Assembly (NCBI GenBank): GCA_018609755.1
Contig: JAHENZ010000225.1
Location: 1-41,606, forward strand
DNA: 41,606 nt
Origin: Salinivenus sp.
GTDB taxonomy: Bacteria; Bacteroidota; Rhodothermia; Rhodothermales; Salinibacteraceae
Direction: 5' to 3'
Of the stretch, positions 1 to 41,606 are shown one piece after another. The position numbers were made by a program, and so were the translations under genes. The notes beneath the pieces are model-generated. The model made no database searches and had not been told where the DNA came from. It saw nothing but the letters and a program-made list of their open reading frames with translations. Position 1 is the stretch's first letter. Every line of letters begins with the position of its first letter.

Positions 1-136
1 CAAGTTGCGACCTACATGCTCCTTTTTGAATCGACGGCGGACGACAGACCGCAGACCGCCGAATACAGCGCTTGAGGCGGTCCGTCGTCCGCGGTCGGCC
101 GTCCGTTTAGCTTAACAGTCTGTACTTCGCAACTTG
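1..136. repeat. 136-bp inverted-repeat (MITE-like) element
   Basis: The first ten bases, CAAGTTGCGA, are repeated exactly inverted at 127-136. Inside lies a second inverted repeat: 38-52 pairs with 77-91 in a 15-bp stem with one G-T position. The segment therefore folds as a nested hairpin with terminal repeats, as small non-autonomous elements do. It may extend beyond the window edge, so the left end is uncertain. No protein gene is apparent in it. Confidence 0.5.
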
Positions 137-318
137 CGTTAGTTAACTGGACGTGTCCTCCGATGCAAATCGGACCGTCCGTCCATAACCAGGCCACGCG
201 TCCTCCGGCACGAACCGCTGCCCTCGCCATATAAGAGCGCGGATGTACGTATTCTCCCTCACGTCCCTCTCCCCCGCCCATTCCCGATCCCAACGCCTTT
301 GCCGACCAGAAGCAGCTC
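137..318. other. intergenic region, no gene seen
   Basis: This is non-coding sequence upstream of the TetR-type gene. The regulator's frame stays open upstream of 319 back to at least 241 but has no ATG. I see no recognisable operator or RNA. Confidence 0.4.
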
Positions 319-969
319 GTGGAGGCCGCGATCCGTCTCGACGCCCACCAACATCCCCGCTCCGTAACGGAGATCTGTGCCGAAGCAGGCGTGGACGAGT
401 CCGTGTACGACGCATATTTCGACCACGCCGACGAGATTTTGCCCACGTTCTATGACTTGGCCGTCGACCAGTACCGGCTGCTGTCTTCTGCCACCGAAGA
501 GTATGAGGACTTTTCGGTCGAGGAACAGATGGCGTCCTTCTACTACATCCTCCTCGACACGCTGGGCGAGCACAGAGCGTTCGTGCAGGACACGTTCGAC
601 ACCCGCATCCGCTACGATTCGTCGTTTCGGGCCGACGTGCGATCGGTCCTTCGCGACTTGCTAACCGACGATCGGATTCCGCAGTCGAACCGTCTCGTGA
701 CGGGGACGTGGCCGGTCCACGAGGTGCTGACCACCGTGACCTTCATGGTCATTCGGCACTGGATGTCGGACGAGAGCGAGCAGCAGGCCGCCACCACTGC
801 CCTCGTCGACAAACTCGTTGCATTCGTCTCCGAACTGGTCACCTTTCGCGGCGTGTCACGCGGTGTGGATCTGGCCTGGCACCTCGTGCAAAACGACGCG
901 CTGGGCCTGCGGCGGCTTCCCCTTCTGGGTCGACTCTTCTCTGGACGGGAGACGCCCTCTCCGGAGTAA
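319..969 (+). CDS. TetR/AcrR-family transcriptional regulator
   Basis: About 216 residues, the usual TetR-family length. The N-terminal 45 residues show the family's helix-turn-helix pattern (a stretch like SVTEICAEAGVDESVYDAYF) followed by the typical hinge into an all-helical ligand domain. The ligand domain has no family-specific signature, so the effector cannot be named. The only convenient start is GTG at 319. The frame continues upstream without an ATG, and an ATT at 280 would add residues resembling the first helix, so the true start may be earlier. The gene lies 122 bp upstream of the ABC1-type kinase gene on the same strand, and the two may be co-expressed. The HTH call is visible in the sequence; the regulatory target is unknown. 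Confidence 0.75.
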   Translation: MEAAIRLDAHQHPRSVTEICAEAGVDESVYDAYFDHADEILPTFYDLAVDQYRLLSSATEEYEDFSVEEQMASFYYILLDTLGEHRAFVQDTFDTRIRYDSSFRADVRSVLRDLLTDDRIPQSNRLVTGTWPVHEVLTTVTFMVIRHWMSDESEQQAATTALVDKLVAFVSELVTFRGVSRGVDLAWHLVQNDALGLRRLPLLGRLFSGRETPSPE

Positions 970-991
970 CCTGCCCCTGACGGGACACGTC

Positions 992-1050
992 GTATTGCGT
1001 ATTTCGTATGTCTTCCGCGTACGCAATCCGAAACACGGAATACGCAATAC
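992..1050. repeat. 12-bp inverted repeat hairpin between regulator and kinase genes
   Basis: GTATTGCGTATT at 992-1003 is repeated exactly inverted at 1039-1050, with a 35-base loop that itself contains related GTACGCAAT-like sequence. There is no T-tract after it, so it looks more like a dispersed short palindrome than a terminator. Part of the motif recurs at 40125-40134 upstream of oxyR. Confidence 0.45.
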
Positions 1051-1091
1051 AACGTCCCTGGCTTCTCTTTCACTGATTCAGCAGCACCCTC

Positions 1092-2456
1092 ATGAGCGAG
1101 CAAAATGACTCGGAGGAGAGCTTTCCCGCTTCAAAGATGGAGCGGAGCAAGATCTTCGCGAAGACGGGACTCAAGGTGGGGAAAAACTACGCGAAGTACC
1201 TTGCCGATCGCGTCACGGGCCGCGGTGGGGACGCGGAGGAGCGGAAGCGGGATCTCAACACACAGAACGCCGAGGATCTCTTCCGCGAGTTTACTCGCCT
1301 GCGCGGCACGGCGCTCAAAATGGCGCAGTCGATGAGTATGGACACCGGCATGATGCCGGACGAGTTCATGGAAGTGATGGCGGAGGCGCAGTACAACGTG
1401 CCGCCCATGAACCGGGCGCTCGTCCGCAAGCGTATTCGCGACGCCCTGGGCAAAATGCCGGAGTTGCTCTTCGACAATTTTGAGTTGGAGGCGATGGCGG
1501 CGGCCTCCATTGGGCAGGTGCACCGGGCGCGCCTGAAGGACGGGCGGGACGTGGCGGTAAAGGTGCAGTATCCGAACGTGCGAGAAACCATCGAGTCCGA
1601 CCTGACCGTGGCCCGCACGCTCTTCAAGCGCCTGGTGCGGGGCGGCAGCATCGAATCGCACTTTGGCGAGGTCCGAGACCGGCTCCGGGAAGAAACCGAC
1701 TACGTGAACGAAGCCGACAACATCGATTTCTTTGCGGAGCAGTACGACACTGATGAGATCGTGGTGCCCCGTGCGGTGCGGGAATACTCTTCGGACACGG
1801 TGCTCACCATGACGTACGTGGAGGGACAGCACCTCAAAGAGTTTTTGCAGGAGGATCCGGATCAGGACACCCGCAACCACTTCGGCCAATTGCTGTGGGA
1901 CTTCCTCCACGAGCAGGTGGCCAGCAACCACCGGACCCTCCACGCCGACGCCCACCCCGGCAACTTCCTCTTCCGTGAGGACGGGCGGCTCGGGGTCATC
2001 GACTTCGGGTGCGTAAAGACCTTTCCGCAGGACTTCCGCGACGACATGCTGCGTCTCTACCGTGCCCGCATCGCGGATGATGACGCAGCCATCGATCATC
2101 TCCTCCATGAGCTCGACATTCTGCACGACGACCTGTCCGACTCGGTCCGGGACGAGGTCCGTGCCTTCTTCGATCAGTACGGCTCACTGATCGTGGAGCC
2201 GTACCGCGCGTCGTCCTTCGACTTCGGCGATCCCGGGTTCAACGAGCGGCTACACGACTGCTTCCAGGAGGCTTCCCGCCTGCGCGAGGTGGTGGGCTCC
2301 CCGCACTTTATCTTCCTCAACAAAGCCCTGGTGGGCCTACTCAACCTCCTCACCCAGTTGGAGCCGACGATCGACACGACCCGGAGCGTCGAACTTCTGA
2401 ACGAGGAACTGGAAACGCTGGACGAACCGCCGGTCTCGTTGGCGAGTGCCGAGTGA
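1092..2456 (+). CDS. ABC1/AarF/UbiB-family atypical kinase
   Basis: 454 residues. Members of this family are atypical protein-kinase-like ATPases that support ubiquinone or other isoprenoid-lipid metabolism. Visible hallmarks are the KxGQ-type motif in the form KMAQ (residues 76-79), the alanine-rich loop AAASIGQVHRARL (about 136-148) that replaces the normal glycine-rich loop, the VAIK-type lysine in VAVKVQYP (K157), the catalytic HADAHPGNFLF segment and the DFG-like VIDFGCVK. The second position of the glycine pair in KxGQ is Ala here, a mild deviation. No membrane helix is evident at the C-terminus, unlike proteobacterial UbiB. ATG at 1092 is the natural start. The TetR-type gene precedes it. 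The substrate is unknown. Confidence 0.88.
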   Translation: MSEQNDSEESFPASKMERSKIFAKTGLKVGKNYAKYLADRVTGRGGDAEERKRDLNTQNAEDLFREFTRLRGTALKMAQSMSMDTGMMPDEFMEVMAEAQYNVPPMNRALVRKRIRDALGKMPELLFDNFELEAMAAASIGQVHRARLKDGRDVAVKVQYPNVRETIESDLTVARTLFKRLVRGGSIESHFGEVRDRLREETDYVNEADNIDFFAEQYDTDEIVVPRAVREYSSDTVLTMTYVEGQHLKEFLQEDPDQDTRNHFGQLLWDFLHEQVASNHRTLHADAHPGNFLFREDGRLGVIDFGCVKTFPQDFRDDMLRLYRARIADDDAAIDHLLHELDILHDDLSDSVRDEVRAFFDQYGSLIVEPYRASSFDFGDPGFNERLHDCFQEASRLREVVGSPHFIFLNKALVGLLNLLTQLEPTIDTTRSVELLNEELETLDEPPVSLASAE

Positions 2457-2540
2457 CGTCCAGACGTGAAGCGTGAGAGGTGAAGCGTGAAAATGCAGTT
2501 GCCCCCGGACGGGACTCCCGTTTCACGCATCAAAAAGAAA

Positions 2541-2567
2541 ACCCTCCCGGACAGAAATCCAGGAGGG
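2541..2567 (-). terminator. Rho-independent terminator of tRNA-Arg
   Basis: On the minus strand an ACCCTCC/GGAGGGT hairpin is followed by a T-rich tract (complement of 2531-2540). It starts only about ten bases after the tRNA 3' end, so it is the natural terminator of that gene. Confidence 0.75.
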
Positions 2568-2574
2568 TGGGTCG

Positions 2575-2648
2575 CCTGCCCGGGAGGATTCGAACCCCCG
2601 GCCTCAGCCTCCGCAAGGCTGCGCTCTGTCCGACTGAGCTACGGGCAG
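2575..2648 (-). tRNA. tRNA-Arg, anticodon GCG
   Basis: A complete 74-nt cloverleaf on the minus strand. The acceptor stem is CTGCCCG with CGGGCAG, and the D-arm is GCTC/GAGC. The anticodon stem CAGCC/GGCTG carries the loop TTGCGGA, and the T-arm GGGGG/CCTCC carries loop TTCGAAT. U33 places the anticodon at GCG (plus-strand positions 2612-2614), reading CGC arginine codons. The discriminator is G and CCA is not encoded. Identity as arginine follows from the anticodon and the G73 discriminator. Most bacteria use ACG here, deaminated to inosine, so GCG is notable. Confidence 0.88.
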
Positions 2649-2738
2649 GTATGTCAAAAAATCTGTGTCTCTACACGACGGGCCTTCCCGAAAAGATCCG
2701 ACGGCGCAGGTTCTCACGAAGTGTTCACTGTTAGCCCC

Positions 2739-3254
2739 TCATTCGAGATGGGAGTTAATTCGCTGGGGGTAAGGGGACTGAAATGCTTTCACCTCATAGC
2801 GCACTTGATCGTCCGCCGCACCTTCATACATATCAAAGTCAATTACTGCCGGGTAGCCGTACTCCTCGTCGTAGCGAACCTCCAGCCGAGCATAGTTTTC
2901 TTGCGCCCGTTCGACAATGTCGAAAAGTCCCTCAACAGTGTGGTAGATCTCGGGGATTTCCTGAAGAGCTGGCCTTCCCGTGGCTGGATGGCGGAGTACA
3001 TCACCAGTCTCCGGATCAATGACCGCCGCCACGGTGTCGGCGCGTACCTTAATCATCGCCGGATATACCCACCCCGCACAATAACACGTTTGATCCAGGA
3101 TGTATTGGTATCCGGAAAGGTGGTGGTTTTCCCAGAGCTGACGGTTGGATTCTAACCCGTTTTGCCCGCTATCACTGCTGCCCACAAGGGAGCACGACGA
3201 GCATAGAAGAACAATGAATGCCCCTTTCAGAATATTCCAGTGCTTTGTGCGCAT
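2739..3254 (-). CDS. DUF6174-like lipoprotein
   Basis: 171 residues. The N-terminus has a short charged stretch, a hydrophobic segment and the lipobox LLCSSC (Cys about residue 21), so the mature protein should be lipid-anchored in the envelope. The rest shows the DUF6174 pattern: a Trp followed by YQYILDQTCYCAGW, then short beta-like segments with a V-x-V core and a closing phrase like YDEEYGYPAVIDFD. That domain is small, with a conserved C-x-C pair; its function is unknown. ATG at 3254 gives the full signal peptide. The gene ends about 90 bp from the tRNA-Arg gene on the same strand and is divergent from the membrane-protein gene at 3579. Confidence 0.75.
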   Translation of the reverse strand: MRTKHWNILKGAFIVLLCSSCSLVGSSDSGQNGLESNRQLWENHHLSGYQYILDQTCYCAGWVYPAMIKVRADTVAAVIDPETGDVLRHPATGRPALQEIPEIYHTVEGLFDIVERAQENYARLEVRYDEEYGYPAVIDFDMYEGAADDQVRYEVKAFQSPYPQRINSHLE

Positions 3255-3578
3255 AACGAAACTGACTCGAGAACCTGTAGCAGCGATGTATTCCTACTAC
3301 ACCCACCTCCCCCAGAATGACCAAAGATCCTACATAGGCACAATCCACCCATCAGCAAGATCGGCCCCTCACGTTTTGACCTGGCACCAGACGTTCCCCA
3401 AACTCAGGAAAAGCCAGCCGCTCCCACGTCCAGCCAAACCCGTCAGATAATTACTAGGCGAGTTCTCAACCTGCCAATCGGTTTGGAATTCGAGCGTCCC
3501 GGTCTTCGAGTTTCCGACCGCTGGTCCTGATGTTGTTTTACAGCCCTATACACTTCCACAACGATTTCCCCTCTCTTG
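3255..3578. other. divergent intergenic region, no gene seen
   Basis: 324 bp between two divergently transcribed genes, which must hold both promoters. I find no recognisable operator, RNA or repeat. Codon-like reading frames here are short and unlike known proteins. Confidence 0.35.
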
Positions 3579-4607
3579 ATGGACCGAACGCGAGTACGTG
3601 AGCTCCTGGGCCTGGCGGTGGACCTCATCATGCTGGTCCTTATCATCGCCAACCTTACCCTCATCATTATCGACTGGGGGTTCGAGAGCATCATCGTCCA
3701 GCGACAGCTGCAGGCCTACCTTCCCTCGGTGCACCGGTGGTACGACCAGACCATCCACCAGCACTTCCTCTTCTACGACCTGGCGTTCGTCGCCATCTTC
3801 GTCACCGAAATTCTGGTGCGCTGGGGCCTGGCCATCTACCGCCAGCGCTATCACCGGTGGTTCTTCTACCCGTTCGTGCACTGGTACGACGTGCTCGGCT
3901 GCATCCCGGTGAGCTCCCTCCGCTCGCTGCGCCTGTTCCGGGTCATCGCGATGATCCCCAAGATGCAGCGCCTCGGCTTCTTCGACCTCAAACAGACCTA
4001 CGTCTATCGAAAGTTTGAGAAGTACCGCGAGATTGTGCTCGAAGAGATCAGCGACCGGGTGACGATCCGCATCATCGAGGGCCTGCAGAAGGAAGTTCGG
4101 GGGAGTCGCCCGGTCACGGACCGCATCGCGAAGGAGGTAATCGAACCGCAGCGGGAGGCCCTCATCGAGTCCATCACCCACCGGCTTCAAGAGGCCACCG
4201 CCGTGGCCTACACAAGTCATCAGGACGACTTCCACGACTACCTCGACGGCGTGATTGCCGAGGCGGTCGAGCGGAACCGTGAGATCAGCACCATCGCATC
4301 CCTTCCCGGCATTGGTCGACCGGTCGCCTCCCTGCTGGAAAGTGCCATCAGCGACATCGTGTTCAACGTCATCGATCGCATGGTGGCGGACCTGGCGTCG
4401 CTCGAAAACGATCGGGTGATCGCCGAGGTCACGTCCATCTCCACCGATGCCCTGCTGAGCCCGAAGTACGATCAGCGACTGAATACGCTGGCCCGGTCGA
4501 TCGTCCTCCAATCACTCGATGTCATCAAAGAGCACGTCGAGATCAAAGCGTGGAAGGAAAAATACTCAGACACGCCCTCTGCCGATTCCCCTCTCACGTC
4601 TCCGTAA
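3579..4607 (+). CDS. membrane protein with voltage-sensor-like N-terminus, no pore
   Basis: 342 residues. The N-terminal 140 residues contain about four hydrophobic segments: near 8-32, about 60-85, about 95-110, and an S4-like helix with regularly spaced arginines, SSLRSLRLFRVIAMIP. That pattern is typical of voltage-gated cation-channel sensor domains. In channels a pore helix and a selectivity filter such as TVGYG follow. Here they are absent and the remaining 200 residues are soluble, mostly helical and charged. So this resembles a stand-alone voltage-sensor-like protein with a cytoplasmic helical domain; no transport function can be assigned. ATG at 3579 was chosen over a TTG one codon earlier. 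It is 111 bp from the HemW-like gene on the same strand. Confidence 0.6.
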   Translation: MDRTRVRELLGLAVDLIMLVLIIANLTLIIIDWGFESIIVQRQLQAYLPSVHRWYDQTIHQHFLFYDLAFVAIFVTEILVRWGLAIYRQRYHRWFFYPFVHWYDVLGCIPVSSLRSLRLFRVIAMIPKMQRLGFFDLKQTYVYRKFEKYREIVLEEISDRVTIRIIEGLQKEVRGSRPVTDRIAKEVIEPQREALIESITHRLQEATAVAYTSHQDDFHDYLDGVIAEAVERNREISTIASLPGIGRPVASLLESAISDIVFNVIDRMVADLASLENDRVIAEVTSISTDALLSPKYDQRLNTLARSIVLQSLDVIKEHVEIKAWKEKYSDTPSADSPLTSP

Positions 4608-4718
4608 TCTGCTGTCCGACCGATACGTGAAGACGTCCATAAAGAACATTCCGACGACGCCGTGACACGGTCCACAGCTATCGAGAAACGCCACGTACAA
4701 CTCCTCTAACGGATCGGT

Positions 4719-5843
4719 ATGGCCGGCCTCTACGTTCACGTTCCGTTTCGTCGTGCGACCCGTCCCTTCGACGAAAGCTACTACGTCGTCACCGACGCAA
4801 CGGACTTCGGCGAGTACAAAACGGCCCTCCAGCGCGAGCTTCGGGCCTACGCCCGGGAATACGCCGCGGAAGAGCCGATGACGACCGTGTACGCGGGCGG
4901 CGGACGGCCCTCGCTCTTGCCACTGGAAACGATCCACGACCTCCTCACGACTGTCGTGGAGGTGTTCGACGCCTCCGCCTTCGAAGAGGCAACGGCCGAG
5001 GTCAATCCGGCGGACGCCACCCCAGCCTACCTGCACGGCCTTCGGCACATGGGCTTCGACCGGCTCAACCTCGACGTGCTCTCGTTCCTTCCCGAAACCC
5101 TGGATGCTTTTGACGCGCCTCACTCCGCAGAAGACGCAATTTTTGCCATTCGTCAGGCCCGGACGGCAGGCTTCGACGCACTGACCGTCGACCTTCGGTT
5201 CGACGCGGAGCAGCCCTTCGCCCACTGGCGCGCAACGCTCCAGTTGGCCGTGGAGCTGCAGATTCCCCACATTACCCTTTTGGAATCCTCTTCGTCCCCA
5301 ACGACGGAGTCCGCACAGGAGGCCCTGGCCGATCGGTTGGAGTATGCTATGACGTTCCTGCAGTCGGAAGGCTACGAGCAATACGAGCTCACCCATTTTG
5401 CCCAGCCCGGCCACCGGTCGGCTCACCAAGAACACTACTACGCCCACGACAATCAGCTAGGGGTGGGCCCGTCGGCCGAGTCGTTTTGGTGGACCGATCG
5501 GACCCCGGCCGCCGTTGGGCGGCGGTGGACCAACGTGAGCGACGTGAACCGCTACGCGGAGCTGCTGCGGAAACAATATCCGCCGGTGACGTACCGCCAG
5601 ACGCTCAACCGGCGAGCCCTGGCGCGGGAGTACGTGCTGCTCCGCCTCCGGACGCACGCGGGCCTCGACCTGGAGCATCTACAAGAGCAGTACGATCTGG
5701 ACCTGCGAGCGGCTAAGGACGAGGTGATTGAGAGCCTCCAGGGGCACGGCCTACTCGCTGTGGAGAACGATCGGCTGCACCTTACGAATCGCGGACGCCT
5801 GCTCACCGACGGCATTGCAGAGCGCCTGCTCTCCTTCGATTGA
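4719..5843 (+). CDS. HemW-like radical-SAM-family protein lacking the Fe-S cysteines
   Basis: 374 residues, the normal HemW length, and collinear with it throughout. LYVHVPF opens the barrel, TVYAGGGRPSLLP matches the GGGTPS motif, and LNLDVLSFLPETLDAF matches the NRISIGVQSF strand. GYEQYELTHFAQPGHRSAHQ followed by LGVGPSAES matches the heme-binding and glycine-rich segments. HemW-type C-terminal helices end the protein. The CxxxCxxC motif that binds the 4Fe-4S cluster should follow HVPF. Its three cysteines align with Arg11, Arg15 and Asp18, while the flanking Pro and aromatic positions are kept. The protein therefore cannot be a conventional radical-SAM enzyme. An intact frame suggests a retained, altered role, perhaps heme binding or a structural one. 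Original coproporphyrinogen oxidase activity is not expected. Confidence 0.82.
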   Translation: MAGLYVHVPFRRATRPFDESYYVVTDATDFGEYKTALQRELRAYAREYAAEEPMTTVYAGGGRPSLLPLETIHDLLTTVVEVFDASAFEEATAEVNPADATPAYLHGLRHMGFDRLNLDVLSFLPETLDAFDAPHSAEDAIFAIRQARTAGFDALTVDLRFDAEQPFAHWRATLQLAVELQIPHITLLESSSSPTTESAQEALADRLEYAMTFLQSEGYEQYELTHFAQPGHRSAHQEHYYAHDNQLGVGPSAESFWWTDRTPAAVGRRWTNVSDVNRYAELLRKQYPPVTYRQTLNRRALAREYVLLRLRTHAGLDLEHLQEQYDLDLRAAKDEVIESLQGHGLLAVENDRLHLTNRGRLLTDGIAERLLSFD

Positions 5844-6014
5844 TCATCCCGATCCGTGCGATAGCATTTAAACATTTTCCCAAGCACGTAAGGGAATCTT
5901 GTGACTTTGTGAGATTAATTGCCGGACGAGATCTCTGATGTCAGTAGGCTCTTCGACATGGAAACATGCTCTTTCCGGCCTCGAAGAAATCGGCGTCTCG
6001 GAGATCTGAAGGGA

Positions 6015-6102
6015 GGGAATCCCAGATTCCCAGAAACGATCGAAATTCGCCTTGTCCGACCGCTCCAACCGCCAGGGCGGAGCGGGAGTTTTGGCGAATT
6101 TC
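6015..6102. other. structured non-coding segment (two stable hairpins)
   Basis: GGGAATC/GATTCCC (6015-6021 with 6025-6031) forms a tight hairpin. A second structure pairs 6042-6051 (GAAATTCGCC) with 6093-6102, enclosing an inner 7-bp stem 6060-6066/6079-6085. It lies between the HemW-like gene and the IS110-type transposase gene. It could be part of the element's left end, a terminator of the upstream gene or an unrelated RNA. The pairing is visible; the function is not known. Confidence 0.45.
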
Positions 6103-6188
6103 AGTGGAGTCCGTAAGATCTCAGCCGATTTCTTCGCAGCCGTGATCTAATATGTTCGGTGTAGTTCGAAACTGGTAGCTTGTAACTT

Positions 6189-6290
6189 GCTCCGAGGACG
6201 CTCGGAGCTGGAAGGCAGGGCAACCTGTGCCGTGATTCCGGCCTGGGATTTTTCCCATGAGCCCGAGAAAAAGAGCAGTCCCTGCCTTCC
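6189..6290 (+). ncRNA. candidate IS110 bridge-RNA leader
   Basis: The non-coding leader directly upstream of the IS110-type transposase folds strongly. An 8-bp hairpin (6189-6196 with 6201-6208, loop GACG) is followed at once by an 11-bp stem (GGAAGGCAGGG 6210-6220 with 6280-6290). That stem encloses a 59-base region with an inner hairpin TGGGA-TTTT-TCCCA at 6244-6257. IS110 elements are known to express a structured bridge RNA from the long non-coding end next to the recombinase gene, and this layout fits. Guide loops cannot be assigned without the element ends and the target site. Confidence 0.45.
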
Positions 6291-6375
6291 CTTCATTGCG
6301 TTCGAATCCGAACAGCATCTGAGCGCCTTCGATGCTCTCATCGTTGAGCCTGCATTCATTAGTCTGGATCTCGCA

Positions 6376-7407
6376 ATGACCGCTCCTGATCGTTCGAATT
6401 CGCCTGAGTCCGTTTCCTCTGCAAGCGTGGGGATCGACGTAAGCAAGGCCTCCCTGGAAATCGCCCTGATCGGACCTGAGGAGGAGACCTCCGCGTCCCA
6501 CACTGTGCCCAACACCGAAGATGGATTCGAGAAGCTTATCGGATGGCTTGAAAAACAGACCGACGCCGGCCTGGAGAAACGTCCGGAGCAGGTTCACGTC
6601 TGCCTCGAAGCCTCCGGAGGTTATCAGCACCCCGTTGCGTGCTTTTTGCACGAGCGCGGGTTGCTCGTCTCGGTCATCAATCCCCAGCGCACGAGCTCCT
6701 ACGCTGACAGTCAACTCAACCGATCGAAAACCGACCGAGTCGACGCTCGCCTGTTGGCGCGGTTTTGCAAAAAAGAGGAGCCAAGACGCTGGGAGCCATC
6801 TTCTTCCGAGCAAAAGAGCTTGAAGGAGCTGACCCGCGGTCTTGACCAGCTCAAAAAAGAGCGTGACCGCCTGAACAACCAGATCGACCAATCGGAGAAC
6901 CCGACGGTCACCGGCTCGCTTGAGTCGGTTCTTGAGAGCATCAACGAGCAGATCGACCGCCTCGAAGAGGCGATCGACCAGCACGTCGAAAGCTCCAACA
7001 CCCTCGCCCGGAACCGAGACCTCCTGGAAACAATCCCGGGCATCGGCCAGACGGCTGCTGCGCTGGTGCTCGCGGAGCTCGGTAACCACGAGCGCTTCGA
7101 GAGCGCCCGCCAGGCGGCCGCTTACGCCGGCCTGACGCCTGCTCATCACGAATCGGGAAGTTCGGTTCATCGAAAACCTCATCTTTCAAAAGTCGGAAGT
7201 TCTCGGCTCCGACGAGCACTGTACTTTCCAGCAATGGCGGCCCTTCGATGCAACGCTGCGGTCAAAGCCTTCGGCGACCGGCTCGCCGAGCGTGGAAAAG
7301 AAGACATGGTCATCATTGGAGCTGCCATGCGGAAACTCCTTCACATTTGCTACGGCGTGTTGAAGAATCAGACCCCGTTCGACGCGTCGCTTCATCCCGG
7401 AAATTGA
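6376..7407 (+). CDS. IS110-family transposase (DEDD recombinase)
   Basis: 343 residues from ATG 6376. The frame is open 63 codons further upstream, but that part overlaps the hairpin leader and has no family similarity. The N-terminal RuvC-like DEDD domain shows VGIDVSKASLEIAL (first Asp), VCLEASGGYQ (Glu) and RSKTDRVDARLLARF (two Asp). A coiled segment rich in Glu, Lys and Gln follows. The C-terminal Tnp-20 domain has TIPGIGQTAAALVLAELG and a Ser-containing KVGSSRLRRALYF, the region that carries the catalytic serine in IS110 recombinases. All key residues are present and the frame is intact, so the element may be active. The second IS110-type gene at 25389 is only distantly similar. Confidence 0.93.
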   Translation: MTAPDRSNSPESVSSASVGIDVSKASLEIALIGPEEETSASHTVPNTEDGFEKLIGWLEKQTDAGLEKRPEQVHVCLEASGGYQHPVACFLHERGLLVSVINPQRTSSYADSQLNRSKTDRVDARLLARFCKKEEPRRWEPSSSEQKSLKELTRGLDQLKKERDRLNNQIDQSENPTVTGSLESVLESINEQIDRLEEAIDQHVESSNTLARNRDLLETIPGIGQTAAALVLAELGNHERFESARQAAAYAGLTPAHHESGSSVHRKPHLSKVGSSRLRRALYFPAMAALRCNAAVKAFGDRLAERGKEDMVIIGAAMRKLLHICYGVLKNQTPFDASLHPGN

Positions 7408-7432
7408 CACTCAGCAACACAGCATCTTTTTG

Positions 7433-7462
7433 GTTCGTTTTTGGATCTATCCAAAAATGAAC
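7433..7462 (+). terminator. hairpin after the IS110 transposase gene
   Basis: A 12-bp stem (7433-7444 with 7451-7462, one G-T pair) with a six-base loop lies 25 bases after the transposase stop. Its A/T runs are within the stem rather than after it. It may act as a terminator or be part of the element's right end. Confidence 0.45.
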
Positions 7463-7627
7463 AACAGGTCTTCGAAGGTGGCAGAATTTTACAGCATAGC
7501 TCCCCGCTCTCGATGAGAAAGCCAATGGCGTCCCGGAGATAATCTCGCAAGCCTACAAGATTCCCAGGATTGTCCACCATTTGAGCAAAAACGATCTTTA
7601 CAAACTCACGGATCGGAAGAGCCCCCC
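7463..7627. other. flank of IS110 element, possible gene remnant
   Basis: No intact gene is recognised. On the minus strand one frame reads plausibly protein-like around 7490-7620 (a phrase like VGLRDYLRDAIGFLIESGEL) but has no clear start or family match. It could be the remnant of a gene cut by the insertion or chance. Confidence 0.2.
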
Positions 7628-8095
7628 ATGCCCGAGATTCATCGTGCTACGAGTGCCGAGGACCTGGACGCCGCCCGGCGCCTCTTTCGCGAATACGTGG
7701 AAGGCCTGGACTTTGCCCTCGACTTCCAGGACTTTGAGGCGGAGATGGACGCGCTTCCCGGTCCGTATGCGACCCCAGACGGGGCCATTCTGCTCGCCGA
7801 CGTGGACGACAGCCCGGTCGGCGTGGTCGCTGTGAAGCCGCTCGACGAAGATGGCGTCTGCGAGATGAAGCGACTCTACGTTCAGCCCGAACACCGAAAC
7901 CGAGGGATTGGGCGTGCACTCGGCACCGCGATCCTGGACACCGCCCGCGAGTTGGGCTACGACGTGATGCGGCTTGACACCGTCGAGTCCATGACGGCCG
8001 CCCGCTCCCTCTACCGATCGCTGGGCTTCAACGAACGCTCGGCCTACTACCACAACCCCTTGCCGGACGTCGTGTACATGGAACGCGAGCTGTAG
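7628..8095 (+). CDS. GNAT-family N-acetyltransferase
   Basis: 155 residues covering one GNAT fold. Visible parts are the helical N-terminus (SAEDLDAARRLFREYVEGL), the central strands ending in GVVAVKPL, and motif A for acetyl-CoA binding, VQPEHRNRGIGRALG, which has the R/Q-x-x-G-x-G/A loop. The C-terminal LDTVESMTAARSLYRSLGF is typical of the family. The acceptor substrate is unknown; close relatives are usually annotated only as small-molecule acetyltransferases. ATG at 7628 follows an A/G-rich stretch. The gene is 53 bp upstream of the first DUF192 lipoprotein on the same strand, so they may share a transcript. Confidence 0.88.
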   Translation: MPEIHRATSAEDLDAARRLFREYVEGLDFALDFQDFEAEMDALPGPYATPDGAILLADVDDSPVGVVAVKPLDEDGVCEMKRLYVQPEHRNRGIGRALGTAILDTARELGYDVMRLDTVESMTAARSLYRSLGFNERSAYYHNPLPDVVYMEREL

Positions 8096-8148
8096 CGTTT
8101 GGTCTGTCTTCCTTTGATCCTCCGTCCTCTTCACCGCCCTCCACACCA

Positions 8149-8625
8149 ATGCGTTCTCGCTTCCTTCCTGTTTTCCTCCTCCTTCTCCTCCCGTTTGGCT
8201 GCACCTCCGAGGAGAGCGGATCGGAACCTGAAGAGATCTCGTTTCAAGAAGGCACCCTCGCGTTTGTCCAACCGAGCGGCGACACGCTCACGTCCATCGA
8301 CATCGCAATTGCCGACTCCGACCCTGAGCGAAAACGGGGGCTCATGCGGCAGCGCTCCCTCGGGTACGACCGCGGGATGCTCTTCATTTTCGACACCGTG
8401 GACGAGGGCGGAATGTGGATGCGAAACACGCCCCTTCCGCTCGACATCGTGTTCGTCGCCCCTGATTCGCAGGTCATCAACGTCGCCCGGGGCACGACGC
8501 CCTTCTCCGACGAAACGATCAAGCCGGAGGCCCCACGAAAATTCGTCGTGGAGGTGCGTGCCGGGTTTGCCGACCGCTTCGGCCTCACCGACAGCACGCG
8601 CATCCGCTGGACTCGTACGCAGTAA
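8149..8625 (+). CDS. DUF192-family lipoprotein (copy 1)
   Basis: 158 residues. A signal peptide ends in the lipobox LPFGC (Cys about residue 22), so the protein should be envelope-anchored. The mature part is a DUF192 domain: IDIAIADSDPERKRGLMRQRSL, then DRGMLFIFDTVDEGGMWMRNTPLPLDIVFV, VINVARGTTPF and the closing VEVRAGFADRFGL. These are the conserved blocks of this small beta fold, often found in halophiles and thermophiles. Its biochemical role is unknown. A second, diverged copy follows 82 bp downstream on the same strand. Confidence 0.88.
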   Translation: MRSRFLPVFLLLLLPFGCTSEESGSEPEEISFQEGTLAFVQPSGDTLTSIDIAIADSDPERKRGLMRQRSLGYDRGMLFIFDTVDEGGMWMRNTPLPLDIVFVAPDSQVINVARGTTPFSDETIKPEAPRKFVVEVRAGFADRFGLTDSTRIRWTRTQ

Positions 8626-8707
8626 TTCTCCCTGCCTTTGACCAAAAGGTCAGCCGTACATTCTCATAACTCAGGACTTGCCCGCACCTCATCCGTCGAC
8701 TCCGAGC

Positions 8708-9217
8708 ATGCCTGCCTCTAGACTCCTTCTCCCCAGTCTCCTCACGTTCCTGCTGATCTTGTTTCCGGCCTGCACCAGCGACAACGGCGACGCCCCATCG
8801 CCTGCTACCGCCGACACGACGACCATCCCGTTCGACAAGGAAGGAGAGCTCGCCTTCGTGCAGGACGGTGACACGCTCGTTATGCTCGACATCGAAATTG
8901 CCGAGTCCGATTCCGCCCGCAAACGCGGCATGATGCAGCGCACGGGCTTCCCGACCGAGACGAGTGGAATGCTCTTTCCGTTCGACGAGGAACAGGAGCG
9001 CAGCTTCTGGATGGCGAATACGCCCCTCTCCCTCGATCTCTTCTTCATCAACGCCGACTCGCAGATCGTGCGCGTCAAGAAGTACGCACAGCCGAACAGC
9101 GCCACCTCCATTCCCTCGCAGGCCCCGGCCCAATACGTGCTCGAAACCGAAGCGGGCTTCGCCGACAGCTACGGCATCGTGGAAGGCGACCGCGTGCAGT
9201 GGCGACGCACCAAGTGA
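8708..9217 (+). CDS. DUF192-family lipoprotein (copy 2)
   Basis: 169 residues from ATG 8708; an in-frame TTG at 8678 would add ten residues before the signal peptide and is less likely. The lipobox is LFPAC. The DUF192 blocks mirror copy 1: LDIEIAESDSARKRGMMQRTGF, GMLFPFDEEQERSFWMANTPL, IVRVKKYAQPNSATSIPSQA and VLETEAGFADSYGI. The two proteins are about half identical over the domain but differ in the linker after the lipid anchor, so this is an older tandem duplication. Function unknown. The gene is convergent with the tRNA-Leu gene. Confidence 0.88.
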   Translation: MPASRLLLPSLLTFLLILFPACTSDNGDAPSPATADTTTIPFDKEGELAFVQDGDTLVMLDIEIAESDSARKRGMMQRTGFPTETSGMLFPFDEEQERSFWMANTPLSLDLFFINADSQIVRVKKYAQPNSATSIPSQAPAQYVLETEAGFADSYGIVEGDRVQWRRTK

Positions 9218-9325
9218 CGTGCGTGGGCCTGACTCCGGTCAAAAGTTTGGATTGGCAGGCGTCCACCCCTCTCAGCAAATGGACGATCCCAGGCCCGCGG
9301 TCATCGGACACCAGCAGTGGTAAAG

Positions 9326-9599
9326 TGCCCCAGGTGGGACTCGAACCCACACGGTGCGTGTGCACCAACGGATTTTCGTCTCACATTGGCTTTCGCCGTT
9401 TGTGAGCTGGACTTTCTCTTCACCCCGAATGCCATCGGGGCACTCCCCGTCAAGTCTCTGCACCTTCCCGTTCGGGCTTGGCTCAGGGTTGCCATTCTAC
9501 AGGGTCCCCTGAATTTGAGGAGCGTCATTCCAACCGTTGCCGATTGGACGCTCAAGTTGCACTCAAGTCCGTTGCGTCTACCAGTTCCGCCACCGGGGC
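9326..9599 (-). tRNA. tRNA-Leu(UAA) interrupted by a group I intron
   Basis: On the minus strand the 5' exon (9599-9565, 35 nt) starts GCCCCGG and ends in GGACTT. The 3' exon (9376-9326, 51 nt) starts AAAATCCGTTG and has the long variable arm GGTGC/GCACC, a T-arm GTGGG/CCCAC and the acceptor CTGGGGC with discriminator A. Joined, they give an 86-nt leucine tRNA with anticodon loop CTTAAAA, that is anticodon UAA, split after U34. This is the same site as in cyanobacterial and plastid trnL. CCA is not encoded. Leucine identity is supported by the class II variable arm and A73. The intron is listed separately. Confidence 0.93.
9377..9564 (-). ncRNA. group I (IC3-like) self-splicing intron in tRNA-Leu
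   Basis: A 188-nt intron. Its last base is G, as group I introns require, and the exon base before it is U, able to form the U-G pair with the guide GAG in the TTGAGC segment. Conserved core elements, very like the Anabaena tRNA-Leu intron, are CCTGAGCCAAGCC (9487-9475), GGTGCAGAGACT (9464-9453, 5' side of P7) and AAGAGAAAGTCC (9420-9409, 3' side of P7). P2 is a GAGCGTC/GACGCTC stem (9520-9526 with 9547-9553). No homing endonuclease is encoded. Self-splicing is inferred from the complete core. Confidence 0.92.
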
Positions 9600-9721
9600 A
9601 ATAGAACACTCACGATTCTCGACCGTCCCTTACGCCTCGATCCCCCAATCGATTCAGAATCCATCCGAGGAGGATCTGCCGTCGTCTTCCCCCCTCCAGC
9701 ACTCAGCTTTCCTCAAATAGA

Positions 9722-9750
9722 AACGCCCGCCCCAAGGCGGGACGGGCGTT
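9722..9750 (-). terminator. terminator of the cold-shock gene
   Basis: A strong G+C-rich hairpin (AACGCCCG with CGGGCGTT, inner CCGCC-like pairs) lies about 30 bases after the cold-shock stop on the minus strand and is followed by a T-containing tract. T-runs flank both sides, so it may work in both directions. Confidence 0.65.
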
Positions 9751-9778
9751 CGACTTTTTGACGAGACCTGCCGCCGCT

Positions 9779-9988
9779 CTACCCAACGGGCGAGGCGTTG
9801 ATGGCACTCAATCCCTTCGGCGTGCGCTCGGTCTCAAAGGCCACATCCTGACCCTCTCGCAGGTCGTCGCCCATGGTGCCGCCGGTAATGTTGTTCGCAT
9901 GGAGAAAAACGTCCTCTCCTCCGTCGTCGGGTTCGATGAAACCGTATCCTTTCTCGCTATCGAACCACTTGATCGTTCCCTGTTGCAT
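9779..9988 (-). CDS. cold-shock domain protein (CspA family)
   Basis: 69 residues from the ATG at 9988, exactly the size of the CspA family. It binds single-stranded RNA or DNA as an RNA chaperone in the cytoplasm. Both RNA-binding motifs are present: KGYGFIEP (RNP1-like) after TIKWFDSE, and EDVFLHANN (RNP2-like). The frame is open 58 codons further upstream, but that part is not family-like and is probably the long 5' leader typical of cold-shock mRNAs. The GH9 gene ends 225 bp upstream on the same strand, so the promoter is probably in that gap. A clear terminator follows. Confidence 0.93.
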   Translation of the reverse strand: MQQGTIKWFDSEKGYGFIEPDDGGEDVFLHANNITGGTMGDDLREGQDVAFETERTPKGLSAINASPVG

Positions 9989-10213
9989 GTTGATGTACCG
10001 TGTTGTCGTGTAGAACACCCGCTCGTCCGTTGTGAGCAACTGCGAAGCACGCGTCGCCTCACCGGAGCCCACGAGAGCAGGGATGTAGAATGATTGGTAG
10101 CCCGTCGCACGCCAGGGCACAATCACAGTTCCTCGCCGCCCCGCATTCCGTCCCTTTTTCACCCACTCCCGGTCTCCCGTTTGTGAACCGAAATCCTACC
10201 TGAGAAAGCGGAC

Positions 10214-12040
10214 TCATTCTCCATACTCCGCCCCGAGCACCGCCGCGACGTACACCAGCGGCGCATTCCAGTTGATCGTCACCTCGTTCGACGCGTAGCT
10301 GCAGAGCGCATCGAGGTACGACGTCGCAGGATGGTCCGAGGGATACGCCGGGTCGCAGTGACCGGCATCCTGCTGGCCCGGATTGGGTCCTCCGGCCAGA
10401 AATCCCGGCACCGGAGCCGTAATGCCATCCGCCTCGGACGGGCGGTGGTGAATGCGCATGGGCGACCGGTCCCCGTGGCCCGTGACAAAGCTGTAGCCGG
10501 TGGCGTTGCGACCCAAGAGATAATCGAAATTGGCGAGGGCCGCCTGCACGTACGTCGGATCGTGCGTCAGCCGCTCGGCCTGGAGGAGCACCATCGCTTG
10601 ATTGGCCGCCACGCTGTTGCTCCCCCACGCAAAGTCGCTCCGCTCTCGTCCCATCACGGTGCGATAGGGGACGTCCGTCCGGGCCTGCACCAATTCGTCG
10701 GCAAACCGGCGGTAGCGACGGGTGAGGGCGCTCGTGTCGACGGCCGAGGCCACGTCGGCCCGGTGCTCCAGGAGCGTCATCCATCCGAGCGTACGCACGT
10801 TTCCCCAGCTCGGCACTGTGGGCGCCCGGTCGAGGGGCGACGCTACGGCGAGAAAGCTGTCCGCTTCCGTCGTGACGGCCAACTCGGCTGCCGCCCACGC
10901 AAACTCGTCCGCAAATGTATCGTCTCCGTAAGCGCCCGTGACGACGTCCGGATCATATTGTTGATTCATGGCCTGCTGGTCGTACGGCACGTCCGGATGG
11001 GCGCGCGCCCAGGTCCAGGCCCGCAGCGCCGCCGTGCGCATCGAGTCGGCGAGGCCCGGGAAGGCATCCGAATAGTCGTCGTAGAGACGGGCGCCCTGGG
11101 CCATGACCGCGGCAAAGTCCAGGGCGGCGGCTGTGCTCTTCTGGACCACGTAGCGCGGCGCGGACACCTCGTGGGGCATCACCATGCCCTGAAACGAAGG
11201 ATGCGTCAGCTTGTGGTACACGCCGCCGTCCGGCGCCTGCATGTCCAGCATCCAGCGGAGATTCCAGAGCGCCTCGTCCAGCACGTCGGGCACGTCGTTC
11301 CCGGACTCGGGAATCGACGGACTGAGATCTTCAGCCCCCTCCGGATAGTGTTCGTAGATAGCAAGGAGCGTGTACGTGCTGATGCCGGAATTGACGACGT
11401 ACTTGTTGTAATCCCCAGCGTCGTACCACCCCTTCGGAGCTGCTATGGTCGTGCCCTCGGGGCGTGCCTCGGACGCCGCCGACGGATGCACCTGTACCTC
11501 GTCGTCGGGGTGCCCCATCGGCCGCGCCCACTGGCCTGCGTACTCTTCCTTCAGCGGGATGGACATCCGCTGGTAGTAATAGGCCTTCAGCGCGGCGCGG
11601 GCCACCGGCCGAAACACATTCTGCTCGATCGTAAACGGGTACGAAACGCCAAGGCCTTCTACACGAAGCTCGTACGTGCCGGCAGCCGTGACCTCAGAAA
11701 ACGGGGCCCGCCGGACTTGTTCTCCGGACATATCCCACTGCTCCGCAGCGCTAAGGGTACCGAGGTGCACAGTGTCCGAGGTGGCCGTTTCGACGACAGC
11801 AAACGACCCCGCATCTGCCCCCACGACAACAGCGACTTTCTTTGCGTCGGGATAGAAGCCGACTTGATTGAGCCGAATGCGGTCACTCGCCTGCTGCGCT
11901 CGGGTCGCTTCGGGGGCCACTCCGGAGCCAAGAAGAGAAAGAACGACGAGGCCGACAGCCTTGGAAAGTAGATTACTCACGAAACGGAGGACTCGTAATT
12001 TGGATGGGGCAAGTGAGGCGGAAGAAACCGGTTTCATCAT
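10214..12040 (-). CDS. glycoside hydrolase family 9 (endoglucanase-like), secreted
   Basis: 608 residues. A long N-terminus with a hydrophobic stretch (AVGLVVLSLLGSG) ends in an Ala-rich cleavage region near residue 48, indicating export. Residues about 53-140 form the Ig-like CelD N-terminal domain (RIRLNQVGFYPDAKKVAVVV). The catalytic (alpha/alpha)6 barrel follows. PKGWYDAGDYNKYVVNSG carries the DAGD motif (207-210) with the catalytic base, the GHGDRSPMRIHHRPS segment carries conserved His/Arg, and NEVTINWNAPLVYV near the C-terminus carries the acid Glu (about 586). The family hydrolyses beta-1,4-glucans. No carbohydrate-binding module or sorting domain is visible. The gene is divergent from the DJ-1/PfpI gene. 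Confidence 0.93.
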   Translation of the reverse strand: MMKPVSSASLAPSKLRVLRFVSNLLSKAVGLVVLSLLGSGVAPEATRAQQASDRIRLNQVGFYPDAKKVAVVVGADAGSFAVVETATSDTVHLGTLSAAEQWDMSGEQVRRAPFSEVTAAGTYELRVEGLGVSYPFTIEQNVFRPVARAALKAYYYQRMSIPLKEEYAGQWARPMGHPDDEVQVHPSAASEARPEGTTIAAPKGWYDAGDYNKYVVNSGISTYTLLAIYEHYPEGAEDLSPSIPESGNDVPDVLDEALWNLRWMLDMQAPDGGVYHKLTHPSFQGMVMPHEVSAPRYVVQKSTAAALDFAAVMAQGARLYDDYSDAFPGLADSMRTAALRAWTWARAHPDVPYDQQAMNQQYDPDVVTGAYGDDTFADEFAWAAAELAVTTEADSFLAVASPLDRAPTVPSWGNVRTLGWMTLLEHRADVASAVDTSALTRRYRRFADELVQARTDVPYRTVMGRERSDFAWGSNSVAANQAMVLLQAERLTHDPTYVQAALANFDYLLGRNATGYSFVTGHGDRSPMRIHHRPSEADGITAPVPGFLAGGPNPGQQDAGHCDPAYPSDHPATSYLDALCSYASNEVTINWNAPLVYVAAVLGAEYGE

Positions 12041-12284
12041 CGGTCTTTTGAATCAGGATTCTCGGGAGAGGATTTGCTCGTTGCCCCAGCGGAGGCAAGC
12101 CTTCTGGAAGCAGACGGCAGGCATCGTCTGCCGCTGAAAAGCACGGTGCCGAGCAAGTGTAGACGCAGAAAAAGAAATCGTGGGCGTCGGAAACCTCTCG
12201 CCCCTTCGGCGGAACCACAGGCAAGAGTATTTCCTTCCGAGTGTGATGTGTCCACTCCTCTAATTACGAAACGTGCCCCCTTTC
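12041..12284. other. divergent intergenic region with small hairpin
   Basis: 244 bp between the divergent GH9 and DJ-1/PfpI genes. GCAGACG and CGTCTGC form a 7-bp hairpin around 12111-12132. No operator is recognised. Confidence 0.3.
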
Positions 12285-12806
12285 ATGCAACTCTCCGATC
12301 ACAGAATCGCCGTCCTCGTCGACAAGTCGTTTGAAGACTTAGAGTTCTGGGTCCCGGTCATGCGTCTCCGTGAAGCCGGTGCTGAGGTCATCATTGCCGG
12401 CCGGGAGGCCGAAACGACCTTCACGGGCAAGCACGGGCTCACGGCCGAAACCGTGGTTGCCGCTCGGGATCTGGAGGCCGACGACCTCGATGCTGTTGTC
12501 GTACCCGGCGGCTGGGCGCCCGACAAGCTCCGACGAGATGAAGGGGTAACGTCTCTCGTCCGCGAGATGGACGCTCAAAACAAAATTGTGGCACAGATCT
12601 GCCACGCAGGACTCGTGGGCATCTCGGCAGGAATTGTCGAGGGACGACCGGCCACAGGAAGTCAAGGCATCAAAGACGACCTTGAGAATGCCGGAGCGGA
12701 GTGGGTCGACGAGGCGGCATTTCAGGACGGCAATCTCGTCTGGGGCCGCGTCGTAAAGGACATTCCAGCTTTTTGCCGGACGCTCGTCACTGCTCTGCAA
12801 TCGTAG
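12285..12806 (+). CDS. DJ-1/PfpI-family protein
   Basis: 173 residues from ATG 12285 (an in-frame GTG lies four codons upstream). It has the DJ-1/PfpI flavodoxin-like fold: IAVLVDKSFEDLEFWVPVMRL with the conserved Glu, VVVPGGWAPDKLR, and the nucleophile elbow QICHAGLVGISAGI with the Cys-His pair. VVKDIPAFCRTLVTAL closes the domain. Family members act as deglycases, chaperones or proteases under stress; the class with the CHA elbow is commonly annotated as type 1 glutamine amidotransferase or protease I. The specific activity here is undetermined. It is a stand-alone gene convergent with the acidic small-protein gene. Confidence 0.9.
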   Translation: MQLSDHRIAVLVDKSFEDLEFWVPVMRLREAGAEVIIAGREAETTFTGKHGLTAETVVAARDLEADDLDAVVVPGGWAPDKLRRDEGVTSLVREMDAQNKIVAQICHAGLVGISAGIVEGRPATGSQGIKDDLENAGAEWVDEAAFQDGNLVWGRVVKDIPAFCRTLVTALQS

Positions 12807-12836
12807 ATGACACGAGGGTACTGAACGGAGGGACGA

Positions 12837-13247
12837 TTATCTTGACTGCTCACCGGTCTCGATGATCTCATCGACGGCCGCCCATTCGTCGCGCTCCTCC
12901 CCCTCGTCCGACTCTTCTTCCTCCACGTCGAGATCGAGGGTGTGAAGAAGATCGAGGCGCGTCTGGTACTTCTTGATGAGTGTGTTCGACGTGAGATCTT
13001 CCTCCTCGATCAGCCCAACTTCCTCACAGATCATGTCAATGGCCCGGGAGGCCACGACCGACGGATTGAGTCCAAGATGCACCGCCACCTCGAGGAGTCG
13101 CTGGGCCAACTCCTCCGGAAGTTCTAGCTCCAGTTCTTCCTCTAATTCCTCCTCAGACGACGTGTTATCAATGCTCTCCGTCCGTTCGTCGGATGGGTCA
13201 TAGAGGGTCGGTTCCTTCGGTTCTGGATCTGAATTGGAAGTGCTCAT
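12837..13247 (-). CDS. hypothetical acidic protein with ribbon-helix-helix-like core
   Basis: 136 residues, extremely rich in Glu and Asp, with an acidic run in the first third (a run of Glu and Leu around residues 30-42) and another near the C-terminus (EEEESDEGEERDEW). The middle, LPEELAQRLLEVAVHLGL followed by NPSVVASRAIDMICEEVGL, has the spacing of a small ribbon-helix-helix or similar helical domain. That is only a resemblance. I recognise no family. ATG at 13247 is preceded by an A/G-rich stretch. It is convergent with the DJ-1/PfpI gene. The acid content fits a halophilic cytoplasm. Confidence 0.6.
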   Translation of the reverse strand: MSTSNSDPEPKEPTLYDPSDERTESIDNTSSEEELEEELELELPEELAQRLLEVAVHLGLNPSVVASRAIDMICEEVGLIEEEDLTSNTLIKKYQTRLDLLHTLDLDVEEEESDEGEERDEWAAVDEIIETGEQSR

Positions 13248-13331
13248 GTCCTCGCACGGAGTCGTCAGAGAGAAAGAATGGACGTGCTATCCCCGTTGAA
13301 ATGAGTGACTCTTCAAAAGAACCTCCACGAA

Positions 13332-13404
13332 CTAGTACTGCGTCACGCTCCAGATACAGAGTACGATTTGACACTCGACACCCTCAGCTTGACTGAACAT
13401 CTAG
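13332..13404. repeat. CTAG-bounded repeat fragment (MITE-A relative)
   Basis: 73 bp running from one CTAG to the next. Its right end, CGACACCCTCAGCTTGACTG, closely matches the end of MITE-A. Its left end, CTAGTACTGCG, is shared with the next unit. It looks like a shortened or recombined copy. Confidence 0.5.
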
Positions 13405-13529
13405 TACTGCGACATAATAATCGCGACGAGAAGTCCTGTCTCCAACGGATGAATTCCGTCCGCTTGAGGCAGATTCCGAACGTGGGTCGAGAAACCATTA
13501 CCGTCAAAATCGTCGGGACTGAGTCCTAG
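13401..13529. repeat. CTAG-bounded repeat unit
   Basis: 129 bp from CTAG to CTAG, starting with CTAGTACTGCG like the preceding unit. It is similar in size to MITE-A, but the interior is unrelated to the other copies in this window. It is assigned as a mobile repeat only because of its borders and its position within the mosaic. Confidence 0.4.
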
Positions 13530-13697
13530 TGACCTTGCACAACTCCTCTGGCGGTTTCGAGTGTCGGTCCCCTAACCACAATTGTCCCCGTTCGCCGGCA
13601 ACGGTCGATCCCGAGCATATTCTGCGCAGGAGATACAGTCGGAAACAGCGTTACGATATCTGCGATTTCTCGCGTTCCAGTTGTGCAAGCCCACTAG
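13526..13697. repeat. MITE-B copy 1 (172 bp)
   Basis: A 172-bp element with ends CTAGTGACCTTGCACAAC and, inverted, CTAGTGGGCTTGCACAAC (18 bp, two differences). The core contains GCAGGAGATACAG and GGAAACAGCG, shared with copies at 32184, 36876 and, partly, 26640. It has no coding capacity. The borders are CTAG. Confidence 0.8.
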
Positions 13698-13823
13698 TGG
13701 TCAGTCAAGCCGAAGGTGTCGGGTACCGTATTGAGTACGCCCACTTGAATGACGCGTCAACGGCCTGAATACCGTTCATTGATCGGCGCTCTACTCGACA
13801 TGGAAAACTTGACGCACCACTAG
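13694..13823. repeat. MITE-A copy 1 (130 bp)
   Basis: A 130-bp element with inverted ends CTAGTGGTCAGTCAAG and CTAGTGGTGCGTCAAG. A nearly identical inverted copy lies at 24789-24917. It shares its left CTAG with the neighbouring MITE-B copy. It is non-coding. Confidence 0.82.
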
Positions 13824-14278
13824 TTCCAAACAAATGGGAGGTTGGGTGCAGGTCTAAAGATAGCAAGAGTACTGTTCAAAAAGGAACCAACAAATCTCAT
13901 TCCCAACATGTTGGATTGAGAGATTACGGAACTGAGCCAAAATTTTTACTTGAACCGCACGATTCAGATGTGTCCCCCTGTAATTTTTGCGGGTCGGCAG
14001 TCGATCCTACAGTGAACCGCCGTTGTGCGAATTCCGACCTCTTGCCACAGCCAAACACTGGGAGGTTCTCGATTGTCAACGTGTACACCTGACCTAAAGA
14101 TGACTACCCGGGAGGAATAAAGCCCCTCTTGAAGAGCCTGACCCTGTGGACCAATTCGTGCGGGAAAGAATCGAGGAGTCCGAGGGGGAACGCGGCGTAC
14201 GGTTCAGTCGCCGAACTGTGGTGGACAATACGCGTGGGAACGAGTGCCTCCTTGCCCGTGCACTGCCCTTCATCACCT
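13824..14278. other. gene-free region downstream of repeat mosaic
   Basis: About 455 bp with no recognised gene. It holds a perfect 12-bp palindrome CCAACATGTTGG at 13903-13914. The M1 peptidase frame is open from TTG 14129, but the residues before 14279 do not look like a secretion signal. The lower G+C of 13840-13970 suggests acquired or decayed sequence. Confidence 0.35.
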
Positions 14279-16339
14279 GTGCCGACACTGTCTCCACTTG
14301 GCTCCGTCCCGGCGTTCTACCGCCCGGCATTTTCTGTCGTTGTGATCGGCTTGTTTTTTCTTGGCACAGCCCCCTCTACCGGGGCACAAACGCGGCCTGC
14401 TCCCGCTTTTTCTTCCTCCGCACTTTCCCCGCACGCCGTCTACGAGGACTCGTCGTTCACGAGGGCCGTACGGCGCGGCACACGGACTCGGAGCGGGAGG
14501 CCCGGGGCCAAGTACTGGCAGCAGTACGCCCGCTACGACATTCGCGCAACCCTCCGCCCCTCGGCAAATCAGTTGACGGGCCGAGCCAAAATCACTTATC
14601 TGAACCGCTCCCCCGATACGCTCTCCCGCATAGCTGTACACCTCCGGCAGAATCTTTTCCGGCAAGACGTACTGCCGCAAGCCTCTGTGCCTACCACGGG
14701 CGGGATGACGCTGCACCACGTGGAGGCGGACGGCCGGGTCCTCCGTCGGTCAGATGCAGAACCTGACGTCGGGTACACTGTCGACGGCACGGTGGCCTGG
14801 CTCCACCTGCCAAGCCCCCTTCCCCCCGCCGACAGCGTCTCGCTCGCGTTTGAGTGGTCCCATTCTCTTCCCCCCGCTCCCGCCGACGGCCGACAGGGCT
14901 ACGAGGACAACGTCTATTTTCACGGGTACTGGTACCCGCAGCTCGCCGTGTACGACGATGTCGACGGCTGGGTCGCCGCGCCCTACACCGGACAGGCCGA
15001 GTTTTACATGGGCCAGGCCGACTACGACGTGCGGCTGACGGTCCCTCCCCACTGGCTGGTGGGCGCAACGGGCACTCTACAAAACCCGAATGAGGTCCTT
15101 TCCGCCCGCTCGTGCCGCCGACTGGCCCGGGCGAGAGCAACAGGAACGGTCGTGCCTATCTTGGAAGAAGGAGAGCGCGGCACGGGGCGTGCCACTCGCT
15201 CTCCCGTCGGCCCGGACTCGATGGCAACCTGGCACTTCTCGGCGACCAGTGTGCGGGACTTTGCCTGGGGAACGAGCAATTCCTATCTGTGGGACGCGAC
15301 CCGAGCCCTCGTCCCCCCGAGCGACCGGCGCGGGACCCCGTCCTCAAACTCTTCTGATGCGGCTCCGGACACCGTGCTCATTCACAGCTTCTACCGTCCC
15401 ACCGAGGCGGCGAGGGCCTGGCCGCACGGGGCTCGCTATACCCGCAATGCCGTAGAGGTACTCTCCGCGTACCTGGACCGCCCTTATCCCTACTCGTCCA
15501 TGACGGCGATGGAGGGGGTCTTGCAAAGCGGCGGTATGGAGTATCCGCAGGTCACCATCATGCAGCCCTGGGCCGATACGCTCAAGCTGGCGGGCGACCT
15601 CATGCACGAGGTAGGACACATGTGGATTCCGATGGAGGTGGGCACAAACGAAAAACGGTACGTGTGGATGGACGAGGGCATGACCCAGTTCAATACCGCC
15701 CGGGGCATGCGACGCCTCTACGGCCCCGGCCCCCGTCCCAGCGGTCGGGCCAACGACTCAGAAACGGGCCAGCGTGCGACCTACCTGCAGGGGGCCCAGC
15801 GTGGATACGAGGTGCCGCTCATGCGACCCGGCGACGACATTCCCCGATCCCTGTACTTTGATCTGCCCTACGACAAGGCCGCACAGGTATTTACAGCGCT
15901 CCGGGGCGTGGTGGGAGACGCCGCATTTCAGCGGGCGTACCGGGCATTCTACGACCGCTGGTGGGGCAAGCACCCGCAGCCCTACGACTTGTTCAACACG
16001 TTTGCCGACGTGACGGGGCGTGACCTGTCTTGGTTCTGGCACACGTGGCTCTACACCACGGCCACCCTCGACCAGGCGCTCGTATCTGTGGAAACGACGG
16101 ACGACTCGACGGCCATTACCGTGTCGAACAAAAACCGTGCTCCGATGCCAGTCCTTCTCAAGATTGAGCGCGCAGACGGATCGACGGACCGGCACACCAT
16201 TTCAGTGGATGTATGGCTGAACGGCGCCGACCGACACACGATGACAGTCCCCTCCACTCCCTCCATCGAGCGCGTCGTCATCGATCCCGAAGAACACTTT
16301 CCGGACCTGGACCGCTCCAATCAACGATGGTCCCGTTGA
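14279..16339 (+). CDS. M1-family (aminopeptidase N-like) metallopeptidase, secreted
   Basis: 686 residues from GTG 14279, chosen because the hydrophobic signal AFSVVVIGLFFLGTAPSTGA then lies near the N-terminus; the frame is open back to TTG 14129. The family's N-terminal beta-sandwich occupies about residues 70-300. The catalytic domain shows the exopeptidase motif GGMEYPQ (418-424, GxMEN-like) and the zinc site HEVGH (443-447) with Glu466 in DEGMTQF, the exact HExxH-x18-E spacing. The zinc ligands and catalytic Glu are all present. It should cleave N-terminal residues of peptides in the periplasm or outside the cell. A short C-terminal beta domain follows; no sorting domain is evident. Confidence 0.92.
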   Translation: MPTLSPLGSVPAFYRPAFSVVVIGLFFLGTAPSTGAQTRPAPAFSSSALSPHAVYEDSSFTRAVRRGTRTRSGRPGAKYWQQYARYDIRATLRPSANQLTGRAKITYLNRSPDTLSRIAVHLRQNLFRQDVLPQASVPTTGGMTLHHVEADGRVLRRSDAEPDVGYTVDGTVAWLHLPSPLPPADSVSLAFEWSHSLPPAPADGRQGYEDNVYFHGYWYPQLAVYDDVDGWVAAPYTGQAEFYMGQADYDVRLTVPPHWLVGATGTLQNPNEVLSARSCRRLARARATGTVVPILEEGERGTGRATRSPVGPDSMATWHFSATSVRDFAWGTSNSYLWDATRALVPPSDRRGTPSSNSSDAAPDTVLIHSFYRPTEAARAWPHGARYTRNAVEVLSAYLDRPYPYSSMTAMEGVLQSGGMEYPQVTIMQPWADTLKLAGDLMHEVGHMWIPMEVGTNEKRYVWMDEGMTQFNTARGMRRLYGPGPRPSGRANDSETGQRATYLQGAQRGYEVPLMRPGDDIPRSLYFDLPYDKAAQVFTALRGVVGDAAFQRAYRAFYDRWWGKHPQPYDLFNTFADVTGRDLSWFWHTWLYTTATLDQALVSVETTDDSTAITVSNKNRAPMPVLLKIERADGSTDRHTISVDVWLNGADRHTMTVPSTPSIERVVIDPEEHFPDLDRSNQRWSR

Positions 16340-16404
16340 GGGTAGATGAGAACACACTGTTGTCCGTGACCAGCCTTCCCCGTTTCCGATGCATAACCGT
16401 GCCC

Positions 16405-16463
16405 AGTGGACTGTTACATGTCATTTAGCGTCCCAAGCGATCTCATCTGTAACGGTCCACTAG
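16405..16463. repeat. short palindromic element ending in CTAG
   Basis: AGTGGACTGTTAC (16405-16417) is repeated inverted, with one difference, at 16449-16461, and the right end runs into CTAG. It lies between the M1 peptidase stop and the next start. It could be a terminator-like hairpin or a very small relative of the CTAG-bounded repeats. Confidence 0.5.
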
Positions 16464-16476
16464 GCCCCTTCCCGTG

Positions 16477-17538
16477 ATGCGTTCTCCCGCGTTCGTACTC
16501 CCTTTCAGCAGCACATTCTACGATATCGTGAGAGCACCTGCAGTCATCCTCGGGACCGTGCTTCTTCTCGTCGCTGGGTGCCAATCCGAGCCCAAATCGA
16601 CGTCCTCCCCCAATTCTACGATAGCAGATTCCTCCGCAAATCCCGCGGTCTCATCCACCGCCGATTCCGCCCGCTTCATGCCCCCAGAGGGCGTCACGGT
16701 CCCTGAGGGAATGGTCTACGTACCCGGCGGCAGCACCCGCATCGGCATCTCGCGCGAGACGTGGAACCGGCTGAAGGCGCAACAGCCGCCCGGCCCCCGG
16801 CACCTCTTCGGTCGAGACGCGCACCCCGCCTTCCGGACCTACCTGGAGTTCTTCTTTCTCGACGTCCATCCGGTGACCGTCGCGCAATTCCGCGCGTTTG
16901 TGGATTCGACCGACTACACGACCCAGGCCGAGAACTTCGGGAACGGAGCCGTCCTGCGACAGGGTCGCTGGCAACTCGTCACGGGGGCGACCTGGCACCA
17001 TCCACGGGGGCCGAACCAGTCGGCTGCGCCGGACACTCATCCCGTAACACAGGTGTCCTGGAACGACGCGCAGGCCTACTGCGAGTGGGCCGGCAAGCGG
17101 TTGCCGACGGAGGTGGAGTGGGAGCACGCCGCACGGACGGGATTCGAATCCGGTACGTTCTGTCCCTGGGAGGGCTCCTGCACCGAACGGTCGGCCCGCC
17201 TCACGAACGCGAATACGTGGCAGGGGCAATTTCCTGTACAAAACACCGCTGCGGACGGCTATCGGTATACCTCGCCGGTAGGAGCCTTCGGGGAAACTCC
17301 GCTCGGCCTACAGGACATGAGTGGAAATGTGTGGGAATGGACCGCAAGTTGGAAGCGTCCGTACGAAGACCGGGGCACCGACTTCTCTCCCACCAAGCAG
17401 AGTCAGCGGGTACAGCGAGGAGGCTCGTTCATCTGCAATGAATGTGGAGGATACTATCTGTTCTCCCGCTCCTCTTCCACCCCCGAAACGTCTCTCTTCC
17501 ACGTCGGCTTCCGGTGCGCCAAGGACCGCCCCTCCTAA
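16477..17538 (+). CDS. formylglycine-generating-enzyme (SUMF1)-like lipoprotein
   Basis: 353 residues from ATG 16477 (GTG one codon earlier). The lipobox LLLVAGC anchors it. A low-complexity Ser/Thr linker leads to the FGE-sulfatase domain (from about residue 75): MVYVPGGSTRIG, HPVTVAQFRAFVDSTDY, VSWNDAQAYCEWAGKRLP, GLQDMSGNVWEWTASW, QRGGSFICNECGGYY and the ending HVGFRCAKD. In true FGE two active-site cysteines sit after the GGS segment in a C-x4-C arrangement. Here they are C-x2-C, so copper binding and formylglycine formation are possible but unproven. Many paralogues serve as binding or regulatory modules. No sulfatase gene is nearby. Confidence 0.87.
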   Translation: MRSPAFVLPFSSTFYDIVRAPAVILGTVLLLVAGCQSEPKSTSSPNSTIADSSANPAVSSTADSARFMPPEGVTVPEGMVYVPGGSTRIGISRETWNRLKAQQPPGPRHLFGRDAHPAFRTYLEFFFLDVHPVTVAQFRAFVDSTDYTTQAENFGNGAVLRQGRWQLVTGATWHHPRGPNQSAAPDTHPVTQVSWNDAQAYCEWAGKRLPTEVEWEHAARTGFESGTFCPWEGSCTERSARLTNANTWQGQFPVQNTAADGYRYTSPVGAFGETPLGLQDMSGNVWEWTASWKRPYEDRGTDFSPTKQSQRVQRGGSFICNECGGYYLFSRSSSTPETSLFHVGFRCAKDRPS

Positions 17539-17832
17539 CTCCCTCTCCAGAAGAATATACATTCACAGTCATAACCTGAAATACACCCTACAAACCATAA
17601 GGAGTGAAACGGTTTTCATGGGTGTCCCTTTGACCGACCGATTCGAAATGGGAATCCATCTTCGGCTTCACCTATTTCAAAAAGTGATTTTACGACTTTT
17701 CGCGGATTCGGTTTGCGATTCTAGCCGTTTCAACCCATCATAAGGGCGGCGTGAATACAGGTCGTCCTTGCTGCACCACACCGTTTCCGCAGCGCTTTTT
17801 CCTTACACCTGCACAGATTCGTGGCTGAACCG
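17539..17832. other. intergenic region before sugar transporter
   Basis: 294 bp. GAAACGG near 17605 and CCGTTTC near 17725 form a loose inverted repeat. No clear promoter or operator is identified. Confidence 0.25.
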
Positions 17833-19281
17833 ATGGAAGAACCGGACACCGATAAGAGTCTTACCGACTTGGATAGTGACAACGTAGGCAAAATTCTCTT
17901 CCTTTCCCTCGTCGCCGCGCTGGGAGGCTTTCTTTTTGGCTTCGATAGCGGCGTAATCAACGGAACCGTCGATGCCCTCCAGGCCGAATTTAATTCCGGG
18001 GACGTCGGAACCGGTTTCAACGTGGCGTCCATGCTTTTGGGGTGTGCCGTGGGAGCGTTCTTTGCGGGAAACATTGCCGATAAGTTTGGACGTCGCCCCG
18101 CAATGATTGTCACCGCCCTGGCATTCATCGTCAGTGCGTGGGGGTCAGGCGTCTCGAGCGGCTCAGTGGAATTCGTGTTCTTTCGAATCACGGGAGGACT
18201 CGCGGTAGGAGCAGCCAGCATCCTCGCTCCGGCGTACATTAGTGAGATTGCCCCCGCCGGCATCCGTGGCAGCCTTGGCACCCTCCAACAGCTCATGATC
18301 GTCATCGGCCTCTTCATGGCCTTCATGAGCAACTATCTGATTGCTGGGGCCGCCGGGAGTGCGCACGAGGTATTCTGGTTCGGCTTCGATGCCTGGCAGT
18401 GGATGTACTGGGTGGAAATCTTGCCGGCCTCCCTCTTTTTCGGCTCGCTACTCTTCATCCCGGAGTCGCCTCGCTACCTGGTAGCAGCCGATAAGGAGGA
18501 CGAGGCTCGAACCGTCATCAATACTCTCTCGACCGCGGACAATACCGACGAGAAGATTGCCGACATCCGCTCGACCCTGCAGAGCGGTCGCCCGAGTATG
18601 TCGGACATCATTCACAAGCACACCGGCAAGATTCATCCGCTGGTCTGGATCGGTCTCGGCCTAGCCGCGCTTCAGCAGTTTACCGGCATTAACGTCGTCT
18701 TTTACTACGGTGCCACGCTCTGGCAGGCCGCCGGCTTCACGGAATCGACTTCCCTCTTCAGCAATGTCGTGACCGGCGTGGTGAACATCGGCTTCACGCT
18801 CGTCGCCCTGTATCTGATCGACCGGCTCGGCCGGAAGCCGCTCCTGCTGGTCGGGGCGCTGGGCCAGGCCGTCATGCTGGGGGTGCTGGCCGTGATCTTC
18901 GGCACCGGTGCAGAAGGGGCCTCCGGCAACCTGCAACTCGGTCCCACGATGGGCACCGCTGCCTTGGTCGCCGCCAACACCTACGTGGCGTTCTTCGCCG
19001 TCTCTTGGGGACCGGTGATGTGGGTCATGCTCGGCGAGATGTTCCCCAACCGCATGCGGGGGGCGGCGCTTGCCCTCGCCGGCGTAGTGCAGTGGCTTTC
19101 CAACTTCACCATCACGATGACCTTCCCAATCATGCTGGACTCGATCGGGCTTGGCATCTCGTACGCCATTTATTCTGCGTTCGGCATCGTGGCCTACTTC
19201 TTCGTGCGGGCCTTCGTAAAGGAAACGAAGGGTCGCACCCTGGAGGACATGTCGCGCGAGGCCGAGGAAACACCGGCGTAA
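17833..19281 (+). CDS. MFS sugar porter (sugar/H+ symporter)
   Basis: 482 residues from ATG 17833 (GTG at 17821 is an alternative). It has twelve transmembrane segments in the sugar-porter arrangement. Signature motifs are GGFLFGFDSGVINGT in helix 1, NIADKFGRRPAMI in the first cytoplasmic loop, RITGGLAVGAASILAPAYISE with the conserved Arg/Gly/Tyr/Glu, and PESPRYLVAADK before the central loop. Further on are QQFTGINVVFYYG in helix 7, DRLGRKPLL and the C-terminal FVKETKGRTLEDM. These match XylE/GLUT-type proton-coupled uptake. Sugar specificity cannot be read. It is a single gene followed by a strong terminator. Confidence 0.94.
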   Translation: MEEPDTDKSLTDLDSDNVGKILFLSLVAALGGFLFGFDSGVINGTVDALQAEFNSGDVGTGFNVASMLLGCAVGAFFAGNIADKFGRRPAMIVTALAFIVSAWGSGVSSGSVEFVFFRITGGLAVGAASILAPAYISEIAPAGIRGSLGTLQQLMIVIGLFMAFMSNYLIAGAAGSAHEVFWFGFDAWQWMYWVEILPASLFFGSLLFIPESPRYLVAADKEDEARTVINTLSTADNTDEKIADIRSTLQSGRPSMSDIIHKHTGKIHPLVWIGLGLAALQQFTGINVVFYYGATLWQAAGFTESTSLFSNVVTGVVNIGFTLVALYLIDRLGRKPLLLVGALGQAVMLGVLAVIFGTGAEGASGNLQLGPTMGTAALVAANTYVAFFAVSWGPVMWVMLGEMFPNRMRGAALALAGVVQWLSNFTITMTFPIMLDSIGLGISYAIYSAFGIVAYFFVRAFVKETKGRTLEDMSREAEETPA

Positions 19282-19308
19282 TGCAATTCTCCGCATACAA
19301 AAAATCAC

Positions 19309-19343
19309 AGCCCTCTCCTCCGTCTCGGAGGGGAGGGCTTTTT
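19309..19343 (+). terminator. Rho-independent terminator of sugar porter gene
   Basis: AGCCCTCTCCTCCG pairs with CGGAGGGGAGGGCT (19309-19339), followed by a T-tract. An A-run on the other side could let it also stop transcription from the opposite strand. Confidence 0.85.
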
Positions 19344-19467
19344 CGTGTTGCTCTGAAAACCACATATACGCGGCTGCAGGTGAGGACAAAAATACCTGAT
19401 GCCCCCACTCTCTCGAAGTATCTAAGTTGATGAACAACATGGGAGTCGCCCACCGTTGACGAGTGCC

Positions 19468-19830
19468 TCAATTTCCGTCCGTCGTTCCCTTCTCCCCGGG
19501 CGTCCAGTGGTGCTGTTCGAGGTCGACGCGCCCGTCCTCGGTAAAGGTCACGCCCTCGCTTCGGAGCCGCTCCTCCATCACGTGCAGGGTCTCGAAGTGA
19601 CGTTTCCCTGTGAGCGCCCCATAGCGATTCACGACGCGGTGACAGGGGAGATCAGTACCCGCAGCCTCATTCAACGCCCAGCCCACCGACCGGGCCGCCC
19701 CTCGTCGTCCCAATTTCTCGGCAATGTCCCCGTACGTGGTCACGCGACCCGGGGGAATCTCTGCAACCACTGCCCATACACGCTCGAAGAACGAGCCGTC
19801 GGGATCGGGGGTTTTCTCCTTTGCAGCCAT
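19468..19830 (-). CDS. MGMT/alkyltransferase-like DNA-binding-domain protein
   Basis: 120 residues from ATG 19830 (a TTG seven codons upstream is less likely). It consists only of the C-terminal DNA-binding domain of O6-alkylguanine transferases: FFERVWAVVAEIPPGRVTTY, GDIAEKLGRRGAARSVGWAL and the active-site loop LPCHRVVNRYG. The Cys of PCHRV, the alkyl acceptor in true repair enzymes, is retained; alkyltransferase-like proteins usually have Trp there. The N-terminal domain of Ada/Ogt is missing. It may thus be a minimal repair enzyme or a lesion-flagging protein. It is the last gene of a minus-strand set after the adenosyltransferase, 39 bp away. Confidence 0.88.
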   Translation of the reverse strand: MAAKEKTPDPDGSFFERVWAVVAEIPPGRVTTYGDIAEKLGRRGAARSVGWALNEAAGTDLPCHRVVNRYGALTGKRHFETLHVMEERLRSEGVTFTEDGRVDLEQHHWTPGEKGTTDGN

Positions 19831-19869
19831 GGCAATCCGGAATGCCGACAATACTCGAAATGCGTACCG

Positions 19870-20439
19870 TTAGGACTCTTCTTTCGGCGTCCACGTATCT
19901 TCACGGACACCCGCCTGCTTGTTCGCCCATCGGGCCAGTACGAAGAGCAGGTCGGAGAGACGGTTGAGGTAGACTTTCGTGTCTTCGTTAATGGGCGTGG
20001 TGGCACTGGCCTGCACCACGAGCCGCTCGGCCCGACGGCACACGGTACGGGCGGAATGCAACGATGCACCGGTGGGGCACCCCCCTGGGAGAACAAATTT
20101 CTTCAACGGTTTGAGGTCGGCGTCGAACGCATCAATCCGATCTTCGACCCGCTCGACGTGTGTAGACTTGATGCGAGGCACCACCGGCTTGGCGTCTACG
20201 GGCGTGGCCAGGTCGGCGCCGACGACGAAGAGTTCTTCCTGGACATCTCCGAGTACCGGATCGAGGCGCTCGGCCCCCGGTCCGTCTTGAAGGTGCGACC
20301 GGGCCAACCCGACAACTGAATTGGCCTCATCGACCGTGCCGTAGGCGTCAATCCGGAGATTCCCCTTTCCTACGCGCTCACCGCCGAAGAGCGAAGTGGT
20401 ACCGTCGTCGCCGGTGCGGGTGTAAATGCGATCGGGCAT
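19870..20439 (-). CDS. cob(I)yrinic acid a,c-diamide adenosyltransferase, PduO type
   Basis: 189 residues, the usual length. It transfers the adenosyl group of ATP to cob(I)alamin or its precursors to make adenosylcobalamin. The N-terminus carries the ATP-binding signature IYTRTGDDGTTSLFGGERV, and the middle has the helical bundle with LRIDAYGTVDEANS. The C-terminal half has FVLPGGCPTGASLHSARTV, RRAERLV and the conserved YLNRLSDLLFVLARW. All are characteristic of the PduO family. The gene lies 78 bp downstream of an ABC ATPase gene on the same strand, which fits corrinoid uptake followed by activation. No cobalamin riboswitch is seen upstream. Confidence 0.94.
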   Translation of the reverse strand: MPDRIYTRTGDDGTTSLFGGERVGKGNLRIDAYGTVDEANSVVGLARSHLQDGPGAERLDPVLGDVQEELFVVGADLATPVDAKPVVPRIKSTHVERVEDRIDAFDADLKPLKKFVLPGGCPTGASLHSARTVCRRAERLVVQASATTPINEDTKVYLNRLSDLLFVLARWANKQAGVREDTWTPKEES

Positions 20440-20517
20440 AAGAATGGGAATCGAATGAGTGAGAGGAGGCTCATGAAGCGTGCTGGTGCAGACGGAAAAG
20501 ACGGGCTCGTCGCCCCA

Positions 20518-21345
20518 TTATCCGGACGCTGGAGAGGGCACCTGGGGATCTGCCGTCTTTTTCGTCGCGCCCGACACCGGAGCAAGATATTCGACGCGGA
20601 GGGTCCCGTCCGGGCGCCGATGAATGCGCGCCTGCATGCCGAAGACATCTGCGATGCAGGCCGACGTCAGTACCTCTGCGGGCTGTCCGTCCGCGACGAG
20701 CCGGCCCTCTTGCAAGACCAGGAGACGGTCCGCGTACCGGGCCGCAAGTTCTAGGTCGTGGAAGACCGCCAGAACGGTTTGCCCCCGCTGCACCAGCCGT
20801 TCCACTTGGTCCATGAACGAAAACTGGTAGTAGACGTCCAGGTGAGACGTTGGCTCATCGAGCATCAGCAACTCGGTCTCCTGCACGAGTGCCTGCGCGA
20901 GAAAGGCCCGCTGCAGCTCGCCTCCACTGAGGGACAGGACCGACCGCGACGCAAAGCCGTCGAGATCCACGCGAGACAACGCCTCCTGAACACGCTGACG
21001 GTCGTCGCCCCCGTACGCCGTCAACCATCCCCGATGCGGGGCTCGCCCCAGCAGAACGAATTCTTCCACCGTAAAGTCGAACGTGAGCGACGAGGCCTGT
21101 CGGACGAACGCAAGCCGCCGGGCGCGCTCCTGAGCAGACCAGTCTGCAACCGGGTACCCGTCGAGCAGAATCCGCCCGTCGTACGGGATGTGAGCCCCAA
21201 CGGCGCGGAGAAGGGTCGTCTTCCCACTTCCATTGGGGCCAATGAGTCCCGTCCACGTGCCCGCCTCAAGCGAAAACCCAATGTTCTGGAGAATATTGGT
21301 CTCGTCGAGCTCGACGCCGACCCCTTCCAGCGAAAGCAGTGTCAT
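20518..21345 (-). CDS. ABC transporter ATPase, FecE/BtuD type
   Basis: 275 residues. It has all nucleotide-binding motifs: Walker A GPNGSGKTT (36-44), a Q-loop FVRQASSL, signature SLSGGELQRAFLAQAL, Walker B ELLMLDEPTSHLD and the switch His in AVFHDLELAARYAD. This is the iron-siderophore/cobalamin importer subfamily. An extra C-terminal stretch (from about residue 225) ends with Pro- and Gly-rich sequence. No permease or binding protein gene is in the window. The neighbouring adenosyltransferase suggests a corrinoid substrate, but heme or siderophore remain possible. It is the first gene of a minus-strand set; its leader (21346-21577) shows no riboswitch. Confidence 0.9.
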   Translation of the reverse strand: MTLLSLEGVGVELDETNILQNIGFSLEAGTWTGLIGPNGSGKTTLLRAVGAHIPYDGRILLDGYPVADWSAQERARRLAFVRQASSLTFDFTVEEFVLLGRAPHRGWLTAYGGDDRQRVQEALSRVDLDGFASRSVLSLSGGELQRAFLAQALVQETELLMLDEPTSHLDVYYQFSFMDQVERLVQRGQTVLAVFHDLELAARYADRLLVLQEGRLVADGQPAEVLTSACIADVFGMQARIHRRPDGTLRVEYLAPVSGATKKTADPQVPSPASG

Positions 21346-21577
21346 GAGTACGCGAAGGATGGCTGGAGCCGATTCGACAATCCCAACGCCCCTGAACTTG
21401 CGGATGTTCGAGGCCCTCTCGAAATGTTGCTTTTACTGATACGTGAATGGATTTCTAAAGACGATTCCAACTACGGTATGACACGGTTCTCCGCGTGGGG
21501 AAAAATGTTTACCTACCTGTGCACGGATCAGTATGGAAGGTGTCTCGACACGATCGCAGTATGGAAAACACCTTCAG

Positions 21578-22726
21578 CTACTGCACGATTGTGAATTGTC
21601 GAACTTCGTGAATGGACGGTCCGATTGCGCGGAGAAAGTACACGCCACTGCCAAGCAACTCTGTGGATACCCGCGTTCGAACAGTTTCATTTGCCGACAC
21701 GGATGTGGACGCCACCGTCTGAACCCGCTGACCGAGCGCGTTGAAGACTGCTATGGTGATTCGCTGTGCGTCTTTCGCCCGGACCGTTACGGTCGCGGAC
21801 TGCCCGTCCGCAAGTGGATTCGGCCCAGAGAACGTGAGGCGCTTTTCCGCTCGAATACGAATCGACTGGCGTTCGCTGTAGTGCGCCGTACCATCTGTGT
21901 CCACCTGCTTCAATCGAAAAACGTGGAGGCCCGCCCCGAGACTCTTCGTCCTGAAGTGATAGTCATGAACCTCGGCGGTCGTCCCGGCCCCCTCGACGAA
22001 TCCTCGTGGGTTCCAATGCTTATCCTGGGGTCCCTTGTGCTGCACCGTAAAGCCGGCGTTGTCGGTCTCTGTAACCGTCCTCCAACGGAGAAGCGCTCGG
22101 TGTCCTTGCCCTCGGATCGAAAAGCGCGCCAGGTCGACGGGCAGTTGTCCCCCCTCCGCATTCGCGTTGGGCGAACCGAAATCTCCCCCGTCCCCGGCAA
22201 AATCGCCGGTTCGGGTCGTCGCTTTCTGCCAGTGCGACTCCATACTGTTATCGTCTCCGGGTGCACCCGTGTATTCTAGCGACGCCCCCGTCGGATCGGG
22301 CCAATTTCCCGAATTGAGATCGTAGGTGATCTGATTCACGGTGTCGCCATTCCCGTCCTGCAAGGTGATGGTTTCCGTTCCATTGTTCACCGCCGAGGAG
22401 AACGAATCCGCGCAGTCGATGCCCCCGTTCTCCGACGTGGTTGCATTCCGACAGAGGACCACAAATCCACCGGCCGGGATCGTCACCTGGCTGATGGACG
22501 AAGGACTTCCACCGGCGTCCGAGATGGCCCAGCCGTCGATCGAAATACTTTGCCCCGTCGTATTGAACAACTCGATGTATTCCCCGTCAGCGTCGCTCAC
22601 TGCGTCTGGATCTGGCATAATCTCGGAAATGATGACGTCGCCCTCCGAAGCACTGGACTGGGCAACCGACGAAACTGGGAGGAAAAGAGCCGAAAAAATA
22701 CACAGAATTGGAAGCGCTGAACGCAT
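21578..22726 (-). CDS. lamin-tail-domain secreted protein with T9SS-like sorting end
   Basis: 382 residues from ATG 22726, which places the signal peptide MRSALPILCIFSALFLP at the start; the frame extends 33 codons further upstream. Residues about 30-170 form a lamin-tail domain: VIISEIMPDPDAVSDADGEY, IELFNTTGQSISIDGW, ISQVTIPAGGFVVLCRN, and a WPDPTGASLEYTG segment. A beta-rich fibronectin-like part follows (VDLARFSIRGQG, ETDNAGFTVQH). The last 80 residues resemble a type A sorting domain of the type IX secretion system: FSGPNPLADGQSATVTV, IAVFNALGQRVQTV, ELLGSGVYFLRAIG. It is probably cell-surface or released. Its role is unknown. It is divergent from the methyltransferase gene. Confidence 0.87.
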   Translation of the reverse strand: MRSALPILCIFSALFLPVSSVAQSSASEGDVIISEIMPDPDAVSDADGEYIELFNTTGQSISIDGWAISDAGGSPSSISQVTIPAGGFVVLCRNATTSENGGIDCADSFSSAVNNGTETITLQDGNGDTVNQITYDLNSGNWPDPTGASLEYTGAPGDDNSMESHWQKATTRTGDFAGDGGDFGSPNANAEGGQLPVDLARFSIRGQGHRALLRWRTVTETDNAGFTVQHKGPQDKHWNPRGFVEGAGTTAEVHDYHFRTKSLGAGLHVFRLKQVDTDGTAHYSERQSIRIRAEKRLTFSGPNPLADGQSATVTVRAKDAQRITIAVFNALGQRVQTVASTSVSANETVRTRVSTELLGSGVYFLRAIGPSIHEVRQFTIVQ

Positions 22727-22857
22727 ACCTGTAATTACGTGGTAGATTATTTTCAGCAATTGAATTCCAGTTGCTAGACACATTAACCCTGTCGATATAA
22801 CGTCAGTTACAGGTCGTCGACTCAAACTGTCTCCTCAAAACTGCCCGTCTTGTCAGC

Positions 22858-23601
22858 ATGTCCGCTTCATTTTCGCCCCCGGACCTCTCAAGCCGGTGCC
22901 AGGCCGAGGAGTGGATGGACGATTTTTCAATTTCCGACGCTCGTCTGCGCGCTGCGCTTCGAGACCTTCGATTCATCAATCGGCTTCTCGGCGGATACCG
23001 CTCAACGAATGCCGTCCTTGATCCGGTGCTACGACGACAGCCCTCGCTCCGCGTCCTCGACGTAGGGACTGGAAGTGGAGATTACCTCGTTCATCTAATC
23101 CGACGGGGCGTCCGCTGCAACTGTCAGGTCGACGCTGTGGGGGTGGACCTCAATCCTGTAACGGTGGGACTTGGACGTGCTCACCTCGATGCCCGCCTGT
23201 CCCCGTCCCTTCGCCGCCAAGGACAGATCGACGTCGCGGACGCTCTCCGCCTTCCGTATCCCGACGATGCGTTCGACGTGACCCACGCTGCCCTTTTCCT
23301 GCATCACTTCGACGATTCCGACGCCGTCGGCCTGCTCCGCGAAATGCGACGGGTGAGCCGGCTCGGGATCGTGGTGAACGACCTGCACCGTCACCTCCTG
23401 GCCTACATCGGAATCTGGGTCCTGAGCCGGATTCTCCGCCTTGCGCCGATGGTCCAGCACGATGGACCGATGTCGGTCCGTCGTGGGTTCAAACGATCTG
23501 AGCTTCGAGCCTTCGCCTCCGACGCACATCTTCAGTCTCCCCGCACTCGGTGGCACTGGGCATTCCGGTGGACCCTCTCCACAATTTCGAGTGGCGAATG
23601 A
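22858..23601 (+). CDS. class I SAM-dependent methyltransferase
   Basis: 247 residues. A Rossmann methyltransferase: LRVLDVGTGSGDYLVHLIR is motif I, VDAVGVDLNPVTVGL is motif II, and LRLPYPDDAFDVTHAALFLH gives motifs III and IV. The substrate is not evident. In Bacteroidota this type often sits beside a FAD-dependent reductase of the geranylgeranyl-reductase family and a type III polyketide synthase. Here the reductase follows 69 bp downstream, but no synthase is in the window. The pair could act in lipid, quinone or polyketide tailoring. ATG 22858 is a clean start. The last 30 residues are rich in Trp and Arg. Confidence 0.85.
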   Translation: MSASFSPPDLSSRCQAEEWMDDFSISDARLRAALRDLRFINRLLGGYRSTNAVLDPVLRRQPSLRVLDVGTGSGDYLVHLIRRGVRCNCQVDAVGVDLNPVTVGLGRAHLDARLSPSLRRQGQIDVADALRLPYPDDAFDVTHAALFLHHFDDSDAVGLLREMRRVSRLGIVVNDLHRHLLAYIGIWVLSRILRLAPMVQHDGPMSVRRGFKRSELRAFASDAHLQSPRTRWHWAFRWTLSTISSGE

Positions 23602-23670
23602 TGAGTGGCGAATTGCCTCAAGGGAAGAGTCGGATCCTCAACCACAACTCTTACAATCAGACGCTTGCTC

Positions 23671-24792
23671 ATGTCACACGACGCGATTATCATCGGTGGG
23701 GGGCTGGCCGGGTGCAGCGTGGCCCTGCAGCTGGCCCGCGAGAATCACGACGTGGTACTTCTGGAGAAGGCGACCTATCCGCGACACAAGCTTTGCGGTG
23801 AATTTTTGTCCCCGGAGGCCCAATCTTCTTTTCAGAACCTTGGCGTTCTCGATGCGGTGAATTCGGCGGGCGCCCGTTCCATCACGCGGGCAACGCTCAC
23901 GGGCCCCCGCGGCTGGAAAACTGAACACCCGTTGCCCGAGCCGGCGTTGGGCCTCAGCCGCTACCGGCTCGACGAACTCCTCTTCAAGCAGGCCTGTACG
24001 GCGGGGGTTGAGGGACGAGAGGGAACCCGCGCCACCGACGTCCGGGGCTCCCTTCAGGACGGATTTTCGGTACAGACGAACACCGGGGCCGTGGAGGGTC
24101 GGCTCGTGATCGGAGCACACGGCAAGCGCGGTCTGCTCGACCAAAAACTCGACCGTGCATTTCTCCAGGAATCGTCTCCGTACGTAGGATTCAAGGCACA
24201 CTATACTGGACCGCCGCCCTCAGGCCCTGGGACAATTGAGGTGCACGCCGCCCCCGGGGGCTACTGTGGGGTGGGTCCCGTAGAGAACGACCGGGTGTGC
24301 GTCTGCTGGATCGGGCACACGGACGCGCTGACGGCCGCCGGCGGTGCCCCCGAGGCCATGCTGGACGATGCCCTTCGTCGCAATCCGTCCCTCGACGAGC
24401 GGATGGAATCGCTTACCCGCGTGAGTGACCGCTTCGAGGCGGTCAGTCAGGTCCCGCTGATGGTGAAAGATCAGTTCGTGAACGGCGTCTGCATGGTGGG
24501 GGATTCTGCCGGAATGATTGCGCCGCTCTGTGGCGACGGGATGGCGATGGCGCTCTCGGCCGCCGACCTCGTGGCTCCCTTTGCCTCCGATTTTCTGTCG
24601 GGCCATCGAACGGCGGCGGAATTTCGCACTGCCTACCAGCAGGCGTGGAACGAGCGCTTTCGACGTCGCCTCCGACTCGGCCGATGGGTCCACGCCGCTG
24701 CCTTCCGTCCCGCGGCGACGACGGCCCTCCTCACCGCCTGCCGTGCCCTTCCCCCTCTGGCCCGTTGGCTAATTCGGTCCACCCGTGGTTAG
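23671..24792 (+). CDS. FAD-dependent oxidoreductase, geranylgeranyl-reductase family
   Basis: 373 residues from ATG 23671; an in-frame upstream extension to 23605 lacks similarity. The FAD-binding signature is DAIIIGGGLAGCSVALQLA, followed by a Glu at the end of the second strand (VVLLEKATYPRHKLCGEFL, typical of the family). The second FAD motif is VCMVGDSAGMIAPLCGDGMA. The C-terminal helical part, rich in Arg and Ala, is typical. Substrates in this family are unsaturated isoprenoids or polyketide-derived compounds. It is adjacent to the methyltransferase gene. The TAG stop coincides with the TTAG border of a MITE-A copy, so the true pre-insertion end is preserved or was set by the insertion. 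Confidence 0.88.
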   Translation: MSHDAIIIGGGLAGCSVALQLARENHDVVLLEKATYPRHKLCGEFLSPEAQSSFQNLGVLDAVNSAGARSITRATLTGPRGWKTEHPLPEPALGLSRYRLDELLFKQACTAGVEGREGTRATDVRGSLQDGFSVQTNTGAVEGRLVIGAHGKRGLLDQKLDRAFLQESSPYVGFKAHYTGPPPSGPGTIEVHAAPGGYCGVGPVENDRVCVCWIGHTDALTAAGGAPEAMLDDALRRNPSLDERMESLTRVSDRFEAVSQVPLMVKDQFVNGVCMVGDSAGMIAPLCGDGMAMALSAADLVAPFASDFLSGHRTAAEFRTAYQQAWNERFRRRLRLGRWVHAAAFRPAATTALLTACRALPPLARWLIRSTRG

Positions 24793-24917
24793 TGGTGCGT
24801 CAAGTTTACCATGTCGAGTAGAGCGCCGATCAATGAACGGTATTCAGGCCGTTGAAACGGCATTCAAGTGGGCATATTCAATTCGGTACCCGACACCTTC
24901 GGCTTGACTGACCACTA
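24789..24917. repeat. MITE-A copy 2 (129 bp), inverted
   Basis: Nearly identical to the reverse complement of 13694-13823. It runs from TTAG at 24789 to CTAG at 24914. Its first border overlaps the stop codon of the FAD oxidoreductase gene. It is followed directly by the end of a MITE-B copy. Confidence 0.85.
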
Positions 24918-24933
24918 GTGGGCTTGCACAACT
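24914..24933. repeat. MITE-B end fragment
   Basis: CTAGTGGGCTTGCACAACTG matches one terminus of MITE-B exactly over 20 bases. The remainder of the element is missing. It shares CTAG with the neighbouring MITE-A copy, as also seen at 13694. Confidence 0.65.
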
Positions 24934-25388
24934 GATACCAACTGTATGAAAGAAAAGATCAAGCACACAGGTCTCCTATGCGCCTGAAATCTTGATTTTT
25001 CCAGGACGCCTGCGGTTTGGCAACGCGTTGAGTGAGTGCGAAAAAGGATGTCTCAAGGTCGACAGGGCTGAGGAAGGATCGTTTGTGACCGGATGGGTCT
25101 TTTCAACCATTCCTGTATGGGAGACTCGTGCCGACAGCTTCGTACTCAATACTAAAATCCTCAGACGAAGACCGCCGGCACGGCCTAACGTCACATAGGG
25201 TTTGAAGACCGGGGGCCTATCCCGCAAGCGGAGTCTGCCCGGCTTTCGCCAAGGCGACTAACTTGGTATAGGAGGCTTCCCCGGTCCCTCGATCCGCTCA
25301 GTCACGGGTCGAGCCTTGCAGTGTTTTCCCGCAAGAGATCCCGCAAGAGATCCCGTGACGGGAAGAAACTCCCGTCGTGGACGCGCGC
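24934..25388. other. non-coding flank of second IS110-type gene, with tandem repeat
   Basis: No gene is recognised. Near the transposase stop, the 12-mer CCCGCAAGAGAT occurs twice in exact tandem (25328-25339 and 25340-25351), followed by the palindrome TCCCGTGACGGGA (25351-25363). This may belong to the element's downstream end. Its exact boundary is not visible. Confidence 0.35.
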
Positions 25389-26429
25389 CTAAGCGGAACC
25401 GAGAAATCGCTGCGGTCGGTAACTGCTTTGGTGTTTCCAGAGAGCGTGAAGGGTAGCCAAGATCTTCCGTTGTGTGTTGAGCCGAGCGTTGGTCTTCTTG
25501 CCGGTGCGCTTGAGGGACTGCTCGTAGAAGCGAGACACTTCGTTGTCCCCTTCTTTGCGAGCTCCGAGCCACGCCTGGTAGCTGACCTGCTTCAGTTCGC
25601 TTCTTCCTTGAGGATCAAGTTCTTCGTGCCCGAGAGGTTTGCCGTCGGAGGTTTGGCTTCGAATCCCAAGCTGGCAGTAGCGCCACAGCTTTTGTTTGGT
25701 GGCAAACCGGTGGGGCGTCTGGATCAGGGCATCAAACACGTGCGAACCGATCGGCCCCACGCCGGGAACCGCCTGAAACTCCGCAATCTCCGAATACTTG
25801 GAGCCGAGATCCAGCATCTGCTTTTTTGCATCGGACTGCGCATCGAGAGCAGTGTCCAGCATCTGGTACAGGCCGCGGAGCTGTCGTTCGACCTCCGGGC
25901 TCGAGAGCTGGTCGAGGTAGTGCTCTCGCCCCTTGCTTTTGTAAATCCGATCGCCACTGACATCGAGCACACCCCAGCGGCGGAAAGTGGCCTTGATCTT
26001 CTGCTTGAGTGCTACCTGTTGCTTCCGGCATCGGAGGTAGTGCTGCGCACTGGCCTTGAAAACCGCACGGTGGTCTTCTTCGGCCTGATAAACCTCCTTC
26101 AACTCTTCGAGTCGCAGAAGCCGACACAGGTTGTAGGCGTCGGCACGGTCGCTTTTGCGAGCGTCTCGGCTGATGAGGTAATTTTCCCGAGGGTCACATA
26201 CGACTGTGCGGTCGACGTAGGCGTCGAGGGTGCGGGCGGCCCAACGGGACAGGGAATTGGCTTCAATCGCCAACATCGTCTCCGACGCTTCCACTGAGGC
26301 AACCCTTGGAATCAGCTCCGACTCAGCAGTCGAAAATTGTTGATCTCCCTGGTAGGTACCATCTTCCGCCATGATGCCCAGCGTCGAGGAGCTTGCGTGT
26401 AAATCGAGCCCGAGGTATGCTGTAGTCAT
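25389..26429 (-). CDS. IS110-family transposase (second type)
   Basis: 346 residues from the ATG at 26429; upstream in-frame residues overlap the hairpin leader. DEDD-domain residues are YLGLDLHASSSTLG (Asp), TMLAIEANSLSRW (Glu) and RDARKSDRADAYNLCRLLR (Asp pair). The C-terminal Tnp-20 domain has AVPGVGPIGSHVFDALIQTP and, in place of the usual segment, the Ser in DPQGRSELKQVSY. The frame is intact. It differs strongly from the transposase at 6376, so two independent IS110-type elements are present. The C-terminal 60 residues are basic. Confidence 0.92.
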   Translation of the reverse strand: MTTAYLGLDLHASSSTLGIMAEDGTYQGDQQFSTAESELIPRVASVEASETMLAIEANSLSRWAARTLDAYVDRTVVCDPRENYLISRDARKSDRADAYNLCRLLRLEELKEVYQAEEDHRAVFKASAQHYLRCRKQQVALKQKIKATFRRWGVLDVSGDRIYKSKGREHYLDQLSSPEVERQLRGLYQMLDTALDAQSDAKKQMLDLGSKYSEIAEFQAVPGVGPIGSHVFDALIQTPHRFATKQKLWRYCQLGIRSQTSDGKPLGHEELDPQGRSELKQVSYQAWLGARKEGDNEVSRFYEQSLKRTGKKTNARLNTQRKILATLHALWKHQSSYRPQRFLGSA

Positions 26430-26528
26430 AAGGACGGTTGTGGTGGTTTTATGGAGCCCGTTCACTCCAACGTAGCCACCACAGGCGTCCTTTTTCTTTC
26501 AATGATACCCGCAAGCTCCGTTGGGTAT
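26430..26528 (-). ncRNA. candidate bridge-RNA leader of second IS110-type element
   Basis: Immediately upstream of the transposase start, 26430-26436 pairs with 26486-26492 (7 bp), TGTGGTGG at 26439-26446 pairs with CCACCACA at 26476-26483, and TGGAG/CTCCA (26452-26456, 26465-26469) forms the apex. Between the two longer stems is an internal loop, as in IS110 bridge RNAs. A separate hairpin ATACCC/GGGTAT lies at 26505-26528. Function is inferred from position and shape only. Confidence 0.42.
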
Positions 26529-26634
26529 ATGAGTATGGGAGTGTGTGGGTATGTACGTGCGCCCCATACGCTTGCATCTGTACCGTCACATCTACAATCC
26601 TGAACTTTGCAGGCGGACTCGGTATGACACGCGA

Positions 26635-26699
26635 GAAATCGCGGCTCTCGTGTCGCTGTTTCCGTCTGTATCTCCTGCGCGGAATCGCACAGGCGGTTC
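26635..26699. repeat. partial MITE-B-like copy next to sua5 stop
   Basis: On the minus strand, GCGCAGGAGATACAGACGG and the following GGAAACAGCG and GCGATTTCTCGCGT blocks match the MITE-B core. The terminal repeats are not conserved. The segment abuts the TAG stop codon of the Sua5 gene. Confidence 0.6.
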
Positions 26700-27646
26700 T
26701 ATCGGGCAGCCGCGCGCCGGATTCGATCATTGAGCGCACGGCCCAACCCGTCGTTGGGTACCGCCTGCGCGTAGATTCGATCGCAGCCGGCGTGGTCGCA
26801 CGTCCGGAAGAAGTGGAAGAGATCCTGCGCGTAGGTTTCCACGTCCGAAACGACGCGACAGTGCCGAAAGACTGAACTGTTCTCCGGTGCCCGAAGTCCG
26901 ATGTACCCGGCCGCAGACGTAGGCTCTGCCTCCTCTGGCTCGTGGACGAGGTGGACCTGAGCGGCAGGGGCGTAATGTCGATGGCGGGTACCCGGACTTT
27001 TCGGGCGATCCCCTTCCCCCTGCTCTTCCATATGTACCGCCCCAACGACGGATTTGAGAGCTTCGACAGAGACGGCCCCCGGACGCAGAACGACCGGAGG
27101 ATCGGTGGTACAGTCGAGCACAGTGGACTCAACCCCCTTCTCCGTCCGGCCTCCGTCGAGAAGACAGGCAATGCGGCCCTCCAGATCTTCGAGAACCGCC
27201 TCCGGGCTGGTGGGACTGGGTCGGCCGGAGCGGTTGGCCGACGGGGCCGCAACGGGCGTCTCACAGGCCCGGAGAAACGCCTGCGCGAGATCGTGCCCTG
27301 GGATCCGCACGCCGACAGTGTCCCGCCCGGCCGTGACGACCTCCGGGAGATCCGGGTGCTTCGGAAGAATGAGAGTCAACGGTCCGGGACTGAACCGGTC
27401 CAGCAGCCGCTCGGCCGTCTCGGACAACGACGCCACCACCTGCGGAACCTGTGCCCGACCGGCAAGGTGAACGATGAGCGGGTTGTCCGCCGGCCGTCCC
27501 TTGGCCTCAAAGATGGCCTCGACCGCCTTAGGCTGGAAAGCATCGGCCCCAAGACCGTAGACCGTCTCGGTCGGAAACGCCACGAGGCGCCCCTGCCGAA
27601 GCATCGCGGCGGCATCTGCGGAAGAAGAAGTCCGTATCGTCTCCAT
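26699..27646 (-). CDS. sua5: L-threonylcarbamoyladenylate synthase, Sua5 type
   Basis: 315 residues from the ATG at 27646 (other in-frame ATGs lie at 27664 and 27670). It makes threonylcarbamoyl-AMP from Thr, bicarbonate and ATP for the t6A37 modification of ANN-decoding tRNAs. The YrdC domain shows GRLVAFPTETVYGLGADAF, KGRPADNPLIVHL, LTLILPKHPDLP, VGVRIPGHDLA and VAAPSANRSGRPSPT. A C-terminal Sua5 domain of about 120 residues follows (SPGTRHRHYAPAAQVHLV), which separates Sua5 from the shorter TsaC. Both domains are complete. The last codon is followed by TAG at the edge of a MITE-B-like fragment. Confidence 0.95.
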   Translation of the reverse strand: METIRTSSSADAAAMLRQGRLVAFPTETVYGLGADAFQPKAVEAIFEAKGRPADNPLIVHLAGRAQVPQVVASLSETAERLLDRFSPGPLTLILPKHPDLPEVVTAGRDTVGVRIPGHDLAQAFLRACETPVAAPSANRSGRPSPTSPEAVLEDLEGRIACLLDGGRTEKGVESTVLDCTTDPPVVLRPGAVSVEALKSVVGAVHMEEQGEGDRPKSPGTRHRHYAPAAQVHLVHEPEEAEPTSAAGYIGLRAPENSSVFRHCRVVSDVETYAQDLFHFFRTCDHAGCDRIYAQAVPNDGLGRALNDRIRRAAAR

Positions 27647-27780
27647 GGAGAACACTATGCTCATGAGCAACTGGACAGTAGGCCCTTCCTGTCGCGTGAG
27701 ACGACGTACAGAGCCCCCTCGCGTTCCCTAGCGTACCCGTGCGACGACCGGGGGTCTCGCACCCGGATCGCCCTCGACTG

Positions 27781-28275
27781 ATGTTTGACCCGTACCTCCG
27801 GATGCCCCCGATGGAGCGTCTCAACCTGCCGCCCTACTCGTTTCGAACGACGGAGAAGGAAGGCAAGCGTGTCATCTACGACCCCGTGCGTCAGACGTAC
27901 GTCCGTCTGACGCCGGAAGAGTGGGTGCGCCAGCACTTCGTGCAGTACCTCATCCAGGACCTCGACGTGCCTGAGGGACTGGTGGCGACGGAGGCATCGT
28001 TCAAGTATCAAGGACAGCCGTGGCGGGCCGACATTGTCGTGCACAGTCGAGATGGGACCCCACTATTGCTCGTGGAGTGCAAGGCCCCCAGTGTGTCCCT
28101 CCATCAGGACACCTTCGATCAAGGAGCCCGCTATAATCTCGTGCTCGATGCACCGTATCTCGTCGTCACGAACGGTCAGGAGCACTACGCCTGTCGTATC
28201 GACCTGGAGGAGCAGGACTACGCCTTTCTCGACGACCTTCCCCCCTACGAGACGTTGCTTGAGCGAACCTCCTAA
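27781..28275 (+). CDS. orphan HsdR-N-domain (PD-(D/E)xK) protein
   Basis: 164 residues from ATG 27781 (the frame is open 14 codons further upstream). It consists only of the N-terminal nuclease domain found in type I restriction HsdR subunits. The opening DPVRQTYVRLTPEEWVRQHF leads to the core RADIVVHSRDGTPLLLVECKAP, with the Asp and Glu-x-Lys of the PD-(D/E)xK site (D, ECK). The end is APYLVVTNGQEHYACRID. No helicase domain and no HsdM or HsdS genes are in the window. This short form is widespread in Bacteroidota, where its role is unknown. It is convergent with the small helical protein gene. Confidence 0.87.
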   Translation: MFDPYLRMPPMERLNLPPYSFRTTEKEGKRVIYDPVRQTYVRLTPEEWVRQHFVQYLIQDLDVPEGLVATEASFKYQGQPWRADIVVHSRDGTPLLLVECKAPSVSLHQDTFDQGARYNLVLDAPYLVVTNGQEHYACRIDLEEQDYAFLDDLPPYETLLERTS

Positions 28276-28284
28276 CCCAATGAC

Positions 28285-28812
28285 TCACACTTCGTGACGC
28301 GTCCAAACGGCAAAAGAAATTCCTCGCTCCAGCAGGTCAGGAAGAGCAGAAATGTTCTCATCTTCCGCCGACTCCACGTCTAGCAGGGCTCGAATCTCCT
28401 GGTGCACCTCTCGTGCCTCTTCCAAGAGTGATTCTGAAACCTCGGGATAGAGACTGAGGAGATTCTGATGCATGGTTTTCACCAACCGCTCGGCCCGCCG
28501 GAGCTTCATGAGAAGGTCGAAGTGTCTCACGGCATGTGCCAGTTTGCCCTCTTCGTCCCGTTCAAGGGGAACGCGGCCAAGCACCAGTTGCATCAAAAGC
28601 TCCAGCAGTGTCTTTCGCGCCTCCAACAACCGGGCGGTCGCGAGATCGCTGGGGGTTTGCGCCGCCGGATCACGACCGGCCCGACGCTCGGCTACCGACT
28701 CGCGTACCTCCTCTGCGGTCGATAAGGTGGCCAAAAGCGTCATGGACTGCAAAACGGCAGCCGAATCGGGGCTGCCGTTCGAGGTCCCCTCCTCAGGGCT
28801 CTTCTCACTCAT
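28285..28812 (-). CDS. hypothetical helical protein
   Basis: 175 residues from the ATG at 28812. I do not recognise a family. It is predicted almost entirely helical: a Ser/Glu-rich N-terminus, a long Ala/Leu/Arg-rich middle (ARLLEARKTLLELLMQLVLG) and a coiled-coil-like C-terminal half with many Glu and Leu (ESLLEEAREVHQEIRALLDV). There is no signal peptide or membrane segment, so it is probably cytoplasmic. It ends only 9 bp from the convergent HsdR-N gene and lies downstream of the CBS protein gene on the same strand, 133 bp away. Confidence 0.55.
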   Translation of the reverse strand: MSEKSPEEGTSNGSPDSAAVLQSMTLLATLSTAEEVRESVAERRAGRDPAAQTPSDLATARLLEARKTLLELLMQLVLGRVPLERDEEGKLAHAVRHFDLLMKLRRAERLVKTMHQNLLSLYPEVSESLLEEAREVHQEIRALLDVESAEDENISALPDLLERGISFAVWTRHEV

Positions 28813-28945
28813 GGAGTGACAGCTCAAAACAAATGAGTAGGACAGAGGACAGGGAAAATCGGGAGGCGCGACTCGAAAGGCATTTGTGAAGCATGACTTC
28901 AATGCCTTTATCCCTCGCAATTTCACGCCTCATGTCTCCCCTTCA

Positions 28946-29605
28946 CTACACCTCAAGGTACCGAACGAACTCTTCGACCAGCTCTTCCAACTCCTCTTCG
29001 GTCTCCCCAAAGGAAGCGACCACGTGGTACCCATTGTGTTCGAGCACGTGCCGAATACGGGACGTGTCCTTCACGTTGAGTTTGAGTGTGACCCGAATTT
29101 TTCCGGACGCCTGCTCGGGCGATTCGGAAGCCACGGCCAGCACCTTTCCGTCATTCTGCTCAATGAGGTGAACCAACTTGGCCAGCGCGTAATCCCGGGG
29201 ATCCACTTCAAGGGCCACGATGGCTCCCGTCTGCTGGGTGGACAGCATCTGGGCAAACTTGTCGAAAATGTCGTGTCGCTGAATGAGGCCGTAGTAATTT
29301 CCTTCCGAGTCGGCCACTGGAATGGTGCTGAGGTCGTGGTCGACCATGGTTCGGGCCGCATCGAAGATGTGAGCCTCGGGCGGCACGCTCACCGGCCGTC
29401 CAACGAGCAACTCCCCCACCTCGTCATCCGGACCGTTTGCATCCATCAGGCGGGTCTCGGAAAGCACGCCGACAAGGTCCCCCTCGTCATCAACCACAGG
29501 GAGATGATTGACGTGGTGCTCCATGAGCCGTCCCAACGCGGTTTCGACCGAGTCGGACACCTCAAGGGTGGATATAGACGGATTCGTAGCGTCTCGAGCT
29601 TTCAT
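28946..29605 (-). CDS. CBS-pair protein with C-terminal ACT-like domain
   Basis: 219 residues. There are two CBS motifs. The first has ALGRLMEHHVNHLPVVDDEG and LVGVLSETRLMDA (about residues 22-56). The second has AHIFDAARTMVDHDLSTIPV and NYYGLIQRHDIFDKF (about 78-117). Such pairs bind adenine nucleotides and sense energy state. Residues about 128-215 look like an ACT-type beta-alpha fold (GAIVALEVDPRDYALAKLV, KIRVTLKLNVKD), which usually binds amino acids. It is a stand-alone regulator with no obvious target nearby. The ATG at 29605 starts directly at the CBS pair. Confidence 0.85.
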   Translation of the reverse strand: MKARDATNPSISTLEVSDSVETALGRLMEHHVNHLPVVDDEGDLVGVLSETRLMDANGPDDEVGELLVGRPVSVPPEAHIFDAARTMVDHDLSTIPVADSEGNYYGLIQRHDIFDKFAQMLSTQQTGAIVALEVDPRDYALAKLVHLIEQNDGKVLAVASESPEQASGKIRVTLKLNVKDTSRIRHVLEHNGYHVVASFGETEEELEELVEEFVRYLEV

Positions 29606-29867
29606 GGACTGGGGGGGTTTGCGTGAAAGGGTGCGCGCTACCGATCCGTGGAGGAACCCGTAAGATCACCGGAGCGAGGCGACGAGCTGTTCCTGCTGTC
29701 GCGAGCCAGTGTCTCTGTACGCCTTCACGGGCCAGCATCGCTGCATTGGACATTGCCCCGTTGCACTGTTGACGTACGATGCAAGGGCCATGCCGTTACC
29801 GGCACTACGCCAGATCCGCAGGATGATTGCAGGACCGTCACGTCTGGCGTGAGCTGGAACGTGTGGC
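29606..29867. other. intergenic region between hflX and CBS genes, nothing recognised
   Basis: 262 bp between two minus-strand genes. No tRNA, terminator, repeat or familiar protein fragment is found. A minus-strand frame over 29666-29860 is open but has no recognised similarity. Confidence 0.25.
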
Positions 29868-31259
29868 TTACGACTCTTGGACGGCCACATCGTCATCTAC
29901 GACAGGTCGAAGGTCCGCGAAGGACTCCAGCATTTGTTGCAGCCGATCGTCATTCCGGGGCGACGCGCGGAAGCGCATGCGCGCAACAGCTTGCGGGCTG
30001 TCCTCTGCCCCATTTTCAGCATACATGTATTCTTCGTCTAGCACATCCGACAAGCGGTGGATCTTAGCGATGGCTTCTGGCTCAGTCACCGGGACGTAAG
30101 TCACGCGCTCCACGTAATCTTTTTCAATGAGGTTGAGCAGATCTTCCTTTAGCTGCTCCAGCCCAATCCCTCGAAGCGCCGAAATGAAGGACGCATCCGG
30201 ATGCTCGTCGCGAAGGGCCCGGAGAAGACTCCGATCCTCAAGTGCATCCACCTTGTTAAACACAACGAGGGTTGGCTTGTCATCGGCATCAAGCTCCCCC
30301 AGCGTCTCGTCGACGACCCGTATCTGCTCCTCGAAGTTGGGATGCGTCACGTCCACCACGTGCACGAGGACATCGCTCTCCCGCACCTCGTCGAGCGTGC
30401 TCTTAAAACTCTCAATGAGTCGGTGGGGCAGCTTGCGAATGAATCCGACCGTGTCGGACATCAGCACCTCCTTGTTGGTGTCGAGCTCCACGGTGCGCGT
30501 GGTGGCGTCGAGCGTCGCAAAGAGGCGATCTTCCGCAAGGACGTTTTCGTCGGCCAGGGCGTTGAGGAGCGTCGACTTCCCGGCATTCGTGTAGCCAACC
30601 AGTGAGACAGTCGTGTGCTCGTTCCGGCCCTTGCGCTGAGTCTGGCGTTGCTGATCGATGTTGTCGAGCTTGTCGCGCAGCTTCGCCATGCGCTTATCGA
30701 TCATCCGCCGGTCCATCTCGATCTGTTTCTCTCCCGGTCCCTTCGTGCCAATCCCGCCTTCCTGACGCGAGAGGTGAGTCCAGCGCCGGGTCAGTCGCGA
30801 GCGGAGATAATCGAGCTGAGCAAGCTCCACCTGCGTTTTGGCCGCGCGGGTCTGTGCCCGGCTGGCAAAGATGTCCAGGATGAGTCCCGACCGGTCCAGC
30901 AGTTTACAGTCGATCTGCTTCTCGATGTTTTTGACCTGCACCGGACTAAGCTCGTCGTCGAAAATGACGAGGTCCGTATCCCGCTTTTTCGTGAGGCGCC
31001 CCAGCTCGTTTACTTTTCCGGAGCCGATGAACGTCGCCGGGTCCGGACTGTTGAGCGACTGCGTGAGACGGTCGGTCACCTCGGCACCGGCAGTGTTCGC
31101 CAGGTGCTCCAACTCATTCAGGTGGTCGCGGACGTCAAAGCGCGACTCTTGGGGCGTGATGATGCCCACGATGATGGCGGATTCGGCGTCTTTCGTCTTT
31201 TCTTCAGGTGTAAACAACGGCAGCAAACACTTATGAAGGGAGAGCGCGATCGCGTTCAA
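29868..31259 (-). CDS. hflX: HflX ribosome-associated GTPase
   Basis: 463 residues. HflX is a translational GTPase-like factor that splits stalled or stressed 70S ribosomes. The N-terminal HflX domain has FDVRDHLNELEHLANTAGAE and the nucleotide-binding FIGSGKVNEL. A middle glycine-rich segment, LSRQEGGIGTKGPGEKQIE, is diagnostic. The G domain has G1 GYTNAGKS (222-229), G3 DTVGFIRKLPHRLIESF and G4 NKVDAL. A C-terminal domain of about 60 residues follows. The frame begins with TTG at 31259; no better start is visible before the conserved part. Single gene, minus strand. Confidence 0.95.
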   Translation of the reverse strand: MNAIALSLHKCLLPLFTPEEKTKDAESAIIVGIITPQESRFDVRDHLNELEHLANTAGAEVTDRLTQSLNSPDPATFIGSGKVNELGRLTKKRDTDLVIFDDELSPVQVKNIEKQIDCKLLDRSGLILDIFASRAQTRAAKTQVELAQLDYLRSRLTRRWTHLSRQEGGIGTKGPGEKQIEMDRRMIDKRMAKLRDKLDNIDQQRQTQRKGRNEHTTVSLVGYTNAGKSTLLNALADENVLAEDRLFATLDATTRTVELDTNKEVLMSDTVGFIRKLPHRLIESFKSTLDEVRESDVLVHVVDVTHPNFEEQIRVVDETLGELDADDKPTLVVFNKVDALEDRSLLRALRDEHPDASFISALRGIGLEQLKEDLLNLIEKDYVERVTYVPVTEPEAIAKIHRLSDVLDEEYMYAENGAEDSPQAVARMRFRASPRNDDRLQQMLESFADLRPVVDDDVAVQES

Positions 31260-31396
31260 ACATGAGGTTCAACAAAACTGCATTGTCCTATACCAACAGG
31301 CCGAATTGGTGTTGCACGTCCGCAGGCCCCCAGTTGCGATCGTCCGGAACGGCGACTTGACGCCAGAGGCAGAGAATGACATGAGAAAATGCTACG

Positions 31397-32002
31397 TCAT
31401 CCTCCCTGACGGGAATTATCGTTCTGCTGCATTATCGCCTCAGTGAACGCCGATGCACCGGCGAACGTCTGTCGGGCCTCAAGCTTCGTCGTGGCAATGT
31501 CTCGGAACTCTTCAAGACAACGCTCCGGAACGGGGAGGCCCAACTGGCGGTGCTCCTGATTCTCACGATCGCGATAGACGAACACGAAGTGGGGACGACC
31601 GTCTTTCGACACTTCAGCGTACTCCACGACTTGACTCCAGGCCACAGCCTGATTGAGACACGAGAGGGTAGGCACGATCCCGTACTCGGTGACGATGGTC
31701 GACCGGGCCAGCCACGTCGCCACGAACCAGAACAGCCCACCGGCCGGATAGCCGACCAGGGCTGTTGGGGGCACGTCGATCCCACTCGCCTCAGCGTACG
31801 CCAGTCCAGGGATTAGAAGCAGCAGGAAGAGAGACGGACCAATGGGGACACGGATTACGCCATGAGCACACCAGACGAGCATCGGGCGCTGGATCCGGAG
31901 GCACCTCACGATGGCCGCGAGCATAGACACCGACGTCCCCCCCACGAAGAGGATGAGCGCCACTGCGTGAAAAGCCGCGAGCACGTCGGCGATCGAGGGC
32001 AT
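31397..32002 (-). CDS. hypothetical integral membrane protein with soluble C-terminal half
   Basis: 201 residues. I recognise no family. The N-terminal half has three or four hydrophobic helices: AAFHAVALILFVGGTSV, a second near 38-55, IGPSLFLLLLIPGLAYA and a GGLFWFVATWLARS segment. The C-terminal 90 residues are soluble and start with a beta-rich stretch (YAEVSKDGRPHFVFVYRD), then become helical (CLEEFRDIATTKLEARQTF). This arrangement resembles small membrane proteins with a PH-like cytosolic domain, but the likeness is weak. ATG 32002 is the start. The MITE-B copy at 32184 lies upstream. Confidence 0.5.
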   Translation of the reverse strand: MPSIADVLAAFHAVALILFVGGTSVSMLAAIVRCLRIQRPMLVWCAHGVIRVPIGPSLFLLLLIPGLAYAEASGIDVPPTALVGYPAGGLFWFVATWLARSTIVTEYGIVPTLSCLNQAVAWSQVVEYAEVSKDGRPHFVFVYRDRENQEHRQLGLPVPERCLEEFRDIATTKLEARQTFAGASAFTEAIMQQNDNSRQGG

Positions 32003-32350
32003 GAGGAAGAGTAGCTCATCAAGTGTTGCGGGTCGGAAAGAGTTCTGCCATCAAGAAGCTTCGGGGACGACAGATTAGCAACGGAAGGGGATTCCAATTC
32101 CACGCACGACTACTTCGACCGGACCGACTATAAACAAAGCGGTACGAGGTCGGCGTGGAGCAGGACGCCCCAATTTGTTGCTGCTAGTGGGCTTGCACAA
32201 CTGAAACGCGAGAAATCGCAGAGATCGTGACGCTGTTTCCGTCTGTATCTCCTGCGCGGAATATGCTCGGGATCGACCGCTGTCAGCAACCGCTGACGAT
32301 TGTGGCGTCAGGAGACCGACGCTCAAGACCACCAGAGTCGTTGCGAAAGG
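32003..32350. other. intergenic region holding a MITE-B copy
   Basis: 348 bp between two minus-strand genes. The right half is the MITE-B copy described next. The remaining part, 32003-32183, shows no gene or regulatory element that I recognise. Confidence 0.4.
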
Positions 32351-32357
32351 TCACTCG
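32184..32357. repeat. MITE-B copy 3 (about 174 bp), diverged
   Basis: It starts with CTAGTGGGCTTGCACAAC and ends near GGTCACT at 32349-32355, inverted relative to copy 1. The core block with TTTCCGTCTGTATCTCCTGC is kept, and the outer right end has several mutations. The TGA stop of the BatA-like gene lies in its terminal repeat. Confidence 0.75.
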
Positions 32358-34474
32358 GACGCGGCAGTTTCGGGGCGCCACTGGCTCGCCAACAGCATCT
32401 CTGTGGTCAGGAAAATCAACGCCAGGAGCAAAAAGACGTTCCAGATTTCGGTGCCGGCCTGCTGGGTGCGAAGGGTCTCCGCCACGTCGTCCGATCCGGT
32501 GCCAGAAACGGACTGCACGGGCGTTCTAGAAATGGACTGAAGTCGAGCGGCGGCACTGTCCACAGAGGCAACTCGGAGGTCGGACTCCGCAGGATCGACA
32601 TTCACAGCCACCCGGCGCACGAGTTGCTCACCTGCTCGTACGTCGTAGATCCCCGGGGTGTCGAGCGTACGCCCAACCTCCAACAGGGTGGCGCCGAAGA
32701 GACTCCGTTGCTCAGGCGCCACCTCCGCCCCATCCGGGCCTACGAGTCGAAGGGTGGTGCCCGGAGCGAGTCCCGAGATGCGCAGTTCGCCGGGCGTCCC
32801 GGCCACGAGTTGCTCGCCCGCGACCGAAGTCCCCGCGGAAAGATAATAGACGGACCGGTAAAGCAGCGGGACGAAGAGGCCGCGCACGGGGAAATCACTC
32901 CAGCTCGGCGTGGGCGACACCGCCATCCAGAGCATGGCCCCGCCCCCATGTCGTATCTCGTGCAGAAACGGAACGCCACTCGAAAGCTCGATGAGGGTTT
33001 GGCCCGAGCGGCCCGACGGCCGCAGGTTCATCGTATAGTAGATCTCCGGTTGCTCCACCTCTGCCTCCGGCCGCCGCTCCTCGTTGAAGACGGCCTCAAA
33101 CAGTGGATGCTCCAGGTCCACACGCTCAAAGGAGGCGATCGACTGCTGCCCGGCGGGCGTACCGCTGAACCCCTGAACGGTCCCGGCCCGAAGCGAAGAG
33201 AAGAGGGAATTGTATGATTCGGCCTCCGCTTGTCCGCTCGGAAAAAGCAATACCCCTCCCCCACGGTCCACGTACCGTACCAGCGCATCGACCTCTCCAC
33301 TCGACAACGTGCGCGGCCCCACCAGGATCACGGTGTCGTAGCTTCCAAGCTCCGCCGAGACGAGTGCCGTTTCCTCAATGCTCGTCGTTTGAAACGCAAT
33401 CCGGTCGGCAATCATCTCCGACGACAGTGCGAGGTCCACGTACCGCGTCTGCTGCCCCTCTCCCCGTACGACAAGCACCCGTCGCTCCTCTGGTACATTC
33501 AGGGTAAAGTGATGACGATCGTCGGCCGGAAAGTCGTCGTCCTCCGTCACAATGGCCCCGCGGAGCCAACCGCGCTCCTGAGGCGTGACGGTGAACGAAA
33601 CGGTGGTTTCGAGCCCGGGCTCTAAGGTCGTGGTGGACTGGGCCACACGCTGTCCGTCCAGATAGACGCTGGCAACGTACTCAGAGAGTGGGTCTGTACC
33701 GTAGTTGACGAGCGTTGCCTCGAGCTGGACGGGTTGCCCGACTTCCGCGATCCGGCTGGTCACCGTGACGTCCTTGACCCCCACGTTGGCTGCGGTACGG
33801 GTCTCGACCGGCAGGAGCCGCACCTGCACTCCGTCCGGGAGCTGCGTGGCAACCGAGTCGCCGAGGGTACTCCGCTGGAGATCTCCCGCCACGTAGACGA
33901 CGCGGCGGGGAGCGTCCGACTCGGCGACGGCTTCGCCGGCTCGCACGACGGCCCGGGCCAATGACGTGGCCCCCGCCCGAGGCTCCAGTGAGGACAGTGC
34001 TTCTTGCGCCACTCCGACGTTCGTGCCCAGCGAGGGCGTGCCCTCTCCCTCCCGAGCCGTCGGCCACACCATCATCTCATCGCCCTTCCCTACTGTTTCC
34101 AAGACGCCCTGCGCCTGCCCCTTCGCCTGATCGAGGGCCGAGCCCCCCTGTCCACTCTCCACCTGCATGGAAAGCGAGTTGTCAACCACGAGCGCGTGGG
34201 CGGTCCGCACCGACGAGCCAACCCCGGCAAGGTCGCCGGTGAGGGTGGGCTGTGCAAAGGCCATGACGAGACTCGCAATCGCGAGCATCCGAAGGGCCAA
34301 CAACAGCCACTCTTTGATCCGGACGCGCTGCACCGCGGTTTCCTGCAATTCCTTCACGAAGGCCAACGAGCTGAAGTCGACCGTAGTGGGCTGGCGCAGG
34401 TTAAACAGGTGAAGAAACAACGGGACGACCACCGCCGCCATTGCGAGAAGCGCGAAAGGGTTGAGAAACGACAC
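32351..34474 (-). CDS. BatA-domain membrane protein
   Basis: 707 residues. The N-terminal 90 residues carry the BatA N-terminal domain: MSFLNPFALLAMAAVVVPLF with an aromatic-rich first helix, then LRQPTTVDFSSLAFVKEL and a second helix with RIKEWLLLALRMLAIASLVM. A von Willebrand-like region follows (HALVVDNSLSMQVESGQG, with the DxSxS metal-site pattern), then a beta-rich CARDB-like part, and a C-terminal helix NVFLLLALIFLTTEMLLA. Related proteins in Bacteroidota have been called aerotolerance or gliding-associated factors; the role is unclear. The TGA stop is contributed by a MITE-B terminal repeat. It is divergent from the membrane-protein gene at 34562. Confidence 0.85.
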   Translation of the reverse strand: MSFLNPFALLAMAAVVVPLFLHLFNLRQPTTVDFSSLAFVKELQETAVQRVRIKEWLLLALRMLAIASLVMAFAQPTLTGDLAGVGSSVRTAHALVVDNSLSMQVESGQGGSALDQAKGQAQGVLETVGKGDEMMVWPTAREGEGTPSLGTNVGVAQEALSSLEPRAGATSLARAVVRAGEAVAESDAPRRVVYVAGDLQRSTLGDSVATQLPDGVQVRLLPVETRTAANVGVKDVTVTSRIAEVGQPVQLEATLVNYGTDPLSEYVASVYLDGQRVAQSTTTLEPGLETTVSFTVTPQERGWLRGAIVTEDDDFPADDRHHFTLNVPEERRVLVVRGEGQQTRYVDLALSSEMIADRIAFQTTSIEETALVSAELGSYDTVILVGPRTLSSGEVDALVRYVDRGGGVLLFPSGQAEAESYNSLFSSLRAGTVQGFSGTPAGQQSIASFERVDLEHPLFEAVFNEERRPEAEVEQPEIYYTMNLRPSGRSGQTLIELSSGVPFLHEIRHGGGAMLWMAVSPTPSWSDFPVRGLFVPLLYRSVYYLSAGTSVAGEQLVAGTPGELRISGLAPGTTLRLVGPDGAEVAPEQRSLFGATLLEVGRTLDTPGIYDVRAGEQLVRRVAVNVDPAESDLRVASVDSAAARLQSISRTPVQSVSGTGSDDVAETLRTQQAGTEIWNVFLLLALIFLTTEMLLASQWRPETAASE

Positions 34475-34561
34475 AGGCGCACGACACTTCTGAAAACGGA
34501 ACAGGGGCGGCTGCTACCGTACAGGAAGTGTCCGCGTTCCAGTGCCCGTCTGCCTCCCGCT

Positions 34562-36025
34562 ATGCCTCGGTTGCCCTCGTCCCCGGCGCTCGCCAGGACG
34601 CTCCGGTCCCCCCTACGAGCGCTCTCCCAGAGACAGCTTCTCACCGGTGTGGCGATCCTCGTGCTCACAAGTCGCGGTCTCGTCTATCTCCTGGGGGTCC
34701 GGTTCTACGACCAGGAGCTGGACCGGTACATGCCGTTTCTCGACCCGGCGCTGCTCCGGACCGACCTGTTTCAGAGCGTCTGGCATCTCCACCTCAAACC
34801 GCCCCTCATGAATTTCGGGGCCGGGGTCGTTCTTCAAACTGCCGGCGATGCGTCTACACTCGTATTCTCGGGAATCTTCGTCGCTCTCGGCGTCCTGCTG
34901 TCGGTGAGCTTGGCCGACCTGCTGTGTCAGTTGGACCTTCCACGCGAACTCGTGCTCGTGCTCACGGTCGGGTACGCCGTGAGTCCGTCGGTCCTACTGT
35001 TCGAGAATTTCCTCTACCACACGTATCCCGCGGCGGCTCTCCTCGCGGCCACAGCGGCCTGCTTCGGACGAGCGTTGGCCTCTGGACGCCGCCGATGGTG
35101 GGGGGCGTGCTTTGTCCTGGGCATGCTCCTCTGTTACATGCGGAGCCTGTATCACCTCGTCTGGCTGGTGGGCCTGGTTGGATTGGCCCTCACCCTGCGC
35201 AGCGGGCAGCGAGTGCGAATTTTGAGCACCGCCGCTCTCCCCACGACAGCGGTCACGGCCCTCTACGCCAAAAACCTCGTTCTCTTCGGCGTCTTCGGAG
35301 CGAGTTCCTGGCTTGGCATTAGTCTAGCGAAAGGCACGGTCGACCAGTTGCCCGCCGAGACCCGATCGGCCTGGATCGAGCAGAGGCGCTTGACGCCCGC
35401 TGCACAGGTCGACCCATTCGCCGGCCCCGACGCGTACGTGCCCTACGTGGACCAACCATCCCCCACCGGCATTCCTGCCCTCGACCAGCGCCGCAAGCGC
35501 TCCGGCAGGCCCAACTATAACCACCGCATCTATCCCGTAGCCGCAGATGCCCAGCTGCAAAACGCGCTTACGGTCATGTGGCACTGCCCCCTCGTCTATT
35601 GCCGGACGGTGCTCCGCAACATTTTACACTGGCTGAGTCCCACGACCACCTGGCACCCCCGCGACCCCGAAGGCTCCCCGTTCCGCGGCAATCGATCGGT
35701 GCTCGGCTCCTACGAGCGCGCCGTAAACGCCGTCTTCTATCCGCTCCGCCTCGGGGACCGGATCGGGATCCCCCTGCTCATTCCGATTGTGCTGGCGGGA
35801 GGAGTCCTCTGGGGGCTCCGGAACGTGCGGAGAGGGCAGGACGAGCGAGGGGGGCTGCAGCTGTTCCTGGCCGGGACGGGGCTGTACGTGATCGCCGTGA
35901 GCTGCCTCATCGAAAGCGGCGTGGAGCTTTCCCGATTTCGCTTTACAGTGAACGCTCTATTCCTCGCACTCACAGCCTCTCTCGCACAAGAGTGGATCTC
36001 CTCCCTCACTTCGCAAACCGAATGA
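34562..36025 (+). CDS. polytopic membrane protein, glycosyltransferase-like
   Basis: 487 residues from ATG 34562; the open frame continues far upstream but is antisense to the BatA-like gene and was excluded. About ten hydrophobic helices run from residue 25 (LLTGVAILVLTSRGLVYLLG) through LVFSGIFVALGVLLSVSLAD, ALLAATAACFG and VRILSTAALPTTAV. C-terminal pairs lie near IPLLIPIVLAGGVLWGL and LFLAGTGLYVIAVSCLI. A soluble loop (about 275-370) has many Pro, Arg and Trp. The opening loop YDQELDRYMPFLDPALL resembles the acidic first loop of GT-C lipid-linked sugar transferases, but the match is weak, so a sugar-transfer role is only a suggestion. Confidence 0.6.
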   Translation: MPRLPSSPALARTLRSPLRALSQRQLLTGVAILVLTSRGLVYLLGVRFYDQELDRYMPFLDPALLRTDLFQSVWHLHLKPPLMNFGAGVVLQTAGDASTLVFSGIFVALGVLLSVSLADLLCQLDLPRELVLVLTVGYAVSPSVLLFENFLYHTYPAAALLAATAACFGRALASGRRRWWGACFVLGMLLCYMRSLYHLVWLVGLVGLALTLRSGQRVRILSTAALPTTAVTALYAKNLVLFGVFGASSWLGISLAKGTVDQLPAETRSAWIEQRRLTPAAQVDPFAGPDAYVPYVDQPSPTGIPALDQRRKRSGRPNYNHRIYPVAADAQLQNALTVMWHCPLVYCRTVLRNILHWLSPTTTWHPRDPEGSPFRGNRSVLGSYERAVNAVFYPLRLGDRIGIPLLIPIVLAGGVLWGLRNVRRGQDERGGLQLFLAGTGLYVIAVSCLIESGVELSRFRFTVNALFLALTASLAQEWISSLTSQTE

Positions 36026-36075
36026 GGGACTGGCAACACCATCGAGCAGCCGCCCTCCACATTCAGAAACGAACC

Positions 36076-36738
36076 TCACCGCTTCATCGCCAGCGTCACC
36101 CCATCGGCGAGCGGAAGCATGGTCAATTCAATGCGCTCGTCGGTGTGGAGCTTCTCGTTGAGATCCCGAACGACCTGCACACTTTCGTCGTCGGGCGCCG
36201 GGTCCGTCACACGCCCCCCACGAAAGACGTTATCGATGGCAATCACGCCGCCGGGCCGCAGCAACTGTAGAGATTTCTCGTAGTAGGTGTCGTACGTCTC
36301 CTTGTCGGCATCGATAAACGCGAAGTCGAATGTACCGGCCGCCCCGTCGTCGAGCAGGGAGGTAAGCGTGTCTTCAGCCGGGGCAATGCGCAGATCAATC
36401 TGATGGTTGACGCCCGCCTCTCGCCAGTAGCGCCGGGCCACCTCGGTGTACTCCTCGCTAATGTCGCACGCCACGAGTTCACCATTGGGCGGCAGCACCT
36501 CCGCTACGGCGAGGGCACTGTACCCGGTAAAGACGCCAATCTCCAGGGTCCGCCGTGCCCCGATAAGCTGGACGAGGAACCGGAGAAACTGCGCCTGCTC
36601 CGGCGCAATCTGCATGTGGGCCCGCGGATGCTCGGCGGTTTCTTCCCGCAGCCGGGTCATGACCTCCGTCTCGCGAAGGGAGACTGAGAGCAGATATTCG
36701 TGGAGGTCATCCGGAAGACCGAGAGATTTACGGGACAT
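36076..36738 (-). CDS. CCoAOMT-type O-methyltransferase
   Basis: 220 residues from the ATG at 36738 (a GTG-type start three codons upstream is less likely). It is a cation-dependent O-methyltransferase of the caffeoyl-CoA/catechol type. Visible parts are the SAM site TLEIGVFTGYSALAVAEVL, the acidic strand VACDISEEYTEVARRYW, the metal-binding IDADKETYDTYYE and the conserved LRPGGVIAIDNVFRGGRV. The N-terminal helix MSRKSLGLPDDLHEYLLSVS is typical. The methyl acceptor is unknown. It is a single gene convergent with the membrane-protein gene. Confidence 0.92.
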   Translation of the reverse strand: MSRKSLGLPDDLHEYLLSVSLRETEVMTRLREETAEHPRAHMQIAPEQAQFLRFLVQLIGARRTLEIGVFTGYSALAVAEVLPPNGELVACDISEEYTEVARRYWREAGVNHQIDLRIAPAEDTLTSLLDDGAAGTFDFAFIDADKETYDTYYEKSLQLLRPGGVIAIDNVFRGGRVTDPAPDDESVQVVRDLNEKLHTDERIELTMLPLADGVTLAMKR

Positions 36739-37043
36739 GTAGACCAAATAGGGCTATGCAGGAAAACGATCGGTTCGTGTTGAGCAGTCCCAACTGCACA
36801 AGAATACAATAGCGCCCCGTCTGGAGGAGATCCAAACGGAGCGCAATCCGACTGTCGAATATCCCCCGACGTTGGCTAGTGACCTTGCACAACGACTCTG
36901 GCGGTTTCGAGCGTCGGTCCCCTGCCGCCACAATCGTCAGCGGTTGCGGGCAGCGGTCGATCGAGCAAATTCCACGCAGGAGATACAGACGGAAACAGCG
37001 TCACGTTCTCTGCGACTTCGCGCGCTTCAGTTGTGCAAGCCCA
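36739..37043. other. intergenic region holding a MITE-B copy
   Basis: 305 bp between two minus-strand genes. Bases 36876-37047 are a MITE-B copy. 36739-36875 contains nothing recognised and would carry the O-methyltransferase promoter. Confidence 0.4.
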
Positions 37044-37047
37044 CTAG
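36876..37047. repeat. MITE-B copy 2 (172 bp)
   Basis: Same orientation and the same length as copy 1. The ends CTAGTGACCTTGCACAAC and CTAGTGGGCTTGCACAAC (inverted) are both intact. Its right CTAG border contains the TAG stop codon of the ankyrin gene. Confidence 0.85.
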
Positions 37048-37544
37048 GAACCCTCACCGTCGCTGATTGCCATCGTCAGCCGTTCGGCCAACTCTTCGTG
37101 CCCGTTTTCGGACGCAAGATCGGCCGCCGTCTGGTCCTGCTCGTTTGTCATCGTCGGGTCGGCGTCGTGCGCCAGCAGCAGATCCACGATCGCCGGCTCG
37201 TCGTACGTGGCGGCGTACATGAGCGCCGTGGTGCCGTCGCCGCTGGTCGCGTTCACGTCGGCCCCAGCGTCAATGAGCACCTCGGCAACGTCCACGAAGC
37301 CCTTGAAGCAACAGCCCATGAGGGGGGTGTTGCCGTTGGGTTCTGGCAAGTTCGGATCGGCCCCGTACTCAACCAGCAACTCCACCATCTCAGGCTGATC
37401 GCTGTAGGCGGCGATCATGAGGAGACTGTGTCCGTGCTCGTTCGTGTCGTTGGGAGCCAATCCGTCTTCCAGGATCTTCTCCATGGCCTCGGTATTGCCC
37501 CGACGAGCAATCGCGTGGGGATCAGAGCGGGCAGAATCAGTCAT
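37044..37544 (-). CDS. ankyrin-repeat protein, KatG-linked
   Basis: 166 residues from the ATG at 37544; an upstream in-frame extension is discarded because it overlaps the terminator of katG. It contains four or five ankyrin repeats: HGHSLLMIAAYSDQPEMVEL, GNTPLMGCCFKGFVDVAEVL, GTTALMYAATYDEPAIVDLL and QTAADLASENGHEELAERL, each ending with a LLxxGADxN-type loop (VEYGADPNLPEPN, IDAGADVNATSGD). It is a cytoplasmic interaction module. Catalase-linked ankyrin proteins (for example AnkB next to katB in Pseudomonas) are known to support catalase activity, and here katG is 176 bp upstream on the same strand. Its stop is the TAG in the border of a MITE-B copy. Confidence 0.9.
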   Translation of the reverse strand: MTDSARSDPHAIARRGNTEAMEKILEDGLAPNDTNEHGHSLLMIAAYSDQPEMVELLVEYGADPNLPEPNGNTPLMGCCFKGFVDVAEVLIDAGADVNATSGDGTTALMYAATYDEPAIVDLLLAHDADPTMTNEQDQTAADLASENGHEELAERLTMAISDGEGS

Positions 37545-37594
37545 GCAATTGTAGGAAGTCGTATGGAAACGATGTGCGAGTGCCAAACACGAAA

Positions 37595-37621
37595 GAGGGG
37601 CGAACGCGGGGTTCGCCCCTC
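37595..37621 (-). terminator. terminator of katG
   Basis: GAGGGGCGAAC pairs with GTTCGCCCCTC in an 11-bp stem, with a T-containing tract after it on the minus strand. It separates katG from the ankyrin gene, so the latter may need its own promoter or read-through. Confidence 0.7.
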
Positions 37622-37720
37622 TCCGGATTGTAGTAGTACTTGATGGGCCGAGTGAAGAGGCTTCGCCCGCCCCTGCAGAGCCCAAAGAATCGTTAGAGGC
37701 CAACGACCGATTCGGTCTGT

Positions 37721-40024
<2,304 letters not shown>

Positions 40025-40032
40025 TTATCCAA

Positions 40033-40069
40033 ATCGATCTTTTCTATCTTCATCATTGGATAAAACTAT
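40033..40069. promoter_or_regulatory. OxyR operator between katG and oxyR
   Basis: The OxyR consensus is four tetranucleotides, ATAG, CTAT, ATAG, CTAT, each separated by seven bases. Here they are ATCG (40033-40036), CTAT (40044-40047), ATTG (40055-40058) and CTAT (40066-40069), all with exact spacing and 14 of 16 consensus positions matched. An outer inverted repeat TTATCCAA/TTGGATAA overlaps it. Control of katG and of oxyR itself is inferred. Confidence 0.75.
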
Positions 40070-40180
40070 CACAGAGAGGGATTTTCTAAACAGCGGACAT
40101 CCCGCGTCAGGCGGTTTTGTGATGCGTATTGCGTGAGGACGCCTCCTCCGACCACTGATCACCGAATCCGAGATTCGCCC

Positions 40181-41089
40181 ATGACCCTCGCCCAACTCAG
40201 ATACTTCGTCGCTGTCGACGAACACAGACACTTCGGCCGGGCCGCCGCAGCCTGCCACGTGTCGCAACCGACACTCAGCACACAGCTCCGCAAGTTAGAG
40301 GACGAGTTGGGCGTCGAACTCATCGACCGGAGCCACCAGCCCGTCGTGCCGACCGCCGAGGGAGAGCGCCTCATCGAACAGGCACGAACGGTACTGACAG
40401 CACGCGACCGTCTGGCGACCCTCGCCGACGACATACAGGATCGCGTCTCCGGCACATTGCGGATTGGGATGCTGCCCACGCTGTCCCCGTACCTCCTCCC
40501 TCTCGTCCTCCCGGCAATGAAGGAGGCTCATCCTGAAGTTACGCTCATTCTACGAGAGTGGCCGACCGCCGAGGTGCTTGATGCCCTGCACACCGATGCC
40601 CTGGACGTCGGCCTCATCGCCACCGACGAGGCCGGGCCCGACCTCTACGACACTGTGTTATTTACCGAACCGTTCGTGGGCTACGTGGCCCGCCCGCACC
40701 GGCTCGCCGACCGGGAGACGCTTCACCCGTCGGACCTTTCCGTGGACGACCTCTGGCTCCTCAGTGAGGGCCACTGCTTTCGGGATCAGGTGCTTCAGGT
40801 GTGCGGCCACACGCCCACCGGTGCTCACGTGCCGGCCCGCTTCGAAAGTGGCTCACTGGAAACGCTGGTCCACCTCGTACGCCAGAGCGGGGGCATGACC
40901 CTCCTTCCACGCCTCGCTACGCACCACATGCCGGACGCGGAGCGGGAACAGTACGTCGTGCCGTTCGCTGATCCGCCCCCGACGCGCGACGTACGCCTCG
41001 TGGGGCGCCGCCGCCACAAGCAGCGACTCGTGGATGCGTTCGTCGATACGCTTCAAGAGGTCCTTCCCGACTCCGTTGATCTCCCTTGA
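40181..41089 (+). CDS. oxyR: OxyR hydrogen-peroxide sensor, LysR family
   Basis: 302 residues from ATG 40181 (a GTG at 40133 is open in frame but not family-like). The N-terminal winged helix is typical of LysR: LAQLRYFVAVDEHRHFGRAA, then CHVSQPTLSTQLRKLEDELG. The C-terminal sensor domain contains GHCFRDQVLQVCGH with Cys199 and Cys208, exactly the redox pair and numbering of E. coli OxyR. Peroxide should oxidise them to a disulfide and turn on katG. The two genes are divergent over 222 bp with an OxyR operator. The gene is convergent with rtcA, 6 bp apart. Confidence 0.97.
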   Translation: MTLAQLRYFVAVDEHRHFGRAAAACHVSQPTLSTQLRKLEDELGVELIDRSHQPVVPTAEGERLIEQARTVLTARDRLATLADDIQDRVSGTLRIGMLPTLSPYLLPLVLPAMKEAHPEVTLILREWPTAEVLDALHTDALDVGLIATDEAGPDLYDTVLFTEPFVGYVARPHRLADRETLHPSDLSVDDLWLLSEGHCFRDQVLQVCGHTPTGAHVPARFESGSLETLVHLVRQSGGMTLLPRLATHHMPDAEREQYVVPFADPPPTRDVRLVGRRRHKQRLVDAFVDTLQEVLPDSVDLP

Positions 41090-41095
41090 TCCGTC

Positions 41096-41606
41096 TCACG
41101 ACTGTGAGGGAACGGACACGAGCCACCCGGTCTCCGCCTCTTCGATGGAAAACCGATCGCCGAGAATACGCTCGATGACCGCCGCATTCGTATGGGTGTG
41201 CGCCGTGAGGGTCGTGGTGCGAAACTGCCCCCCGCCCAGCGCCAGTGGCAACAACAGCTGATCGGCGAGATGAGGACCCACCGGCGCGTCAGCGTTCAAA
41301 TACGACTCTGCCTCCTCCGCCACGTCCATCGCCACCTGTTCAGCGCGCACTCCCTTCTCCCCAATGCCGCTTACCACCTCGGTCACGTGCCGAAACGGGA
41401 GCTCCAGCAACAGCGCGTTGCCTGCACTCGGGGACGTGGGCGTCTCGATGCGCGTCTCGCCGACATCAACGGACAGAGCCTCCCGCAGCGTCGCGATCTC
41501 CCGCTCGGCGATGTGGCGCGGAAGATTGGCGACGATGGCCCGGATGCGAGCCGGTCGCGATGCCCCGCGCTCCGTGAGGCGTAGCCGTTCCAGCTCAGCC
41601 ACCGGC
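41096..41606 (-). CDS. rtcA: RNA 3'-terminal phosphate cyclase RtcA, C-terminal part (cut by window)
   Basis: About 170 residues are visible; the gene runs off the window at 41606 and the family is about 340 residues long. It converts RNA 3'-phosphates to 2',3'-cyclic ends using ATP. Visible is the C-terminal half with VGPHLADQLLLPLALGGGQF and TTTLTAHTHTNAAVIERIL, whose His in the THTN-like segment corresponds to the catalytic nucleophile. An acidic, Ala-rich middle (EEAESYLNADAPVGPHLADQ) matches the family. The usual partner rtcB is not in the window. Confidence 0.9.
   Translation of the reverse strand, partial: PVAELERLRLTERGASRPARIRAIVANLPRHIAEREIATLREALSVDVGETRIETPTSPSAGNALLLELPFRHVTEVVSGIGEKGVRAEQVAMDVAEEAESYLNADAPVGPHLADQLLLPLALGGGQFRTTTLTAHTHTNAAVIERILGDRFSIEEAETGWLVSVPSQS

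Follow-up and report, generated by a model that had tools for sequence, protein, structure and literature searches.

A group I intron, IC3-like and predicted to be self-splicing, was identified with high confidence in the only tRNA-Leu(UAA) gene detected in a Bacteroidota/Rhodothermia-like bacterium; it is a member of a large intron family that occupies exactly this site in many bacterial phyla and on phages and plasmids. What is said below of catalysis, homing and the route of transfer is inferred from sequence. The window, i.e. the whole stretch of DNA analysed, is 41,606 nt long and belongs to a MAG-like assembly of 5.0 Mb (96% complete, 4.96% contamination). RecG of this genome was closest to that of Bacteroidota among named phyla (45-49%), and its order was placed as sister to Bacteroidota on the RecG tree (97/97), in agreement with the Bacteroidota-like genome proposed in an earlier note on this DNA. 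The composition of its phylum would match class Rhodothermia within Bacteroidota as defined by GTDB.

Split tRNA-Leu(UAA) gene

The gene lies on the minus strand (9599-9326) in two pieces separated by 188 nt (9564-9377). The 5' piece reads GCCCCGGTGGCGGAACTGGTAGACGCAACGGACTT and the 3' piece AAAATCCGTTGG...TGGGGCA; the joined exons were identified as Leu(taa) by ARAGORN run on the spliced sequence. With its default setting (no introns), ARAGORN missed the split gene in the window. In intron mode it returned Ser(GGA) with splice sites displaced by 1-2 nt, a solution that was overruled by empty sites in congeners. The sequence AGACGCAACGGACTTAAAATCCGTTGG was present uninterrupted, exact and free of an intron in 6 of the 12 other genomes of the genus. 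The intron was present in 6 of all 13 (G000, G003, G004, G007, G009 and G010, the window's genome included), each of which lacked uninterrupted AGACGCAACGGACTTAAAATCCGTTGG, and neither form was seen in one genome that is 62% complete. The splice junctions are fixed to a single base because exact empty sites exist in six congeners. The split after U34 and its coordinates were thus established as the earlier note had given them, and the insertion site is that of the cyanobacterial and plastid trnL introns, by the empty sites and by the spliced product Leu(taa). Two adjacent DUF192 genes (window 8149-8625 and 8678-9217) lie beside the tRNA gene, and no phage genes were recognised next to it. Coordinates of all features are collected in Table 1.

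Table 1. Exons, intron and intron helices of the tRNA-Leu(UAA) gene in the window.
Feature	Position	Strand	Remarks
5' exon, tRNA-Leu(UAA)	9565-9599	-	ends in U34 (GGACTT); junction sequence identical in uninterrupted congeners
Group I intron	9377-9564	-	188 nt, no ORF, last base G (9377); RF00028, covariation, empty sites
3' exon, tRNA-Leu(UAA)	9326-9376	-	starts with A35; long variable arm and T arm
P1	9551-9567	-	exon CUU with guide GAG (9553-9551), GAGU/ACUU extension; U.G at 5' splice site
P2 stem, GCAA tetraloop	9530-9547	-	7 of 7 pairs changed on both sides
P3, 5' strand	9517-9523	-	partner 9442-9448; compensatory changes at all 6 pairs
P3, 3' strand	9442-9448	-	covariation alignment
P4 (9512-9507 with 9488-9483) around 2-bp P5, 8-nt loop	9483-9512	-	100% and 98.8% of cells paired
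P6/P6a, GAAC loop	9463-9481	-	covariation alignment
P7, 5' strand, guanosine-site G (G109 of intron)	9453-9458	-	100% of cells paired
P7, 3' strand (AGTCC)	9409-9413	-	covariation alignment
P8 hairpin	9423-9440	-	17 of 18 nt common to tRNA-Arg(UCU) intron of the same genome
P9 (5 bp) and P9a, GAAA tetraloop	9380-9406	-	96.7% and 98.4% of cells paired

Identity and fold of the intron

The covariance-model search that the earlier note had named as a check was run with cmscan against all of Rfam. It gave a group I match (RF00028) of 63.9 bits (E 4.4e-14; gathering cut-off 50 bits), the single RF00028 match in the whole 5.0-Mb genome. A structure was drawn from the window sequence and scored on an alignment of 43 Leu introns. 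Standard pairs filled 89.7% of cells, vs 27-48% when the partners were slid; the covariation score was 0.402, vs at most 0.108, and both sides had changed at 38 of 52 pairs. At the 5' splice site, P1 kept its C-G and U.G pairs in 43 of 43 sequences; the final G of the intron was likewise conserved, and C-G/U-A of P7 was replaced by G-C/C-G in six of the 43. P8 was paired in 56.9% of cells, an alignment problem; covariation therefore says little on this helix.

The features that define group I introns were found: the P3-P8 core, the guanosine site in P7, the U.G pair at the 5' splice site and the terminal G. IC3 introns are small tRNA introns that lack P5abc and carry GNRA loops on P2 and P9. 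The window intron is a small tRNA intron without P5abc, with GCAA in L2, GAAA in L9 and a P5 of 2 bp. The terminal G, the exon U with its guide GAG and the core segments quoted in the earlier note were all located in the sequence, and its description of a very compact ribozyme was borne out by the length of 188 nt and the lack of an ORF. The intron was the shortest among 110 compared, with phage introns of 191-196 nt nearly as short. A homing endonuclease, as expected of a mobile group I intron, is not encoded, because 188 nt leaves too little room.

The intron shares with its cyanobacterial and plastid trnL(UAA) counterparts the gene, the position after U34, the lack of an ORF and a core near the plant trnL primers g and h. 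This likeness, which the earlier note had put as core segments almost like those of the Anabaena IC3 intron, was measured on these published primers, which agree with the window at 15 of 17 and 17 of 22 positions (2 and 5 mismatches), similar to other family members. It differs from them in its Bacteroidota-like host, in being shorter and in its reduced P5 and P6. The bacterial IC3 introns of Azoarcus tRNA-Ile and Agrobacterium tRNA-Arg are likewise small, and GNRA loops cap their P2 and P9, but they occupy a different tRNA and a different position of the anticodon loop.

Distribution in bacteria, phages and plasmids

A pattern for the split tRNA-Leu(UAA) gene was applied to one genome per species, and at least 80 loci were read. 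At least 68 of these spliced to Leu(taa); several of the remainder were cut by contig ends. Among the matches listed, hosts of verified split genes belonged to Pseudomonadota (alpha, beta and gamma), Bacteroidota, Acidobacteriota, Bacillota, Bdellovibrionota and Thermodesulfobacteriota, and isolates included Bradyrhizobium lablabi, Lysobacter concretionis and Pseudomonas jinjuensis. Within the window's phylum at least 7 of 395 genomes matched, five of them of the window's genus, the pattern giving a lower bound. The first gammaproteobacterial tRNA-Leu intron was reportedly described by Vepritskiy in 2002.

According to a 2014 review, tRNA genes with group I introns occur in cyanobacteria, in plastids and in a few alpha- and betaproteobacteria, the tRNA-Leu(UAA) intron being ascribed to the first two (PMC4033280). 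Thiomargarita and Beggiatoa have tRNAs for Leu-TAA and Arg-TCT in which putative group I introns have been reported (PMC4853749); these hosts (Thiomargarita nelsonii and Beggiatoa) are Gammaproteobacteria, and the introns were neither folded nor classified. Since those cases are published, a split tRNA-Leu(UAA) outside cyanobacteria is not new in kind. The surprise that the earlier note had attached to such a location does not survive them, nor the 68 or more split genes in six named phyla and those on phages and plasmids.

Among phages, the split gene was found on genomes of 735 kb (LR756501/LR756503) and 595 kb (LR756511), on the isolate Agrobacterium phage Atu_ph07, and complete on 84 IMG/VR contigs identified by the pattern, some of which may be proviruses with host flanks. 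Introns of tRNA-Leu(UAA) in phages, those of 490-735 kb included, measured 191-1087 nt (L337, L505, L506 and the 84 IMG/VR loci among L382-L501). Phage introns known until 2014 sit in protein genes, according to a review of that year (PMC3984707). In Gammaproteobacteria, Bacilli and Bacteroidales, Leu introns about 690 nt long encode HNH proteins, as do those of phage contigs L244 and L262. Six viral contigs (L232, L235, L251, L265, L267 and L275) carry group I introns seemingly in tRNA genes other than Leu.

A conjugative Bradyrhizobium plasmid carries the split gene, and about 1,260 plasmids, mostly enterobacterial, resembled the query along 80% or more of its length. Two of these records were read (pCTX-M3 and an Acinetobacter plasmid); both hold a complete split gene near aac(3)-IId, unannotated as tRNA. 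The copy on pCTX-M3 (NC_004464.2, ~61.8-62.1 kb; L502 4001-4300) has an intron of 213 nt and may be a trace of the chromosome that supplied the module.

A second split gene, tRNA-Arg(UCU)

In the same genome tRNA-Arg(UCU) is split after U34, like the Leu gene, by a group I-like intron of 629 nt (contig C277; L016 577-1574, L516) that is missed by RF00028. The gene stands between tRNA-Pro and tRNA-Cys, an order that recurs in G014 and G309. Among the genes read, none was an intact tRNA-Arg(UCU). The intron encodes a PF11645 endonuclease of the PD-(D/E)XK fold, which we take to be of the type of I-Ssp6803I from the cyanobacterial tRNA-fMet intron. The likeness, PF11645 within a tRNA group I intron, belongs to this second intron and not to that of the window.

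P8 of the Arg intron and P8 of the window intron agree at 17 of 18 bases. Among the other Leu introns compared, the best match to the Arg P8 was 15 (the sister of the window intron), the next 13, and none of 20,000 shuffles exceeded 15; in G014 and G309 the Arg intron carries a different P8 hairpin. This suggests that part of the sequence was exchanged between the Leu and Arg introns of the genome. Gene conversion or intron insertion would be plausible mechanisms because the two tRNAs have the exon sequence CGGACTT in common.

The sole result of a T-loop motif scan for further split tRNAs in the genome was a tRNA-Leu(CAG) gene that has its 3' half but no 5' half (contig C95, ~5.67 kb, minus strand; L521). 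This may be an attachment site; the genome yielded no intact tRNA-Leu(CAG). In other genomes of the order, group I introns were seen in tRNA-like genes for Arg(UCU), Ile(CAU), Met and Lys(UUU) (L032-L035, L041, L043-L046, L048-L050), and RF00028 matched in 23S rRNA-like genes of two (L042, L047).

Origin of the intron

On the RecG tree the intron occurs in G000 and G009 and, apart from these, in G003, G004, G007 and G010; two changes are needed because intronless species separate both sets. G008, the nearest intronless species, has the same upstream neighbour at nearly equal distance. Intron trees were built on about 200 columns. The first divided the introns of the genus into two sets (one clade in 40-44% of bootstraps), and with the six longest-branched rows removed they formed one moderately supported clade (94/89). 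Either a single gain followed by losses or two gains with a common source is possible. In G306, from another family of the order, the nearest intron rows were alphaproteobacterial.

The patchy distribution and the mobile carriers favour horizontal spread. We consider it probable that the intron came by way of a phage, a plasmid or neighbouring bacteria, was gained once in the ancestor of the genus (or on two separate occasions), and was replaced in some species by intronless alleles. Whole split genes on phages and conjugative plasmids, the patchiness within the genus with its two changes, the single clade obtained from the reduced tree and the alphaproteobacterial affinity of the G306 intron all support this, whereas a donor was not identified, grouping of G306 with the genus was not rejected (AU p 0.2), and the window gene has no recognised phage gene beside it. 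Vertical descent from a very old ancestor, common to this lineage and cyanobacteria, with many later losses would account for the exact site and the homologous core in many phyla. It appears improbable, however, given the few matching genomes of the phylum (most of them in one genus, by the lower-bound pattern), the intermingling of beta- and gammaproteobacterial introns and the nesting of phage introns among bacterial ones.

Direct transfer from a cyanobacterium or plastid was weighed on the identical insertion site and on the core variants CTGAGCCAA and GTGCAGAGACT of primers g and h, which occur in all six introns of the genus and in only 1 of 104 other Leu introns below 300 nt. The same variants are found in phage introns L244 and L262 and in many phage contigs, however, the primer mismatches (2/17 and 5/22) are no better than in the best Bacteroidota or phage introns, and the tree places the genus together with Bacteroidota, Gammaproteobacteria and phages in a starred set (99/91), so that such a donor is very unlikely. 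Two scans of viral contigs for introns of the cyanobacterial trnL type gave one false match and otherwise none. The earlier note had left the choice between transfer and very old ancestry: its first option is favoured by the patchy distribution and the mobile carriers, and nothing points to a cyanobacterial donor. More speculatively, and with less than even confidence, the textbook cyanobacterial and plastid trnL intron could itself be one branch of a tRNA-Leu(UAA) intron family that circulates on phages and plasmids in the form of whole tRNA genes and, within the cell, swaps parts with the intron of tRNA-Arg(UCU), in which the 5' exon of the anticodon arm is likewise CGGACUU.

Proposed splicing and its significance

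In the folded pre-tRNA, CUU of the anticodon loop would pair with the guide GAG. Free guanosine, held at a G-C pair of P7, would attack after U34; the freed exon end would then attack after the last G of the intron, and joining of the exons would yield the mature UUA-reading tRNA. The window intron, free of an endonuclease, would be passed on together with its gene, and the HNH-bearing members of the family presumably home into empty sites.

A second, intact tRNA-Leu(UAA), which the earlier note had said would speak against its reading, was searched for in the 96%-complete genome and not found; the other Leu tRNAs are GAG, UAG and CAA. A copy hidden in an assembly gap is unlikely at this completeness. 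With no intact tRNA-Leu(UAA) seen in the rest of the genome, translation of UUA codons probably depends on splicing; UUA makes up 4 of the 5,761 codons in the window's genes. That the split gene is a dead pseudogene, as its escape from the default gene finder might suggest, is hardly credible: neither exon and none of the core helices is damaged, five congeners conserve the arrangement, and no other Leu(UAA) gene was found in the genome.

With split tRNA-Leu(UAA) genes surveyed over several phyla, phages and plasmids, the question of where the plastid intron came from has to be tested in a different way. The survey also carries a warning that in such genomes the apparent sole UUA-reading tRNA is missed by gene finders.
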